Assembly (NCBI GenBank): GCA_937924525.1 | Contig: CALDSU010000008.1 | Location: 186,001-250,000 of the forward strand | Reading direction: 5' to 3' | From: an uncultured Bryobacteraceae bacterium | GTDB lineage: Bacteria > Acidobacteriota > Terriglobia > Bryobacterales > Bryobacteraceae | Length of the DNA stretch: 64,000 nt | Part shown: one piece after another, positions 1-64,000 of the stretch | Layout of the letters: each line of letters begins with the position of its first letter | Position numbering within the stretch: the stretch's first letter is position 1 | The notes under the pieces: model-generated | The model's database searches: none | Told to the model about the DNA's origin: nothing | What the model saw: the letters and a program-made list of their open reading frames with translations, nothing else | Translations under genes and position numbers: made by a program

Positions 1-2
1 TT

Positions 3-2561
3 CTCATTCCAGCCCTCGGGACCGGCATCGCCCTTTCCGCCTCGGTACTGCTGCCTCAAGTCCGTTTCCCCCTTCTTTCATCGACAGCACTCCTCGGACG
101 CCAGCCGGACGGATCTTTCCTGGTTGCCACCAACCAATTGCTTCGCCCCTGGGAAGAGCAATCCATGATGGCAGGCCGTCCGGTTGAGATCGCCATGGAC
201 CCCGCTTCGGGACTCACCGCGATCCTCAATACCCGCTCCGTTCACCTCCTTGACATCACCAGCGGCGCCGAGGTTGCTCGCGTCCCCACCGGCGCCACTT
301 CTTACACGGGCCTCGCCTTCCGGCCCGCGAACCCGAAAGCTGAGCCGGGAAGGATGGCGCCCGCCCGCGAGATCTGGATCAGTGAGACCAGCCGAAACGG
401 GCCCGACTCCTTAGCCATCATTCCCCTTCAAGACCGCAAGCCCGGCGAAATCCGCCGGATCCGGCTCTCCGGCCACGTCGTCCCGACTGGCATCGCCTTT
501 TCCCCCGACGGGGCTTCTGCCTGGGTCGCCTTCAGCGACCGTGCCGCCATCGCCCTTATCAACGCTGATACCGGCGCCATCATTCGCCAGATCAGTACGG
601 GAATGGTGCCCTACGCCGTCATGGTGTCCGCCAAGCACAACCGCGTTTACGTCAGCAACCGCGGCGGACGCAAGCCTCGCCCCGAGGAAACGAAAGCCCT
701 CTCCAGCCGCACCGAAGTCGTCAGTGATCCCGTCACCGGCGCCACCACCACCGGCACCCTCAGTGTGATTGACATGACCAGCTATCAGGAGGCGCAGATC
801 GACGTCGGCCTCGCCCCGGCCGGCCTCGCGCTTTCCCCGGATGAGTCGACCCTCGCCATCGCCAACGCCCACTCGGATTCGGTCACCTTCGTCGACCTTC
901 AAACTTTGAGGACAACTGAGGTTAAAGTCCCCGCATGGCCCGAAGGGAGCTTCGGAGCGGAACCTTCGGCCTCCGCTTTCTCGCCGGACGGCAAGAGGCT
1001 GTACGTCACCTGCGGTGGATCGAATGCTGTTGTTGCGCTCGAAACCGATCGCGGCAAGTGGCAGGTTAAAGGAGCAATCCCCGTGGGCTGGTTCCCCACC
1101 GCCATCGCCGTTGATTCCGCTGGCTCCCTGCGCGTCGTGAACGTAAAAGGCGTGGGCAGGACGCTCGGTCCTGAAGGCGCCCACAACTCCCGCGCCCACG
1201 AAGGCTCCATCTGGAAGATCCCCCCGCCCACCGATTCCACTCTTCGGAACGGTCTGCGCGAGGCCAAGTCCGCAAACGCGCCCAAGTTCACCCCGGCCGA
1301 GGGTGTCGAAAGCCTCTCCCGGCTGGGCATTCGCCACGTATTTCTCATCATCAAGGAGAACCGGACCTATGACCAGGTCTTTGGCGACATGCCCAAGGGC
1401 AACGGCGATCCGAAACTCGTCATGTACGGCCGCGAGGTCACCCCCAATCATCATGCCCTGGCCGAGACCTTCGTTCTCCTCGACAACTTCTACACCGGCG
1501 GCGCCATCAGCTTCGACGGCCATCAATGGCTTATGCAGGGCTTTGTCAGCGACTACGTAGAGCGCGCCTTCGCCGCTTCCCCCCGGGGCTATGCCTGGAA
1601 TATGGCTGATGCGCTTACGGTTTCGCCGCAGGGATTCTTTTGGCAGGATCCCTCGCGCCCCCTCGACATCCGTCTCTACGGCCCGTTCTCGGAACCCATC
1701 ACCTGGGACCCCGCTACGAAACGCGCCGTCGACATCGACGGGAGCAGGCTGCCGGCCTGGAGCGAATACTGGAAGATGTATCAGGAGCGTAACTGGCATG
1801 GCAAGCTCGGCCACCGCAGCGGAGTACCCGCACTGCAGAAGTTGATCAACCCCGACTTCCCGCCAAGTTCGATGAATATTCCGGATGTCCTTCGCGCGGA
1901 GATCTGGCTTGAAGAATTAGCCGGACGCGAGAAATCCGGGCAGATGCCCAACCTCCTTATCTTCACCATGACCAGCGACCACACGATGGGTACACGGCCC
2001 GGCTTCCCCACCCCACGAGCCATGGTCGCGGACAACGATCTCGCCCTTGGGCGCATCGTCGAGGGCATCTCCAAAAGCCGGTTCTGGCCCCACAGCCTGA
2101 TCCTTGTCACCGAAGACGACGCCCAAGACGGGGTCGATCACGTCGACGGCCGCCGGACCATCGCCCTCGCGATAGGCCCCCACATACGCCGCGGCCTCCT
2201 CGACAGCAATCACTACAACCACTCAAGCCTCATCCGGACCATCCAGGACATCCACCGCATTCAACCTCGCGTCCGGTATACCGCCACCGCCCGCGCGATG
2301 AACTCCGTATTCACCACCCGGGCGAACCGCGAGCCGTTCACGGCTGTTGAGCCGCGGGTCAGTCTCACCGAGATGAACCCGCCCGCCCGCGCCCTCTCCG
2401 GCAGGCAGCTCTGGGCCGCCCGGCAGTCCATGCGGCTCAACCCCAACAACGTAGACGACTTTCCAGCCCAAATCATGAATCGCATTCTCTGGGGCGAGGC
2501 CAAAGGCTGGGGCACGCCCTATCCCGGGGAGCGTTCGCTTCCCAAACGCCACACACCCTAG
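3..2561 (+). CDS. YncE-type beta-propeller / phosphoesterase fusion, 5' partial
   Basis: The reading frame is open from the first bases of the window, and the residues before the first possible start codon (TTG at 138) look like a hydrophobic export signal followed by the usual GRQPDGSFL-type opening of this family. The true start is therefore left of the window. Counting from the TTG, residues of about 12-370 form WD/YncE-like propeller repeats (repeated FSPDG, LSPDE motifs). Residues of about 395-700 match the phosphoesterase/phospholipase C-like family, with the signature VFLIIKENRTYDQVFGD and a late VTEDDAQDGVDHVDG segment that should carry metal ligands. The protein is probably periplasmic or extracellular and hydrolyses a phosphoester; the substrate is unknown. 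It lies 45 bp upstream of a TonB-dependent receptor, a pairing that suggests joint use in nutrient (perhaps organic phosphate) acquisition; that last point is inference. Confidence 0.85.
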   Translation, partial: LIPALGTGIALSASVLLPQVRFPLLSSTALLGRQPDGSFLVATNQLLRPWEEQSMMAGRPVEIAMDPASGLTAILNTRSVHLLDITSGAEVARVPTGATSYTGLAFRPANPKAEPGRMAPAREIWISETSRNGPDSLAIIPLQDRKPGEIRRIRLSGHVVPTGIAFSPDGASAWVAFSDRAAIALINADTGAIIRQISTGMVPYAVMVSAKHNRVYVSNRGGRKPRPEETKALSSRTEVVSDPVTGATTTGTLSVIDMTSYQEAQIDVGLAPAGLALSPDESTLAIANAHSDSVTFVDLQTLRTTEVKVPAWPEGSFGAEPSASAFSPDGKRLYVTCGGSNAVVALETDRGKWQVKGAIPVGWFPTAIAVDSAGSLRVVNVKGVGRTLGPEGAHNSRAHEGSIWKIPPPTDSTLRNGLREAKSANAPKFTPAEGVESLSRLGIRHVFLIIKENRTYDQVFGDMPKGNGDPKLVMYGREVTPNHHALAETFVLLDNFYTGGAISFDGHQWLMQGFVSDYVERAFAASPRGYAWNMADALTVSPQGFFWQDPSRPLDIRLYGPFSEPITWDPATKRAVDIDGSRLPAWSEYWKMYQERNWHGKLGHRSGVPALQKLINPDFPPSSMNIPDVLRAEIWLEELAGREKSGQMPNLLIFTMTSDHTMGTRPGFPTPRAMVADNDLALGRIVEGISKSRFWPHSLILVTEDDAQDGVDHVDGRRTIALAIGPHIRRGLLDSNHYNHSSLIRTIQDIHRIQPRVRYTATARAMNSVFTTRANREPFTAVEPRVSLTEMNPPARALSGRQLWAARQSMRLNPNNVDDFPAQIMNRILWGEAKGWGTPYPGERSLPKRHTP

Positions 2562-2606
2562 CGGAACTGAGCCGCCAGGGTAATCCCAGCTCAGGAGAGA
2601 AATGCA

Positions 2607-5600
2607 ATGAGGATAGGTATGTTCACACGGGGAATCATCCTGGCGCTTGCCCTGCTCGCCGCCAGCGGCGCCCGCGCCCAAGTGCTCTACGGCTCTCTCG
2701 TCGGCATCGTCACAGATCCGTCTGGCGCCGGCATCCCTTCGGCCGCCGTCGTGGTCATCGGCGAGCGTACCAACGTCTCGCGCACGGCCAGGACCGACCC
2801 CGAGGGTCGCTATCAAGTAACCGCTCTCTTACCCGGAACCTATAAAATTCAGATCGAAGCTTCCGGTTTCCTTAAGTTCGAATCCACCGGCAACGAGGTT
2901 CAGCCGAACGTCATCGCCCGTCTTGACGCGTCCCTCCAGGTTGGGGAAGTAGCCGAATCCATCACCGTGACGGCAGAAACGACGGGCCTTCAGACCGAGA
3001 AGACCGACGTCAGCTCCTCCATCACCAACCGCGAGGTTCGCGATCTTCCTCTCCCGAATTATCGCAACTACCAGTCCCTGCTCGATCTTGTCCCTGGCGC
3101 AACCCCCACCGCCGAACAGAATGCCATCATCGACACCCCCGGCCGCTCCCTGACCACCAATGTGAACGGCACCGTCCGCAACACCAACACCACCCGCATT
3201 GACGGCGCCGCCAGCATCAACATCTATCTGCCGCACCACACCCTCTATAACCCACCCGCCGAAACCATCGAGAGCGTGAACGTTTCCACGAATAACTTCG
3301 ACGCGGAACAGGGCCTCGCCGGCGGCGCCGCCATCACCGTCGTCACCAAGTCCGGAACCAACGACCTCCATGGCGCTCTTTTCTGGTATCACACAAACTC
3401 GCGCCTCAGGGCCCGCAACTATTTCTTCCAGGGTAATAACCCGAAGAATATCGTGAACTTCACTGGCGGCGTCCTCGGCGGCCGCATCATCAAGGACAAG
3501 CTCTTCTACTTCGGCGGCTGGGAAGGTACGCGTCAGCGCAACAACGTTTCGAACCTCTACACCGTACCCACCGCGGCCATGCGCGAAGGCGACTTCGCCG
3601 GTTTCGGCACCACCCTCTACGATCCCCTTACGGGCGATTCCAATGGACGCGGCCGCAGCCCTTTCCCCAACAACACGGTGCCCTCGCGCCGCCTCTCTCC
3701 GATCGCTCTTCGCATGCAGCAGCGCGTCCCCCTACCCAACCGCCCAGGTCTCAACAGCAACTACTTCGCCTCCGACACTCAGGCGCTGGACCGGGACAAT
3801 TACGACGTCAAGATCAATTGGGCCCGCAACCAGAAACACACCTTATGGGTCAAGTATGGAGCGATGAATGCCCTGGTGAAGTGCGCTTTTGGACTGGGCA
3901 AGGCAGGCGGCTCCGGCCTCTGCAACGGCGGAGGCTCCGGCGTCGGCGACACGTTCGTCCACACCGCCACCGTGGGGAACACCTACGTTGTCAGCCCCAC
4001 CCTCCTGATTGACCAAAGCTTCGGCTACAGCCGATTGTGGCAGGAAGTGCGCGCACCCGATTATGGCCAGAACGTCGGGCTCGACCTCGGCATCCCGGGA
4101 ACGAACGGCCAGGATGTCCGCCAAAGCGGCATCCCCACTTTCAACATTTCGGGGCTGAGCGCCTGGGGAAACACCGACACCTGGAGCCCCACCTTCCGCT
4201 ACGATGACACCTTTACCAACAACGTGAATGTCAGTTGGAACAGAGGCGCGCACGATATCCGCTTCGGCTCCGACCTCATCCGCCTCCAGCTCAATCACTG
4301 GCAGCCGCAGATCGGCGGCGGGCCTAGGGGCGCATTCACTTTTTCCGGCGGCGTCACCGCGCTGAATGGCGGTCCCGCGTCCAACCAGTACAACGCCTAT
4401 GCCTCGTATCTGCTCGGGCTTCCGTCCCAAATGGCGAAAACCTTGCAGTTTTACGACCCGATGACCACGCGCGAATGGCAGTTTGGCTGGTACGTCCGCG
4501 ACCGCTGGCAGGTTTCCCGCAACCTGACCGTCACCCTCGGCGTTCGCTTCGAGTACCTGCCCCTGTTAAAGCGCAAGAACACGGGCATTGAGCGCTATAA
4601 CCTCGAGACCAATGAGGTCTTCCTTGGCGGCTTAGGCGCCACGCCGGACAACGCGGGCGTCCAAACGAAGGCCACGCAGCTCTCGCCGCGAGTCGGCCTC
4701 GCCTACAAGATGGGCCGCCACATGGTCGTGCGCACCGGATACGGGATCAGCTATGATCCGCTGCCTCTCAGCCGTCCTTTCCGTGGAACTTACCCGGTGA
4801 TGATCTCCAATGACTTTGTGCCGGCCAACAACTTTCTGGCTTTTGGCTCCCTGGCGGAGGGCATTCCCCCCTTCGTGACACCCGCCCTCGACCGCGGTGT
4901 GATCCCGCTGCCGCTTACCGCCACCACCATCACGCCGCCGCGCGATCTGCGCCGCGGCTACATCCAGTCGTGGAACCTGATCATGGAACGCAAACTGCCG
5001 CTCTCCCTGGTCGGATCTGTCGGCTATGTGGCGACAAAAACCGTACGCCAGTTCGCCGATCTCAACATCAACGCCGCCGGACCCGGCGAGGGCAACGTCG
5101 GACGTCCCCTGGCCGTAGCCTTCGGGCGCCGTGTCGACACCACCCTTACGGACGCCTTCTGTGACGGCCAATATCACTCCCTCCAGGCGACCCTCAATCG
5201 CAACTTCACCAGGGGACTTATGATCCGCGCCGCCTACACGTTCGGCAAGGCCATCAATGAGAACGACGAGCCCAGCCGCGGTGGGAACCTCTTCAACCAC
5301 CCCTCGGTTCGCCACCGCAACCGTGCGCTCGCCGGTTTCGACCGCACTCACAATTTCCAGATGGGCTTTATTTATGAACTGCCCTTGGGCCCCGGCCGAA
5401 AGTTCCTCAACAGCGGCAACCGCTTCGCCTCCTGGCTGGCCGGCGGCTGGCAATTCAATGGCATCGTGGGCGCCTACAGCGGAAGGCCGTTCACCGTAAC
5501 CGCCTCCGGCTCGGCGCTGAACGCACCCGGCAACACCCAGACCGCCGACCAGGTGAAGGCCAACGTGGAGTATCCTCGCGCCATTGGTCCGGGGGCTTTT

Positions 5601-5888
5601 TGGTTCGACGTCACTGCCTTCGCCGGCGTCGCCGAAACTCGCTTCGGAAACACCGGACGCAACATTCTCCGCGGTCCTGGCGCCGTCCGGGCCGACGCCA
5701 GCATCTTCCGCAGCTTCCCATTGACCGAGCGCTACCACCTGGAGTTCCGCGCCGAAGCCTTCAATGTCCCCAATCACCCGCAGTTCAACAACCCCAGTTC
5801 CAACGTCAACGGCGCGAACTTCGGCATGATCACCTCAGCCCAGCCGACCGAACGGCAGTTGCGTTTCGGCCTGCGCCTGGGCTTCTAG
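2607..5888 (+). CDS. TonB-dependent receptor, Oar-like, with carboxypeptidase-regulatory domain
   Basis: This is an outer-membrane beta-barrel receptor of 1093 residues. A Sec signal peptide (residues 1-25, ending GARAQ) is followed by a carboxypeptidase regulatory-like domain (about 28-110, with DPEGRYQVTALLPGTYKI), a plug region (about 120-250, with TRIDG and GGAAITVVTKSGTNDLHG), and a long barrel that ends in the terminal aromatic FGLRLGF. A strong AGGAGA ribosome site lies 8 bases before the ATG. Proteins of this build are expanded in Acidobacteriota and are thought to import large or complex substrates, but the ligand cannot be read from sequence. It follows the phosphoesterase gene closely and ends just before a hairpin that looks like a terminator. 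Confidence 0.9.
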   Translation: MRIGMFTRGIILALALLAASGARAQVLYGSLVGIVTDPSGAGIPSAAVVVIGERTNVSRTARTDPEGRYQVTALLPGTYKIQIEASGFLKFESTGNEVQPNVIARLDASLQVGEVAESITVTAETTGLQTEKTDVSSSITNREVRDLPLPNYRNYQSLLDLVPGATPTAEQNAIIDTPGRSLTTNVNGTVRNTNTTRIDGAASINIYLPHHTLYNPPAETIESVNVSTNNFDAEQGLAGGAAITVVTKSGTNDLHGALFWYHTNSRLRARNYFFQGNNPKNIVNFTGGVLGGRIIKDKLFYFGGWEGTRQRNNVSNLYTVPTAAMREGDFAGFGTTLYDPLTGDSNGRGRSPFPNNTVPSRRLSPIALRMQQRVPLPNRPGLNSNYFASDTQALDRDNYDVKINWARNQKHTLWVKYGAMNALVKCAFGLGKAGGSGLCNGGGSGVGDTFVHTATVGNTYVVSPTLLIDQSFGYSRLWQEVRAPDYGQNVGLDLGIPGTNGQDVRQSGIPTFNISGLSAWGNTDTWSPTFRYDDTFTNNVNVSWNRGAHDIRFGSDLIRLQLNHWQPQIGGGPRGAFTFSGGVTALNGGPASNQYNAYASYLLGLPSQMAKTLQFYDPMTTREWQFGWYVRDRWQVSRNLTVTLGVRFEYLPLLKRKNTGIERYNLETNEVFLGGLGATPDNAGVQTKATQLSPRVGLAYKMGRHMVVRTGYGISYDPLPLSRPFRGTYPVMISNDFVPANNFLAFGSLAEGIPPFVTPALDRGVIPLPLTATTITPPRDLRRGYIQSWNLIMERKLPLSLVGSVGYVATKTVRQFADLNINAAGPGEGNVGRPLAVAFGRRVDTTLTDAFCDGQYHSLQATLNRNFTRGLMIRAAYTFGKAINENDEPSRGGNLFNHPSVRHRNRALAGFDRTHNFQMGFIYELPLGPGRKFLNSGNRFASWLAGGWQFNGIVGAYSGRPFTVTASGSALNAPGNTQTADQVKANVEYPRAIGPGAFWFDVTAFAGVAETRFGNTGRNILRGPGAVRADASIFRSFPLTERYHLEFRAEAFNVPNHPQFNNPSSNVNGANFGMITSAQPTERQLRFGLRLGF

Positions 5889-5911
5889 ACCCTGCCCCTG
5901 CGCTAACAAGG

Positions 5912-5947
5912 ACGGGCCACGGCAGACGCGCCGCGGCCCGTTTGCTT
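5912..5947 (+). terminator. Probable rho-independent terminator after the TonB receptor
   Basis: An 11-base-pair stem (5912-5922 with 5931-5941, one A-C mismatch) closes an 8-base loop and is followed by a short T-rich stretch (TTGCTT). It lies 23 bases after the receptor stop codon. The T tract is weak, so efficiency is uncertain. Confidence 0.6.
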
Positions 5948-6070
5948 CGGCGGCCCAAAAAATCTTGCGACCGGACGGGGAAGACGCACGACGAGAGCCA
6001 CGCCCGCCGCGGGACTCTGGCGCAGCCGGTCTCGAAGTGCTGGGGAGTGCGCTCTCCAAGGCCTAGCCCT

Positions 6071-6769
6071 TTACGCCCCCGCGCCATACATTGGGATCAG
6101 CGCGCCGCTCACCTCGGCGGCGTCGTCGGAGGTCAGCCACAACGCCAGGCTGGCGATCCGGGAGGGGGCAACCCAGCGGCGGAAGTCCGCGCCGGGCATG
6201 GCCGCGCGATTGGCCGGGGTGTCGATGATGCCGGGCAACACCAGGTTGGCGGTGATGCCCCGGTCTTTGTTCTCGAGGGCAAGCGTCCGCACCAGCGACA
6301 CCAGCGCCGCTTTCGCGGCGCCGTAGGCGCCCAGCGTGGCCACCGGCTCGACGGCCGGACGCGCGCCGATGGCCAGAATCCGCCCGGCGCCGGCGGCGCG
6401 CATCCCCGGCAGAAAGGCGCGAGCCAGGTGCACCGCCGGCCAGAAGTTCAGCGCCAACATCTTTTCGAAAACCGCCGCGGGGGTCTCGTCGATGCGCGCG
6501 CCGCCTTCGTAGCCGCCCATCAGGTGCGCCAGGACGTCGGCGCGGCCGTGGCGCGCGAAGATCGCCGCCGCCGCCTGGTGCACGTCTGCTTCGCTGGCCA
6601 GGTCGGCTGGCAGCGCCGTAAACCGCTGCCCCCGAAAATCGTCTTGCGTAATGCGGCGCGCCAGGCCCACCACCGTAGCGCCGGCATCCAGGTAGGCCTG
6701 CGTGACCGCCCGGCCCAGTCCGCCCTGGGCCCCGGTGACAATCACGACTTTGTTCTCGTAACCGCTCAT
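6071..6769 (-). CDS. SDR family oxidoreductase, serine-lacking subtype
   Basis: A 232-residue short-chain dehydrogenase/reductase with the N-terminal nucleotide motif TGAQGGLGRA (about residues 12-21) and the YGAAK active-site Tyr/Lys. The usual catalytic serine about 13 residues before the tyrosine is replaced: the segment reads IGARPAVEP. That form is seen in dihydropteridine-reductase-like SDRs, so the enzyme may still be active with a small carbonyl or quinonoid substrate. The gene starts 3 bases after the upstream SDR gene ends, with a GGGAG ribosome site inside that gene's tail, so the two are co-transcribed. The substrate is unknown. Confidence 0.85.
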   Translation of the reverse strand: MSGYENKVVIVTGAQGGLGRAVTQAYLDAGATVVGLARRITQDDFRGQRFTALPADLASEADVHQAAAAIFARHGRADVLAHLMGGYEGGARIDETPAAVFEKMLALNFWPAVHLARAFLPGMRAAGAGRILAIGARPAVEPVATLGAYGAAKAALVSLVRTLALENKDRGITANLVLPGIIDTPANRAAMPGADFRRWVAPSRIASLALWLTSDDAAEVSGALIPMYGAGA

Positions 6770-6772
6770 GCT

Positions 6773-7585
6773 CTACTCCCCGGAGGACCAGGCTACGCGA
6801 AATTCCGGATACAGCGTCAGTCCGCCGCAAGCGAAAATCGTCTGGCCCGTGACATAGGACGCCTCCTCCGAAGCCAGAAACGCAAAAACGGCGGCGATCT
6901 CCGCAGGTTCGGCGGCCCGGCCCATGGGAATGTGGCTTTCCACCTCCGCTTTGGCCTTCGGATCGTGAATCCAGGCGTTGTTGATCGGCGTGATTACCGC
7001 GCCCGGCCCCACCGCGTTCACCCGGATGCCCCGCCCCGCGTATTCCAGCGCCAGCGTCTTAGTCAGGTTCTCCATGCCGCCTTTGGAGATCGAGTAGCTG
7101 AGATATTTGGGTTTGGGAATGATTTCATGCACGCTGGAATTGTTCAGGATGACGCCGCGGATCCCCCGCTCGACAAACAGCCGCAGGGCTTCACGGGAGC
7201 ATAAATACGCGCCGCGGAGATTGACGCCCAGGATCCGGTCGAAATCCTCCGTCTCGCTCCAGTGGCTTTCGGCCGGCTGCTGGATGCCGGCGTTGTTGAC
7301 CAGAATGTCGAGCGTGCCGAACGCCTCCCCCACCTCAGCGAACATGCGCCGCACGTCCTCTTCGCGCGCCACGTCGCCGCGGACCGCACAGGACTTCAGC
7401 CCCGCCGCTCCGAGGCGGGCGTGCGCCTGGCGCACCTGTTCCAGCACACGTTCGGCGTCGGCGGGCCGCGTGCGGTAGTTGAGGGCGACGCTCGCGCCCT
7501 CCTCGGCAAACCGGACGGCGATCGCTTCGCCGATGCCGGAGGAGCCGCCAGTGATCAACGCGCATTTCCCCATCAGTCGCGACAT
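6773..7585 (-). CDS. SDR family oxidoreductase, glucose 1-dehydrogenase-like
   Basis: A classical short-chain dehydrogenase of 270 residues. It has TGGSSGIGEAIA for nucleotide binding (about 13-24), NNAG in the middle, catalytic Ser in LNNSSVHE, and YSISK with the Tyr/Lys pair; PGAVITPINNAW follows. The closest recognisable type is NAD(P)-dependent glucose 1-dehydrogenase and related sugar or 3-oxoacyl reductases. It is the first gene of a two-gene SDR operon and is transcribed divergently from the racemase gene, whose start is about 120 bases away. The exact substrate cannot be assigned. Confidence 0.88.
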   Translation of the reverse strand: MSRLMGKCALITGGSSGIGEAIAVRFAEEGASVALNYRTRPADAERVLEQVRQAHARLGAAGLKSCAVRGDVAREEDVRRMFAEVGEAFGTLDILVNNAGIQQPAESHWSETEDFDRILGVNLRGAYLCSREALRLFVERGIRGVILNNSSVHEIIPKPKYLSYSISKGGMENLTKTLALEYAGRGIRVNAVGPGAVITPINNAWIHDPKAKAEVESHIPMGRAAEPAEIAAVFAFLASEEASYVTGQTIFACGGLTLYPEFRVAWSSGE

Positions 7586-7708
7586 AGCTTCATGGTAGGC
7601 GATTCACAGGACGGCGCTGGCCTTGCGTCTCGCGGCGGCGACCCCGAGAATAGAGGTCGGACGTACGCGACCCGGCCCGCGCGCGGCTGGGGAAAGGCCG
7701 GCCACCGC

Positions 7709-8440
7709 ATGCACCGCCGTATCGGGATTCTGGGCGGCATGAGTCCGGAATCCACCACCGTTTACTACGAACACATCACCCGCCGCTATGCCGAGCAGTT
7801 TGGCGACTACGGATATCCTGAGATCCTGATTTACAGCGTCTGCTTCCAGCAATTCGTCGACTGGCAGCACGCGGGGCGGTGGGACGAGGCGGCCCGGGAG
7901 ATGGCGCGCGCCCTCGAAGCGCTCCGCGCGGCGGGCGCGGACTTCGGGTTGATCGCCACCAACACGATGCACATCGTCTTCGACGCGGTGCAACAGGCCG
8001 TACGCATGCCGCTCCTGAGCATCATCGAGGCCACGGCGGCGGGTGTGCTCGCGGCCGGCGTGCGCACGGCGGGACTGCTGGGGACGGTGTTTACGATGCG
8101 CGAGCCCTTCTTTCGCGCAGGCCTGGCCCGCGCCGGCGTCGCGGTGCAGGTCCCGGCGCCGGACGACCAGGAACATCTGAACCACGTCATCTACCAGGAG
8201 CTATGCCGCGGAGAAATCCGGGACGAATCCCGGCGGTTTTTCCGCGAGGTGATCGAACGGCTCCAGGCGGACGGCGCCAAAGGAATCATCCTGGGGTGTA
8301 CGGAGATCCCGCTGCTAGTCCGGCCCGAAGACAGCGCGGTGCCGTTGTTCAACACGACGTTGTTGCACGCGGAGCAGGCGCTCCGCCGGGCGCTGGAACC
8401 GGATCCCGCGCCCCCTCCTGTTCCCGCATCGGCCGGATAA
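7709..8440 (+). CDS. Aspartate/glutamate racemase family protein (YgeA-like)
   Basis: A 243-residue cofactor-independent amino-acid racemase. The start was chosen at the ATG at 7709 because the family's conserved GILGGMSPEST opening begins there and a GGAAAGG site precedes it. The catalytic pair is visible as Thr84 (ATNTMH) and Cys197 (LGCTEIPLL). This Thr/Cys arrangement, rather than Cys/Cys, is the one known in the E. coli L-aspartate/glutamate racemase YgeA. Likely role: racemising aspartate or glutamate in the cytoplasm, for D-amino-acid supply or catabolism. It is convergent with the decayed DapA-family gene downstream. Confidence 0.88.
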   Translation: MHRRIGILGGMSPESTTVYYEHITRRYAEQFGDYGYPEILIYSVCFQQFVDWQHAGRWDEAAREMARALEALRAAGADFGLIATNTMHIVFDAVQQAVRMPLLSIIEATAAGVLAAGVRTAGLLGTVFTMREPFFRAGLARAGVAVQVPAPDDQEHLNHVIYQELCRGEIRDESRRFFREVIERLQADGAKGIILGCTEIPLLVRPEDSAVPLFNTTLLHAEQALRRALEPDPAPPPVPASAG

Positions 8441-8449
8441 CGCCGATCT

Positions 8450-9199
8450 CCCCGGCGGTGGCCGGCGTCAGGGGCAACCGCGGCGGCCCCACCCGGAACC
8501 GGAACAAAGCTCGATCGCAGCCCGCAGGATCGGAATCGGGTTCACCCGCCCATTTTGTCCCAGCGCCATGAAGAAAGGCATCCGCCGGAAATAGATCTGG
8601 CTGGCGGCGCGATTGTCGTTGGCAAAGTAGGCGGCGATCATGGCCTTCATCTGGCGGCCCATGACATGCGACCCGCCGCTCACGCAACCCACGCCGCGCT
8701 GCGGAAGCACCTGGAGCACCATCGCATCGTCGCCGCAGTAGATCGAGAAGTCCTCGGGGATCAGCAAGGCGTACTGCGCGGCCTGGTTGGGCGCGATGCC
8801 CGCCTCGTCTTTGATCCCCCGCATGTTGGGCACGGTGGCCAACAGGCGGGCCAGGGTCGCCGGTTCCATGTTGACGCCGGCGCACAGGGGCAAGTTGTAC
8901 ACCAGCACGGGCAGCGACGTCGCCGCCGCGACCGCGCGGAAGTGCTGTTCAATCCCCTCCTGCGTGGGATGCGCGTAGTCCGGCAGGACGCACATCGCCA
9001 CCTGAGATCCCATTTCCTCCGCCCGCCGGGCCAGGGCTACCGAGGCGCGGGTGGATGCGGCGCCGGCATACAGCAAGCCGGAGCCGGCCTTTCCTTGCCG
9101 CACCACGCCAACGCAAACAGCAGGGGCAGGGTTTGGACGGCTGGGCCGGCCGGCGGCCCAAACGAATCCTTTCGCCTCTCGCGCTCCCTCCTGGCTCAC
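8450..9199 (-). pseudogene. Dihydrodipicolinate synthase/N-acetylneuraminate lyase family gene, truncated and frameshifted
   Basis: The open frame has a DapA-family core from about 9080 downward: PTQEGIEQHF, the Schiff-base region VYNLP (Tyr) and GIKDEAG (Lys), then NPIPILRAAIEL. Two defects are visible. First, the N-terminal 80 or so residues of the TIM barrel, including the GTTGE motif, are absent, and no frame upstream carries them. Second, the reading frame is lost near 8505: the open frame ends in GWGRRGCP and a stop, while the shifted frame continues with VGPPRLPLTPATAGE, which is the expected C-terminal end of the family. A broken gene is the simplest reading. A base-calling error could explain the frameshift but not the missing N-terminus. 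Confidence 0.7.
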
Positions 9200-9305
9200 C
9201 TTCGGACAGGCGCACTCCGGCTCGGTCCCGCAAACGGCGGGAAGCGGGCGTGATCTCCTGCAAGGTTTGGCAGGAACGGAAAACTCAGGTCTTCCAGCGG
9301 TTGGC

Positions 9306-9311
9306 TATACT
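9306..9311 (+). promoter_or_regulatory. Candidate -10 element (TATACT) for the blaI-type operon
   Basis: TATACT lies 28 bases before the blaI-type start codon, which gives a short leader of about 20 bases. No good -35 hexamer is seen at 16-18 bases, and I found no TACA-N-TGTA operator of the classical BlaI kind. Weak call. Confidence 0.3.
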
Positions 9312-9339
9312 CGCTTCCAGGGAGCAGTTTCCTGCGCTC

Positions 9340-9789
9340 ATGGTTTTCCGCAAACGTCAGCGTGACGCCGATGGGCCCTATGGCGATTTGGGGCCGCTGG
9401 AATTCTCCGTAATGGAGGCATTGTGGCGGGAGGGCGGCGGGAGTGTCCGGGACGTGGCTGAGCGCCTGGAACGCCCCTTGGCATACACCACGGTGATGAC
9501 AACCCTGGACCGGTTGTACAAGAAGGGACTGCTCGACCGGCGCCGGCAGGAGCGCGCCTTCTGGTATGCACCGCGGCTTTCCCGCGGCGATTGGGAGCGC
9601 GGTCTGGCCCGCGCCGCGGTGGAGGCGCTGTTGCGCGGCGGGCCGGCCGTGCGCCGGGAGACGATCATGTCCTGCCTGCTCGAGGAGGTTTCCGCCGGCG
9701 ACCCGGACCTGCTCGGCGAACTCGAGCGGAGGATCCAGGAGAAACGGGCGGAGCTCACGGAGAAGAAGGAGGAGGGCGGGCGGTCATGA
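9340..9789 (+). CDS. BlaI/MecI/CopY-family transcriptional repressor
   Basis: A 149-residue winged-helix repressor. The family's LGPLEFSVMEALW helix opening, the recognition segment YTTVMTTLDRLYKKGLL and the wing RRRQERAFWYAP are all present, followed by a C-terminal dimerisation helix (ETIMSCLLEEV). The ATG at 9340 was chosen because homology begins immediately after it. It overlaps the next gene (M56 peptidase) by four bases, the standard repressor/sensor-protease pairing in which the protease cleaves or triggers loss of the repressor. It probably represses its own operon, including the TonB receptor that follows. Confidence 0.9.
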   Translation: MVFRKRQRDADGPYGDLGPLEFSVMEALWREGGGSVRDVAERLERPLAYTTVMTTLDRLYKKGLLDRRRQERAFWYAPRLSRGDWERGLARAAVEALLRGGPAVRRETIMSCLLEEVSAGDPDLLGELERRIQEKRAELTEKKEEGGRS

Positions 9790-10778
9790 TCGCGCCCTAC
9801 TACGTGCGGCTGGCGTGCCTGCTGCTCGCCGCCTTCTTCCTGGTGCAACTCGTGCTGGCTTGCGCGGCCCGCGGGCTGTTGCCGGCGGTCCTACGGGCGG
9901 CGGAGAAGGTGCCGCCGGCCGCGGCGGCGAACCTGCTGTTCCTGCTGGGGGTGGCGCCTGCCGGGCTGAGCGCCCTGGCGGTTCTCGGTCTGTGTGTCCC
10001 CGCCTATCTCTGGCTGGAACCCGCCGTGGAGCACGAGGCGGTGGGCTGGGTGTGCGGGGTGGCCGCCCTGCTGGGATGCGCGCTGCTGGCCGAGTCTGGC
10101 GTCCGCGCGGCGCGCGCCTGCCTCGCAACAGCGCGGCGCATGCGCGAACTCCGGCAAGCCGGCCGCGAGATGGTTCTCCGGCAGGAACGGGCCTGGATTG
10201 TGGATTGCGAACGGCCGCTGCTCGGCGTGATCGGCATCCTGGCGCCGCGGCTGGTAGTTTCGCGAGCGGTGCTGGAGGCGCTCCCCGCCGAACAGTTCGA
10301 TCTCGCGGTGCGGCACGAAGCCGCGCACCAGCGCGCGGGAGACAACCTCAAGCGTCTGCTGTTGCTGGCCGCCCCGGGACGCTTGCCGCTCGCGGGGGCG
10401 TGGCGCGAGTTGTCGCAGCGCTGGAGTGGCTATGCGGAACGCGCCGCGGATGCCCGCGCGGTGGAAGGTCCCCCGGAGCGTTCGGTGGCGCTGGCGGAAG
10501 GATTGGTGCGCCTGGCGCGGCTGGGGAGCGCGCCGGCAACCGGCGCGGCGCTTTACACCCCATTGACTCAGGATCCGAACCAGCTCTCCGCGCGAGTGGA
10601 GTGGCTGCTTCGCCCGCCCGGCGCGCAGGCGGAGACTCCTGCCTGGTGGCGCGCCGGCGGCGTAGCCCTGGGCGCGCTTGGGCTCTTGCTGGCCGCGGGG
10701 CTTCCCCAGGCGCTGCGCGCTGTCCACGAACTGCTGGAAAAACTGCTCGCCCTGAATTTTTTCTACGACCTCTGGTAG
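9786..10778 (+). CDS. M56 family (BlaR1-type) membrane metallopeptidase
   Basis: A 330-residue membrane protease. Hydrophobic segments lie at about residues 8-30, 45-77 and 88-102, plus a C-terminal one at about 290-312. The zinc motif HEAAH is at 177-181, and YAERAADARAV downstream can supply the third ligand. Unlike true BlaR1 it has no penicillin-binding sensor domain after the last membrane helix: only about 20 residues remain. The signal it senses is therefore not a beta-lactam bound by a C-terminal domain. The start ATG overlaps the blaI-type stop (ATGA), so the two are translationally coupled. Confidence 0.88.
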   Translation: MIAPYYVRLACLLLAAFFLVQLVLACAARGLLPAVLRAAEKVPPAAAANLLFLLGVAPAGLSALAVLGLCVPAYLWLEPAVEHEAVGWVCGVAALLGCALLAESGVRAARACLATARRMRELRQAGREMVLRQERAWIVDCERPLLGVIGILAPRLVVSRAVLEALPAEQFDLAVRHEAAHQRAGDNLKRLLLLAAPGRLPLAGAWRELSQRWSGYAERAADARAVEGPPERSVALAEGLVRLARLGSAPATGAALYTPLTQDPNQLSARVEWLLRPPGAQAETPAWWRAGGVALGALGLLLAAGLPQALRAVHELLEKLLALNFFYDLW

Positions 10779-10812
10779 TACGCCGTTCGCGCTTGCGACC
10801 CTGGGGCTTCGC

Positions 10813-13479
10813 ATGGCGCGGCAGATCATCCTCTCTCTGTTCCTCTTGTTTCGTGGCGTGTTACTCGCCGAGCCGGGCGGCGGATTGCAGGGCGTGGTGC
10901 TGGATCCCTCCGGCGCGCCCACGCCCGGGGCGCGCATCGCCGTCAGCACCGCGTCCCAGGTGACGGCCGGCGTCACGCAGAGTGGTGCCGACGGCCGCTT
11001 TTCGCTGCCCGGCCTGGCGCCCGGCCGCTACACGCTCCACGCCGACAAGTCCGGCTTCCTGCCGGTGCGCATGCCCGTCGTCGCCGGGGAGGCGCCGGTT
11101 ACGGTGCGCCTGAGCCTGAACCCCATCGGAGCCGAGGTGACCGTGAGCGCGGAGGCCTCCGGTCCCGCGCCGGCGAGCGCCGTAGCGCAGCCGGTATCGC
11201 TGATCCCCCGCGAGGAGTTGGATCAGCGCGCGCAGGTGCTGAGCGAGGCCGCGGAAGGCCAGCCGGGGGTACACCAGCTCCGCACGGCGCCGGTGATGGG
11301 AGCCTTCTTTGTGCGCGGCCTCACCGGCAATAAAGTGTCCGTCTACCGCGACGGCGTGCGTTACTCGAACTCCACGCAGCGCGGCGGCGTCAGCACATTT
11401 TTTAATCTGTTGAACCCGGAGACGCTCGACGCCGTGGAAGTGCTGCGCGGGCCGAACAGCGCGCAGTACGGGTCCGATTCGCTCGGGGGAACGGTGGCCG
11501 TGCTCTCCCGCCCCGCCGAGTTCGCGCCGTCCGGCCGTTTCTGGCGCGCGCAGCTGGCGCCCTGGTACAGTTCGGCCGCTCACGCGTTCGGCTCCCGTTC
11601 CGACGTGAGCTACGGGGGCTCGCGGGTGGCGTTTCACACCACGCTGTCCGGCCTCCGCTCGAACACCCTGCGTACCGGGCGCGGTTTGGACAGTCATGCC
11701 GCGGTGACCCGCTTCCTCGGCCTGCCCTCGACGATCTTCGGCGAGCGGCTGCCGGACACGGCCTTCACTGGCTACGGGGGCAGCTTTCACGCACAGGCCC
11801 GCCTGGGCGAGCCCTCGCAGTTGGTGGGCCATTACGAACGCAGCCAGCAGGACGGCGGAAAACGCTACGACCAGTTGCTGGGGGGCGATGGCAACTGGAT
11901 CGCGGAACTGCGCAACCTCATGCTCGACTTCGCGTATTTACGCTACGAGCGTTTCGCCCTCGGTCCGTTCGACCAGCTTTCTGTCACCGGGTCCTATAGC
12001 GCCCAACGCGAGGAACGCGTCAACCAGGGAGGACAAGGCAATCCCGTTGGCAGCATTACCCACCAGTATGAAAAGACCCGGGTGACGGGCGCGCAGTTCT
12101 TCCTCGACAAGCGTTTCCGGCAGGCGGACTGGCTGATCGGAGGCGAAGGCTACGCGGAACGGGTGACCTCGCCGTCGTTTCAGGTGGCGCCCCTGACCGG
12201 CGTGGTGCGGCTGGTGCGGCCCCGCATTCCGGACGGCGCGCGCTACTTTTCGCATGGCCTCTACACCCAGGCGAACTGGGCGCCGGCCCCGTCCCGCCGC
12301 GTGCGGCTGAGCGGCGCGCTGCGGTTCGGCGGCGGGTCTTACCGGTCGCAGGCGGCGCGCAGCCCGCTGGTGGGCGGCCGGTCCTTGTGGCCGGACGATT
12401 CGCTCGCAGCCAATGCGGTGACGGGCCGCGCTGGCGCGGTCTTCCGGCTGACCGGCCAGGCCGGCATCCACGCGCATTACAGCCGCGGGTTTCGCGCTCC
12501 CAACATCACGGACCTTGGCTCGCTGGGTTTGCAGGGCAACGGCCAGTACGAAACGTCCGCCGCCGACCTGGCCGGGCGCGACGCCACCATTGGCGACCGC
12601 GCCGACGACCAAGCGGTGTCTACCGGCCAGCCCGTCGAGCGCTTGCGCCCCGAAGTGGTGGACAACCTGGATCTGGGCGTGCGGCTGCGCGCCTCCCGCC
12701 TGGAGGCCGATCTGAACGCGTTCTGGCTGCGGTTGGACAACTCGATCGTCTCGCAAACGCTCATCCTGCCGCCCGGCGCGACCGGTCAGCCGCTCGGCGA
12801 GCAGATCATTGCGCGGCAACTGGCCTCGGGCGCCGTCTTTGTGCCTCTCTCGGCAAGCCCCGTCCTGATTCGCGCCAACTTCTCCGGCGCGCGCATGCAG
12901 GGCTGGGAACATCGCCTGCGCTGGCGCCTGTCCCGCGCGTGGAGCCTTGCCGAGAACATGACCTACCTGCGCCTGGAAGAGCCCGGCACGGGCGCTCCGC
13001 CCGATATCGAACCTGGCATCCCCCCCTTCACCGTGTACCCGGCCCTGACTTACCGGCCGCCGGGCAGGCGCTACTGGGCCGAAGCCTACGCAACCCTGGC
13101 CGGGCGTCAGGACCGGCTGTCCTCGCTCGCCTTGTCCGACCGCCGCATCGGGAACCCGCGCTCGCGGGCCTCGATCCAGTCTTTCTTCAACAACGGCGCG
13201 CGGTCCCGCGGCCTGGTGGCCAACGGCATCCTGCTCCCGACGGGCGAAACCCTGGCCGAGGTCCAGAACCGGGTGCTCGGCAGCGCGAACTCCGCGCCCC
13301 AGTTCACGGCGATTCCCGGTTACGCGGTATGGAGCCTGCGGGGCGGAATCACGATCTCGGAACGGACCGACCTGTTTGCGAACTTTTCCAACATCCTGGA
13401 CAAGAACTACCGGGGCGTCGGGTGGGGCATCGACGGTCCCGGGCGGGGCGTCACCGTGCGCCTGTGGCGCCGGTTCTGA
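10813..13479 (+). CDS. TonB-dependent receptor with carboxypeptidase-regulatory domain
   Basis: An outer-membrane receptor of 888 residues. A signal peptide (1-19 or so) precedes a regulatory-like Ig fold (about 22-105, with GADGRFSLPGLAPGRYTL). The plug at about 118-235 has FFVRGLTGNKVSVYRDGVRYS and VLRGPNSAQYGSDSLGGTV, and a 22-strand-type barrel ends VTVRLWRRF. The SRGFRAPNITDL segment is typical of the haem/siderophore/cobalamin receptor branch, distinct from the Oar-like receptor at 2.6 kb. It starts 34 bases after the M56 peptidase gene and is probably in the same operon, so its expression is likely controlled by the BlaI-type repressor. The ligand is unknown. Confidence 0.9.
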   Translation: MARQIILSLFLLFRGVLLAEPGGGLQGVVLDPSGAPTPGARIAVSTASQVTAGVTQSGADGRFSLPGLAPGRYTLHADKSGFLPVRMPVVAGEAPVTVRLSLNPIGAEVTVSAEASGPAPASAVAQPVSLIPREELDQRAQVLSEAAEGQPGVHQLRTAPVMGAFFVRGLTGNKVSVYRDGVRYSNSTQRGGVSTFFNLLNPETLDAVEVLRGPNSAQYGSDSLGGTVAVLSRPAEFAPSGRFWRAQLAPWYSSAAHAFGSRSDVSYGGSRVAFHTTLSGLRSNTLRTGRGLDSHAAVTRFLGLPSTIFGERLPDTAFTGYGGSFHAQARLGEPSQLVGHYERSQQDGGKRYDQLLGGDGNWIAELRNLMLDFAYLRYERFALGPFDQLSVTGSYSAQREERVNQGGQGNPVGSITHQYEKTRVTGAQFFLDKRFRQADWLIGGEGYAERVTSPSFQVAPLTGVVRLVRPRIPDGARYFSHGLYTQANWAPAPSRRVRLSGALRFGGGSYRSQAARSPLVGGRSLWPDDSLAANAVTGRAGAVFRLTGQAGIHAHYSRGFRAPNITDLGSLGLQGNGQYETSAADLAGRDATIGDRADDQAVSTGQPVERLRPEVVDNLDLGVRLRASRLEADLNAFWLRLDNSIVSQTLILPPGATGQPLGEQIIARQLASGAVFVPLSASPVLIRANFSGARMQGWEHRLRWRLSRAWSLAENMTYLRLEEPGTGAPPDIEPGIPPFTVYPALTYRPPGRRYWAEAYATLAGRQDRLSSLALSDRRIGNPRSRASIQSFFNNGARSRGLVANGILLPTGETLAEVQNRVLGSANSAPQFTAIPGYAVWSLRGGITISERTDLFANFSNILDKNYRGVGWGIDGPGRGVTVRLWRRF

Positions 13480-13550
13480 CGGCCACCTGCGAACCCGCTG
13501 TCTTCGCGCAAGGAAGGGCGCATTCGTTATGCTGAAAAGTTCGATCGGCC

Positions 13551-15670
<2,120 letters not shown>

Positions 15671-15674
<4 letters not shown>

Positions 15675-17392
15675 ATCCAACACTACCCGTCCTCTACCTT
15701 TCCGCCAAGCTTCGCTCGGCAGTGGACCACGCCTTGACGGCGTGGGACGCCGCGGGAAACACCTTGCGTCTGTGGGCGCGGGATTCCACGCTGTGGACCG
15801 GCGCGGACGAGTCGCGCTGGCTCGGCTGGCTGGACGTCATCGGCGAGCAGTTGACGGATCCTGGTCATCTGGCCGGAGTCGCCGCGCTTGGCCGCTCGGG
15901 CGAGTTTGACGATGCGGTGGTGTTGGGCATGGGCGGCTCCTCGCTCGCCCCGGAAGTGCTGGCGTCCACGTTCGGCGCGCAGCCGGGCTTTCCCCGGCTG
16001 TCGATTCTGGATTCGACCGATCCGGCCCAAGCCCGCGCGCTCGAGCAGCGGCTGAACCTGGGCCGCACTCTGTTCGTGGTGGCCAGCAAGTCCGGGAGCA
16101 CCCTCGAACCAAACGTGTTTCATGCCTACTTTTGGGAGCGGGTGCGACAAGCTGCCGGCGACGCCGGCAGCCGTTTTCTGGCCATCACCGATCCGGGTTC
16201 GCCGTTCGCGCGCGTGGCCGCCGAAGCGGGATTCCGGCTCACCCTATACGGCGTGCCTGAAATCGGCGGGCGGTTCTCGGCGCTTTCCAATTTCGGGATG
16301 GTTCCCGCCGCGCTGATGGGGCTGGACGCGGGTGATTTCCTGGCGCGCGCCGACCAAATGGCGAGAGCGTGCGGCGCCGCCGTGCCGGCGGCCCGCAACC
16401 CGGGCGTGATGCTGGGAACCGTGCTGGGCGTCGCCGCCAACCAGGGCCACGACAAAATGACGATCGTGGCGTCCCCCGCCTTGGCCGCTCTGGGCGCCTG
16501 GCTGGAGCAGTTGATCGCCGAATCCACCGGCAAAGAAGGCAAGGCGATCATCCCGGTCGACCGCGAGCCGCTGGGAGCGCCGGAAGAGTACGGCGCAGAC
16601 CGGCTCTTCGTGTACTTGCGCTACTCCGCGGCCCCTGACGCCAGGCAGGACGCCGCGGTCGCGGCGTTGCGCGCGGCCGGCAGACCGGTGGTGGAATTGC
16701 CGGCCGGCGACCTGCGCGACCTGGGCCAGGAGTTCTTTCGCTGGGAGATCGCCACCGCGGTCGCCGGCCATTTCCTGGGCATCAATCCCTTCAACCAGCC
16801 GGACGTGGAGGCGAGCAAGATCGCCACCCGGCAGCTTACCGAGGCGTATGAGTCCGCCGGCGCGCTGCCGGGCGGGACACCGGTATTCGAGCAGGGCGAC
16901 GTGCAACTGTTCACCGACGAGGAAAACGCCGCCGACCTGCGCGCCCGCCTCCCGGAGGAATCGCTCGCCGGCTGGCTGTCCGCTCATGTGCATCGCCTGA
17001 CGCCGGGCGACTATTTCGGCCTGCTGGCGTACGTGGAGATGAACCCGCGCCACGAGGAACTCCTCATGCGGATGCGGCTGGCGGTGCGGGCCGCCCGCAA
17101 AGCGGCGACGTGCGCCGGGTTCGGGCCGCGCTTTCTGCACTCCACCGGCCAGGCTTACAAGGGCGGACCGAATACCGGGGTATTCCTGCAAATTACCTGC
17201 GAAGATGAAGCGGACCTGCCCATCCCGGGACGCCGGCTGACCTTTGGCGTCGTCAAGGCGGCCCAGGCGCAGGGAGACTTCCAGGTGCTGGCCGAGCGCC
17301 GCCGCCGTGTCCTCCGCGCTCACCTGCGCGGCGCCGTCACGGGCGCGCTCTCGCGCCTGGCCGAAGCTGTCGAAGTCGCGGCCAGCCGCTGA
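15671..17392 (+). CDS. pgi: Glucose-6-phosphate isomerase, of the kind usually fused to transaldolase
   Basis: A 573-residue enzyme interconverting glucose 6-phosphate and fructose 6-phosphate. SIS-fold motifs are clear: VLGMGGSSLAPEV (about 95-107), ASKSGSTLEP (about 138-147), GGRFSALSNFGMVPA, FNQPDVEASK, and a late HSTGQAYKGGPNTG. These are the motifs of the isomerase half of bifunctional transaldolase/PGI proteins (about 950 residues), but no transaldolase domain is present. ATGA overlap with glgX points to joint expression: glycogen-derived glucose phosphate is fed to glycolysis or the pentose phosphate pathway. Confidence 0.85.
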
Positions 17393-17471
17393 AGCGGAAG
17401 CAGCGCAGGCCAAATTTTTGTATCCAGAGCCTCCTGGGCCGAATCTTCCTTTCCGCACCAAGGGGCTTTGC

Positions 17472-17840
17472 ATGCATCTCGCCGTCGCACCCGCCGCGTT
17501 CGACCCGCCGGCGTGTTCGGAGTACTTAAATGGAAGCTTGCGCGTGGATTTCGCACGCCGGCAGGTCTGGCTGGACGGGCAATTGATGGGAACCACCCCT
17601 AAGGAGTGGGAACTGCTCTCCCTGCTGCTCCGGCATGCTGGCGCGGTGGTGACCCGGCGGAGGCTCCTCGAGGAGGTTTGGGGCTACCGCCCGGACATCC
17701 GCACCCGCACCCTCGACGTCCATGTTCAACGTCTCCGGAAAAAGCTGGGGCCGGAACACGAACACCTCATCGAGACGGTTTTCGGCGTCGGCTACCGCTT
17801 TCAGCCACGGGCGGAACCAGTGCCAAACCCGGTCTGCTAA
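17472..17840 (+). CDS. Orphan OmpR/PhoB-type winged-helix DNA-binding protein
   Basis: A 122-residue protein made of one Trans_reg_C domain: TPKEWELLSLLLRHAG, then RRRLLEEVWGYRPDIRTRTLDVHVQRLR, then HLIETVFGVGYRF. No receiver domain is present and there is no open frame upstream that could supply one. The ATG at 17472 has an AAGGGG ribosome site 7 bases before it. No kinase gene is nearby. It may regulate the preceding glycogen genes or act independently of phosphorylation; the target is unknown. Confidence 0.82.
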   Translation: MHLAVAPAAFDPPACSEYLNGSLRVDFARRQVWLDGQLMGTTPKEWELLSLLLRHAGAVVTRRRLLEEVWGYRPDIRTRTLDVHVQRLRKKLGPEHEHLIETVFGVGYRFQPRAEPVPNPVC

Positions 17841-17842
17841 AT

Positions 17843-17878
17843 CCCGCGCCGCGCGGGCAGCGAGCGGGCGCCGCCCGC
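17843..17878. terminator. Two tandem hairpins between convergent genes
   Basis: Two perfect 6-base-pair stems with 3-base loops (17843-17857 and 17864-17878) fill the short gap between two convergent genes. Neither is followed by a T tract on either strand, so a termination role is only likely from position. Confidence 0.35.
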
Positions 17879-17883
17879 GCGCA

Positions 17884-18981
17884 TCACCTTCCGAACCCGC
17901 GCCACCATTCTTCCAGCGCGCGCGGCAACTGCTGCTGCCAGGTATCGAACGATGCGAACCCGTCGCTTTCGTGCGAGGTGAAGTCGTAGCGCTGCTGGCG
18001 GAGCGCGCCCCACACCAGGTGGTTGGCGTCGCGCACCGCCTCCGGGTCGTGCGAAGCGAGCGTCATGTGCAGCCGCAGTGGCTTGGGCGGGGCGGCGCGA
18101 ATCCATTCCGGATACCGGAGCGCCTCGGGATGCGCGGCGAAGTTAGCCGCTTGGGTGAGGACCCGCCCGAAAACTTCCGGCGCCTGCCAGGCGGCGTGGA
18201 ACGCGGCCAAGCCTGCCGCGCCGGCGCCCAGAATCGCACGGCCTGCCGGAGCGGCAGGCAGTTCCCACCGCGCGCCAGCCTCGCGGAGGACGCCCTCCCG
18301 GAGCATGTTCGCAAACGCCGGCGAGGGCGCCAACGCTTCGGCGGGGAGGGCCGTCTCCAAGAACAGGGCCAGCAGCGGCGGCATGCGCCGGCGCGCCGTC
18401 AGGCTATCCAGAATCTCCGGGAGTTTGGCGGCGCGATATCCGGACCCGTCCAGCACCACCAGCACGGCGGCGGGCGAGCCGGGCGGAACATACGCCGCGG
18501 CCTGCCCCAGCGCTTGAAACTGCCCGCGCGGAACCCCCGGCCCCGGCTCACACTCCCGCGGCGCGCGATACCGCGGCATTACCACCACCGATTCGCCGTC
18601 CGGGGTGCGCTCCGCATTCCACGGATCGGGCATCGGCTTGCCGTCTACCACCAGGTGGTAAGAGAACCGGACGTCGTCGCCGAACTCGTGCAGACTCACC
18701 CACACCGCGGCGCCGGGAAGCCGCCGCATCGCGAGCGGACCGTCCGGCGCCGCCAGGCCCGCCACCTCCACCTGCCGCGCGGCGCCTTCGAACACAAACG
18801 CCAGCCGCCGCCCCTCGATCAGCGGAGAACGCCGGGCGGCGCGCAGCCGGTTCGCCAGCGCCCGCGCCGCATCGCCAGCCATGGACAGCTTCAGCGCGGT
18901 CTCGATGTCCTTCAAGGGGACGCGTTCAGCGGCGCCCACCAGCACCCCGGCGGCGGCGGCGAACCACTCCCGGCGTCTCAC
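17884..18981 (-). CDS. Enterochelin-esterase-like alpha/beta-hydrolase fold protein lacking the catalytic nucleophile
   Basis: Length is 365 residues from the GTG at 18981, which overlaps the preceding gene's stop (GTGA). The N-terminal part (about 55-138) is an E-set/CBM48-like beta-sandwich (VSLHEFGDDVRFSYHLVVDG, MPDPWNAERTPDG). The C-terminal part (about 165-360) aligns with the Fes/IroE esterase family (AAVLVVLDGSGY, SPAFANMLREGVL, APEVFG). The nucleophile elbow, normally G-x-S-x-G-G, reads GAGAAG (252-257), with Gly at the serine position, and the usual C-terminal GGHDW reads GFASFDTW. The protein is probably not an active serine esterase and may be a binding or scaffold protein. A signal-like stretch follows the start, so export is possible. 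Confidence 0.7.
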   Translation of the reverse strand: MRRREWFAAAAGVLVGAAERVPLKDIETALKLSMAGDAARALANRLRAARRSPLIEGRRLAFVFEGAARQVEVAGLAAPDGPLAMRRLPGAAVWVSLHEFGDDVRFSYHLVVDGKPMPDPWNAERTPDGESVVVMPRYRAPRECEPGPGVPRGQFQALGQAAAYVPPGSPAAVLVVLDGSGYRAAKLPEILDSLTARRRMPPLLALFLETALPAEALAPSPAFANMLREGVLREAGARWELPAAPAGRAILGAGAAGLAAFHAAWQAPEVFGRVLTQAANFAAHPEALRYPEWIRAAPPKPLRLHMTLASHDPEAVRDANHLVWGALRQQRYDFTSHESDGFASFDTWQQQLPRALEEWWRGFGR

Positions 18982-20078
18982 GGCCGCCGCTCGTAAAGGT
19001 AGGCGCAATCCTCGAGCCGGCTTGCGCCCCCGTCGTTCACAGCGAACTGCCGGCGCACGCGCCGGCTCCCGGTGACATTCGCGTCCCACAAAGAACCGCC
19101 CGCATAGTCGCCGTCCTTGCGCAGCGCGTAGAAATTCAAATCGAAGCGGCCCAACTTGGCCAGATTGTCACCGTAGTTGCGCGAGACGCGCCGCAGGGTT
19201 TCCAACACCGCCTCTTTGGCGGACCGGCCCTGGCGCATCAACTCGACCACGGTATGCGCGCCGGCCACGCGGATGTTTTCCTCGCCGCGCCCGGTGGAAC
19301 CCGCCGCACCGGCGTCCTGGTCCACATACAGACCCGCGCCGATGATCGGCGAATCCCCCACGCGCCCGGGGATCTTCCAGGCTAATCCGCTCGTGGTCGT
19401 GACGCCGGACATTTCGCCACGTGCGTTCAGCGCCAGACAACTGATGGTCCCGGTAGGAGGATGGCGCGCGACCTCCCATGCCCAAGCCAGCATCTCGGCG
19501 GTGGCGCCGGGGAACCGTTCGCGCAGCCAGGCTTGCGGCGCGGGATCGGGCGCGTCCAGGCCCGGCGCCCAATTGTTCCAGCCGCCCGCGTCGCGCAGAG
19601 ACTGCTTCCACACCAGCCAGGCCAGGCGCGCCTGCTCGGTGAGCAGATTCTGCTCGGCAAAGCCGTGCGCGCGGGCAAAGCGCAGCGCTCCTTCGCCAAC
19701 CAGCATGATGTGATCGGTCTGCGTCATCACCAGGCGGGCCACCTGGGATGGATTCCGGATGTTGCGAAGGGAAGCCACGCTGCCGGCGCGGCGCGACGGG
19801 CCATGCATCACGCTGGCGTCCAGTTCCACCACGCCCTCCTCGTTGGGCAGGCCGCCATAGCCAACCGATGTGTCGCGCGGGTCGTCCTCTACCAGCGTCA
19901 CGCCGGCCACTACCGCGTCGAGGGTGTCCTTGCCCGCTTGCAGCATTTCCATGGCGAGACGGCAGCAGTCCGGCCCGTTGCTGCTGGCGATGACCAGGTT
20001 TTTCGGGGCGGCGGCGGAGGTCGTCGCCGCGGCTGCCGGCACGGCGGCAACCTGCAAAAGGCTCCTCCGGCTGATCAT
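18978..20078 (-). CDS. Isoaspartyl peptidase/N4-(beta-N-acetylglucosaminyl)-asparaginase family, Tat-exported
   Basis: A 366-residue Ntn-hydrolase. The N-terminus MISRRSLLQVAAVPAAAATT is a twin-arginine signal, so it should act in the periplasm. The family's LDAVVAGVTLVEDDP and SVGYGGLPNEEGVVELDAS lie in the alpha subunit. The autocleavage site is the Thr of GTISCLALNARGEMSG (about residue 198), followed by TSGLAWKIPGRVGDSPIIGAG and GRGEENIR in the beta subunit. The GlcNAc-Asn glycosylasparaginase branch fits best because exported members of this build resemble it; isoaspartyl peptidase is the alternative. It is transcribed first in a two-gene operon with the dead-esterase-like gene. Confidence 0.85.
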   Translation of the reverse strand: MISRRSLLQVAAVPAAAATTSAAAPKNLVIASSNGPDCCRLAMEMLQAGKDTLDAVVAGVTLVEDDPRDTSVGYGGLPNEEGVVELDASVMHGPSRRAGSVASLRNIRNPSQVARLVMTQTDHIMLVGEGALRFARAHGFAEQNLLTEQARLAWLVWKQSLRDAGGWNNWAPGLDAPDPAPQAWLRERFPGATAEMLAWAWEVARHPPTGTISCLALNARGEMSGVTTTSGLAWKIPGRVGDSPIIGAGLYVDQDAGAAGSTGRGEENIRVAGAHTVVELMRQGRSAKEAVLETLRRVSRNYGDNLAKLGRFDLNFYALRKDGDYAGGSLWDANVTGSRRVRRQFAVNDGGASRLEDCAYLYERRP

Positions 20079-20121
20079 GACCGCTTAGGGTAGCATATAG
20101 GATACGAAGAGGTAACTGGAC

Positions 20122-20526
20122 TTGACGCGACGGAGGGTGGCGGCTCTTTCCCTGGGCGCGCTCGCGGCGGCGGCCGCCGAACGCCGAGAGCGGGAGAAGC
20201 GTCCAAAAGTGAAGGAGTTGGAGGTGGTGGCCGTGTCCGCGCATCGCGCGGCGGAGGGCATCGAGTTGGACGGCAGAATCCGCAACACGGGCGTGCGGCC
20301 GCTGGAAGGACTGGCCCTGATGTTCAGCTTTTACGCCGACGAAAAGAAACCGCTGACTACGCAAAGCGCGACCATCGACGAAGCGGTGCTGACGCCCGGC
20401 CAGGAGTGTACCTTCCGCTTCGCCATGCGCGACGTGCCGCGGGCGGTCTCCTTCACCATGCAGGCGCGCGACGGAGCGCAACGCGAGGTGGGCGTCTCCC
20501 GCGAAGGCCCTTTCCCGCTGGAATAG
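20122..20526 (+). CDS. Small FxLYD-like hypothetical protein
   Basis: A 134-residue protein from a TTG start with AAGAGG 9 bases upstream. The N-terminus (RRRVAALSLGALAAAAAE) looks like a short Tat-type or Sec-type signal. The rest is a single beta-sandwich of FxLYD character: LDGRIRNTGVRPLEGLALMFSFYADEKK and LTPGQECTFRF, the pattern of domains that describe exported or membrane-anchored proteins of unknown role. It is divergent from the asparaginase-family gene (43-base gap holding A/T-rich sequence that must contain both promoters) and lies upstream of galU. Confidence 0.6.
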   Translation: MTRRRVAALSLGALAAAAAERREREKRPKVKELEVVAVSAHRAAEGIELDGRIRNTGVRPLEGLALMFSFYADEKKPLTTQSATIDEAVLTPGQECTFRFAMRDVPRAVSFTMQARDGAQREVGVSREGPFPLE

Positions 20527-20597
20527 CAGCGGTTTCCACCGGCGCGGCGGCTTGCCCCGCGGCCCCTCCGCAGACGAAACTGGAGGGGAAGGATCCC

Positions 20598-21494
20598 ATG
20601 CAGCCTAAAGTACGCAAGGCCGTCTTCCCTGCCGCGGGTCTGGGCACCCGATTCCTGCCGGCTACGAAAGCCCAGCCGAAGGAAATGTTGCCCCTGGTCG
20701 ACAAGCCTCTGATCCAGTATGGGGTCGAGGAGGCCGTCCATTCCGGAGTGCAGAACATCATCATCGTCACCGGCCGGGGCAAGTCGGCGATTGAAGATCA
20801 CTTCGACGTGAGCTTCGAACTCGAGAATCTGCTCGAATCGCGGGGCAAGAAGGACCTGCTGGCGGCGGTGCGCGGCGTCTCGGATCTGATCGACGTGTGT
20901 TACGTCCGCCAGAAGGAGGCGCTGGGCCTGGGCCACGCCGTCCTGCGCGCGCGGGAACTGGTGGGTCCCGAGCCTTTCGCGGTGGTGCTGTCGGACGACG
21001 TCATCGACGCGGAGACGCCTTGCCTCCGCCAACTGCTGGACATTTATGAGTTCTTCAACGCGCCGGTGATCGCGGTGATGGAGGTGCCGCCGGAGCGTGC
21101 CTCGGCTTATGGCATTGTGGATGCCGAACCGATCACGCACAACGGCGCCCGCGACCGGCTGTTCCGGATTCGCGACATGGTGGAAAAACCGCGGCCGGAA
21201 GACGCGCCCTCCAACCTCGCGATCATCGGCCGGTACGTGCTGACGCCGGAGATCTTCGACTCGCTGGCGGCGATCGATCCGGGCCGCGGCGGCGAAATTC
21301 AGTTGACCGACGGGCTGAAGCACCTGCTGCGGAGGCGTCCCATTTACGCCTACCGGTTCGAAGGCTCGCGCTACGACGCCGGCGATAAGTTGGGCTTTCT
21401 CATGGCAACGGTCGAGTTCGCGCTGCGGCGGCGCGATCTCGGCGCGGAGTTCCGTGAGTATCTCCAGTCGCTGCATTTGGACGGCGGCCAATGA
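20598..21494 (+). CDS. galU: UTP-glucose-1-phosphate uridylyltransferase GalU
   Basis: A 298-residue nucleotidyltransferase that makes UDP-glucose for glycans and sugar interconversion. The signature AAGLGTRFLPATKAQPKEML is at about residues 12-31, with LVDKPLIQYGVEEA after it, LSDDVIDAE in the catalytic core, and DPGRGGEIQLTDGLKHLL near the end. The ATG at 20598 has a strong GGAGGGGAAGGA ribosome site and starts where homology starts. It overlaps the next gene by four bases. Confidence 0.96.
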   Translation: MQPKVRKAVFPAAGLGTRFLPATKAQPKEMLPLVDKPLIQYGVEEAVHSGVQNIIIVTGRGKSAIEDHFDVSFELENLLESRGKKDLLAAVRGVSDLIDVCYVRQKEALGLGHAVLRARELVGPEPFAVVLSDDVIDAETPCLRQLLDIYEFFNAPVIAVMEVPPERASAYGIVDAEPITHNGARDRLFRIRDMVEKPRPEDAPSNLAIIGRYVLTPEIFDSLAAIDPGRGGEIQLTDGLKHLLRRRPIYAYRFEGSRYDAGDKLGFLMATVEFALRRRDLGAEFREYLQSLHLDGGQ

Positions 21495-23350
21495 ATCCAG
21501 CTTCCCTTGAGGCCACGCTCCGGTCGGAGGAGATCACCGGGCTCGCCGAGTTGCTGTTCGCGCAGATGGAAAGCCATCCGGCGACCGGCGAAGCGCGGCA
21601 GCGCCTGGCCGCCGGCGGCGCGGGCCGGTTCGAGAAGATCACGCCGCACTGGGGGGCCCTGGCGGCCGATCCCGACCACCCGCGGGCGTATTTCCTTCCC
21701 GTCGAGGGAGTAAACGGACGGACGTGGCTGCTGCGGCTGGCCGATGCGGAGTCGCCCCCCAGCCGGCACTTCCCGCAATCGCTGCGAATCGGGCGGGTCC
21801 CTCTGGCGGGGGCGGCTGCGGGACGCGGCGCCACCGTGGTGGTCGACGCTACGCCGTTCTCCTCAGGCGACTGGGATGCCCTGCGCACGTTTGCGGCTGA
21901 GATCGACCGCGTATTCCTGCCCCGTCCGCAGGGCGCGCTGCCCGCCATCGCCGTGGGCAACCGCCACCCGGAAATCAGTCTGCCCGCCGCGTTCGCGGCC
22001 TTCCGGGAAATCCTGATCAGCACCGGGCGGAATCTGGCGTCGACGGTGCAGTTGTCCGCCACCCGGGAGATGACCACCGACGAGGCGCTGGCCGCGCGGG
22101 ACGGCGAGACGCCGACAGCGGCCGGCCATACCCGGGTCTCGATCCGCCATCTCTTTCACGCCGGCTTGTGGGCCGCGATCCGCGCCGGCTGGCGGGAAGG
22201 CTACACCGCCGAGGCCGACCACTTCATCATCACGGGGCAAACCCCGGAGGAGATTGCCCATTCGGTCGAGCAGGCCAAGGAAGCCATCCGCCACGCCGCC
22301 GGTTACACCAAGTTCACCACGGACACCTCGCGCCTGTTCCTGCTGGAGGCGGATCCCCGCCACCCGGCCCCTTGGCCTTTGGCCGCCGTGGAAGAGCAGT
22401 TCCAGCGCCTGTTCCCCGCCGAGGAGCAGTCCTGGATTCTCGACGAATTCACCAAGCCTTGTGCCTGCGGCGAAACCACGTACCGCCTGTCCCGCGAGGA
22501 AGTCTTGCGGCTAGCGGTCAAATTCGGCGCCAGCCTGAAGCTGAACGAAGAACTGTACGATACGATCCGGGGCTACACCGGCGCGTTCGATTTCGAGCCA
22601 TCCCTCGACGAGGCCGAGACGCTGACCACGCCCGAGGAGATGATCTTCTATATGCAGTGGCTGCGCGCGCGGGGCCGTCCGGCGCAATTGGTGCCGCCCA
22701 ACCTGGGCTTCAAGAAAAGGCAGGCGTATCCGGAAACCGGCGCGGACCTGGAAAGATACGCCGCGCACAAGATGTGGCCGGAACTGCTGCCCCGGGCCGG
22801 GCGGGACTTTCAGGGCAATCCGCTCGCCGAACTGGCCTGGCGCGTCCGTCGCCTGGCCGACGTCGCTCGCTACTTCTCCGCGACGCTGAGCATCCACTCT
22901 GGCTCCGGCAAGCAGGCCGGCGTGCTGGAAATCATCGGCGCGGCCACCGCCGGGCGCGTGAATTACAAAATCTCCGGAGAATTACAGTTGCAGCTTTTCG
23001 ATGTCCTCGCCGAGCAGCCCCCGGAGTCGCCCTGGCGCCGGCTCTTCGAGCGCATGGCGGCACGGTGCAACCGGTTTGCCGCTCAGGGCGCCTTCGGCGA
23101 GGAGAGCGAACTGGCCGCCCGCTATCCTACGCCTTACTTGGGAGACGCCGCCCGGGGCCGGACGGATGGGAACTTGTTCCTGGTTTTCTGGCTGGGCAAC
23201 ATGGTGGGCAGCCGCGATGTCGAAGCGCCGGACGGCGATGCGCGCTTTTTCAAGGAAAAACTGGACGAGTTGCCGCCGCCCCTGGTCGAAGAGGTCCGGC
23301 GGCGAAACAGCCGGTACATCCAGTGGCTGGCGTCGCACTTGCGCGGTTAG
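21491..23350 (+). CDS. Tagaturonate epimerase family protein (UxaE-like)
   Basis: A 619-residue protein translationally coupled to galU (ATGA). Its central and C-terminal parts resemble the metal-dependent D-tagaturonate/D-fructuronate epimerase family: EADHFIITGQTPEEI (241-255), FDFEPSLDEAETLTTPEEM (about 367-383) and LSIHSGSGKQAGVLEIIG (466-483), where the Asp/His residues are the likely metal ligands. It is longer than the compact family members, with an extra N-terminal domain of about 180 residues. The nearby galactonate dehydratase and KDPG-type aldolase genes support a hexuronate role. The family match is by eye and the substrate is inferred. Confidence 0.65.
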   Translation: MNPASLEATLRSEEITGLAELLFAQMESHPATGEARQRLAAGGAGRFEKITPHWGALAADPDHPRAYFLPVEGVNGRTWLLRLADAESPPSRHFPQSLRIGRVPLAGAAAGRGATVVVDATPFSSGDWDALRTFAAEIDRVFLPRPQGALPAIAVGNRHPEISLPAAFAAFREILISTGRNLASTVQLSATREMTTDEALAARDGETPTAAGHTRVSIRHLFHAGLWAAIRAGWREGYTAEADHFIITGQTPEEIAHSVEQAKEAIRHAAGYTKFTTDTSRLFLLEADPRHPAPWPLAAVEEQFQRLFPAEEQSWILDEFTKPCACGETTYRLSREEVLRLAVKFGASLKLNEELYDTIRGYTGAFDFEPSLDEAETLTTPEEMIFYMQWLRARGRPAQLVPPNLGFKKRQAYPETGADLERYAAHKMWPELLPRAGRDFQGNPLAELAWRVRRLADVARYFSATLSIHSGSGKQAGVLEIIGAATAGRVNYKISGELQLQLFDVLAEQPPESPWRRLFERMAARCNRFAAQGAFGEESELAARYPTPYLGDAARGRTDGNLFLVFWLGNMVGSRDVEAPDGDARFFKEKLDELPPPLVEEVRRRNSRYIQWLASHLRG

Positions 23351-23365
23351 GACGCGGCGGCTTTC

Positions 23366-23986
23366 TCAGTTCGTGTTCTGCTGCTTGTTCTTCCGGAGTT
23401 TGCGGAAGAGGTCGGGCCCGAATTCCGCCAGCAGGTTGTTGACCACGTCGAGCCCGATCATGACCGAACCCCTCGCCAGCGCCTGATCGACGCCCCCCCG
23501 GCTGGGAGGCAGCCAGGCGCGGGCGGTGAAAGCGGCCCCGTACGCAGAGGCCAATCGGGGAAGGGCAGGCAACGAACCACCGTGGTCCCGTGGGGACAGG
23601 AACGTCCATTTGATCGCGTGTCTGACACGCGCCTTGGGGTCCGAGGATCGGGACCGCTGATAGCGCGGCTCCACCTTCAAAATCACGTTGCCGGTGGCGA
23701 TCATCGCGCTGCGAGTTCCCGTGAACGCCAGGGCGGCCGCGTAGCGCTTGCCAAAGCCGGACATCCCCTGCTCCCACTCCTCGGGAATGTCCCGCCACTG
23801 GGCAATGCCCGCGCCCGCGGCCCACCCCGCCCAGCGAACCGGCTGGAACGCGCGCTTGAGTTGCCACTCGTATTTCTCCGCCGGGCGGAGCGGGACTATT
23901 CCCGGCGTCACCGCCGGAGCGGTGGATTGCGCGAAGGGAATACCCGCCACGGCGCAGGCGGCGGCAAGGATTCGAAACAGAAGCAT
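23366..23986 (-). CDS. Exported hypothetical protein
   Basis: A 206-residue protein with a Sec signal peptide (MLLFRILAAACAVAGIPFAQS). The mature part contains a hydrophobic, Gly/Ala-rich stretch (WAGWAAGAGIAQW), aromatic motifs (EEWEQGMSGFGKRYAAALAF) and a C-terminal amphipathic region (GSVMIGLDVVNNLLAEFGPDLFRKLR), followed by a basic tail. I do not recognise the family. The pattern is that of a small envelope protein, perhaps membrane-associated. It stands alone on the minus strand, convergent with the UxaE-like gene and divergent from the galactonate dehydratase gene. Confidence 0.65.
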   Translation of the reverse strand: MLLFRILAAACAVAGIPFAQSTAPAVTPGIVPLRPAEKYEWQLKRAFQPVRWAGWAAGAGIAQWRDIPEEWEQGMSGFGKRYAAALAFTGTRSAMIATGNVILKVEPRYQRSRSSDPKARVRHAIKWTFLSPRDHGGSLPALPRLASAYGAAFTARAWLPPSRGGVDQALARGSVMIGLDVVNNLLAEFGPDLFRKLRKNKQQNTN

Positions 23987-24122
23987 TCAGGCGGGGCCTT
24001 GCGGGCATTCTAGCGTACTTGCCGGCGAAAGATCCCCGGGGTGGTGCTTCCGGAATGATGAATGGCGCGCTGCGCCCGCGCCGTTGCGGCTCGCGCCGGG
24101 CCTCATTAAACTAACGAACACC

Positions 24123-25379
24123 ATGCAAACCGTACGGCAAGACCTCGACCCCCGGTCCCGGAGGGGGGCGATCCGCGGACTGTTTGCGTCCGCCGGACTG
24201 GCCGCGTTCGGCGCCGCCAGCGCCGAGGCCCAGCAACGGGCCGGCAAGGACGCTCCCGTGGCGGCCAGGGACCCGCTCAAGATCACCAAACTCGAAACCT
24301 TTCTGGTGAAGCCGCGCTGGCTTTTTCTCAAAGTGCACACCAACGCCGGCATCACCGGCCTCGGGGAACCGATCCTGGAGGGCCGCGCCCTGACGTGCAA
24401 GCAGGCCGTCGAGGAAATCGCCCCTTACCTGGTGGGAAAGGACCCGCGGCGGGTGGTGCACCACTGGCAGGCGATCTACCGCCATGCGTTCTATCGCGGC
24501 GGACCGATTCTGACCAGCGCGTTGAGCGGCATCGACCAGGCGCTGTGGGACATCAAGGGCAAGGCGCTGGGAGTCCCCGTTTACGAGTTGCTGGGCGGGC
24601 CGACCCGGGACCGGGTGCGCGTGTATGCGCATGCCGGGACGCCAGACGCAATGCGCGCCGCCTTGGCCCGCGGCTTCACGGCTTTCAAGACCGGCCCCGC
24701 CAAGAAGCGTCCCGCCCGGTACGTGGAAACCCCCGCGGCGGTGAAGTACGCCGCGGAGAAATTCGCCGAACTGCGCGCCACGGTGGGCGACGAGTGCGAT
24801 ATCGGCGTCGACTTCCACGGCGCCATCAGTCCGGCCACCGCCAAACTGCTGATCAAAGCGCTGGAACCCTACCAGCCCATGTTCATCGAGGAACCGTGCC
24901 AGGCGCAGAATCATGACGTGATGGCCGAGATCGCCCGGGGGACGCACTTACCCATCGCCACCGGCGAGCGCGTGTTCACCAAGTGGGGCTTTCTCGAAGT
25001 TCTGCAAAAGCAGGCAGCCAGGATCCTGCAACCCGACCTGTCGCACGCCGGCGGCATCACGGAAGTCCGCCTGATCGCCGGCATGGCGGAGGCATACTAC
25101 GCTTCCATCGCGCCGCACAACCCGCTCGGCCCCATCTCGCTGGCGGCGGGCGTGCAACTGGCCGCCTCCATTCCCAACTTCATGTGTCAGGAGCAGGTAA
25201 GCCTGGGGGATGGGTACCTGAAAAAGCCGTTCACGGTGCGCGACGGCTACCTCGATCTGCCGGCAGGACCGGGACTGGGCATCGAACTGGACGAGAACGC
25301 CCTCGCCGACAAGATGCACCACGACTGGAAGAATCCGGAAACCTACGACGCCGACGATGGTTCCGTGGTGGACTGGTAA
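24123..25379 (+). CDS. dgoD: Galactonate dehydratase-like enolase-superfamily enzyme with Tat signal
   Basis: A 418-residue mandelate-racemase/muconate-lactonizing subgroup protein. The N-terminus has a twin-arginine-type signal (RSRRGAIRGLFASAGLAAFG). Enolase-superfamily features follow: GEPILEGRA, a catalytic-lysine region, the metal Asp in VDFHG, FIEEP, and GERVF with HNPLGPIS at the end of the barrel. These match D-galactonate dehydratase, which makes 2-dehydro-3-deoxy-galactonate. Cytoplasmic family members have no signal, so this copy may act in the periplasm. The start was placed at the ATG where the signal begins. An aldolase gene follows 54 bases later. Confidence 0.78.
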   Translation: MQTVRQDLDPRSRRGAIRGLFASAGLAAFGAASAEAQQRAGKDAPVAARDPLKITKLETFLVKPRWLFLKVHTNAGITGLGEPILEGRALTCKQAVEEIAPYLVGKDPRRVVHHWQAIYRHAFYRGGPILTSALSGIDQALWDIKGKALGVPVYELLGGPTRDRVRVYAHAGTPDAMRAALARGFTAFKTGPAKKRPARYVETPAAVKYAAEKFAELRATVGDECDIGVDFHGAISPATAKLLIKALEPYQPMFIEEPCQAQNHDVMAEIARGTHLPIATGERVFTKWGFLEVLQKQAARILQPDLSHAGGITEVRLIAGMAEAYYASIAPHNPLGPISLAAGVQLAASIPNFMCQEQVSLGDGYLKKPFTVRDGYLDLPAGPGLGIELDENALADKMHHDWKNPETYDADDGSVVDW

Positions 25380-25433
25380 CCTGAGAACGGGCGCGGCGTC
25401 CCGCCCTGGGGGCCCGCGCCGGATTCCTTCCTT

Positions 25434-26105
25434 ATGACCAAGCAACAAACCCTTTCCTTCATGATCGATACCGGCATTGTGCCGGTGGTGCGCACCTCCA
25501 GCGCCGAAGACGCCATCCGCGCCATTGAAGCGATTTACGCCGGCGGTATCCGCGCCGCCGAAATCACCATGACCGTTCCCGGCGCGGTGCAGGCGCTCGA
25601 GAAAGTCGCCGCGAAGTTCGGCGACAAGATCGTGCTCGGCGCGGGCACGGTCCTCGACCCGGAAACGGCGCGGATCTGCATGCTGGCCGGCGCCGAGTTC
25701 TTCGTCACACCGAGTCTCAAACGGGAGACGATCGAAGTAGCCCGCCGCTACGCCAAAGTCATCTGCCCGGGAGCGCTGACGCCGACCGAGGTGCTGACCG
25801 CCTGGGAGGCGGGTGCGGACATCGTCAAGATCTTTCCTTGCGGCGCGGTGGGCGGCCCCAAGTATATCAAGGCGCTGCGCGCGCCGTTCCCCCACATTGA
25901 GATGATCCCCACCGGCGGCGTCAACCTGGAAACGGCGGGCGAGTTCCTCAAAGCGGGCGCCTGTGCGGTCGCGGTGGGGGCCGAACTGGTGGACGGTAAG
26001 CTCATCAGGGAGGGCCGGTTCGACTTGATTGAAGACAAGGCCCGCCAGTACCTCGCCGTCATCGCCCAGGCGCGGCAAGAAATGAAGCAGGCGCCGGGGC
26101 GCTAA
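25434..26105 (+). CDS. eda: KDPG/KDPGal-type bifunctional aldolase
   Basis: A 223-residue class I aldolase that splits 2-dehydro-3-deoxy-6-phospho-sugar acids to pyruvate and glyceraldehyde 3-phosphate. Visible landmarks are VPVVRTSSAEDA, the Glu of AEITMTVPGA, LGAGTVLDPE, FFVTPSL, the PGALTPTEV loop, and the Schiff-base lysine in IVKIFPCGAVGG. Length is standard. Together with the galactonate dehydratase upstream it suggests sugar-acid breakdown, although no KDG kinase is in the window. Whether it prefers gluconate- or galactonate-derived substrate cannot be told. Confidence 0.9.
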   Translation: MTKQQTLSFMIDTGIVPVVRTSSAEDAIRAIEAIYAGGIRAAEITMTVPGAVQALEKVAAKFGDKIVLGAGTVLDPETARICMLAGAEFFVTPSLKRETIEVARRYAKVICPGALTPTEVLTAWEAGADIVKIFPCGAVGGPKYIKALRAPFPHIEMIPTGGVNLETAGEFLKAGACAVAVGAELVDGKLIREGRFDLIEDKARQYLAVIAQARQEMKQAPGR

Positions 26106-26107
26106 AG

Positions 26108-26566
26108 CTAAAAACGCTCGTACCGGCCCCTATAGATGGCTTCGGCGAGCACTTTGCCGCGCAGGGCGCGGTCGACCTCCGCCCGCCGCGCCCCGGCGGC
26201 CAGCCCCAGACTGGGCGCGGAAAGCGCGTAGAGCCGGAAATAGTAGCGGTGGGGTCCGTGCCGCTTGGGTGGACAAGGACCGCCGTAACCCGGCCGGCCG
26301 AAGTCGTTCGTGCCGCTGACGCCCAGCGCGCCGGGCTTGAAAGTCTGGGCCAGCGTGTGCGTCGCGGCGGGAATGTCCCACAGCAGCCAGTGCGTCCACA
26401 CGCCGGCGGGCGCATCCGGGTCGTCGAGAATCAGCGCGTAGCTGCGCGTCTCCGGGGGCGCGCCCGCCCAGGAGAGGGACGGAGATACATCGGCCCCTTC
26501 GCAGGTATGCAAGCGGGGAATCGTCTCGCCTTCGCGAAAGCCTTCCACGATCAGAGTGAATGACAT
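26108..26566 (-). CDS. YbhB/YbcL family PEBP (Raf-kinase-inhibitor-like) protein
   Basis: A 152-residue phosphatidylethanolamine-binding-protein fold. The ligand-pocket motifs are intact: IPRLHTCEGADVSPSLSW, ILDDPDAPAGVWTHWLLWDIP, GGPCPPKRHGPHRYYFRLYAL. Bacterial members are cytoplasmic or periplasmic and of unclear role; no signal peptide is present here. It is convergent with eda, with only two bases between the stop codons. Confidence 0.92.
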   Translation of the reverse strand: MSFTLIVEGFREGETIPRLHTCEGADVSPSLSWAGAPPETRSYALILDDPDAPAGVWTHWLLWDIPAATHTLAQTFKPGALGVSGTNDFGRPGYGGPCPPKRHGPHRYYFRLYALSAPSLGLAAGARRAEVDRALRGKVLAEAIYRGRYERF

Positions 26567-26639
26567 GACGCGTCTCCGGCTTCAGTGTACGGAATCCCGC
26601 GCGAGCCTGGCGGAGCCGGGCAACGCGCCGGCGGCGCCG

Positions 26640-27326
26640 TCAACCCAGGTTGGGCAGACGCGCGAGCGCGTACTCGAGCGCCTCCAGGGGCACCTCGTAA
26701 CGCGAGTATGAGCGGTTGCCGCGGAAATCCAGGTCCTTGATGCCCAGGGGGCTTGTGTAGAACGCGTCCACCGTCAGCTTCCGCACCCAATCGAAGAACA
26801 GCACGCCGGGCATCAGGTCGGAAACGCGTTTGGTGGAGTAGCCGCTGAAAGCGCGGTAAGCCTCGGAGCGTTCATACCCCCGCGTCTCGCCGCGGCGGAT
26901 GCGCTCGGCGCGTTCGGCGGCCACCAGCGCGTCCAGCATGGCGGTTTGCTGCGCGGCGCTGGCCTCGAGAAACGCGTTCCCGTGCCGGCGGCGCATCTCC
27001 GCGTCCAGCCACGCCAGACCGCCCGTGAAGATCGCGCCCAGCCGCGCGCTCTGGCCGCACAACAGGTCAATGAACTCGGGCGCGCCGGCATCCCTGGCGC
27101 TGCCGGACACTTCGTCGGCGGGCACGATCAATTCCGCCAGCCGGCCCAAGGTCTCCAACTGCCGCGGGACGAAAAACTTCGCCTGGTAGGCGCCCTTGGC
27201 CTTCTCCTGCTGCGCGGCGGCGTGGACATGTTGGGCCGCTTCCAGATCGAACAGTCCAGCCGCCGCCAGGCCGGCGGCCAGGCTGCGGATGGCGTGGCGG
27301 CGCGTAACGTCGAGTCCGTCAGACAT
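26640..27326 (-). CDS. Gluconate 2-dehydrogenase subunit 3 family protein, Tat-exported small subunit
   Basis: A 228-residue small subunit. The N-terminus has a twin-arginine motif (VTRRHAIRSLAAGLAAAGLF). The body contains LGRLAELIVPADEVSGSARDAGAPEFID, the family hallmark, and LMPGVLFFDWVRKLTVDAFYTSP near the end. Such subunits escort the FAD-containing GMC partner across the membrane, because the large subunit has no signal of its own. The gene starts inside the tail of the GMC gene (8-base overlap) and is co-transcribed with it. Confidence 0.88.
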   Translation of the reverse strand: MSDGLDVTRRHAIRSLAAGLAAAGLFDLEAAQHVHAAAQQEKAKGAYQAKFFVPRQLETLGRLAELIVPADEVSGSARDAGAPEFIDLLCGQSARLGAIFTGGLAWLDAEMRRRHGNAFLEASAAQQTAMLDALVAAERAERIRRGETRGYERSEAYRAFSGYSTKRVSDLMPGVLFFDWVRKLTVDAFYTSPLGIKDLDFRGNRSYSRYEVPLEALEYALARLPNLG

Positions 27327-29037
27327 TGCCTTTCCTCATTTCCTCGGCCAGGTAGTCGCAACCGCGCCAGGCCAGGGCATTGATGGTCAGGGTGGGGTTC
27401 TTGTCGGGGTTGCTGACAAAGCAGCCGCCGTCCATCACGAACAGGTTCTTCACCTCGTGCGCCTGGCAATAGCCGTTGAGTACGCCGGTGCGCGCGTTGG
27501 CGCCCATGCGGACCGCGCCGACTTCGTGAATGATGGTTCCCGGCACGGAAATGCCGTTGCTCTCGCGCTGCGCGGCGCTCAGGCCGCTCACTTTGCCGCC
27601 CATCGTCTCGATGATCTCCGTGAAGGTCTTCTCCATGTGGCGGGCCTGCTTCCACTCGTGGTCGCTCCACTGGAAATGAAACCGCAGCACGGGGATGCCC
27701 CATTGATCGACCACCTGCGGATCGATTTCGCAGTAGCTGTGCTGATTCGGAATCATCTCGCCGCGCCCGGCGAAGCCGATGCGGCAGCCATACTCCTGGC
27801 GGATGCGCCGTTTCATGGCCGCGCCGTAGCCGTGCTCACGCGCCGCGGCATGGAAGGAGCCCACCATCGGCATGCCGTAGCCCCCGCCGATCTCGATATG
27901 GTAGCCACGCGGGAAATCCAGTTTGCGATGGTCGTCCCACAGCCACCAGGGCATGTACAGGTGCGCACCGCCGTACCCGTCCGTGTCGTAGTGGGGCATA
28001 CCCTCCAGCGCCGGGACGTAGCCGCTGAGGCCGAAACCCACCGTATCCATCAGGTACCGGCCCACCAGCCCGGAACTGTTCGCCACGCCGTTGGGAAATT
28101 CCCTGGTCCGGGAGTTCAGCAGCAGCCGCGCCGACTCGCAGGCGCTGGCCGCCAGGATCACCACCCGCGCCCGCATCCAGCGCTCCTGGCGCGTGCGCTT
28201 GTCAATGTAAATCACGCCCGTGGCTTTACCGCTCCCGTCGGTGGTGATCTCTCGCGCCATGGCCAGATCGAACACGGTGAGCTTGCCCGTCTTCATGGCG
28301 GGGAACACCTGCACCTGGCTCGACGAATAGTTGGATGCCGTCACACAGCCGCGCCCGCATTGGCCGCAGTAGTGGCACGCCGGACGGCCGCGCCGCGACT
28401 TGGTGAGCACGGCGCGCCGGTTCGGAATGCAGGGGATCCCCAGCTTGCCGCACGCCTTCTGAATCAGCACCTCGTGGACCTTCGGCGGCGGCGGATCCTC
28501 GAACACGCCGTCCGGCGCGCTGCGAAGCCCTTCCTTCGACCCCGTAACCCCGATGAACGCTTCGGCTTTGTCGTAGTACGGCGCGACATCCTCGTACGTG
28601 ATCGGCCAGTCCCAACCCAGGCCGTCCCGCGAGTAGGGCTGAAAATCGTAATCGGAGAACCGGAACGACATCCGGCCATAGTGATTCGTGCGCCCGCCGA
28701 GGATGCGGGAGCGGAACCAGAGAAACTGGCTGCCCTCGCCGACCGTGTACGGCTCGCCCTCCAGTTGCCAGCCGCCGCTGGTGGTGCTGAAGTAGCCGAA
28801 CGGTTTCCCCTGCCCGAAGTAGAACGCCCCGCCCTCTTCCGCGCCGCGGTGGTCCACCTGATGGGGCCACTGGTGTTCCTTGAATTCCTTGGCGACGTCG
28901 AGCAGGGGACCGGCTTCGAGCAGCGCGCAGCGAATGCCCTTGGCGGTAAGCACGTGGACGGCGGTCCCCCCGCCCGCTCCCGAGCCGATCACGACGACTT
29001 CATAGCTTTCCTGCGACTTCGAACTTTGCGCCATCAT
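27319..29037 (-). CDS. GMC-family FAD-dependent sugar dehydrogenase, large subunit
   Basis: A 572-residue oxidoreductase. The FAD-binding GSGAGGG is at residues 18-24 after VVVIG. The C-terminal GMC pattern is present: IIHEVGAVRMGANARTGV, then FVMDGGCFVSNPDKNPTLTINALAWR, which hold the active-site His and Asn. A tight cysteine group at 221, 224, 227 and 231 (CHYCGQCGRGC) could bind an iron-sulphur cluster, as in some bacterial glucose and glucoside dehydrogenases. With the Tat-tagged subunit 3 it should form a periplasmic dehydrogenase for sugars or glycosides. No cytochrome c subunit gene is in the window. Confidence 0.88.
   Translation of the reverse strand: MMAQSSKSQESYEVVVIGSGAGGGTAVHVLTAKGIRCALLEAGPLLDVAKEFKEHQWPHQVDHRGAEEGGAFYFGQGKPFGYFSTTSGGWQLEGEPYTVGEGSQFLWFRSRILGGRTNHYGRMSFRFSDYDFQPYSRDGLGWDWPITYEDVAPYYDKAEAFIGVTGSKEGLRSAPDGVFEDPPPPKVHEVLIQKACGKLGIPCIPNRRAVLTKSRRGRPACHYCGQCGRGCVTASNYSSSQVQVFPAMKTGKLTVFDLAMAREITTDGSGKATGVIYIDKRTRQERWMRARVVILAASACESARLLLNSRTREFPNGVANSSGLVGRYLMDTVGFGLSGYVPALEGMPHYDTDGYGGAHLYMPWWLWDDHRKLDFPRGYHIEIGGGYGMPMVGSFHAAAREHGYGAAMKRRIRQEYGCRIGFAGRGEMIPNQHSYCEIDPQVVDQWGIPVLRFHFQWSDHEWKQARHMEKTFTEIIETMGGKVSGLSAAQRESNGISVPGTIIHEVGAVRMGANARTGVLNGYCQAHEVKNLFVMDGGCFVSNPDKNPTLTINALAWRGCDYLAEEMRKGNV
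28345..28377 (-). other. Four-cysteine cluster in the GMC dehydrogenase
   Basis: Codons for C-x2-C-x2-C-x3-C (residues 221-231 of the protein) lie in the middle of the gene. Cysteine groups at a similar place bind a 3Fe-4S cluster in bacterial FAD-glucose dehydrogenases of this family. It is not a haem motif (no CxxCH). Confidence 0.5.
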
Positions 29038-29384
29038 CTAAGCTCCCTATTCCATCACAACCAGCCGCGGGGGCGCACCGGCGGCAGACGAACGGATAGG
29101 CGGTTGGGAACGCGCGTCTGCGGCTGAGCGGTTCGTCTCGGGGCGACCGCCCGGCTCGCACTACAGAACCGGCGTCTGGACGCAGGAAGCGCACGTCATC
29201 GGATCTTTCGCCGACACGTGGCGCGTTCCGGTCGCTGGCAGAGCCGTGATGAACAGGCGGCGGGCGGGCCAGCGCTGCGTTTGCGGGACTCGCTCACTGC
29301 CGGCGACTCGGAGAGTTGCCCCACCCGGGCGGACTACCACCCCATTCCCATAGCCGGCATGTTCCCGCATAATCAACACAGAGA
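29038..29384. other. Intergenic region between divergent sugar-oxidation genes
   Basis: About 350 bases with no supportable gene. It separates the GMC operon (minus) from the Gfo/Idh/MocA operon (+) and should hold both promoters. On the + strand TTCCCA (29345) and CATAAT (29368) are spaced by 17 bases, a weak promoter match that would put transcription only a few bases before the ATG at 29385. Confidence 0.5.
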
Positions 29385-30839
29385 ATGCGTATGAGCAATA
29401 CCGCAAAGGCGACGCGCCGGCACTTCCTCGGTTCCACGTTGCTGGGAACGGCGGGTGCGCCCTTCATCGTTTCCGCCAGGACGCTGGGCCGGGGCGGCGC
29501 TCCGCCCAGCGACCGCGTCACGGTAGCCGTGCTCGGCAGCGGCGGGCGCGGCGTCTTTGAGACCAGCCAGTATCCGTTCTTCGACAATACGGAGATCGTG
29601 GCCGTATGCGACGCGCGCGAGGACCGCCGGATCAAAGCCAGGGCTACGCTGGAAAAGATCTACGCGGAGCGGACGCCGGGCCGGGGCCGCGGCATCCGCA
29701 TGGAGCGCGACTTTCGTGAACTGCTCGCGCGGCCGGAAATCGACGGCGTCTACATCGCCACGGCCGACCACTGGCATGTCCCGATGACCATCGCCGCGCT
29801 CAAGGCCGGCAAGCATGTGCACTGCGAAAAGCCGCTGGGGGTGAGCGTCGAGCAGGACCTGGCGGCGCTCAAGGCGACCCGCCGCTCCAGGAAGGTCTTT
29901 CAGTACGGCGCTGAGCGGCGCTCCACACCCGAGTCGCGCAAGGCCCTCGAGCTGGTGCTCAACGGCCGCCTTGGCGAGATCCGGAAGATTTACGTGGTGG
30001 CGCCCGCCGGCGCGACGGGTGGTTCGCCAACCCCCGAGATCCCCGCGCCGCCCGGTTTCGACTACGACCTCTGGCTGGGGCCGGCGCCCGTCAAGCCGTT
30101 CTGCGCCGATCGCTGCCTGGAGGGCGCGGGCCGCAACGGCATCTTCGCGATCTACGACTACACGCTGGGCAACATCGCCAACTGGGCCGCGCATCCGCTC
30201 GACCAGGTCCAGCGGTGGGCCGACCAGGCCGGCCGGACTACGCCGCCGGTGCGCTATGAGGGCTCCGGCAAGATTGGCGCCGTGGGCCTGTTCGATACGG
30301 CGTACGAGTGGGATGTGCGCTGTACCTATGAGGACGGGCTGGTCCTGCATATGGTGGACGATGGCACCTACCGGCAGTACGAAGACGCGCCCCATCCCGA
30401 AATGCCTTGGGGGCGCAAAGGCGTCACCAACGTGCACAATGGCGCGGTGTTCATCGGCTCGGAAGGCTGGGTGATCGTCTCCTACGAGAAAGTGGTGACG
30501 CACCCGGCCAACCTCATGGACTCGGAAATCGGGCCGAACGAGATCCACCTTCCCGACAGTACGCTGGCAAGCATTCCCGAGGGCATGCCGCGCGGGCAGC
30601 AGCAGGTATCGACCGCGGCCCACCATCAAAACTGGATCCAGGCGATCCGCAACGGCACGCCTCCGGTGTGCGGCATCGAAACCGCGGTGCGCTCGGATCT
30701 GATCAGCCAGCTTTCCGAATTGTGCGTACGGACGGGCCAGAGCTTGCGGTGGGATCCAAAGAAGGAGACGATTGTCGACAACGCGGCCGCCCGGCGGATG
30801 ATCCGGCGGCCGATGCGCAAGCCGTGGGGAATCGCATGA
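29385..30839 (+). CDS. Gfo/Idh/MocA family oxidoreductase, Tat-exported
   Basis: A 484-residue NAD(P)-binding oxidoreductase. A twin-arginine signal (ATRRHFLGSTLLGTAGAPFIV) opens the protein. The Rossmann part has VAVLGSGGRGVFETSQ (about 46-61) and YIATADHWHVPMTIAALKAGKHVHCEKPLG (about 123-152), where the EKP lysine is catalytic. The C-terminal substrate domain contains YDYTLGNIANWAAHPLDQVQ. A second ATG six bases in is an alternative start. Exported members with tightly held cofactor act on sugars and glycosides, some by oxidising C3. It overlaps the next gene by four bases. Confidence 0.88.
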   Translation: MRMSNTAKATRRHFLGSTLLGTAGAPFIVSARTLGRGGAPPSDRVTVAVLGSGGRGVFETSQYPFFDNTEIVAVCDAREDRRIKARATLEKIYAERTPGRGRGIRMERDFRELLARPEIDGVYIATADHWHVPMTIAALKAGKHVHCEKPLGVSVEQDLAALKATRRSRKVFQYGAERRSTPESRKALELVLNGRLGEIRKIYVVAPAGATGGSPTPEIPAPPGFDYDLWLGPAPVKPFCADRCLEGAGRNGIFAIYDYTLGNIANWAAHPLDQVQRWADQAGRTTPPVRYEGSGKIGAVGLFDTAYEWDVRCTYEDGLVLHMVDDGTYRQYEDAPHPEMPWGRKGVTNVHNGAVFIGSEGWVIVSYEKVVTHPANLMDSEIGPNEIHLPDSTLASIPEGMPRGQQQVSTAAHHQNWIQAIRNGTPPVCGIETAVRSDLISQLSELCVRTGQSLRWDPKKETIVDNAAARRMIRRPMRKPWGIA

Positions 30840-31633
30840 GTGGCGTCCTGGTTCTGTTCGCCGCGGCGCTGGCAGCCTCCGCCGCCGACGCGCCTCTTTA
30901 CGTCTTCGACAACGGCACTGGACGCGGCGAACTGCCGATCGAGGAGCAGGTGGAACTGGCCCGCCGGACCGGGTACGCCGGCATCTTCTATTCCGGCACG
31001 CAGAAGATCCCGGAACTGCTGGCTGCCCACCGGGCGCGCGGGATGCGCGTGCTGGGCATCTACACCGGCATGAACGTCGCCGATCCCGAGCCCGGATGCG
31101 ACCCCGGTCTGCCGGCCGCCATCCGCCAGCTGCGCGGCACGGGCGCGCTGATCACGTTTACCGTGAACGGCAAGGCCGCCGACGGCGACGCGCGGGCGAT
31201 ACCCGTCGTCCGGCAGGTGGCGAACCTGGCGGCGGAGGCGGGACTCGAAGTTGCGCTTTACCCGCACCATGGATTCCATGTCGCCCGCATCGAGCACGCC
31301 CTGCGCGTTCGGGAGAAGGCAGGACGCCCGAACGTGGGCATCGTGTTCAACCTTTGCCACTGGCTGCGGAGCGGAGACGCCGCCAACCTCGATGCGCGCT
31401 TAACAGAAGCGCTGCCGCACACGCGGATGCTCAGCGTGAACGGCGCGGACCCGGAGGGCGACTGGGACCGGCTGATTCAGACGCTGGACCGCGGCACGTA
31501 TGACGTAGGCGCCTTCGTGCGCAAGTGGTGGGCGCGGGGCTACCGCGGTCCGATCGGCTTGCAGTGTTACAACGTCCCGGGCGACCGCGAGGAGAATCTG
31601 CGCCGGTCGATGGAGGCGTGGCGAAAGTTCTGA
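30836..31633 (+). CDS. Secreted xylose-isomerase-like TIM-barrel protein (sugar epimerase/lyase family)
   Basis: A 265-residue protein from an ATG that overlaps the Gfo/Idh/MocA stop. The first 19 residues (VLVLFAAALAASAADA) are a Sec signal peptide. The rest is an AP-endonuclease-2/xylose-isomerase-like barrel: LARRTGYAGIFYSGTQ, EVALYPHHGFHVARIEHALRV, GIVFNLCHWLRSGDAA, and GPIGLQCYNVPGDREENLRRS, with His/Glu/Asp residues at the usual metal positions. Relatives epimerise or isomerise sugars or split 3-keto-glycosides. Coupling to an exported Gfo/Idh/MocA enzyme points to the last. Confidence 0.8.
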   Translation: MSGVLVLFAAALAASAADAPLYVFDNGTGRGELPIEEQVELARRTGYAGIFYSGTQKIPELLAAHRARGMRVLGIYTGMNVADPEPGCDPGLPAAIRQLRGTGALITFTVNGKAADGDARAIPVVRQVANLAAEAGLEVALYPHHGFHVARIEHALRVREKAGRPNVGIVFNLCHWLRSGDAANLDARLTEALPHTRMLSVNGADPEGDWDRLIQTLDRGTYDVGAFVRKWWARGYRGPIGLQCYNVPGDREENLRRSMEAWRKF

Positions 31634-31685
31634 CGTCCGGGCCGCGGCGCCGCCGTGGTATCCCATGGGGTCCCGCGGCGCGGGG

Positions 31686-32519
31686 CTACGTTCGCCAACG
31701 CTCTTGGATCTGATCGTTCTCGTCCCCCGTGATCATCCAGTCGAGAATGGCGCCGGTCCGTTCGCGGACGATGCCCTACCGCGCGGGGGCGCGGTACAGC
31801 TTGCGGGTCTCGCCCGGATCTTGTTCTAGGTCGCACCACTCGCCGCCCTCGCCCGGATCGTAGTTCAGCTCCCACCTCCGCGTCCGCGCCATCTTGGCGT
31901 CGGGACGGCGCATGCCGCCTACCCCTTGGCCGAGCACGAAGGGCAGGTTCAGATTTCCCGTCGTGATCACCTCCGGCATGACGTTTTCCGAAAACACGAT
32001 CTCGCGCGGGTTGGCACCGGCGGCGTTCAGGTTCCGCCCCTGCACGCACCTTGGGGATCGGGATGCCGCACCACGCCAGCACGCGAGGCAGCAGGTCGAC
32101 GGCTTCGACCGGTTCCCTTCGCCAGCCGGGCGCAAGGCGCCCCGGGATAGCGGATCAGGCAGGAGACCTGCACGGACGCTTCGAAAAACAGCCGGCATCT
32201 TTCCTCAAACGCTGCCGAAACACTTCGCGCGAGTCGCACGGAGTGTCATTCACCCGGTTCTTGTGCGAGTGGGCGTAGCGCCCAGCGAAAAAGCTGACGC
32301 GCGACGGCACGCACCCCGGCGACGGACGAAGGCGTGTTGCAATTCGCGGCCGGGGCGGCCGGGGGGGTCGAGGTGAGGCGTACGCAAGATCTCGTTGCCG
32401 TTGGCGCCCAGGCAGTCGAAGCGCCGCTGGTCGGTCATGATGACCGGCACGTTGGGACGGGTTGGAGTCGCGGGGGCGGCGGCGAGGGCGCCCGCGGCCA
32501 GCAGATCACGGCGGCGCAC
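31686..32519 (-). pseudogene. Sulfatase pseudogene, multiply frameshifted and internally deleted
   Basis: Fragments of one sulfatase lie in order but in different frames. A GTG start at 32519 gives MRRRDLLAAGALAAA, then VIMTDQRRFDCLGANGNEIL. The formylglycine site CVPSR is read in another frame at 32299-32313. A middle section of some 200 residues is missing. Then FFEASVQVSCLIRYPG, LAWCGIPIPK, and a long in-frame REIVFSENVMPEVITTGNLN...LNYDPGEGGEWCDLEQDPGETR, and finally TGAILDWMITGDENDQIQERW with a stop at 31686 in yet another frame. At least four frame changes and about 830 bp in place of roughly 1450 make it non-functional. Confidence 0.88.
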
Positions 32520-32584
32520 CGATCCGTCCTAGCGCCGCAAGAGCGGTATGCGAGAATTAAATTCGGAAGTTCAGGTACCCGGAA

Positions 32585-33196
32585 ATGGTAGTGGACGGGA
32601 TTTATTACGCCCTCGCCCTGACGGCCGGTGGCGCGCTGGTGTCATATCTGACTCGCCCATGGGTGGGCGTGCCGCTCTTCGTCCTGGCGTTGTTCTGCCT
32701 CTACTTCTTTCGCGACCCGGACCGCGTGATTCCGCAAGGACCGGTGGCCGTCTCCCCGGCGGACGGCAAAGTGGTCGCCGTCAAGCCGCAGGGCGAGGGG
32801 ACCCGGATCAGCATTTTCCTGAATGTGTTCGACGTGCACGTGAACCGCGCCCCGATCGCCGGCCAGATCAAGGCGGTGGAGTATCAGCGAGGCGAGTTTC
32901 TGGTCGCCAGCAAGGAGGAAGCGTCCACCCGCAATGAGATGAACACCATTACGGTGGAGGATGCCGACGGCGCCCGGGTCGTCTTCAAGCAGATCGCCGG
33001 ACTGATCGCGCGGCGGATTGTCTGCTACAAAAAGCCCGGCGATCAGGTGGCGGCGGGCGAGCGCGTGGGATTGATCAAATTTGGCTCCCGGGTGGACCTC
33101 GAGTTAGGGCCGGAGTGGGAAACCACCGTGGAACCCGGCGCGCGGGTGGCGGCGGGATCGAGCATTATCGCGCGACGGAAAGGCCGCCCGCAGTGA
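32585..33196 (+). CDS. psd: Phosphatidylserine decarboxylase, short form
   Basis: A 203-residue protein of the short (archaetidylserine decarboxylase-like) PSD type that makes phosphatidylethanolamine. Two N-terminal hydrophobic segments (about 5-38) anchor it. FFRDPDRVIP, VSPADGKVVAV, FLNVFDVHVNRAPIAG and STRNEMNT follow, and the self-cleavage Gly-Ser that yields the pyruvoyl group is in LIKFGSRVDL (about residue 164). It overlaps pssA by one base (TGATG), so synthesis and decarboxylation of phosphatidylserine are coupled. Confidence 0.93.
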   Translation: MVVDGIYYALALTAGGALVSYLTRPWVGVPLFVLALFCLYFFRDPDRVIPQGPVAVSPADGKVVAVKPQGEGTRISIFLNVFDVHVNRAPIAGQIKAVEYQRGEFLVASKEEASTRNEMNTITVEDADGARVVFKQIAGLIARRIVCYKKPGDQVAAGERVGLIKFGSRVDLELGPEWETTVEPGARVAAGSSIIARRKGRPQ

Positions 33197-34083
33197 TGGG
33201 TCTTGATCGGTTCAAGGAGCCCGGGCGGCGGCCGCCGCGAGCCGCCTACGCCCTGCCAACCTTGTTTACCGCGGGGAATGTCTTTCTCGGGTTTCTGGCG
33301 GTGGTCAAGTCGTTTGAGGGCGCCATGCTCGCGGTCAGCCAGACGCCGGGGGCCGAACGGCACTTCGAGCTGGCCGCCAAGGCGATCGGGGTGGCCGTGT
33401 TTCTGGACGGGCTGGACGGCCGCATCGCGCGCATGACCAACACCACCAGCGAATTCGGCCGGGAGATCGACTCGCTGGCCGACGTCATCAGCTTCGGCAT
33501 CGCGCCGGCGGTGTTGGGGCTGGCGTGGGGAATCTTTTTCGTCGAACCCGCCGCCGGCATTCTGGCTCGCGGCCAGTTGCTGACCGCGGGTTATTTCTTC
33601 TCGTTCCTGTTCCTGTTGTGCGGCGCGGCCCGGCTCGCGCGGTTCAACGTCACCAAGAACCCGGTGCCCAAGAACCCGGGCCGACCGGACCGGAAGTATT
33701 TTGTGGGTCTTCCTATTCCCGCCGCCGCGGGCATGGTGGCGGCGGTGGTTTACGCGGCCGGTTGCGAGCCGGTCACTTACTGGGCCCTGTCCGTCGGGTT
33801 TCTGGGGTTGCTGGCGCTGTTGTCGTTTCTGATGGTGAGCACCTGGCGCTATTACAGCTTCAAGGACGTTTCGCTGCTGCGGCCGCGGTCGCCGCTGACG
33901 CTGATCCTGCTGGGCAGTCTCATCTACATGGTGTGGCATTATTCGGAGATCGTCCTGCTGGCGATGGCGATAACGTACGTCGGCAGCGGGATTGCCGTCC
34001 GCGTGGGCGGGATCCTGCGCAGACACTGGCGCGCGGCGCCGCACGAACCGGAACGGCAGGTAGGCTCGGGGAGCAGCGCGTGA
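33196..34083 (+). CDS. pssA: CDP-diacylglycerol-serine O-phosphatidyltransferase
   Basis: A 295-residue integral membrane enzyme. The CDP-alcohol phosphotransferase signature DG-x2-AR-x8-G-x3-D-x3-D is seen as DGLDGRIARMTNTTSEFG with IDSLADVISFG (about 73-101). Several membrane helices follow (YFFSFLFLLCGAARLARF, AAAGMVAAVVYAAG, LILLGSLIYMVWHY, IVLLAMAITYVG). The start was placed at the ATG overlapping psd because the hydrophilic N-terminus and first helix begin there. It joins serine to CDP-diacylglycerol, feeding psd. Confidence 0.93.
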   Translation: MGLDRFKEPGRRPPRAAYALPTLFTAGNVFLGFLAVVKSFEGAMLAVSQTPGAERHFELAAKAIGVAVFLDGLDGRIARMTNTTSEFGREIDSLADVISFGIAPAVLGLAWGIFFVEPAAGILARGQLLTAGYFFSFLFLLCGAARLARFNVTKNPVPKNPGRPDRKYFVGLPIPAAAGMVAAVVYAAGCEPVTYWALSVGFLGLLALLSFLMVSTWRYYSFKDVSLLRPRSPLTLILLGSLIYMVWHYSEIVLLAMAITYVGSGIAVRVGGILRRHWRAAPHEPERQVGSGSSA

Positions 34084-35066
34084 CCGGCCGGCCCATCGCG
34101 CTGGTAGGCAGCGACACCCTGCTGGGCAGGGAAGTCCGCGAAGCGTGCGCGGCCTCCGGCGTGCCGCTGGAACTCGAACTGTATGCGGAAGAAGAAGAGG
34201 ATGTCGGCCGCCTGACGGTGGTCGCGGGCGAGCCGGCGGTGGTAACGCGGCTGAACGCCGAGCGCCTGGCCGGGGCGCGGGCCGTGATTCTGGCTGGCGC
34301 GCGCGAGTCCAGCCAGCGCGTCCTGGCGATGGGGTTGGAACGTCCCCTGATCGACCTGACGTATGCGGCCGACGAGGATCCCCGCGCGCGGCTGCGCGCC
34401 CCGCTGGCGGAACGCGATCTGCCCCCCATGCCTGCCGGAGCGGTTTCCGTTGTGGCGCATCCGGCAGCCACCGCGCTCGCCATCGTGCTGGGGCGCCTGC
34501 ACGACGGGTGCCCGATCGCGCGGGCGGCCGCGCACGTGTTCGAGCCGGCCAGCGAACGCGGGCAGCAGGGCCTGGAAGAATTGCAGCAGCAGACCGTGAA
34601 CCTGCTGTCGTTCAAGCCGCTGCCCAAGCAGGTCTATGACGCGCAGGCCGCGTTTGCGATGCTGGCCCAATACGGGGAAGCGGCGCCGCTGGCGCTCGAA
34701 GCGATCGAAACGCGCATCGAAAGGCATCTGGCCACTCTGCTTGCGCCGTGGCGTGCTCCGCTCCCCTCGCTTTGCCTGGTGCACGCCCCGGTGTTCCACG
34801 GCTACACCGCGTCCCTCTGGGTGGAGTTTCGCGAGCGGACCAGCCTGGACGAGATTCGGGAGAGCCTGGAGGGCGGGCGCGTCGAGGTTTATGGGCCGGG
34901 CCTCGATCCACCGAACAATGTCGGCATCGCCGGCCAGGCGGAAGTGGCGGTGGGCGGCGTGCGGCTGGACCGGAACGTTCCCCGCGCCGCCTGGCTCTGG
35001 TTCGCGGCCGATAACCTGCGGCTGGCGGCCGAAAATGCGCTGGCGATCGCGCAGGAGGTGCTCTAG
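34080..35066 (+). CDS. Aspartate-semialdehyde-dehydrogenase-like protein (USG-1 type), probably inactive
   Basis: A 328-residue Asd/ArgC-fold protein from a GTG that overlaps the pssA stop. The N-terminal nucleotide-binding region is ALVGSDTLLGREV (7-19). The dimerisation part includes EELQQQTVNLLSFKP and a late LDPPNNVGIAGQAEVAVGG. The active-site cysteine of true Asd (NPNCxT) is replaced: the segment reads VVAHPAATALAIV, with Ala130 at the Cys position. It therefore resembles USG-1, a paralogue without known activity. It lies in the phospholipid/LPS operon. Confidence 0.8.
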   Translation: MTGRPIALVGSDTLLGREVREACAASGVPLELELYAEEEEDVGRLTVVAGEPAVVTRLNAERLAGARAVILAGARESSQRVLAMGLERPLIDLTYAADEDPRARLRAPLAERDLPPMPAGAVSVVAHPAATALAIVLGRLHDGCPIARAAAHVFEPASERGQQGLEELQQQTVNLLSFKPLPKQVYDAQAAFAMLAQYGEAAPLALEAIETRIERHLATLLAPWRAPLPSLCLVHAPVFHGYTASLWVEFRERTSLDEIRESLEGGRVEVYGPGLDPPNNVGIAGQAEVAVGGVRLDRNVPRAAWLWFAADNLRLAAENALAIAQEVL

Positions 35067-35067
35067 C

Positions 35068-35580
35068 ATGCGGAAAGTGCGGCTGCTGGCCGCCGCGGCG
35101 ATGTCTTTGGCCGGCTGCGGATACCAGGTAGCCGGCAAGGCCGACCTGCTACCGAGGAACCTTGAAACGATCGCGGTTCCGGCGTTTCAGAATCTTACCG
35201 TCCGCTATAAGCTCGCCGACCGGTTGCCGGCGGCGGTGACGCGCGAATTCATCACCCGCACCCGCTATCGGGTGGTTGTGAAACCCGAGGAGGCGGATGC
35301 GACGCTCCAAGGCGCATTGGTGAGCTATCAGGCGTTTCCCGTCATCTTCGACCAGCGAACGGGGCGGGCAAGCGGGATCCAGGTGGTCGTGCTGCTTTCG
35401 GTGACCCTGACCGACCGCGCGGGCAAGGTGCTGTTTACGCGACCGCAAATGGATTTCCGGGAGCGGTACGAGATCAGCGTGACCCAGGACGCGTACTTTG
35501 AGGAAAACGAAATAGCGCTGGAGCGCCTCAGCCGCGACGTGGCGCGGACGCTGGTCAGCTCCGTTCTGGAAATGTTCTGA
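35068..35580 (+). CDS. lptE: LPS-assembly lipoprotein LptE
   Basis: A 170-residue outer-membrane lipoprotein that plugs the LptD channel during lipopolysaccharide export. The lipobox LAGC is at residues 14-17, followed at once by GYQVAGK, the typical LptE opening. RNLETIAVPAFQNLTVRYKLADRL and RYEISVTQDAYFEENEIALERLS are family features. A GGAGGT site precedes the ATG, one base after the Asd-like gene. holA follows 6 bases on, the same neighbour order as in E. coli. Confidence 0.9.
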   Translation: MRKVRLLAAAAMSLAGCGYQVAGKADLLPRNLETIAVPAFQNLTVRYKLADRLPAAVTREFITRTRYRVVVKPEEADATLQGALVSYQAFPVIFDQRTGRASGIQVVVLLSVTLTDRAGKVLFTRPQMDFRERYEISVTQDAYFEENEIALERLSRDVARTLVSSVLEMF

Positions 35581-35586
35581 AGCCCG

Positions 35587-36657
35587 ATGACGCCCCAACA
35601 ATTCCAAGCGAAACTGGCTCGGGGCCTAGCTCCGGCGTATCTGTTTTTAGGTCCGGACACTTTCTGGCGGGACCGCTGCCGCGCCGCGTTGATCGAGGCC
35701 ACGCTGCCCGATCCGGCGGAGCGGGCCGAAGGGCTGACCCGGGTGGATTTGAGCGAAATGAGCCTGGCGGAGGTGGCCGACGACGCGCGGTCGCTCTCGC
35801 TGTTCGCGGCCCGGCGGCTTATCGTGGCGGCCAGCGCCGAAGCCGCGCTGCCCCGTGGGCGAGCCGCCGCCGAAGAAGACGGACCGGGCGGCAAGGGGAA
35901 CGCAGCCGCGCTCGAGGCTTACCTGCGCGACCCCACCCCCGGCGTCGTGCTGCTGTTGGACTGTTCCCGATTCGAATGGGAGGGCGACGACAAGAAGAAG
36001 CTGGAGCGCGTCCGGACCTTCTTCAGCTCCGTAACCGAAGTGGTCGAGCTGCGCCGCGCCACCGCCACCGAGGCGCAAACGGAAGCCGCGGCGCTCGCCC
36101 GGGCTGCGGGCCTGAAACTCGATCGCGATGCGCTGGACTTGCTGGTCGAGTCCCTGGCCGGCGACTTGGCCCGCATCGCCATCGAGATCGAAAAGCTCCG
36201 GCTCTTCGGTAAACACGAGGTGGATGCGGGCCTGGTGGCCGCCATGACGCCCGACGCACGGGAAACTACGGTTTTCGCGCTGGTGAACGCGCTGGGCCGA
36301 AAAGACCGCCGGCACGCGCTCCGCATTTTGGACACCCTGGCGCGGGAAGGCGAGTACCTGCCTCTCGCGCTATCGTTTCTCGCCACCCAATTTCGGATGG
36401 CTCTGATTGCGCGGGAAGCCGGCCTGCGTTCCGCCGGGCAGATTCAGGGGCATTTCTCCAAGTTGGGGATTCCGATGTGGGGGTCGCGAGCGGAGGCGGT
36501 GCTGGATACCGCGCAGCGATTTGGCCGGCAACAACTGGAACGAGGGATGGAATTGATCTTCCAGACGGACCGCAACCTGCGGAGCCCCCGCCCGGACGAC
36601 CGGACGGTGATGGAAGAATTTGTGTTCTCGCTAACCGCGCAAAGGCCGCATGGCTAA
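35587..36657 (+). CDS. holA: DNA polymerase III subunit delta
   Basis: A 356-residue clamp-loader subunit that opens the sliding clamp. The order of elements is typical: [17 protein letters not shown] at the N-terminus, [45 protein letters not shown], then the alpha-helical [24 protein letters not shown] (about 180-204) and [20 protein letters not shown]. Walker motifs are degenerate, as expected for delta. Its last four bases overlap the end of rpsT on the other strand. Confidence 0.93.
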
Positions 36658-36935
36658 GCGGCTTGCAGCGACCCTTCCAGCGCCTTCAGGCGCAGGTGGA
36701 GACGGCTCTTGTACCGGGAGGCGGTGTTCTTCTTGATCACGCCCAGCTTTGCGGACCGGTCGACCACCGAAAACGTTTTTGGCAAGAGCGACTGGGCCAA
36801 CGTGACGTCCTTGGCGTTCAGCGCGCGGCGCATGGCGCGAATCTGGTGCCGCAAGCGCGTCCGCGTGCGGCGGTTGAAAAGAGTTCTTCGTTCCGTCTGC
36901 CGGATCCGCTTCAGCGCGGAGAAAGTGTTGGCCAT
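36654..36935 (-). CDS. rpsT: 30S ribosomal protein S20
   Basis: A 93-residue basic helical protein binding 16S r[25 protein letters not shown], then [14 protein letters not shown] and [22 protein letters not shown] are clear S20 features. On the minus strand it faces holA tail to tail, with a four-base overlap. The upstream gap (36936-37063) is A/T-rich compared with the surroundings and should carry its promoter. Confidence 0.95.
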
Positions 36936-37063
36936 GCCTGCTTCGTCAATCCTTCACAAAACGCTTTAATTCTCATAGGATACCCTAAAAATTGAAGAGC
37001 GGTCAAACGGCGGCGGCCTGCGGGGCGCTCGCGCGCCGCAAGGCGTTTCCCTGCCAGCGCCGG

Positions 37064-37330
37064 CTACTGCAACCGGGAGCGGAGTTGCTCGTTGCTCACC
37101 AGCCCGTCGAAGATCGCCAGCACCTGCTTGCGGTAGTGATACACTCGCTGGAGCGACTCGCGGAAGTTACGCTCCAACGCCCGATCTTTCAACCACTTGT
37201 CGTAAGTAGCCTTCGGGACGTCGATGTCGCGGCGCAAGGTTTCCACCGAATGGCCCCGGAGAAACAACCCATAGAAGAATGCTGCCTCGCGCTGCGGGGC
37301 GAGCGGATCGGAGTCGTCTCGCCACATCAT
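37064..37330 (-). CDS. Small helix-turn-helix protein
   Basis: An 88-residue hypothetical protein. The centre, GHSVETLRRDIDVPKATYDKWLK (about 27-49), has the spacing of a helix-turn-helix, and the rest is helical and charged (RESLQRVYHYRKQVLAIF). No signal peptide or membrane segment is seen. It is divergent from the cupin gene, with 132 bases between, so it may regulate that promoter or its own. Function is not assigned. Confidence 0.6.
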   Translation of the reverse strand: MMWRDDSDPLAPQREAAFFYGLFLRGHSVETLRRDIDVPKATYDKWLKDRALERNFRESLQRVYHYRKQVLAIFDGLVSNEQLRSRLQ

Positions 37331-37422
37331 AGATGCATACCGTCAAAAACGTAAGTATAAACGTGCTCGCGGGGCCGCGGCAAGAGCCAAAAGTTGCGTT
37401 CCTGGCGCCCGGCGCCCGCCTG

Positions 37423-37452
37423 TTGACAAGGCTTCCACCGAGCCCGTAGGCT
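37423..37452 (+). promoter_or_regulatory. Sigma-70-type promoter for the cupin gene
   Basis: A perfect TTGACA (37423-37428) is followed after 18 bases by TAGGCT (37447-37452). Transcription should begin near 37459, only about 4 bases before the ATG at 37463, so the mRNA would be leaderless or nearly so. Confidence 0.55.
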
Positions 37453-37462
37453 CATAGGGCAC

Positions 37463-37843
37463 ATGCCTAAACTTATCGTACAGCCGGCGCGAATTCCCGG
37501 CGCCGGGTCCCCGTCCAAGCAAATCGACGAGTACATCGGCCGAGTGAATTCAGAAACATCCGCCGTCAGCATCGCCCTCATGCGGAGCCCCGCGGGCTGG
37601 CAGGAACCCGGGCAACGTCCCGCGTTCGACGAGTACACCGTGGTGCTCCGGGGCACGCTCCGGGTAGAACACGAGGGAGGCGTCCTGGAAGTGGGGGCGG
37701 GACAAGCCGTGATCGCCACCCGGGGGGAATGGGTGCGCTACTCGACGCCCGGACCCCACGGCGCCGAGTATGTGGCGGTGTGCGTGCCGGCCTTCTCGCT
37801 GGCGGACGCCCGCCGCGACCCGGACGGGGGCGCTACTGAATGA
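37463..37843 (+). CDS. Cupin-domain protein
   Basis: A 126-residue single-domain cupin. The beta-barrel motifs are PGQRPAFDEYTVVLRGTLRVEHEGG and GAGQAVIATRGEWVRYSTPGPHGAEYVAV. The first motif lacks the usual pair of histidines (it reads RPAFDEY), so metal binding is altered or absent and the catalytic role is doubtful. It is probably a small binding protein or sensor. Its 3' end overlaps the end of the TolC-like gene (11 bases, opposite strands). Confidence 0.85.
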   Translation: MPKLIVQPARIPGAGSPSKQIDEYIGRVNSETSAVSIALMRSPAGWQEPGQRPAFDEYTVVLRGTLRVEHEGGVLEVGAGQAVIATRGEWVRYSTPGPHGAEYVAVCVPAFSLADARRDPDGGATE

Positions 37844-39494
37844 GAATGCCGCGCTCCTCCAACAGTTCTCCGCTGAGGCGCAGCAGGTTCACCAGGTTCC
37901 GACGGAAAGCCACCGACTGAGTCACCACCTGCGATTCGGCGCTGATGAGGTCGGTTTGGGCTTGCAGTACGATAAAAATCTGGCTGGTGCCGAGCTCGTA
38001 TTTTCGCTGCTCGGCCTCGAGCCGCTTGCGGGCAAAGTCGAGCGCCTTTAAGGAAAGGTCCAGGCCCTCCTTGGCCGACTCCACCTGGTTCACCGCGTTC
38101 AGCACTTCCTGCCGGATCTGTTGTTCCACCTGGCGGACGAAAAGCGTATCCCGGCGCCGGGCTACCAGCGCATCCGCCAGGTTGGCCTGGGCCTGCCGGT
38201 CGCGAATGGGCAGCCGCAGACGCAGCCCGAATTGGTAGACCGGAAACCCGAAGCCGAACAGTTGATCCAAGGCATCGCCGACGCCGCCGGGAATCAGGCG
38301 GGTGACGATCGATGGCTGGCCGGTATCGGAAAACACATTGGTGCGTTCCAGGAAGTTACCGCCTCGCCCCTGGCTGGTGTAGCCGCCGGTGAGCGCGAAA
38401 TCCGGCTTCAATTGATCCCGCGCCTGGCGGATCGACAATTCGTCGATGTCCAGCGCCTGGAGCGCGGACTTCAAGTCCGGGCGCAGGGTTAACGCCCGGG
38501 CGACGGCGGCTTCCGCGTCAATCTTGTTCAGACCGGTCGGCGGGGCCGGATCTTCCGTCAGCACGATCGGCAGCCGGCGGATCTCAGGATCCAGGTCGGC
38601 ACCGATTTGACGCCGGAGCAGGTCGTCCTGCTGGGCCACCAGGTAACGCGCCTGGGTGACGTTGGCCTGCGCCTGCGCAAACTGAAACTCCGGCTGATAG
38701 ATGTCCAAACGGGAGATGGCGCCGAGTTCGAGTTCGCGGCGGGCTCTCTTCAGGAAAGCCTCGGCCAGTTCCAAGGCCCGTTCCTGCACTTTCAGGTTTT
38801 CGCGCAGTTCCACGCCCCGCCAGTAGATCAGTTCCGCCTGCGCAACCAGCCGGAGCAGCGTGTCCTTTAGGTTCTGTTCGGTCTGGCGCAGCCGGCTGCG
38901 CGCCACCATGATCGGGATCTTCTGGACCGACCCGCCGCGTCCCCGCAGCAGCGGCTGCGCAAAATCGAACCGGAGGTTGGTGGTGAACTGGGGATTGAAC
39001 ACCGCGAACGAGTCGTTGGTAGTGAACTTCTGCCCGAAGAAACTGATGTTGTACTGCATGCCGTTGGTCAGGGTTTGCTGATAACCCAGATTCAGCGGCT
39101 GGGACAGCGTCTTCAGCGTGGCCGCGCCTTGCAGGACGCTGGTCGTGGGCTGGGTGTTGCGCGTGGCGTTGAACTGGGCGATGCCCAGCGGATCGAACGG
39201 GGCGAAGGCGCGCGTGATCTGGTTCCGGGCCGTCTCCACGGTCAGCCGCGAGATCGCGATTTCCGTGTTGTTGGCGGCGACCAATTCCAGGTACGAACGC
39301 AGCGACAGCTCCAGCCGGTCGCCTACCCGGTAGTCGCGGAGCTTGACGGGTTCCTCCAATTGGACGCGGGCCTCGGGCTTTTGAAAAATATACCGGAAGT
39401 AGTCCGCTTTCGGAAAGAAAGGCGCCGGCTTGGGATCCTGCGCCGCCGCGGAGAAAGCGCACAGGACACCCACGGCAAAACGGGTCCAAGACAT
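37833..39494 (-). CDS. TolC-family outer-membrane efflux channel
   Basis: Length is 553 residues from the ATG at 39494, chosen because a signal peptide (MSWTRFAVGVLCAFSAAAQ) begins there; an earlier start would overlap the permease gene. Two OEP repeats follow with long coiled-coil stretches (ARNQITRAF, LKDTLLRLVAQAELIYWRGVELRENLKVQERALELAEAF; later ALDFARKRLEAEQRKYELGTSQIFIVLQAQTDLISAES). This is the outer-membrane exit duct of the export operon. It is the last gene of that operon. Confidence 0.9.
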   Translation of the reverse strand: MSWTRFAVGVLCAFSAAAQDPKPAPFFPKADYFRYIFQKPEARVQLEEPVKLRDYRVGDRLELSLRSYLELVAANNTEIAISRLTVETARNQITRAFAPFDPLGIAQFNATRNTQPTTSVLQGAATLKTLSQPLNLGYQQTLTNGMQYNISFFGQKFTTNDSFAVFNPQFTTNLRFDFAQPLLRGRGGSVQKIPIMVARSRLRQTEQNLKDTLLRLVAQAELIYWRGVELRENLKVQERALELAEAFLKRARRELELGAISRLDIYQPEFQFAQAQANVTQARYLVAQQDDLLRRQIGADLDPEIRRLPIVLTEDPAPPTGLNKIDAEAAVARALTLRPDLKSALQALDIDELSIRQARDQLKPDFALTGGYTSQGRGGNFLERTNVFSDTGQPSIVTRLIPGGVGDALDQLFGFGFPVYQFGLRLRLPIRDRQAQANLADALVARRRDTLFVRQVEQQIRQEVLNAVNQVESAKEGLDLSLKALDFARKRLEAEQRKYELGTSQIFIVLQAQTDLISAESQVVTQSVAFRRNLVNLLRLSGELLEERGILIQ

Positions 39495-39501
39495 AGGTGA
39501 G

Positions 39502-40755
39502 TTACTCGTAGCGAATGGCCTCAATGGGATCCAGTTTGGCGGCCTGGACGGCCGGGTAGATGCCGAACAGCAGTCCGATGGCGACCGACACGCCGAAGGC
39601 GACCGAAATCGAAGAGGTGGTCACCACGGTGGGCCAGCCGGCTTGGAGAGAAATGACTCGCGACAGGCCAAAGCCGAACGCGATGCCGATCAGGCCGCCG
39701 ATGATGGAGATCATGACGGCTTCGGTAAGGAACTGTCGAATAATATCGCCCTGGCGTGCGCCGATGGCGCGGCGGATGCCAATCTCACGCGTCCGCTCGA
39801 GCACCGTCGCCAGCATGATGTTCATGATGCCAATGCCGCCGACCAGCAGCGAGATGCCGGCGATGCAGATCATGACGATGGCGAAGATCTTTTGCGTTTC
39901 CTGCCGCTGCTTCAGCAGGCCCGCGGGCACCACCACAGTGAAGTCTCCCGCGTCCTTGTGCGTCGACGACAGGATGGCCCGCACCACACCCTCGGTTTCA
40001 ATCGAGTCGGTGCCCGGCCGCAGCTTGATGTAGATCCCGTCGATCTCGTCCTTGAGCCAGCTCATGTTGTCGTCAAACCGGCGCATCACCGTATTCAGAG
40101 GCGCGACAATCAGGTTGTTGCGGCTGAGAGTCTGCGCCGATTCGTCGTCGCTGCTGCCGCCCTGCGAAGCCATCACGCCGATGACCCGCAGCCACTGGTC
40201 ATTCACCTTGATCCACTTGCCCACCGCGTCGTCGTAGCCCAGCAGGTTTACCTTGGCGGTTTCGCCCAGCACGCACACCGCCTCCGAACGGATGTTTTCG
40301 TCCTCGTTGAAGAAGCGTCCGGACACCATGCGCAGGCTTTGGATCTCGCGGTAGTTCGGGTACACGCCAATCAACTGGGGGGGCTCCTGGCCGGTCTTGG
40401 GCAGAACCTTCTGGGGCTTGAATCGCTTCCGGGGCGTGATGTGCTCAATCCCGGGCACGTTTTCGCTCAGGGCGCGGTAGTCGCGAAACGTCAAGCCGGG
40501 GGAGATGGCCCGAATGGTTTGCAGTTCGGTAGGGTCGCTGGCTTCGCGCGCTTCGATGATGATGTTGTTGACGCCCAGTTGGTCAATCATATTCATCATT
40601 TCTTTTTGCGCGCCGGCCGTAATGGACAGCATCGCCACCACGGCGCCCACGCCGAAAATCATTCCCAGCATGGTCAGCAGACTGCGGAGTTTGTGCACCA
40701 GGAGGCTGGACAGCCCCATCTGCAGTTCCGGGAGATAGCCGCTTAGATGCGCCAT
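39502..40755 (-). CDS. MacB/FtsX-type ABC transporter permease without ATPase domain
   Basis: A 417-residue permease. After a short amphipathic start (MGLSSLLVHKLRSLLTMLGMIFG) comes a first membrane helix, a large periplasmic MacB-type domain (about 50-280), and three C-terminal helices (IFAIVMICIAGISLLVGGIGIMNIMLATVLERTREIGIRRAIGA, then AVMISIIGGLIGIAFGFGL, and SISVAFGVSVAIGLLFGIYPA). True MacB carries an N-terminal ATPase; none is present here or elsewhere in the operon, so an ATPase encoded elsewhere must power it. It lies between adaptor and channel genes. Confidence 0.88.
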   Translation of the reverse strand: MAHLSGYLPELQMGLSSLLVHKLRSLLTMLGMIFGVGAVVAMLSITAGAQKEMMNMIDQLGVNNIIIEAREASDPTELQTIRAISPGLTFRDYRALSENVPGIEHITPRKRFKPQKVLPKTGQEPPQLIGVYPNYREIQSLRMVSGRFFNEDENIRSEAVCVLGETAKVNLLGYDDAVGKWIKVNDQWLRVIGVMASQGGSSDDESAQTLSRNNLIVAPLNTVMRRFDDNMSWLKDEIDGIYIKLRPGTDSIETEGVVRAILSSTHKDAGDFTVVVPAGLLKQRQETQKIFAIVMICIAGISLLVGGIGIMNIMLATVLERTREIGIRRAIGARQGDIIRQFLTEAVMISIIGGLIGIAFGFGLSRVISLQAGWPTVVTTSSISVAFGVSVAIGLLFGIYPAVQAAKLDPIEAIRYE

Positions 40756-40758
40756 AAC

Positions 40759-42798
40759 CTACCGTGTGCTCCTCGAGGCGCCGATGCCTCCCGGGATCGC
40801 TTTCGGCTGGGCGGGCGGCGAGGTCTCTCCGGTCTTTTTCTTCGTCGCGCCGCTGGTCGCGGTCGGATCGGCCAAAGCGATGATCTCGCCCGGCTGTAGC
40901 CCCGAAGCCACCACCATGATCGACTCGCTGCGCTTGGCCGGCTGAATCACGCGGGGCTCAAAACGATTCGGCTTCGTCTGCACGTACACCGTAAACTTTC
41001 CGTCCTTCTCAAAGACCGCTTGAGCCGGGATGTTGATGGCGTTGGGGATCTTCTCCACAATGATCTCGACATCGGCGAGCAGACCCGGCCGGAGCAGGAT
41101 GTCCAACTGCGAGTTCTCCTCGGGGGGCGCCGGCAATTTGGCCTTGGCCATTTCCGCTTCTTCCTCCGGCGTGAGGCCGGTCGCCTTGGGGAGCGGCGCG
41201 CCGAAGCGGAGGCCGCCGGGCGCGCCCTCGGCCTCTTTGCGCCCTTCGGCGGGACGCTGCCGTCCGCCGCCAGGTCCGCCGCCGGCCAGTTCGCGCATCC
41301 GGGCGAAAATCCGGCCGCGTTCTTCCTGCGAAAGATCCGCGATCTTCCGGCCCTTGAGCTCCTTCTGGATTTCTTTCTTCACGGTGTCCGGCAGGCGGTC
41401 GATGAACTGCTGAAACATCGCCGCGCGCTGCTCGGGGGTCAGGGAACCGAAGCCTCCGCCCCCGGGTCTGCCTCCTCCCGGCGCTCCGCCCGGCACGGCC
41501 CCGGGAATCCCCCCGCCGGGTCCGAACGCGCCGGGCGCTCCGGGCGCCGCGGCAGCCGGCCCGGGCATTCCGCCGCCCGGCGCTCCACCAGCCATCATGC
41601 CGCCGGCGCCCGCCGCTCCTCCAAGAGCGCCCAGGGCGTTTCCTCCGCCCATTCCGCCGGCGCCCCCGGGCGGTCCGCCGCCCATACCCGGAAATCCTCC
41701 AAAACCGGAGAGAGCCAGCGCCGCCGGAGCCTTCCTGGCGTTCTCCGCGGCGGTCGCCAGCACACGCCGGATCTGTTCCTCACTGGCGCCAAGCCCGCGC
41801 AACAGATTCGCCATATCGATGGAGAACACGACGTCGAATTTCTTGCCCGGATCGCCGCCGAACGGGTTCGCCGTCGCCGTGGCGCTCATCGACTTGATCT
41901 TGCCCGCGAAAACCTTCTCGGGCACGGCGTCAAGCTGAATGTTCACGTCCAACCCTTCGCGCAGGTTCGCCCGATCCAACTCGCCTACCTTCGCGATGAT
42001 CTCCATCTCAGAGAGATCCATCACGTCCGCCACCTGCATGCCCGGTTGCACGGTGTCGCCTTCCCGGAACTCGGGAAGCTGCTGCCCGAACATCGCAAAT
42101 CCCGTCCGGTTCTGGCGGACCGCCACCAGTCCCGTGATGGGCGAGGTGACTCTGCTCTGCCGGATGCGCTGTTTCTCGCGATCCAGGTCGATCAAGCTCT
42201 TGTTGCGCCGCTCGCGCAGCACCGCAAGTTCCGCTTCCGCCTGGGCTTGCCGGGACTGAATATCGCTTTCCAACTGCTGCAAACGCCGGCGCGCCTCTTC
42301 CAGATTGAGGATGTTCTTTTTCTGATCGATCTCGGCGAGCAGCTCGTTGCGCTGGACTTCCAGTTCAGCCCTGCGGACGGCGTAACGCGCGCGCAACAGT
42401 TCCACTTGGTCCTGGTTATTGCGCATCATCAGGTCCGCCTGGGCTTTCTTGATCTGCTCATCGATCTGCTCGACTTCGAGCAAGGTCTCTTCCAGGGCGG
42501 CGCGCCGCTCCGAGTCGTCGAACTCGATGATGAGGTCGGATTCCCGGGCCAGCGCGCCAATGGGCGCGAGCCGGGTGATTTGCACAGTGGTGAACAGGTT
42601 TGGCGCGGTCAGCGTCGCCTGGCGCACCGCCCGCAGTTCTCCGCGCGTGTAAGCCCGCACGACCACATCGCTTTGCCGGACCCGGGTGGTGGCGATGGTT
42701 CGGGAAGAACCGCCCCCCGGGAAAAGGTACTTCCAGGCCACCCAGCCGCCGGCAGCCAGGAGGGCGATGAAAATGATCCGCGAGATGATTCTCTTCAT
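40759..42798 (-). CDS. HlyD/MacA-type periplasmic adaptor with Gly/Pro-rich insert
   Basis: A 679-residue adaptor. A membrane anchor (about 5-27) precedes the lipoyl/hairpin region, with a long coiled coil (about 100-215: EQIDEQIKKAQADLM, LEEARRRLQQLESDIQSRQAQAEAEL) and VTSPITGLVAVRQNRTGFAMF. The beta-barrel starts IIAKVGELDRANLREGLDV. From about 334 to 562 a 230-residue insert interrupts the barrel, rich in Gly, Pro, Ala and Met (GGFPGMGGGPPGGAGG and similar), with a short charged helical core (LTPEQRAAMFQQFIDRLPD). The barrel resumes with ILLRPGLLADVEIIVEK. It is the third adaptor in transcription order. Confidence 0.88.
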   Translation of the reverse strand: MKRIISRIIFIALLAAGGWVAWKYLFPGGGSSRTIATTRVRQSDVVVRAYTRGELRAVRQATLTAPNLFTTVQITRLAPIGALARESDLIIEFDDSERRAALEETLLEVEQIDEQIKKAQADLMMRNNQDQVELLRARYAVRRAELEVQRNELLAEIDQKKNILNLEEARRRLQQLESDIQSRQAQAEAELAVLRERRNKSLIDLDREKQRIRQSRVTSPITGLVAVRQNRTGFAMFGQQLPEFREGDTVQPGMQVADVMDLSEMEIIAKVGELDRANLREGLDVNIQLDAVPEKVFAGKIKSMSATATANPFGGDPGKKFDVVFSIDMANLLRGLGASEEQIRRVLATAAENARKAPAALALSGFGGFPGMGGGPPGGAGGMGGGNALGALGGAAGAGGMMAGGAPGGGMPGPAAAAPGAPGAFGPGGGIPGAVPGGAPGGGRPGGGGFGSLTPEQRAAMFQQFIDRLPDTVKKEIQKELKGRKIADLSQEERGRIFARMRELAGGGPGGGRQRPAEGRKEAEGAPGGLRFGAPLPKATGLTPEEEAEMAKAKLPAPPEENSQLDILLRPGLLADVEIIVEKIPNAINIPAQAVFEKDGKFTVYVQTKPNRFEPRVIQPAKRSESIMVVASGLQPGEIIALADPTATSGATKKKTGETSPPAQPKAIPGGIGASRSTR

Positions 42799-42803
42799 GG
42801 ACG

Positions 42804-44108
42804 CTACAACTTCTTCCGGGCGCGGCGGGACGCCTCAATGGGATCCTCCAGCGTGACGATCTCGTTTTCCTGCAACCCGCCCAGCACCACAAGGTCGTCT
42901 TCGTTACGCTGGCCTACTTTGATCTCGCGCAACTGAAACTGGAGGCCGCGCTGCACGTAAACGGACGGTTTGCCCTGGCGGCTGAAACTCGCCTTCAAGG
43001 GGATCATCAGCACATTCGGATAGCGCTCGATGATGATCTCCGCCGACGCGCTCATTCCGGGGCGCAGACGCGCATCCACCGTTTGCAGCGTGGCGCGGGC
43101 CGGGAACAGTTTCTCGGAACTGCCAAATCCCTTGTAGACCAGCGACGCAATGGGGCTGATCCAGTCCAGCTCCCCTTGAAACTCCTTATCCGGAATGGCG
43201 TCCACGCGGATGCGCACCGGTTGCCCGAGTTTCAGCTTGCCACGGTCCACCTCTTCCAGCTTCAGTTCAATCCGCATCTCCGAGAGGTCCGGGATCTCGG
43301 CAATGGCCGCGCCGGTCCAAGCCCGGTCCCCTTCCTTGAACGCCGGCGGCGTCTGTCCCCAGGATCCGCCTACCCGAAAATTGGGCAGGATGTTCACGAT
43401 GCCATCCACCGGAGCGCGCAGGACCATCTTGGACAAATAGCTTTGCGCCAGGTTGCGGTCGCGGATCGTTTTGTCTTTCCTCTCGGCCAGCCGGTCCAGG
43501 TCCGCCTGTTGCGAAATTTTGCGGGAGTCGAGCACCGTCTTCACCTGTTTCAGTTCGCCTTCCGACACCCCGACCTGAATGCGGTTCTTGGCGCCTTCAA
43601 TCTCCGAGACAATTTCGGCCTTGCTGGCTTCCAGCTGGGCCCGCTGGACGTTGTACTCGGCCTGCATCAAACTCATGGCGTCCATTTCATCCACGATTTT
43701 GTGCTGGGCCTTGGTCTGCACAATCTCGCTGTCAGCGGTTCGGACGGTGGTTTCGCGCTCGATCAGGTTCTGCCGTTGCTGTTCGGGATCGAATTCAACG
43801 ATCACTTCGCCCTTGCGCACCTGTTTGCCGTTCTCCGCCAGCTTGACGATGCGCGGTTCGGGCACCTGCGGCGCCGTAAGGATCACCGAGCGGGTGGCGC
43901 GAATCTCGCCACGCGTACGGACCGAAACGACAAAATCGCCGCGCCGGACTTTGGCCACGGGAACATCGACCTCCGTGGTCGCGGTGTACCGGTAAGCCGC
44001 GTAGCCACCTCCGGCGCACAGGAGCACGGCAATGCTCCAGCCGATCAACCGGCGGCGCAGCGACTTCCGCTGGCCCAATCTTGCTTTCGGTTTCAGGTCC
44101 TTGGACAT
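42804..44108 (-). CDS. HlyD/MacA-type periplasmic adaptor
   Basis: A 434-residue adaptor of ordinary size. The N-terminal membrane anchor is WSIAVLLCAGGGYAAYRYT, the lipoyl half-motifs are VRTRGEIRATRSVILTAPQ and VDGIVNILPNFRVGGSW, and the hairpin is QRAQLEASKAEIVSEIEGAKN to KDKTIRDRNLAQSYLSKM. The beta-barrel and membrane-proximal domain follow (MSASAEIIIERYPNVLMIP, GGLQENEIVTLEDPIEASR). No insert is present. Five bases separate it from the following adaptor, so the set is one transcript. Confidence 0.92.
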   Translation of the reverse strand: MSKDLKPKARLGQRKSLRRRLIGWSIAVLLCAGGGYAAYRYTATTEVDVPVAKVRRGDFVVSVRTRGEIRATRSVILTAPQVPEPRIVKLAENGKQVRKGEVIVEFDPEQQRQNLIERETTVRTADSEIVQTKAQHKIVDEMDAMSLMQAEYNVQRAQLEASKAEIVSEIEGAKNRIQVGVSEGELKQVKTVLDSRKISQQADLDRLAERKDKTIRDRNLAQSYLSKMVLRAPVDGIVNILPNFRVGGSWGQTPPAFKEGDRAWTGAAIAEIPDLSEMRIELKLEEVDRGKLKLGQPVRIRVDAIPDKEFQGELDWISPIASLVYKGFGSSEKLFPARATLQTVDARLRPGMSASAEIIIERYPNVLMIPLKASFSRQGKPSVYVQRGLQFQLREIKVGQRNEDDLVVLGGLQENEIVTLEDPIEASRRARKKL

Positions 44109-44126
44109 GCGCGCCTCTTCACCTTG

Positions 44127-45941
44127 CTAACTTTCCTTGCGGGCGGCCGCGGGCTCGGCGAGGCTGACCACATCGCCGGGCTTCAGGCCCGACTTCACCG
44201 AGATCCGCAGCGTGTCCGTGCCGCCCAATTCCACTTCCTGGCGGCTCCACTCGCGGGGTCCGCGCAGAAACACAAACGATTTGCCGGTCTGGCGATCACG
44301 GAACACCGCGTCGACGGGGATCAGCGCCGCGGAGGACTCGCGGCTAACGACCACGTCTGCGCTGGCGGACAGATCCGGGATGACCCGCGGATCCTGCTCG
44401 TCCAACTTCAGGCGGAGCGGCAGGGTCTTCATGAAATTGGCCCGGCGCCCCGCCACCGGGACCGCGCCGATCGAGTACACGCGGCCCCGCAGCCGCATCC
44501 CCGGGAAGGCGTCCAACTCGATCGTGGCGGGCTGCCCGATCCGCAGCAACTCGGCATCTACCTGGTTGACCGTGGCGTTTACGACCATCGACGACGGGTC
44601 CACAATCTGCATGAACATCTGGCCGGGATACAACTGGTCGCCCACCTGCACCTGGCCTTGCTCCGAGCCGCGCCGGATCGTCTGCATCACGACCACGCCG
44701 TCCATGGGAGCCTTCACGATCAGCCGGTCGGCGTTATTCTCAGCCCGGCGTAATTCCAGCCTGGTTTTGTTCAGATCCAGTTCCGCCGCCCGCAGCTCCG
44801 CCTCTTGGGAAATACGGCTCAACTCCTCCTCGCGGAGGATTTGGCGATAGCGGGCTTCGGCCTCCTCGGCCGCCAGTTTCAGCCGCGTGGCATCCATGTC
44901 GGAGACCACTTCCAGCGTCTTCAGGTCTAGGCGCGCCTTCTCCAGGTCCGCCTTGGCGACCCGAATCCGCTGCGCCAGGGTCTCCCGGGCAACGGCTTGA
45001 TCCGCCTTCAGCTTACGCAGGTCCGCTTCGGTCTGAATCACGGACGCCTTGTAGTCATCCAGCCTGTTCAGCATGTATTGACGGTCGAATTCGGCCACCA
45101 CGTCGCCCTTGCGGACCGTCGAGCCCGGCGTCGCCAGCGAGAGCAGGACCATGGTCCACTCTCCCCCGCCGCCTCCGCTTCCCATGCGGGAGACCGAAAA
45201 CAAGCTGCCGCTGGTCGATCCCAACCCCCCCGAAACCGAGGACGCGCTGGCGGAAGCGCCCGAGGAAGACCCGGAGGGGGAGGTTCTCGATGAACCCGAA
45301 CGGACGGCGGACCGGTCGCTGAAACGGTTGGTGGAGCCGCGCATGGCGCCCAGGCTCGCCGCGCCGGAGCCGATATTGGCGTTGAGGGCCGCATTGGCGG
45401 AGCCGCCCCCGCCCGCACCGTCCGCGGAAGAAGATGGAGATGAGGAAAGCCCTCCAGCGAACGAACTCAAACTGGCCGAGGAGGCCGCCGCCGTGCTCGT
45501 GGTTCCCGTCGAACCCGAGGAACCCATTCCGGACGAGACGACGCTGGTTCCGCCGCCTCCGGACCGCCGGCTCGATCCATCGCGCCCCCGTCCGCTGCGG
45601 CTTCCCTGCAACTGGGGGACCAGGAGGGCGGCGAAACGCTCCGCCTGGACCGTGCCGCTCAGCCGGATCGTGCGGGTCAGATCGCCGGTTTCCACCACCG
45701 CGGTGGCCACGGGGGCGGCGGTCCCGCCGCCGGATCCGAACTGAAATAGGTCGCGCCCCAGAAAAAGCCCGAGACCGATCAACCCGATCACCGCTCCGGC
45801 GACCCACCACCCGCGCCGCGGGGGGCGCGCCGGGGGCGGGGGCACGATCCGGGGACGCGGCGGGGCAGGCTCCGGCTGAGGCGCCCGCCGCGGATCCGGG
45901 AGCGGCAAACTGCTTAAGTTGGATTGCATCCTAAACCCCAC
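44127..45941 (-). CDS. HlyD/MacA-type periplasmic adaptor with Ser/Gly-rich insert
   Basis: The first gene of the operon in transcription order (604 residues). It starts either at the GTG at 45941 or at the ATG at 45929. A proline-rich cytoplasmic tail (about 15-42) is followed by a membrane helix (WVAGAVIGLIGLGLFLGRDL). The lipoyl-domain strand VPQLQG is broken by about 150 residues (113-262) of Ser/Gly-rich sequence (e.g. SSGSTGTTSTAAASSASLSS). The domain then resumes with MVLLSLATPGSTVRKGDVVAEFD. A coiled-coil hairpin, barrel and C-terminal domain (LSASADVVVSRESSAALIP, GLKPGDVVSLAEPAA) complete it. Confidence 0.88.
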   Translation of the reverse strand: MGFRMQSNLSSLPLPDPRRAPQPEPAPPRPRIVPPPPARPPRRGWWVAGAVIGLIGLGLFLGRDLFQFGSGGGTAAPVATAVVETGDLTRTIRLSGTVQAERFAALLVPQLQGSRSGRGRDGSSRRSGGGGTSVVSSGMGSSGSTGTTSTAAASSASLSSFAGGLSSSPSSSADGAGGGGSANAALNANIGSGAASLGAMRGSTNRFSDRSAVRSGSSRTSPSGSSSGASASASSVSGGLGSTSGSLFSVSRMGSGGGGGEWTMVLLSLATPGSTVRKGDVVAEFDRQYMLNRLDDYKASVIQTEADLRKLKADQAVARETLAQRIRVAKADLEKARLDLKTLEVVSDMDATRLKLAAEEAEARYRQILREEELSRISQEAELRAAELDLNKTRLELRRAENNADRLIVKAPMDGVVVMQTIRRGSEQGQVQVGDQLYPGQMFMQIVDPSSMVVNATVNQVDAELLRIGQPATIELDAFPGMRLRGRVYSIGAVPVAGRRANFMKTLPLRLKLDEQDPRVIPDLSASADVVVSRESSAALIPVDAVFRDRQTGKSFVFLRGPREWSRQEVELGGTDTLRISVKSGLKPGDVVSLAEPAAARKES

Positions 45942-45977
45942 AGCGGCCTAGCGCCGCCCGATCCGGATAAGAGCCTC

Positions 45978-45983
45978 ATTATA
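45978..45983 (-). promoter_or_regulatory. -10 element (TATAAT) of the export operon promoter
   Basis: A perfect TATAAT reads leftward at 45983-45978, which would start transcription near 45971, about 30-40 bases before the adaptor start. The -35 region (about TCTTCA at 46001-46006) matches the consensus at only three of six positions. Confidence 0.45.
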
Positions 45984-46134
45984 CTCGCAGATCTCGTTGC
46001 TGAAGACACAGCTTTATGTTCGGGGCTGTGGCCCTTCCTCATTTAAGACGAATCCACCCTGTTCCGAGGTTAGCTGCGCGCCGAAAAAAGCGCCTGCCGC
46101 CACTCTGCCGAGGCCCATGTTATGTTGATGAACA

Positions 46135-46917
46135 GTGTCGTCGCCGCTGAATGTCCGCTTGCAGCAGTATGAAGGCCCGCTGGATTTGCTGCTGGACCTG
46201 ATTCGGAAGCAGCAACTGGACATTCGCGACATTCCCATCGCTCTGATTACGGCACAGTACCTGGAGTACCTGGAACAAGCGCTGGAACTCGACATCGATC
46301 TCGGAGCCGAGTTCGTGTACATGGCTGCCACGCTCATCCACATCAAGTCTAAGATGCTGCTGCCCCGGGATCCGGAACTGGAAAGAATGTCTCCGGAGGA
46401 AGATCCCCGCAGCGAGCTCGTCGAGCGTCTGATCGAGCACGAGCGCTTCAAGAATGCCGCCGAGATGCTCCAGCAGAAACGGCTGATTGAAGAGAACGTG
46501 TGGTCCAATCCCCAGATCCGGGAGTACCTGGAACAGGATGCGGATCCGGGACTGGCCGTCAGCCTGTTCGACCTGGTCAAGGCGTTTGGCGAGATCCTCG
46601 AACGGGCCCGGGACCGGCCGGTCTACGAGATTGAGGTTGAGGACGTTAGTATCCCGGATATGATCCGCCACTTGGGAACGCTGCTGCGTAACGCGCGCCC
46701 CGAAGAACCCCTCTTGATCCTGCCCCTGCTGGAACGGCAGCGAGGCCCCCGCGCCATGATCGCGATGTTTCTGGCCGTGCTGGAACTGGTCAAGCGGCAG
46801 GCGGTCACCCTCGCTCAGAACCAACTCTTCGGTGAGATCGAACTGCGGAAACACACGGCGTTTGAGGAGATCCTTAGCGACGTACCCCTGGCCGAGGCAG
46901 AGGCCGATTACAAATAA
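46135..46917 (+). CDS. scpA: Segregation and condensation protein A
   Basis: A 260-residue kleisin subunit of the SMC-ScpA-ScpB complex that organises and segregates the chromosome. VRLQQYEGPLDLLLDLIRKQQLDIRDIPI is the classical N-terminal SMC-binding segment, followed by LGAEFVYMAATLIHIKSKMLLPRD, and a winged-helix C-terminal part (MIAMFLAVLELVKRQAVTLAQN). The GTG at 46135 is the first usable start because a stop codon lies in frame 9 bases before. scpB follows 13 bases on. Confidence 0.93.
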   Translation: MSSPLNVRLQQYEGPLDLLLDLIRKQQLDIRDIPIALITAQYLEYLEQALELDIDLGAEFVYMAATLIHIKSKMLLPRDPELERMSPEEDPRSELVERLIEHERFKNAAEMLQQKRLIEENVWSNPQIREYLEQDADPGLAVSLFDLVKAFGEILERARDRPVYEIEVEDVSIPDMIRHLGTLLRNARPEEPLLILPLLERQRGPRAMIAMFLAVLELVKRQAVTLAQNQLFGEIELRKHTAFEEILSDVPLAEAEADYK

Positions 46918-46930
46918 CCAACGAGAGAAG

Positions 46931-47842
46931 ATGCAGGAAGATACCCCAAGTCCGGGCGGCGCCGAGGAGTGCGCCCCCGAATTTTCGAGTGAAAACGCCG
47001 CCCAAACGCCCCTCGGAGCCGCGACCGGCACGGAGTCGACCCACTCAGCCGAGCCCCCCCTCGATCCCCCCGCCCCAGACACGAGTGCGACCGCCGACTC
47101 CGCCGAAATCCAGGAAATCGTGGCCGGCGGCGAAGCGTCTCCCGGCCAGCCTGCCTGGACTCCCGAGGAACTCCTGCCTGCGGAAACAGGGGAGGCGGCG
47201 GAACCCCCCGGCCTTGTGGAACTTCGCGGGCTGATCGAAGCCATTGTGTACGTAACGGAAGAACCGGTTACGGTGGCCCAACTGGCCGCCTCGCTCGAGC
47301 GTCCGAAGGAACTCGTGCAACAGGTGCTGGCGGACCTGACTGCCGAATTTGAGAAACCCGGGCATGGCATCGCCATCCGGGAGGTAGCCGGGGGCTACAA
47401 AATGGCGACCAAGCCCGAGCACCATGAGGCCGTGCGCGCCTTCGCCAGGAGTCTCAAGCCGCCGCTGAAGCTCTCGCTCGCCGCGCTCGAAACCCTGGCC
47501 GTCATCGCCTACAAGCAGCCGGTGACGGCGCCCGAAATCATGGAAATCCGCGGCGTGCAGGGCGCGGGGGTGCTCAAGACCCTGCTTGACCGGAAATTGA
47601 TCATGGCTGCCGGCCGCAAGAACGTGATCGGCAAGCCGGTGCTGTACAAGACAACCCGGGAGTTCCTGGTCCAGTTCGGTCTCAAGGACCTGTCTGAGTT
47701 GCCCACGCTGAAGGAATTCGAAGAGATCCGGCGATTGTCCCTTCCGGAAGCAGCGGGGGAAATCGAAGCTCCCGCCCCGGAAACGATCACCGCGGCGGCC
47801 ACGCCCGCAGAGGAACCCGCGCGGGATGAAGTGAATGGCTGA
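46931..47842 (+). CDS. scpB: Segregation and condensation protein B, with long N-terminal extension
   Basis: A 303-residue protein. The winged-helix core begins at about residue 98 (LRGLIEAIVYVTEEPVTVAQLAASL) and has IREVAGGYKMATKPEHHEAVRAF, LSLAALETLAVIAYKQPVTAPEIMEIRGVQGAGVLKTLLDRKLI, the family signature. The first 95 residues are an acidic, proline-rich low-complexity extension absent from typical ScpB (about 200 residues). It binds ScpA as a dimer in the SMC complex. Its last 8 bases overlap rluB. Confidence 0.93.
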   Translation: MQEDTPSPGGAEECAPEFSSENAAQTPLGAATGTESTHSAEPPLDPPAPDTSATADSAEIQEIVAGGEASPGQPAWTPEELLPAETGEAAEPPGLVELRGLIEAIVYVTEEPVTVAQLAASLERPKELVQQVLADLTAEFEKPGHGIAIREVAGGYKMATKPEHHEAVRAFARSLKPPLKLSLAALETLAVIAYKQPVTAPEIMEIRGVQGAGVLKTLLDRKLIMAAGRKNVIGKPVLYKTTREFLVQFGLKDLSELPTLKEFEEIRRLSLPEAAGEIEAPAPETITAAATPAEEPARDEVNG

Positions 47843-48587
47843 AGAGCGGCTGCAGAAGATCATCGCCCGCGCCGGCATCGCCAGCCGCCGCCGGGCTGAG
47901 GAGTTGATAACCGCCGGCTGCGTCTCGGTGAATGGACGCACGGTGACCGAGCTGGGCAGCAAAGCCGACCCGGACCGCGACCACATCAAAGTCAACGGGA
48001 AGCTGCTCCACCTGGAGCGGGTTCCCCTGGTGTATCTCGCTTTCCACAAGCCCAACGGTTGCGTGACGACGCTTAGCGATCCCGAAGGACGCCCGACCGT
48101 GATGGATTACCTCCGCGGCGTGCGCGAGCGGGTCTACCCGGTGGGGCGTCTCGATTACCATAGCGAGGGCCTGCTGCTGCTCACCAACGACGGCGAACTG
48201 GCCCATGCGCTCACCGCCGCCCGGAGCCATGTCGAGAAAACGTACGTGGTCAAAGTGAATGGCAGCCTTACCGCGGAGGAGGAAGAACAGTTCCGGCGCG
48301 GAGTTCCGCTCGGCGGCCGCCGTACCGCGCCCGCCGGTCTGCGCCGCATCAAAGGTGGCGACAATCCGTGGTACGAAGTAAAGCTGATCGAGGGACGCAA
48401 CCAGCAGGTTCGCCTGATGTTCAAACACTTTGGCAAGCTGGTCGAGAAGCTGCGGCGGGTGCAGATCGGGACCTTGAAGCTGGACGTCAAGCCGGGCCAG
48501 TTTCGGCCGCTCACCCCGCGGGAGGTGGCGCGGCTCAAGAGACTCGCCGGACCGGCGGGCGAGCGGGCGGGACACGATGACGATTGA
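47835..48587 (+). CDS. rluB: 23S rRNA pseudouridine synthase RluB-type
   Basis: A 250-residue enzyme. An S4 RNA-binding domain (about 1-60, ERLQKIIARAGIASRRRAEELI) precedes the catalytic domain, whose nucleophilic aspartate is in VGRLDYHSEGLLLLTNDG. EGRNQQVRLMF comes late. The family modifies 23S rRNA (RluB) or 16S rRNA (RsuA); the place after scpB is the usual one for RluB. It overlaps the CoA-binding protein gene by 11 bases. Confidence 0.92.
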   Translation: MAEERLQKIIARAGIASRRRAEELITAGCVSVNGRTVTELGSKADPDRDHIKVNGKLLHLERVPLVYLAFHKPNGCVTTLSDPEGRPTVMDYLRGVRERVYPVGRLDYHSEGLLLLTNDGELAHALTAARSHVEKTYVVKVNGSLTAEEEEQFRRGVPLGGRRTAPAGLRRIKGGDNPWYEVKLIEGRNQQVRLMFKHFGKLVEKLRRVQIGTLKLDVKPGQFRPLTPREVARLKRLAGPAGERAGHDDD

Positions 48588-48969
48588 ACGCTTGTTGCGC
48601 CAGGTTCGCACCATCGCGGTAGTGGGCCTTTCGCCAAATCCTTTCCGGCCCAGCCACGGGGTTGCCGAGTACATGCAGCGGCACGGCTACCGCATCATCC
48701 CGGTCAATCCCTCCCATGCCATGATCCTTGGAGAGCGGTGCTACCCAGACCTCGAGGCGGTCCCGGAACCGGTCGATCTGGTGAACGTGTTTCGCCGCCC
48801 CGAGCACGCGCCGCCAGTGGTCGAGGCGGCCATCCGCATGGGCGCGCCAGCCATTTGGTTCCAGGAGGGGGTCGTCCACGAGGAGGCCGCCGCCCGCGCC
48901 CGCGCCGCCGGTCTGTTCGTGGTGATGGACCGCTGCCTGTTGAAAGAACACCGCCTGCTCCGCTCGTAA
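48577..48969 (+). CDS. CoA-binding domain protein
   Basis: A 130-residue single-domain protein of the succinyl-CoA-synthetase-like CoA-binding fold. The Rossmann features are RTIAVVGLSPNPFRPSHGVAEYMQ, YRIIPVNPSHAMILGERCYPDLEAVPEPVDLVNVFRRPE, then IWFQEGVVHEEAAARARAAGLFVVMDRCLLKEHRLL. A solitary CoA-binding protein of this kind is common in bacteria and its role is unknown. Overlap with rluB suggests co-transcription. Confidence 0.88.
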   Translation: MTIERLLRQVRTIAVVGLSPNPFRPSHGVAEYMQRHGYRIIPVNPSHAMILGERCYPDLEAVPEPVDLVNVFRRPEHAPPVVEAAIRMGAPAIWFQEGVVHEEAAARARAAGLFVVMDRCLLKEHRLLRS

Positions 48970-48987
48970 CCACGCGACGGCGCGTGG
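48970..48987 (+). terminator. Hairpin between the CoA-binding gene and the two-component pair
   Basis: A perfect 7-base-pair stem (48970-48976 with 48981-48987) with a 4-base loop starts immediately after the stop codon. No T tract follows, so it may be a weak terminator or an mRNA-end structure. Confidence 0.35.
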
Positions 48988-49011
48988 CATGGGGGCTGAT
49001 ACGATGAGGGC

Positions 49012-50298
49012 GTGGAAACGGCGCGCGGCCGGCGATGGATTACCAGCGAGGATGTGGTCTGGGTCCTGCTGTTCGGCGCGCTCGAGTGGATCCACGTCGC
49101 CGAGGATCCGCTGGAACGGCCGCTGCTGACGGCGCTCGCGCTGCTGCAAATCCTTGAGCCGCGCCTCCGCGTCTTCCGGACGACCCACGGCCAGGTGGCC
49201 GCGGTGCTGGCGAAGTTGGGCCTCTGCTACCTGCTCATCGGTTTCACCGGCGGCGTCAACAGCAGTTACTTCCTGCTGCTGCTGGTGCCGATCATCACCG
49301 GCGCCACCGCCTTCGGACCGCTGGGCGCGCTGCTGGTGGCCCTGGTGACGGCGGCCTCCTACGTCTCTTTCCTGCTGTGGCTGGACTGGACCCGCTACTT
49401 CATCGGCGCCTACGAGTTCCGCGAACTGGGTCTGCGGCTGCTGATCTTCGGGGTGGTGGCCTACCTGGCGAACCGCCAGGCCGCGCTGACGCGCGAACAA
49501 TCCCGGCGCTACAAGGCCGTGGCGGAACAACTGGCCGCCACCAACCGCAGTCTTCAGGAAGCCGAGGCGGCCGTGCGCCGGTCCGAGCGCCTCGCGGCGC
49601 TGGGACAACTTTCCGCGGGACTGGCGCACGAACTGCGCAATCCGCTGGGCACGATGAAGGCTTCCGCCGAGATGCTTTCCAAGCAACTCCACGGCGAACA
49701 GGGCGTCGCGCGGGAGCTGGCCGAGTACATCTCCAGCGAGGTGGACCGCGCCAATCTGCTGGTGACGCGGTTCTTGGATTTCGCCCGGCCCCTGCAGCTC
49801 CGCGTGAGCACGGCCGACCTTGCCGAGGTGCTGGACCGCGCCATCACCCAATTCGAGCGGGCCGCGGCGCGTCCGGACGTGGCCGTGTTCAAGAACTACG
49901 CGCCTGACATCCGGCCGTTCGCCATGGACGGCGATCTGATGGAGCGCGTGTTTTTCAACTTATTGTTAAACGCCGCGCAAGCCAGCCCGCCGCATGGGGC
50001 GATCACCGTCAAGACCAGGCCCGCCGACGGCATGGCGGAGATCTCGGTGATCGACCGGGGCGAGGGCATCGAGCCCCGCCACCTGGAGAGCATTTTCAAT
50101 CCCTTCTTCACCACGAAGCCCGCAGGCATTGGCCTCGGCCTGGCGATTGTGTCGAAGATCGTCGACGAGCACCGCGGCCGGATCACCGTCGAGAGTCAGC
50201 CCGGCAAGGGGAGCGTGTTCCGCGTCTACCTGCCGGTCACGCCCGGCTCGTCGGCCGGGGAAACGCCGGCTCCGGCGTCCGCGTCGCTTGGGGAGTGA
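49012..50298 (+). CDS. Membrane sensor histidine kinase (NtrB-type)
   Basis: A 428-residue kinase from a GTG start. The N-terminal part (about 15-155) has about five hydrophobic segments (LGLCYLLIGFTGGVNSSYFLLLL, GPLGALLVALVTAASYVSFLLWL). A short coiled coil (160-190) leads to the dimerisation box GLAHELRNPLGTMKA with phospho-acceptor His206. The ATPase has NLLLNAAQASP (N box), VIDRGEGIEP (G1), FFTTKPAGIGLGLAIVSKI (F/G2). The stop overlaps the response regulator start (GTGA), so they form a pair. Confidence 0.93.
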   Translation: METARGRRWITSEDVVWVLLFGALEWIHVAEDPLERPLLTALALLQILEPRLRVFRTTHGQVAAVLAKLGLCYLLIGFTGGVNSSYFLLLLVPIITGATAFGPLGALLVALVTAASYVSFLLWLDWTRYFIGAYEFRELGLRLLIFGVVAYLANRQAALTREQSRRYKAVAEQLAATNRSLQEAEAAVRRSERLAALGQLSAGLAHELRNPLGTMKASAEMLSKQLHGEQGVARELAEYISSEVDRANLLVTRFLDFARPLQLRVSTADLAEVLDRAITQFERAAARPDVAVFKNYAPDIRPFAMDGDLMERVFFNLLLNAAQASPPHGAITVKTRPADGMAEISVIDRGEGIEPRHLESIFNPFFTTKPAGIGLGLAIVSKIVDEHRGRITVESQPGKGSVFRVYLPVTPGSSAGETPAPASASLGE

Positions 50299-51656
50299 AC
50301 AACCGCATGCAGAAGAAGCGCATTCTGGTGGTCGACGACGAGGAGAAGTTGCGGCGGGTGATCGAGCTGCACCTTACCTCGGCGGGCTTCGAGGTTGACA
50401 AGGCCGCCACCGCCGAGGAAGCGCTGCGGATCGCCGACCGCGCCGATCTGGTGCTCACCGACCTGCGCCTGCCCGGCATGGACGGCCTGGAGTTGCTGTC
50501 CCTGCTCCGCCGCCAGAACGCGCAGGCGACGGTCATCGTCATGACCGCTTTCGGCACCGTCGAGAACGCCGTGGAAGCCATGAAGCTGGGCGCGACCGAC
50601 TTCCTGCTCAAGCCCTTCTCGCTGGACCAGTTGACGGCGGTGATGCACAAGGCGCTGGAAGTTCACAACCTCCGCGCGGAGAACCGCGAACTGCGGGAAG
50701 AGCTGGGCCGGCGCTACGAAATCGACAATATGATCGGGCGCAGCGCGGCCATGCAGGAGGTGTTCGCTACGGTGATGCGCGCGGCGCCGACGCGCGCCAC
50801 CGTGCTGATCTGCGGCGAAAGCGGCGTCGGCAAGGACCTCATTGCGCGCGCCATTCACCATTACTCCCCGCGCCGCGGCCGTCCGTTCGTCAAGATCAAC
50901 TGCTCCGCCATCCCGGAAAACCTGATGGAAAGCGAGCTGTTCGGATTCGAGAAGGGCGCCTTCACCGGCGCCATTCAGGCCAAGCCCGGCAAGTTCGAAC
51001 AGGCCGACACCGGGACGGCGTTTCTCGACGAAATCGGCGACGTGCCGCCCTCCATCCAGGTCAAACTGCTCCGTATCCTTCAGGAGCGGGAGTTCGAACG
51101 ACTGGGCAGCAACAAGACCCGGCAGATCGACGTCCGCGTGGTGGCCGCCACCAATCAGGACCTGCGCGCCGCGCTCGAGCAAGGCACCTTTCGCGAGGAC
51201 CTCTACTACCGGCTGAACGTGGTGCCGCTGAACATTCCTCCGCTGCGCGCCCGGAAGGAGGACATCCCCTTCCTGGTGGAGCATTTCATCCGGCGTCTGG
51301 CGCCGGAGTGCGGCAGTCCGGTGGAGTCGGTCACCAGCGCGGCGATGCAGAAGCTGCTGGACTACCACTGGCCGGGCAATGTGCGCGAATTGCAGAACGT
51401 GATCGAGCGCGGCCTGGTGCTCTGCACCGGCGTCCGCCTCGATGCGGGCGATATCCGGATCGAGGGCGGCGTCCGCACCCCGCGCGCCGAGGGTGTGCCC
51501 TTTCTGCCCGACGGGATGACGCTGGAGGAATACGAGCAGCACGTGCTGCGCGAGGCGCTGCGCCGCGCCGAGGGAAACAAGAGCCAGGCCGCCCGCCTGC
51601 TGGGCCTCACGCGCAACGCCTTGCGCTACCGCCTGGCCCAGATCGGGCTGGATTGA
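50295..51656 (+). CDS. Sigma-54-dependent response regulator (NtrC/AtoC family)
   Basis: A 453-residue regulator coupled to the kinase. The receiver (about 9-120) has phosphorylation site Asp56 (LVLTDLRLPGMDG). The AAA+ domain has Walker A GESGVGKD (174-181), the sigma-54 contact loop GAFTGA (221-226), GTAFLDEIGDV as Walker B and the arginine-finger region. The C-terminus has a Fis-type helix-turn-helix (GNKSQAARLLGLTRNALRYRLAQIGLD). It needs sigma-54 for target promoters; no -24/-12 promoter was found in the immediate neighbourhood. Confidence 0.94.
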   Translation: MNNRMQKKRILVVDDEEKLRRVIELHLTSAGFEVDKAATAEEALRIADRADLVLTDLRLPGMDGLELLSLLRRQNAQATVIVMTAFGTVENAVEAMKLGATDFLLKPFSLDQLTAVMHKALEVHNLRAENRELREELGRRYEIDNMIGRSAAMQEVFATVMRAAPTRATVLICGESGVGKDLIARAIHHYSPRRGRPFVKINCSAIPENLMESELFGFEKGAFTGAIQAKPGKFEQADTGTAFLDEIGDVPPSIQVKLLRILQEREFERLGSNKTRQIDVRVVAATNQDLRAALEQGTFREDLYYRLNVVPLNIPPLRARKEDIPFLVEHFIRRLAPECGSPVESVTSAAMQKLLDYHWPGNVRELQNVIERGLVLCTGVRLDAGDIRIEGGVRTPRAEGVPFLPDGMTLEEYEQHVLREALRRAEGNKSQAARLLGLTRNALRYRLAQIGLD

Positions 51657-51658
51657 AG

Positions 51659-54568
51659 CTATCGCCCAAAATAACCCGCAACTTCCAGGATCAGATGCGT
51701 GGGCTGAAGCGCGAACACGTTTACCGCGGCGTTTGCGCCGGCCGGAACGATCGCGGCATTGGACACGGCCTGGCCCTCGAAGGCGTTGAGAATGGACGCG
51801 ATGGGCTGCGCTTGCCCGGCGGGCCAGACGGTCACGAATGGCATCGGCGATCCACCCAGGATCGCGGTGACGTTGAGCGCATACGCTCCCGCATGGGATG
51901 GAATTCCGGAACAACCCGGCGCCGCCGGCAGGGGCGTCGTGCGGACCGACTGGGCGCCGAACATCGGTCCTCCAAAGACTCCGTCAGACAGGGAACTGGC
52001 GGTGTCGACCGCGCGGCATGGAGGCACGGGGAAGTAAGCAAGGCCGCGGTGTCCGTCATCCGGGGCGAAATAGCCGTTGATGTCGATCAGCAGGTCCGCC
52101 GGGCCGTACGCGAACACATCGATCGCGCTGGCCTCACCCGCGGGTATGATGACGCTGTTCGCCACAATCCGGCCGCTGGGCGAGTTGAGAGTGGACACGT
52201 TGGGCATGCCGGCCCCGGCAGGCCACGCCGCCAAAAACGCCAGAGGCCCCTGCGGGACCACCGTGAGCGTCACCGAGTAGGCGGCGGCAGGCGGGACCGG
52301 ACAGTACGGTGTGGCTGGAAGCGGAAAGCGCCTGCTTTCCCCGGCCCGCAGCGAGGGGGGACCAAATGGTCCCGGCGAGGGGCGATACTGGCTCCTCGTA
52401 TCCAACACGCGGCAGGGCGTTAACGGATAATACCCGAGGTTGGAAAGCTGGGGCGCGTCGGTGAAGTAGCCGATGACATCAATGACCAAGTCGGCGGGAC
52501 CCGAGGCAAACACGCTGATTGCGCCACCCAGCCCCGCGCGGACGATCGCCGAGTTGGCCACGGTCAGCCCGTCTGGAGCCGTCACCGTCCGGAAAGCCGG
52601 ACGCGCTTCGTCCGCCGGCCACACGGTGACGAAATCCACGGCGCCGCGCGGCGCCACCGTGACATTCAGCACCAACGCTTTCGCGATCGCGGGAACCGGA
52701 CAGACGGTAGAGGCCGCCGGCGCGAGGGTCCGCGTTTCCCCGGCCTGAAGATACGGCGGTCCGAATGCGCCCGCGCGCCCCTCGAAATTGTATTCGGGCC
52801 GCGTTTCCATGACTCGGCACGGGAGAATCGGAACGTAGCGCAGCCCAGCGCTGGCCGGCGGCCCCGAGCCTGGCGCATTCTGAATCGTGACCGTCCCGCC
52901 GGCAGCCGAAATCTCCGCAAGCTGGCCTCCGGGAGTAACCGCCAACGGATTCGCCACCTCGAGCGGGGTCACACCCGTCGCCACGGAGGCGGTTCGAAGC
53001 AGAGCGTTCGCGACGATCCCATCGCCAATCGTCGTGGCGTTCAGGCCCACGATCACGCAGTGGACTGTCCCGCTAGCGGTATGACAGGCCAAGCCCTTGC
53101 CTGCGGCGGAAGCAGCGGGTCCGAGCGTGATCTGGACAGACGAGAAACTCCCGGCTGGATACCTGAGCGTCCACTGGAGGGCGGACAACCGGGCGCCTCC
53201 GGCCAAGGTGACGGCCAGGCTGACCGACTCGCCGGCCCCTGCGGTTCCGGAAGACAGTTGGAGCATAGCGGGCGCCGCGACGGCTGCCCGGACTGCCGGT
53301 TGCGGGGAAGCGGCCCGAGGTTTTGCCGCGGCGCGATCGACCCCCGGAAACGCCGCAGCCATCCGATCGCACCCTGGTCCGCCGAGTTCATTCGCTTGCA
53401 GAGCGCCGGCGTCCACCCCGCTCTGATTCGACCGGCTTTCGAGACAGCGCGGATGCACGTACTGAAACGCGGGAGTGAGCTCGTACCCGCCCCAACTGGC
53501 GCCGGTCCCGGCGGCGATGGCCGCGGACGAAGGCGTCAGGCGGTAGTCGAATGCGCCCGCATCGCGGAAGCCTGGGTGGCCCGAGAAGTTGTGGCTGAGC
53601 GAGGCGTGGGGATGGTTGGTGATCGTTCCGGCGCCGCTGAAGATATTGTTGCGGAGGACAGCCGGCGCGAAGGCGGAGGCCGTCCACACGAACAACCCGC
53701 CATCCTGCTCGTTCACGAAGGTGTTGTTCACGGCAAACAAAGCCTGGTCCCCCGCGGCCAGCATGACACGGTCCCCCGCCCGAGACCCATGGTGCAGCAG
53801 ATTGCCGATGACGAACGACCGGCCCCCACCCGTGAGATCCAACTCGCGGGTCCCCTTTCCGTCTTCGCCGGTCAGGCGATTGTACAGAATGTGGTTCTCG
53901 GCCGCGCGCGACTCCGCCAAGCCGCCGCTCTCGCTGTGGTGAGAATAGCTGGCGGTCAGCACGAAACGCTCCGCCCTGCCAATCGCAATATTCCGCTGAT
54001 TCCTGGCGAACTCGCAGCGTTCAATGGTGATCTCCCCGCCTCCGTCCGCGGCCCCCAGGCCGACGCCGTTTCCATGCAGATACGCGTTTCGCAGCGTTAC
54101 CCCGAATCCGGCTTCGACCCAGACCGCCGCCCCGCCGCTTGCGCCCTGCAACTCAACTCCCTCGATGACCACCCCCGGCGCGCTGACGACCCAAATCGCC
54201 TTCCCGCGAGCCAGGGGTGCATCCTTTGAAACGGTGATTCGCGCGACTCCCTGGCCGGCCGGGCGCACCGTCAGATCCGGGGTCGTGATCGCGCAGACAT
54301 CGTCTTTCCACGTCACGGAACCGGCGATCTCCACCACATCCCCTGGCCTCGCAGCGAGAATCGCTTCGCACGGGGCGCGGAACGGGCCGCCAGGAACAAC
54401 GGGAAGGAGGGCAGCTTTCGCTCGCGGGGAACCCAGAGTTGCGAGAACGGCCAGCAGCAGGATGGGCAGGAGGCTCCTGCCGCACCGTGAGTCACTCTCC
54501 GGCCAACCTGGGAACGCCGGCACCATCCGGGCCACAAAATCCCGTTGGATTGTGCCTGGGCATTCCAT
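51659..54568 (-). CDS. Secreted parallel beta-helix protein with cohesin-like domain and three C-terminal repeats
   Basis: A 969-residue protein (alternative start Met15). A signal peptide lies at about 32-53. A right-handed beta-helix (about 75-380) has FRAPCEAILAARPGDVVEI, VTLRNAYLHGNGVGLG and RNIAIGRAERF. A cohesin-like segment (about 440-570) includes ESVSLAVTLAGGARLSALQW. Three tandem repeats of about 130 residues follow (576-710, 711-842, 843-969), each with PCRxxDTR, FGPPxLxAGE, CPVP, xxNVT/TLTV, FxTVWPAG and a terminal GYF. No sortase or PorSS signal is seen. It is probably an extracellular or surface protein; the ligand is unknown. Confidence 0.82.
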   Translation of the reverse strand: MECPGTIQRDFVARMVPAFPGWPESDSRCGRSLLPILLLAVLATLGSPRAKAALLPVVPGGPFRAPCEAILAARPGDVVEIAGSVTWKDDVCAITTPDLTVRPAGQGVARITVSKDAPLARGKAIWVVSAPGVVIEGVELQGASGGAAVWVEAGFGVTLRNAYLHGNGVGLGAADGGGEITIERCEFARNQRNIAIGRAERFVLTASYSHHSESGGLAESRAAENHILYNRLTGEDGKGTRELDLTGGGRSFVIGNLLHHGSRAGDRVMLAAGDQALFAVNNTFVNEQDGGLFVWTASAFAPAVLRNNIFSGAGTITNHPHASLSHNFSGHPGFRDAGAFDYRLTPSSAAIAAGTGASWGGYELTPAFQYVHPRCLESRSNQSGVDAGALQANELGGPGCDRMAAAFPGVDRAAAKPRAASPQPAVRAAVAAPAMLQLSSGTAGAGESVSLAVTLAGGARLSALQWTLRYPAGSFSSVQITLGPAASAAGKGLACHTASGTVHCVIVGLNATTIGDGIVANALLRTASVATGVTPLEVANPLAVTPGGQLAEISAAGGTVTIQNAPGSGPPASAGLRYVPILPCRVMETRPEYNFEGRAGAFGPPYLQAGETRTLAPAASTVCPVPAIAKALVLNVTVAPRGAVDFVTVWPADEARPAFRTVTAPDGLTVANSAIVRAGLGGAISVFASGPADLVIDVIGYFTDAPQLSNLGYYPLTPCRVLDTRSQYRPSPGPFGPPSLRAGESRRFPLPATPYCPVPPAAAYSVTLTVVPQGPLAFLAAWPAGAGMPNVSTLNSPSGRIVANSVIIPAGEASAIDVFAYGPADLLIDINGYFAPDDGHRGLAYFPVPPCRAVDTASSLSDGVFGGPMFGAQSVRTTPLPAAPGCSGIPSHAGAYALNVTAILGGSPMPFVTVWPAGQAQPIASILNAFEGQAVSNAAIVPAGANAAVNVFALQPTHLILEVAGYFGR
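51662..52843 (-). repeat. Three tandem protein-domain repeats at the 3' end of the beta-helix gene
   Basis: Three direct copies of about 400 bases each (52843-52439, 52438-52043, 52042-51662) encode the same domain with diverged codons. The third is the most degenerate: the DTR motif has become DTA. Repeats of this kind resemble the DTR-GYF domains found at the ends of secreted proteins in several phyla. Confidence 0.75.
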
Positions 54569-54778
54569 GAACCACTACCCGGCTGCTGTCATCCGTGTCC
54601 ATCCCGCACAAACGCCTTGGCCAGGATCGGGGCTTCAACACCCCAATCTCTTCATTTTCCTCAGCTCCGTCGCTCCAAACCGGCAGGCGGGCGCGAGGAA
54701 CTCCTTGACTGCACCAAGAGTCCTGGTACTTGACAAGCAGAGCGACGGAAAAGGCCTTTCCATCCCGGCGCGATGGTT

Positions 54779-55879
54779 TCAGCGTCGCGGCAGCGGGGCG
54801 CCGCCGGGGTAGGGAGGCGGCACGTAGTCCGGCGGCAGCGGCGGCGGACCGTAATATTGGTCCTTCGTGCGCTTTTTGCGGTCGCGCAGGTATTGCTGAA
54901 TCGGCTTCTCGCGGTCGCCGGCAGTCCAGGCGCGCTGAATCTCCTGTTCCTTCAGCCCCGCGACGCGCCCGAACAGCGTAAAGGCGCCGATGGCGTGCCG
55001 CAGGCTCTTCCATCGCGCCATCTCGATCAAAGGCTCGATGCCGCGCCCTTCGATGGTGCGGAGCACCTGTTCGTCGCGAGTATCGGAGAGAGTCAGCAGG
55101 ATCTCGACGGCGCGCATCCGGTCGGACCAGACGACCGAATTCAGCAATTCCACGAACCAGGTCGGCTGGACCTGAATTCCCAGCTCAGGATCCTTGCGCG
55201 CTAGGACGGCGATCGCGCCCAGCGCGCGGATCGCCTGGCCGCGCACCGCGGGCGAAGGATCCTGTAACGCGAGCTGCAGATCGTCCACCACGAGGCGTTT
55301 GGTGGGGAAGTAGCCGATGACGTAGGCGGCGATAGCGCGCTGATCTTCGTCCGCACTCTCGCGCAGAACCTTACGCAAGGGCCCGACGTGCAGTTCGGCC
55401 AATCCCACGAAGCGTTCCTGAACGGCGCGGGCGGTGGGGTCCGCCAGCAGCGAATGGCCGCGCGTGAGATCCTCGGCCACGGCGCGGTCCGAGCCCCGGA
55501 TCGTCTCCAGGAAACCGCGGTAGGCTTCCAAGATTTCCCGGGGCAGGCTGGCGTCGCCCCGGGGTTCGCTCCGCGCGGCGAAGTGCGGCGCGCCGCGCTC
55601 TTCCAGGCCGATAAAGAGATGGACTTGGCCTCCGTCGCAGCAGACGGCTTCCACATGGGAGGCGACGACGCCGGGGATCCCGTCCAGTTTCTCCTCCATC
55701 GCACCCTTCGAGGCGGGCAACGTCGAACCTTCGGCCACGTTGAGAGCCTTGCGAATCCGTTCGGGCGAGACGCGCCGCAGTCCGTAATAATCGATGGAGC
55801 CAATTTGGGGAAGCTGACTGGCGGCTGGCGCGACCACCGCCAAAAGCAACCACGCCAGCCTGGAATGACAAAACACCAC
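54779..55879 (-). CDS. Secreted HEAT-repeat protein with POTRA-like N-terminus
   Basis: A 366-residue protein. A signal peptide (about 1-21, ending PAASQ) is followed by a POTRA-like unit of about 70 residues (IGSIDYYGLRRVSPERIRKALNV, DGIPGVVASHVEAVCCDGGQVHLFIGLEE), the pattern of BamA/FtsQ repeats. HEAT-type helical repeats (about 120-330) include AYVIGYFPTKRLVVDDLQLALQDPSPAVRGQAIRALGAI. A proline-rich tail (PPPLPPDYVPPPYPGG) ends it. This combination is unusual and a function is not assigned; an envelope adaptor is plausible. Confidence 0.75.
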   Translation of the reverse strand: MVFCHSRLAWLLLAVVAPAASQLPQIGSIDYYGLRRVSPERIRKALNVAEGSTLPASKGAMEEKLDGIPGVVASHVEAVCCDGGQVHLFIGLEERGAPHFAARSEPRGDASLPREILEAYRGFLETIRGSDRAVAEDLTRGHSLLADPTARAVQERFVGLAELHVGPLRKVLRESADEDQRAIAAYVIGYFPTKRLVVDDLQLALQDPSPAVRGQAIRALGAIAVLARKDPELGIQVQPTWFVELLNSVVWSDRMRAVEILLTLSDTRDEQVLRTIEGRGIEPLIEMARWKSLRHAIGAFTLFGRVAGLKEQEIQRAWTAGDREKPIQQYLRDRKKRTKDQYYGPPPLPPDYVPPPYPGGAPLPRR

Positions 55880-55897
55880 GCTGATGAGACGCGGGCC

Positions 55898-56386
55898 TCA
55901 GGCCTGGCGTTCCGCCAGCGGCCCGATGATCGGCAGCACCACGCGCTGATTCTGGTAAGCCGTGTACATCATGTAGAGCCACAGCCCAATGAAGCAAATG
56001 GTGAGCAGGGGGCTAAGGCCCAGCCACACGAGGCTTCCCAAGGCCACCCCCAGCGCAGGCACGATCACCAAGGACACCACGATAATCGCCAGGTGCAAAA
56101 AGATGGACTGGAAGGCGTGAAACCGGACCGTGCGATTTTGATTATAAGGTGAGATCAGCAGGAAGATGATTCCGGTGACCAGACCCAGCAGGTAGCAAAG
56201 CGCTGAGGCGACGTTGTCCGTCATGCCGGCGCTGGCCGCCGGGGGCGGCGCCGGAGAAAAACTTGACGGGGACGGGCGGAACCTAGACTCGCCGGACGGC
56301 AGCGGCGTCTCGCCGGGAGCGGGCGCGCCACAGCTTCCGCAGAATCTCCCGGTCATCTCCGCGCCACAGTTCTGACAAAAAGGCAT
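55898..56386 (-). CDS. Zinc-ribbon DUF4870-like membrane protein
   Basis: A 162-residue protein. The N-terminal zinc ribbon is FCQNCGAEMTGRFCGSCGAP (two CxxC pairs), then a proline-rich linker. Three membrane helices follow (about 63-81, 93-118 and 123-143), with FISPYNQNRTVRFHAFQS-like and QNQRVVLPIIG motifs of the DUF4870 family. The function is unknown. It lies between the HEAT-repeat gene and lhgO, in the same direction. Confidence 0.8.
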   Translation of the reverse strand: MPFCQNCGAEMTGRFCGSCGAPAPGETPLPSGESRFRPSPSSFSPAPPPAASAGMTDNVASALCYLLGLVTGIIFLLISPYNQNRTVRFHAFQSIFLHLAIIVVSLVIVPALGVALGSLVWLGLSPLLTICFIGLWLYMMYTAYQNQRVVLPIIGPLAERQA

Positions 56387-56407
56387 GCAACCTCCGTATC
56401 CCGAACT

Positions 56408-57652
56408 CTAACCGCCTGAGGCCGGCGATTGCAAGTGTGCCCGGCCTGATGCGCCAAGCGCGTCCCGCACCTTTTCCACGATGACCTCGCCGATGGCCAG
56501 GGAAGCCGTCGCGCCGGGACTTGGCGCGTTGATCAGGTGGACCGCGCGCGGGCCCAGTTCGAACGCGAAGTCCTGAACCAGGTCGCCGGCGGGCGTCAGC
56601 GCCTGCGCGCGCACGCCCGCGCCGCCGGCCGTAAGATCCTCGGTTCGAATCTCCGGCACGAGCCGCTGAAGAGAACGGCAGAACAAATCCTTGCTGAACG
56701 AGCGCCGCAACTCCGCCCAGCACATGGCCGGATACCGGCGGAGGAAGTTCCACATGCCGGGATACGTCAGCGCGTCCCACAAATCGAAGAGATTGATGTC
56801 GGTCTTCCGGTAGCCTTCCCGGGCGAACGCGAGCACGGCATTGGGGCCCGCCTCGATTCCGCCGTGGATCAGACGGGTGAAATGCACGCCCAGGAAGGGG
56901 AACTTGGGGTCCGGCACGGGATAGATCAAGTGCCGGACCAGATACTGGCGCTCCGGGCGGATCTGGTAGTATTCGCCGCGAAAGGGCACGATGCGAGTGC
57001 GGCGGGGGATCCCGGCGAGGGCGGCGACGCGGTCGCAGTGCAGTCCCGCCGTGTTCACCAGCAAGGCCGCCTGGAACGCCCCGGCCGGAGTTTCCGCCAC
57101 CCATCCGGGACCGCGGAGCAACAGTTTGCGCACGCCGGCGCGCGTGACGACGCGGCCGCCGCGCTCCTCAATCCGGCGTACCAACGCGGCGCAGACGGCG
57201 GCATAATCCACAATGCCCTCCTCCGGGACGCGCAACGCCGCCACCCCGCCTGCGTGCGGCTCGATCTCGCGCATTTCCGGCGGCGTCAGCCAGCGCAGCC
57301 CGGTCAGGCCATTCTGCCGTCCGCGCGACTCCAGGTCGCGCAGCCGAGGGATCTCCTCCGGGTCCGCCGCCACGACCAGCTTGCCGCAGATTTCGTGAGG
57401 CACGCCATTCTCCTGGCAAAACGCCGCCATCTGGCGGATGCCCCGGACCGCCAGGCGCGCTTTGATCGAGCCGGGCTTGTAGTAGAGCCCGCAGTGGAGC
57501 ACGCCGCTGTTGTGCCCGGTCTGGTGCTGTCCCACCGCGGCTTCTTTCTCGAGAACGGTCACGGCCGCGTCCGGCCATGCCTCCAGAAGCCGGTACGCCG
57601 CCGCCAGGCCGATAATGCCGCCCCCGGCGATCAAAACGCTGGGCGCCGCCAC
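56408..57652 (-). CDS. lhgO: L-2-hydroxyglutarate oxidase
   Basis: A 414-residue FAD-dependent oxidase of the DadA-like family that returns L-2-hydroxyglutarate to 2-oxoglutarate. The dinucleotide motif GGGIIGLAAAYRLL is at 10-23, and the family landmark HQTGHNSGVLHCGLYYKPGSIKARL is at about 43-67. HFTRLIHGGIEAGPNAVLAF and LINAPSPGATASLAIGE are near the end. The GTG start lies directly after the stop of the tamB-like gene, so it is the last-but-distant member of the assembly operon or has its own promoter inside that gene. Confidence 0.93.
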   Translation of the reverse strand: MAAPSVLIAGGGIIGLAAAYRLLEAWPDAAVTVLEKEAAVGQHQTGHNSGVLHCGLYYKPGSIKARLAVRGIRQMAAFCQENGVPHEICGKLVVAADPEEIPRLRDLESRGRQNGLTGLRWLTPPEMREIEPHAGGVAALRVPEEGIVDYAAVCAALVRRIEERGGRVVTRAGVRKLLLRGPGWVAETPAGAFQAALLVNTAGLHCDRVAALAGIPRRTRIVPFRGEYYQIRPERQYLVRHLIYPVPDPKFPFLGVHFTRLIHGGIEAGPNAVLAFAREGYRKTDINLFDLWDALTYPGMWNFLRRYPAMCWAELRRSFSKDLFCRSLQRLVPEIRTEDLTAGGAGVRAQALTPAGDLVQDFAFELGPRAVHLINAPSPGATASLAIGEVIVEKVRDALGASGRAHLQSPASGG

Positions 57653-60600
57653 CTAGCGGAATCCTTTCCGGTAAAGCAAGTCCATACCCAAAATGCCATT
57701 ATCTTCCCGGACCACCAGCACGGAGTAGTTGCGGTTCACCGCCCATTCCATGCGGACGATCTGCTGGTTGGTGCGCTGCACATCGGTGATGTAGGTAAAG
57801 GTGATGTCCCTGGTGATCTGCTGCTCGATGGTGACGCGGGCCTGGGGACGGTTGTCGACGCCCGTCAGGTTCGGATCGATTTTCAGACGGCTGACTCCGA
57901 AAAAACGCTGGAGGCGGTTGCTCACGGGGGCCGCAATGGCCTGACCCACCAGCGCGGAAGGGCCGAGTTGCGCCATGTCGCGGGACTGCTGCGCCTGGCG
58001 GATCGCCAGCGCGGGATCGGTGGTGGGCGCGCGGCCCGTGGCCAACAGGGCGATCACTTCGGAAAACTGCAAGGGCGGGTCGGCGCGGTGCGTGATGTTC
58101 AGCTTGTTGATCGGTCCGGTGAACGTCAGAATCACGTCAATGCCGCGCACCCGGGTTTCCAGGTCGAGATTGAGAATCGGCTCCAGCTTGAGAGGATTGA
58201 GGAAATTTACCGTGCCCTGGTTGATGTTGTAGCGGGTGCCGAAAAACATCACTTCGCCCTGGGTAATCGAGATGCGTCCCAGCAGGACCGGGTTGAAGGC
58301 ATTGCCGCGCAGGCGCAGCGACGCTTCGGCCTGCATGTCCTGGGTCAGCGCGCTTTCCACCGTGAGGTTAGGGCCGGAATCCACCAGCACGTCGAACTGG
58401 ATGCCGCCCGCGATGCCGGTCCGCGCCGACGGCGTCCGCACGGGTTCGGCGGACTTGGTCAGAATCGAGGACAGGTCCGTGCGGGGATTGAAGCTCGCGC
58501 GTTGGATGGTGACGCGCCCCGTCAACAGACTGTTCTTCAGAGTGCCCGACCAGACAAAGCCGGCGTCCGAGGTCGTCGAAACTCCTTCGGGGTAACGGAT
58601 CCGGACCTGGCGGGCCTTGGCTTCCAGGCGAAACGCGTAGTCGCCATCGAGGAACTCGACGAAACCGGATCCCTCGATTTTTCCGCCGCCCGCCTCCGCC
58701 GTGAGGCTCTGGATCTTCGCTTCGCGTTCGGTGAACAGGATCTGGGCCTGCACCGCGGAGAGCCCGGCCGGGCTCTCCTCCAGGCCGAGCGCGGCGTTCT
58801 TCAACTCCAGGCGGCCGGCGATCGCGGGGCGGGAGAGCACGCCGCGGACGTCCGCGTTCACGGCAACCTGGCCTTCCGCCGTCAGGTCCGGGCTAAACTC
58901 ATCGATCAAGCGCAGGTCGAGTCCCCCGGTCAAGCGCAGGTTCAGCGCCTGCCGTCCGGTGAGCTGGGCCGAACCGGAGGCTTCGAGGTTGGTCGCGGCG
59001 CCGACGAGCTTGGCGCGGAGCAGGCGGGCCACGCCCCGGTCCAGCGTGGCTTCGATAACGCCGTCATTCCGCACCACCATGCGCTCCGGCGGCGGGCCGG
59101 TCCGCGTTTGGTAGAGCGGGAAAATCCGCAGTTCGGGGACCGTCAGCCGGCCGATCCACGCTTCTGGACGGAAGACCGGACCCGCCATTTCCAGTGCCGC
59201 TTCCGCGATCCCGTCAAACTCCAAGGTGCCGGTCCCCGGCTTCTCCTGGAACCATGCGCGCAAGGCGCCAATCGAAGGAACGGCCACGCGGAGGCGGAGG
59301 TCGCCCGGAAAGCCGTCCGCGAAAGCCACTCCGCCCAGCCCGGTCAGGCGCGAGCCCAGCAATTTCGCGTCCAGGCGGACGTTGACCCGGTCCGGGCGGC
59401 TGGCCACCGCGGCGATCACCGTCCCGACCGGCTTGTCTTCGTAATGCACGTCCGCAGCGGCCACATGGCCGCGAAGATCCTGCAAACGGACCCCGTCCGG
59501 GCGGATGTCCAAGGCGCCGAACAGGTGCGCACGCAATTCGGCCGTGGCCCCGGGCAGCCGCTTGGCCGCCAGCCGGATCTTGTCCAAAGCGAGTCCGGTG
59601 GAGGTTATTTCGAACCGAAAAATTCCCTGGCGCGCATCCTGCTCGGCGTAGGAATAGGACCCCGACGCCACGATCCGTCCCGCGGGGAGGGTGGCGGCCG
59701 CGCGCCGCAGCAGCAGCCGGTTGTCCACCGACGCCAGTTCCGCCTCGATCCGGTCGAATGGCTCGCCGTGGAGTTCACCTTTGCGGACCTGCACTCCACC
59801 ATCGACGCGCGGCGCCGCCACCGTTCCGCCAAAGGCGCCAGAGGCGGTGATGAGGCCGGAGACTGTTACATCGCGGACGCCGGCAAGGCCCGCCAGCCGC
59901 GCGGCGTCGACGTCGCGCAAGCGGAAGCTGCCCGCGACCGGGCTGGCGGAAGTCGCTTTCCAGTCCGTCAAGCCGAGAGAACCGGCCAATTCCACCTGCG
60001 CGCCCGAGTACTCCCAAACCAGGCGGTTGACCTGGATCCGCTCGCGCGAGAGCGCGGCCAAGCCCTGGAAACCGCCGACGGGCCGGTCCTGATAGACGAG
60101 GCCTGCGCCCTGGACCTGTCCCGCGATTTCCGGATTCTCCAATTCGCCGGTGACGGTTCCGCTGAAGGAAAGTTCTCCTCCGTGGTCAAACCGGAGGGGA
60201 TAGGCGCTCGCGTCGAACACCGGCGCCAGGTCGCGCAGATCGGCGGTTCGCACCTGAACGTCGAGCTTTTCGCCGGGCTCTCCGCGGAGTGCCAGGCGGG
60301 TGGTTCCGGTTCGCAGATCCACCCGGCGAAGGTTGAGCGCCCGGTCGAAGACGACCTCGGCGGATCCTTCCAGCGGCGCGCCGGCGTCGCCTGGCGTCAA
60401 AGTCAAATCGGCTTCCACCCGGGGCAGGCCGGCGTCGAACCGCCCGGCCAGCCGCACCGGCCCGGCAGCGCGCGTGTCCCACTTGCGGGCCAGATCCGCG
60501 ATCTCCTTCGGCAGCACCGGCAATGCGTCAAGGGCTGGCTGCAAAGCCAGACTCGCCAATTGTCCTTCCACCTGGTACCGTTTCCCGTCCTCGATGACGG

Positions 60601-61648
60601 CGGAACCGGCAAACCGCGCCCCGAGCACCTGCAAATCAAAAGCCGGCACGGCGAGTTGCTCGGAGGTCCAACGTACTTGCGCTTCCAGCGCTGCGTCACC
60701 GGCGCGCACTGCGGGAGTCTGCACGCGCCCCTGGCGGACACTCGTTTTGGCCTCCAGCAACATGCCCGCCGGGCCGCCGAAAGCCGCCGAGCCTTGGATT
60801 CGCGCCCGGCCGTCCCGCAGCCACGGCCAGCGCAGCCAGCGCGCCGCCTCTTTCAGGCCGGCATCGGCTTCAAAACCAACCTGAACCCGCACGTCCCGAA
60901 AGTCCTCGATCACCAGGCGGGCGCGTCCGTCCAGACCGGGTTGCCGGATCACGGCGTCGTCGATCCGCAAGCGGTTGCGCTCCAGCGCCAGGGTGAGATT
61001 GGTGTCCAACTCGAGGGCTTCCAGGCCCGGCAGCTCCAGACGAAGGGGCCGGGTCTCGACCCTCCCGAGGTAGCGCGGGCCGGCCCAATCGTAGGCGAGC
61101 GCCACATCCAGGCCTCGGGCCTCCGCGCGCAGGGGAATCTTCCGGTCGTCGAAGAGCAGTTCGCCATCACGCAGCGCGAACCAGCCGATCTTTAGCCGCA
61201 GCAGCGTCTCCACGGTGTCCCGGTCCGTGCGGCGGGGGATGCGCGGCTGGGGAAGATTGGTGGACCCGTCCGCGCGCACCAGGAGGTGGATCCGCGGGTG
61301 GGCGATGTCGAGTTCCGCCAGATCGATGTCGCGCTTCCAGAACGACAAGATTCTGAGCGCCAGCCGGAGGCGGGGCGTTTCGAACAGCGGCGGCGCCTCC
61401 GGCGGCTCTGTGCCGCGCAGCCGGAAGCCGTCGATCACCACCTGGAGGGAGCGGGGATCGAAGCGGAAACGGGCCATCGCCGCCTGGCCGCCGCTGGCGC
61501 GTTCGATCTCGGCGATCAACCGCGCGCGAATCCGGCGCTCCAGCCAGGCGCTCCGCAGCACGTGCCAGCCGGCCAGCGCCGCCACCAGCAGGAATAGCAG
61601 ACCGGCAAGGGATCGCCGCAGAAGAGTTCGCCGCCCGGCGCGGATCAT
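57653..61648 (-). CDS. tamB: TamB-like translocation/assembly module protein (DUF490)
   Basis: A 1331-residue AsmA/TamB-type protein. A single N-terminal membrane helix (about 13-32) is followed by a long beta-taco region of repeats (LRLRGTEPPEAPPL, LSLGLTD-type strands), and the C-terminal TamB domain has SEVIALLATGRAP, ANRLQRFFGVSRLKIDPNLTG and RITVEQQITRDITFTYITDVQRTNQQ. It spans the periplasm and moves phospholipids or assembles outer-membrane proteins, with a BamA/TamA-type partner encoded 5' of it. It starts with a 4-base overlap on the SurA-N-like gene. Confidence 0.92.
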   Translation of the reverse strand: MIRAGRRTLLRRSLAGLLFLLVAALAGWHVLRSAWLERRIRARLIAEIERASGGQAAMARFRFDPRSLQVVIDGFRLRGTEPPEAPPLFETPRLRLALRILSFWKRDIDLAELDIAHPRIHLLVRADGSTNLPQPRIPRRTDRDTVETLLRLKIGWFALRDGELLFDDRKIPLRAEARGLDVALAYDWAGPRYLGRVETRPLRLELPGLEALELDTNLTLALERNRLRIDDAVIRQPGLDGRARLVIEDFRDVRVQVGFEADAGLKEAARWLRWPWLRDGRARIQGSAAFGGPAGMLLEAKTSVRQGRVQTPAVRAGDAALEAQVRWTSEQLAVPAFDLQVLGARFAGSAVIEDGKRYQVEGQLASLALQPALDALPVLPKEIADLARKWDTRAAGPVRLAGRFDAGLPRVEADLTLTPGDAGAPLEGSAEVVFDRALNLRRVDLRTGTTRLALRGEPGEKLDVQVRTADLRDLAPVFDASAYPLRFDHGGELSFSGTVTGELENPEIAGQVQGAGLVYQDRPVGGFQGLAALSRERIQVNRLVWEYSGAQVELAGSLGLTDWKATSASPVAGSFRLRDVDAARLAGLAGVRDVTVSGLITASGAFGGTVAAPRVDGGVQVRKGELHGEPFDRIEAELASVDNRLLLRRAAATLPAGRIVASGSYSYAEQDARQGIFRFEITSTGLALDKIRLAAKRLPGATAELRAHLFGALDIRPDGVRLQDLRGHVAAADVHYEDKPVGTVIAAVASRPDRVNVRLDAKLLGSRLTGLGGVAFADGFPGDLRLRVAVPSIGALRAWFQEKPGTGTLEFDGIAEAALEMAGPVFRPEAWIGRLTVPELRIFPLYQTRTGPPPERMVVRNDGVIEATLDRGVARLLRAKLVGAATNLEASGSAQLTGRQALNLRLTGGLDLRLIDEFSPDLTAEGQVAVNADVRGVLSRPAIAGRLELKNAALGLEESPAGLSAVQAQILFTEREAKIQSLTAEAGGGKIEGSGFVEFLDGDYAFRLEAKARQVRIRYPEGVSTTSDAGFVWSGTLKNSLLTGRVTIQRASFNPRTDLSSILTKSAEPVRTPSARTGIAGGIQFDVLVDSGPNLTVESALTQDMQAEASLRLRGNAFNPVLLGRISITQGEVMFFGTRYNINQGTVNFLNPLKLEPILNLDLETRVRGIDVILTFTGPINKLNITHRADPPLQFSEVIALLATGRAPTTDPALAIRQAQQSRDMAQLGPSALVGQAIAAPVSNRLQRFFGVSRLKIDPNLTGVDNRPQARVTIEQQITRDITFTYITDVQRTNQQIVRMEWAVNRNYSVLVVREDNGILGMDLLYRKGFR

Positions 61649-62292
61649 TGGAAAACCTCCGGATGAAAATCAATGATGGTTCGAGCGCGCGTTTCGCGCA
61701 CCCAGTCATCGGCAAGCTCGTTGGCGCGCTGCTCCCGCAGCGTCTCCTCGATCTGGCTCTGAAAGTCCTCCGCCGTAGCGGTGGCGCCTGGCCCCAGCTT
61801 GGGCGCGATTTCCGCCATGAAGTACGCCTGGACCTCCTCGGGAGTGATTTGCAGCCCGGCGCCGAAGCGGACGCCGACAAAGCGTACGACCGTCAACTGC
61901 CAGCGGAGATGCTCGAGGAGCAAGCGTTCGTCAATACCGTACTCTTTGAGCGCGGTCTCGTAGGCGACGCGGTCTCCCCGAAACAGTTCGGCGATGATCC
62001 GGGCTTGGGCCGCCGCAACCGCTTCCTCGGAAGGGACGCCGTAACGGCTGTTTTCGTTCTCGAGCCGGATCAGCAGTTGGTCTACGAGCCGCTCGCCCGC
62101 GTCGCGCAGGATGTAGGCCCGGAAGTCCAGCGGCTCGCCATTTAAGAATTGGCGGAGGCGCACGGCCTGCCGCACTTCGCTTTCGGTGATGACGCGGGCG
62201 CCGACGGTGATCGCTACCCGGTCAATGATCTCGCCCCCCGCCGCCTTTGCCAGCAGGAACCCGATCGCCACCAGGATGCGCGGAAAAGCCAT
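61645..62292 (-). CDS. SurA N-terminal-domain-like protein without PPIase domain
   Basis: A 215-residue secreted protein. A signal (about 1-20, LVAIGFLLAKAAGG) is followed by a SurA-type chaperone region: IIDRVAITVGARVITESEVRQAVRLRQFLN, then LVDQLLIRLENENSRYGVPSEEAVAAAQ. No parvulin PPIase domain is present, so it is chaperone-only or a specialised assembly factor. It sits between the BamA/TamA-like and TamB-like genes, 3 bases after the former, which suggests a dedicated periplasmic helper for that pair. Confidence 0.8.
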   Translation of the reverse strand: MAFPRILVAIGFLLAKAAGGEIIDRVAITVGARVITESEVRQAVRLRQFLNGEPLDFRAYILRDAGERLVDQLLIRLENENSRYGVPSEEAVAAAQARIIAELFRGDRVAYETALKEYGIDERLLLEHLRWQLTVVRFVGVRFGAGLQITPEEVQAYFMAEIAPKLGPGATATAEDFQSQIEETLREQRANELADDWVRETRARTIIDFHPEVFQ

Positions 62293-62295
62293 AGC

Positions 62296-64000
62296 TCAGA
62301 ACGACTGTCCAATCGAGAAATGGAACTGCACGCGGCTGATCCGCTGGTCCACCAGCGGTCCGCACTCGGTAAGCGAATTGGTGGCGCTACAGCCGCGGAA
62401 ACGGGGCGAGTTCAGCCCGTAAGCCAGGTCCAGCCGCACGGGTCCGATGGGAGTGCGGTAGCGAATGCCGAACCCGAGCGCGTGCGCCATATAGTCGAAG
62501 TCCCGGATGTCGCGTTGCCGCACGCGGAACGAAATATTGCCGAGGCGCGAATAGGTGTTGCCCGCGTCGTGAAAAACCACCCCGCCGATGTTCTCGCCGA
62601 GCAGGGGAAAGCGAAGCTCGAGGTTGTGCATCAGCACCGCCCGGCCGCCCAGCGGGAAGCCGGTTTCCAGGTCGCGCGGACCGGCCTGGTTCTCCGGGAA
62701 CCCACGATGGCTGTTGGCGCCGCCGGAAAAAAAACGCTCGGCGATGGGAATGTCCGCCGCCGAATCGAGTTCCGTGCGCAGAAACGTCTCGCCGAACGGC
62801 TGGAGCCAGCCAAACGTCAGCGACCGGGCCAGCACGTATTTGTTTCTTCCATAAGCATGATACGTGGTGTTGCGCGCGAGAAACCGCGTGAAGTTGGCTT
62901 GCGATCCGAAGGCTCGCGACGCCAGTCCCAGATCGATCGTGTTGAAGACGCCTCGCGTCGAGTCCGTAGGGTCGTCGCGCTTGTCGCGAATGAGGTTCCC
63001 ACTGAGAATGCCAATCCGCACCGGTTGGGACAGCAGCGGCACCAGGCGCGGGTCGATCTTCAGGTTGTCCACGCCCACGCGGCGGTAGCTGAAGCGGTAC
63101 AGGAAGGTGTCGGCTTTGGAAACCCGCTGGGAAAGCTGCACGGCGCCTTCCCGCCGCCGGGAAATGAACGTCCGGATGTCCCCCGCGTTATCGGCGAGCG
63201 CCGTGAAGGAAAGGTCCAGCCCGGTTACGTTACGCAGCCGCGGCGCCGAGTAGTTCACCAACGCCCGCTGTTGCAGGTTCGAGAGGCGGCTGCGAAAACT
63301 CACGGTGTGTCCGATGCCGCGGAAGTTCAGGCGGCTGAAATCGAGCGAGATGCGCGGGCTGAAGCCGGGTGCGCCGGCCGGATTTTCAAAGCTGGCCTGG
63401 TTGCCGCCGATGCGGGCGATTTCCGCCCCGAGACCGCCGGTGAGAGAGTAGCGGTTGGCTTCGTCCACCTGGTAGAGCACGTACTTCTCGCGCAGTTCTC
63501 CTTCCGGGTTCTGGATGGCCACGTTGACGCGGGCGAAAATGCCCAGTTCATAAAGAAGCTGCTGCGTCTCCGCCATGCGCGTCTGGGACAGCGGATCGCC
63601 GGGATTGAGCAGAATGCGGCGGTTGACCAGTTGCGGCTGGGTGGTTTGCAGTCCGCTCATCAGTACTTGCCGCACGAAGCGCCGGCGGCCTTCTTTGATC
63701 TGATAGCGGACATGCAGACGCTGGGGTTCGCCGGCGGGCGTGGCGCTCCACGCGAAGGATGCGTCGGAAAAGCCCTCGGCATAATAGCGGGCCAGAATGG
63801 CGTCGCGATCCACGGCTACTTGAAATTCGCTGAACGGCTGTCCGGGCAGCGAGGTGCAGCGGCTGAGCAGCTCCTCACGGTCCAGCGTCTCGACGCCTTC
63901 CAGCTCCAGGCTTTGGATCAGCCACTGGGGGCCTTCCTTGACCCGCAGAGTGATGGCGAGTCCGCGCTGGGGTCCGGGCGCTTCGCCTACCGAAGAATCC
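62296..64000 (-). CDS. BamA/TamA-family outer-membrane assembly protein, 5' partial
   Basis: The frame is open to the right edge, so the start lies beyond the window. The visible N-terminal part has POTRA units (VKEGPQWLIQSLELEGVETLDREELL; IKEGRRRFVRQVLMSGLQTTQPQLVNRRI). The rest is an Omp85 barrel with GGLGAEIARIGGNQASFENP and the barrel-family motif RFFSGGANSHRGFPENQAGPRD (the lid-lock region). The last strand ends FHFSIGQSF with an aromatic terminus. As the partner of the TamB-like protein it is more likely TamA-like than BamA, though BamA cannot be excluded. It is the first gene in the window of a three-gene operon on the minus strand. Confidence 0.92.
   Translation of the reverse strand, partial: DSSVGEAPGPQRGLAITLRVKEGPQWLIQSLELEGVETLDREELLSRCTSLPGQPFSEFQVAVDRDAILARYYAEGFSDASFAWSATPAGEPQRLHVRYQIKEGRRRFVRQVLMSGLQTTQPQLVNRRILLNPGDPLSQTRMAETQQLLYELGIFARVNVAIQNPEGELREKYVLYQVDEANRYSLTGGLGAEIARIGGNQASFENPAGAPGFSPRISLDFSRLNFRGIGHTVSFRSRLSNLQQRALVNYSAPRLRNVTGLDLSFTALADNAGDIRTFISRRREGAVQLSQRVSKADTFLYRFSYRRVGVDNLKIDPRLVPLLSQPVRIGILSGNLIRDKRDDPTDSTRGVFNTIDLGLASRAFGSQANFTRFLARNTTYHAYGRNKYVLARSLTFGWLQPFGETFLRTELDSAADIPIAERFFSGGANSHRGFPENQAGPRDLETGFPLGGRAVLMHNLELRFPLLGENIGGVVFHDAGNTYSRLGNISFRVRQRDIRDFDYMAHALGFGIRYRTPIGPVRLDLAYGLNSPRFRGCSATNSLTECGPLVDQRISRVQFHFSIGQSF

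Follow-up and report, generated by a model that had tools for sequence, protein, structure and literature searches.

The closest described system is the macrolide exporter MacAB-TolC, a type VII ABC pump of E. coli and other bacteria, with which the operon described here shares the fold and sequence of the permease, the coupling helix, MacA-type adaptors and a TolC-family channel. In contrast to that system, the operon has neither an ATPase domain in the permease nor an ATPase gene, and it encodes three adaptors where MacAB-TolC has a single MacA-type one, which forms a homohexamer. Acidobacterial duplicated orphan permeases (ADOP; TIGR03434, "ADOP family duplicated permease") are likewise acidobacterial MacB-type permeases with no ATPase gene nearby; however, they are duplicated and ~800 aa long, whereas the permease here is a single protein of 417 aa, accompanied by adaptors and a channel. 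Membership in this family was rejected by score (134.2 bits against a TIGR03434 cut-off of 622.3) and by length, and no protein in this genome scored above the ADOP cut-off. To our knowledge, the known multi-adaptor pumps carry two adaptors on an RND trimer. TriABC-OpmH of Pseudomonas aeruginosa, an RND pump with two adaptors (PMC13328181), resembles the pump proposed below in having more than one obligatory adaptor type, and in both the number of adaptors multiplied by that of transporter protomers would be six; it combines an RND trimer with two adaptors, though, whereas here three adaptors would stand on a dimer of a MacB-type, non-RND permease. Also comparable is VarACDEF of Vibrio cholerae, a split MacB-type pump (PMC5595328), in which MacB-type permeases and ATPase are separate polypeptides, and adaptor and TolC-like channel lie in one cluster, but its ATPase is encoded in that cluster and there is one functional adaptor. 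Finally, MsmK-type ATPases, each powering several ABC transporters in trans (PMC4519317), parallel the shared motor that we propose, although they serve Gram-positive sugar importers, which are another ABC type. Nothing relevant to three-adaptor operons and orphan permeases was found in the literature searched.

Within the window, i.e., the whole 64-kb stretch of soil acidobacterial DNA analysed, five tightly packed genes on the minus strand (Table 1) are transcribed in the order adaptor 1 (AD1), adaptor 2 (AD2), adaptor 3 (AD3), permease and TolC-family channel, the adaptors being of the HlyD/MacA type and the permease of the MacB type. The intergenic gaps measure 18 nt (AD1/AD2), 5 nt (AD2/AD3) and 3 nt (AD3/permease), and the TTG start of the channel gene lies inside the end of the permease gene, with an overlap of 23 nt. 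The operon is flanked by divergent genes for scpA, scpB and a pseudouridine synthase on one side and by a convergent cupin gene on the other. An earlier, sequence-only reading of this DNA had proposed the five genes and their positions, three distinct adaptors for one permease and the lack of an ATPase gene in the operon. All of this was confirmed, the adaptors by Pfam and by their pairwise identity of 26–33% over the main aligned part, and the lack of an ATPase by a genome-wide PF00005 scan, which gave no match inside the window and placed the nearest one on the contig about 95–120 kb away. Comparison of the gene order in related genomes, which the same reading had named as a check, revealed the same cassette in dozens of them, thus excluding chance or an assembly error. 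A plasmid search gave no match. The operon is a new variant of the MacAB-TolC-type pumps.

Table 1. Genes of the three-adaptor operon and the conserved permease segment (window coordinates)
Feature	Position	Strand	Description
Adaptor 1 (AD1)	44127..45941	-	604 aa, GTG start; HlyD/MacA-type periplasmic adaptor; Pfam HlyD_3/HlyD_D23
Adaptor 2 (AD2)	42804..44108	-	434 aa; MacA-type; Pfam HlyD_D23, NCBIfam RND_mfp
Adaptor 3 (AD3)	40759..42798	-	679 aa; MacA-type; Pfam HlyD domain
Permease without nucleotide-binding domain	39502..40755	-	417 aa; MacB-type (type VII); Pfam MacB_PCD + FtsX
Permease residues 301–330	39766..39855	-	End of TM2 and major coupling-helix segment; from ortholog alignment and MacB alignment
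TolC-family outer-membrane channel	37833..39524	-	563 aa, TTG start; Pfam OEP E 6.5e-42; TolC chains in PDB

At this level of identity the three adaptors are not recent copies, and together with the positional clades described below it rules out a recent tandem duplication of one adaptor. In AD1, a membrane helix lies at the N-terminus and a Ser/Gly-rich insert spans about residues 112–265; in AD3, a Gly/Pro-rich insert (about residues 360–540) separates the beta-barrel from the membrane-proximal part. All three adaptors are individually anchored in the membrane at the N-terminus. The best solved relatives of AD2 are MacA proteins, and MacA of MacAB-TolC also gave the top Foldseek matches for the AlphaFold2 model of AD3, in which the hairpin helices comprise 2 × 58 residues and the insert is mostly disordered. 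The alpha-hairpin is exactly 122 residues long in AD1, AD2 and AD3 alike, and thus longer than in several classical MacA-type adaptors (78–92 aa between the same anchors), a further difference from MacAB-TolC. Equal lengths among the adaptors were found at 39 of the 41 loci. As a control, single-adaptor relatives proved to have the same hairpin length, which is therefore a clade-wide trait and shows compatibility rather than mixing; its value as independent proof of mixing was downgraded.

The permease matched the Pfam families MacB_PCD (E 6e-40) and FtsX (E 9e-23), and its AlphaFold2 model matched MacB 5gko (E 4.5e-25). It aligns to MacB from about residue 251–279 on (MacB numbering), the N-terminal ATPase domain being absent; its score of 204 bits lies below the cut-off of 966 of the NCBIfam MacB model, with fused ATPase, and it reached 37.3 bits against 362.45 for the LolC/LolE equivalog. 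Conservation within the protein peaks at residues 301–330: in an alignment of 37 ortholog sequences, the commonest residue was present in >95% of them at all 30 columns. This segment is homologous to that of the coupling helix of MacB, whose surface docks on the ATPase (PMC5985334), and by sequence the permease has the TM2–TM3 coupling helix of the type VII ABC superfamily (MacB/LolCE/FtsX), the docking itself being predicted. As the permease has kept MacB's ATPase-docking segment nearly invariant, it is expected to remain ATP-driven.

The cassette is found again and again in Acidobacteriota, only rarely with an ATPase, and the order of the adaptors is conserved throughout this phylum and in other phyla; as judged from these genomes, the three-adaptor, ATPase-less arrangement is ancient and widespread. 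In the adaptor tree, the sequences of every position formed a separate clade (10 label changes, compared with 61 for shuffled labels), and the clades of the window's type had support of 98–100. AU tests rejected a common origin of the adaptor positions for the two main types of cassette (p 0.003, 0.0035 and 7.6e-5), and with it one ancient triplication common to all cassettes, with the caveat that gene conversion between tandem copies could mimic separate origins. According to these trees, the triplication arose at least two times independently, so that sets of three adaptors evolved more than once around a single family of permeases. Natural fusions of AD1 and AD2 into one chain were present in five genomes. 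Where AD1 has been lost from the operon, a gene of the AD1 clade is kept about 5 kb off in some cases, and an AD1 homolog (38–43% identical) is encoded elsewhere in the genome in others. The tree behind this clade assignment used trimmed remote AD1 sequences and left out the distant loci in G007, G047 and G048.

The positional clades, the repeated triplication, the fusions, the retention of unlinked AD1 genes and the equal hairpins point to a mixed single-tier ring rather than to alternating pumps or a stacked duct. We consider it reasonably probable that the product of the operon is a tripartite exporter of the MacAB-TolC type with three obligatory, non-equivalent adaptors and an ATPase supplied in trans, and we infer its architecture and transport mechanism as follows. 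Each permease protomer would recruit one copy apiece of AD1, AD2 and AD3, and the permease dimer would carry a mixed hexameric ring (2 × AD1+AD2+AD3, most simply 2+2+2) of a single height, docking on the TolC trimer. The permease would be worked by ATP through an ATPase acting in trans, for which G000:C1:34562-35296 is the best candidate, and substrates would enter from the periplasm or the outer leaflet and be expelled by a MacB-like bellows movement. If true, three adaptors on a MacB-type dimer would show ring symmetry driving adaptor specialisation, and the pump would offer a natural asymmetric ring with separately labellable positions.

The adaptors could instead belong to different or alternating complexes, i.e., form separate homohexamers with this or other permeases, which we regard as unlikely, while giving it some weight: they are just 26–33% identical, AD1 is able to leave the operon, and the window's genome (G000) encodes further orphan permeases, with another AD1-like gene located on C4. 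Such separate complexes are difficult to reconcile with an unchanging gene order and orthologs that match position by position across phyla, with triplications that arose independently and repeatedly, with natural AD1–AD2 fusions or with a shared hairpin length. The alternating complexes suggested by the sequence-only reading found no support for the first and third of these reasons and because unlinked AD1 genes are kept.

As for the motor of the mixed-ring exporter, the genome of the window encodes six MacB/Lol-type ATPases, five of which adjoin their own permease. The unpaired one, G000:C1:34562-35296 (the C1 ATPase), encoded directly after a fourth adaptor, is a candidate for the remote partner that had been suspected from the sequence. 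An ortholog (70–88%) occurs in 43 of the 43 relatives having the permease at ≥66%, and the protein groups with ATPases located inside homologous operons of Latescibacterota and Bacteroidota. In genus g79 an ortholog lies inside the operon, its ATG overlapping the permease stop by 8 nt in G110, while in family f3 the other ancestral permease pair of the ATPase has been lost, and the ATPase and this permease have been kept. The motor of the permease is probably the C1 ATPase acting from elsewhere in the genome, and other ATPase-less permeases of the cell probably share it. Genes for the C1-type ATPase occur almost throughout the phylum, in 184 of 247 genomes, some of which lack this permease. 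In two members of the class (G057 and G059) the ATPase sits beside another permease pair, so this permease is not its sole partner and may not be its partner in the window's genome. In some Acidobacteriota with the cassette (G065, G081 and G091), a more distant ATPase only, or none, was detected.

An ATPase gene adjacent to the operon in related genomes would have indicated simple local loss. Related operons from other phyla, and those of a few Acidobacteriota, did have an adjacent ATPase, which shows that local gain or loss of the gene took place in the course of evolution; within the clade of the window, though, its absence is an ancient conserved state and no recent local deletion. A loss confined to this genome was rejected, as the whole clade is without an operon ATPase. 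An ATPase other than the C1 product, dedicated or shared (e.g., a LolD-type one from a paired system), is unlikely to be the motor, to about the same degree as the separate adaptor complexes considered above; the C1 ATPase does have other ancestral partners and five more MacB/Lol-type ATPases are encoded, but all five directly adjoin their own permeases, and the C1 clade is the one with members inside homologous operons. A permease that operates with no ATPase at all, passively holding or sensing the adaptor–channel complex, is improbable: nearly all of the clade has no linked ATPase, yet the coupling-helix segment is the protein's most conserved part, and homologous operons have an ATPase, once with overlapping genes. 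Very improbable is the oversized duct raised by the sequence-only reading, taken as three adaptors stacked end to end, to which the three adaptors with their Gly/Ser/Pro-rich inserts would add mass and the hairpin (58-residue helices) would add more length than several classical ones, but which is at odds with identical 122-aa hairpins, an N-terminal membrane anchor on every adaptor and an AD3 insert predicted to be mostly disordered.

More tentatively, two linked rules may be read from these data taken jointly. By the first, the symmetry of the transporter would set the number of adaptor paralogs, two on a trimeric RND protein (2 × 3 = 6) and three on a dimeric MacB-type one (3 × 2 = 6), the latter having evolved at least two times. 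By the second, one nearly phylum-wide ATPase, usually encoded beside a lone adaptor and no permease, would power in trans several orphan MacB-type permeases of Acidobacteriota, serving this one and possibly the ADOPs. A named motor candidate for the orphan MacB-type permeases would make the acidobacterial gap between many permeases and few ATPases testable. In a few relatives the operon contains just two adaptor genes. Related permeases also occur in single-adaptor and two-adaptor operons, so three adaptors are not a general requirement.

The order of three adaptors, permease and TolC-family channel, with no local ATPase, that had been read from the sequence alone is borne out by the gene layout, the domain families and a genome-wide ABC_tran scan of G000 (the genome under study, 5.5 Mb and 99% complete), which gave no match inside the window. 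G000 is an acidobacterium, its nearest named relatives being Bryobacterales and Candidatus Solibacter MAGs (L068, L069). HlyD domains were found in all three adaptors (AD1, AD2 and AD3, in transcription order), MacB_PCD and FtsX in the permease, and OEP in the channel. An N-terminal hydrophobic helix is present in the sequence of each adaptor and, for AD3, also in a model. Both AD1 and AD3 contain long inserts rich in Gly, Ser and Pro; that of AD3 is kept in aligned Bryobacterales-type relatives only, being absent from more distant ones, and is predicted to be mostly disordered and to include a small helical patch (residues 455–504). The operon is flanked by scpA, scpB and genes for a pseudouridine synthase and a cupin.

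Location of the features discussed (window, G000:C8:186001-250000; C1 to C17, contigs of G000; L, fetched loci)
Feature	Location	Strand	Junction with next gene
AD1	window 44127-45941	minus	18-nt gap
AD2		minus	5-nt gap
AD3	window 40759-42798	minus	3-nt gap
Permease		minus	23-nt overlap
TolC-family channel		minus	
Unpaired MacB-type ATPase	C1:34562-35296		
Adaptor-ATPase pair	C1:33041-35299 (L208:8042-10300)		
Second AD1-like adaptor gene	C4:238102-239091		
Orphan permease locus	C5:374978-377430 (L205)		
Orphan permease locus	C14:245738-248210 (L206)		
Orphan permease locus	C7:99387-100562 (L207)		
Orphan permease locus	C17:56418-56828 (L214)		
Open frame in G110 operon	L313:9895-12282		

Among the compared genomes, drafts for the most part, the permease was found at 66–84% identity or more in 43 of the 61 of the class, and the operon lacked an ATPase in all 36 loci fetched from class relatives. 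In the phylum sample, a permease match (E ≤ 1e-75) was detected in 57 of the 247 genomes (45 of 141 genera), and nearly all of the 39 loci fetched contained three adaptors and the permease. An ATPase adjoins the cassette in only three of these (L303, L313, L323), and coordinates add two further cases (G063 and G290). Looked for in relatives as the sequence-only reading had suggested, the three-adaptor cassette thus recurs through the phylum sample, mostly without an adjacent ATPase. Simple local loss of such a gene, the alternative named there, finds some footing in these few Acidobacteriota and in other groups, but none in the window's own cassette type (0 of 27 rows of the permease tree). 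Beyond the main classes of the phylum, operons that combine this permease family with an ATPase and either two or three adaptors are found in Aminicenantes (L074), Latescibacterota (L075, two adaptors), Shewanella (L078, L079) and Bacteroidota (L080, L081). The permease tree also holds a large Bacteroidota clade with a single adaptor and no linked ATPase (L083–L141), many of whose loci include a TolC gene.

The major coupling helix of MacB lies between TM2 and TM3 (PMC5985334). The corresponding segment falls within permease residues 301–330. Conservation along the protein is highest here, the commonest residue exceeding 95% at every column of a 37-sequence ortholog alignment. The AlphaFold2 model (pLDDT 82.5) matches MacB 5gko (E 4.5e-25). 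Judged by these features, the permease is apparently built to work with an ATPase.

G000 has ten loci with FtsX-family permeases versus six MacB/Lol-type ATPases, of which five adjoin permeases; the sixth, on contig C1, is preceded by an adaptor and has no permease, and the proposed search for a partner elsewhere in the genome ended with this one unpaired candidate. The C1 ATPase is nearest by sequence to MacB-type ATPases (5xu1, MJ0796, MacB), and an ortholog (70–88%) is present in 43 of the 43 genomes having the permease at ≥66%. In ATPase trees, its clade, which is related to the ATPases that Latescibacterota and Bacteroidota encode within homologous operons, includes those of G110 and G084 (genus g79), both directly adjoining the permease, in G110 with an 8-nt overlap between the ATPase ATG and the permease stop. 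In G057 and G059, the orthologous ATPase shares an operon with another permease pair, which is also found in G000 but unlinked to the C1 ATPase. Family f3 (18 genomes) has lost this pair; the ATPase and the window-type permease are retained in 17 of the 18, and G054 (74% complete) has neither. The simplest reading would be that the C1 ATPase is shared, serving more than one permease. Its presence by itself is not diagnostic, because the type is too widespread: a close match (E ≤ 1e-87) occurs in 184 of the 247 phylum genomes, usually in an adaptor-ATPase pair or alone. A number of more distant Acidobacteriota, G065, G081 and G091 (77% complete) among them, carry the cassette with neither an adjacent nor a close C1-clade ATPase. 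The C1 adaptor-ATPase pair could be a motor for orphan permeases in general, including ADOPs (acidobacterial duplicated orphan permeases, TIGR03434). This pair, without a permease, is kept in most Acidobacteriota. G000 has further MacB/FtsX-type permease loci with no neighboring MacB-type ATPase, two of them tandem pairs and the other two single genes.

Mapped on the adaptor tree, operon position (1, 2 or 3) required 10 label changes, as against 61 in shuffles. A more careful tree gave support of 98–100 for each position clade of the window's type and placed all 18 adaptor sequences of that type in one clade (99/97), the three Bacteroidota adaptors likewise forming a single clade (99/97). Forcing position 1, 2 or 3 of the window's type together with the same position of the other main cassette type was rejected (p = 0.003, 0.0035 and 7.6e-5, respectively), and therefore the adaptors were triplicated at least twice, unless gene conversion homogenized the tandem copies.

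The alpha-hairpin, taken as the stretch between the lipoyl half-motifs, is 122 residues long in AD1, AD2 and AD3, and in 39 of 41 loci the adaptors all share one hairpin length (122 residues in the window's type and in Bacteroidota, 123 in the other type). As a control, single-adaptor relatives also have 122 residues, while classical MacA-type and other adaptors vary widely, which indicates that the length is set by the geometry of a shared partner. The common length shows the three adaptors as predicted to fit the same tier. The system is, as far as its genes tell, a variant of the MacB-type tripartite exporter and not a machine of a new kind; its interest lies in the repeated triplication of adaptors around a dimeric permease, together with an ATPase that would be supplied in trans and is probably shared. 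In MacAB-TolC, a MacB dimer is joined by six copies of MacA and three of TolC (PMC5985334). The window operon encodes three adaptors. The two adaptors of TriABC, an RND pump and not a MacB-type one, have been read as support for a 3:(3+3):3 assembly (PMC13328181); by the same logic, three adaptors on a dimeric MacB-type permease would give a 2:(2+2+2):3 pump.

Fused dimeric adaptors have already been described (DSY0927; PMC4446572). Here, adaptors 1 and 2 form a single polypeptide with two adaptor domains in five genomes (L304, L305, L312, L313, L316), the contig end cutting into the first domain in L305. In genus g39 (family f3), AD1 lies outside the operon, about 5 kb away on the opposite strand, and still groups with the AD1 clade (99/97). 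By homology only, AD1 homologs (38–43% identical) were found at other genome sites in G007, G047 and G048. G000 itself carries another AD1-like adaptor gene (37% identity), and in G110 an open frame of about 800 aa lies inside the operon, between the fused AD1-AD2 gene and AD3.
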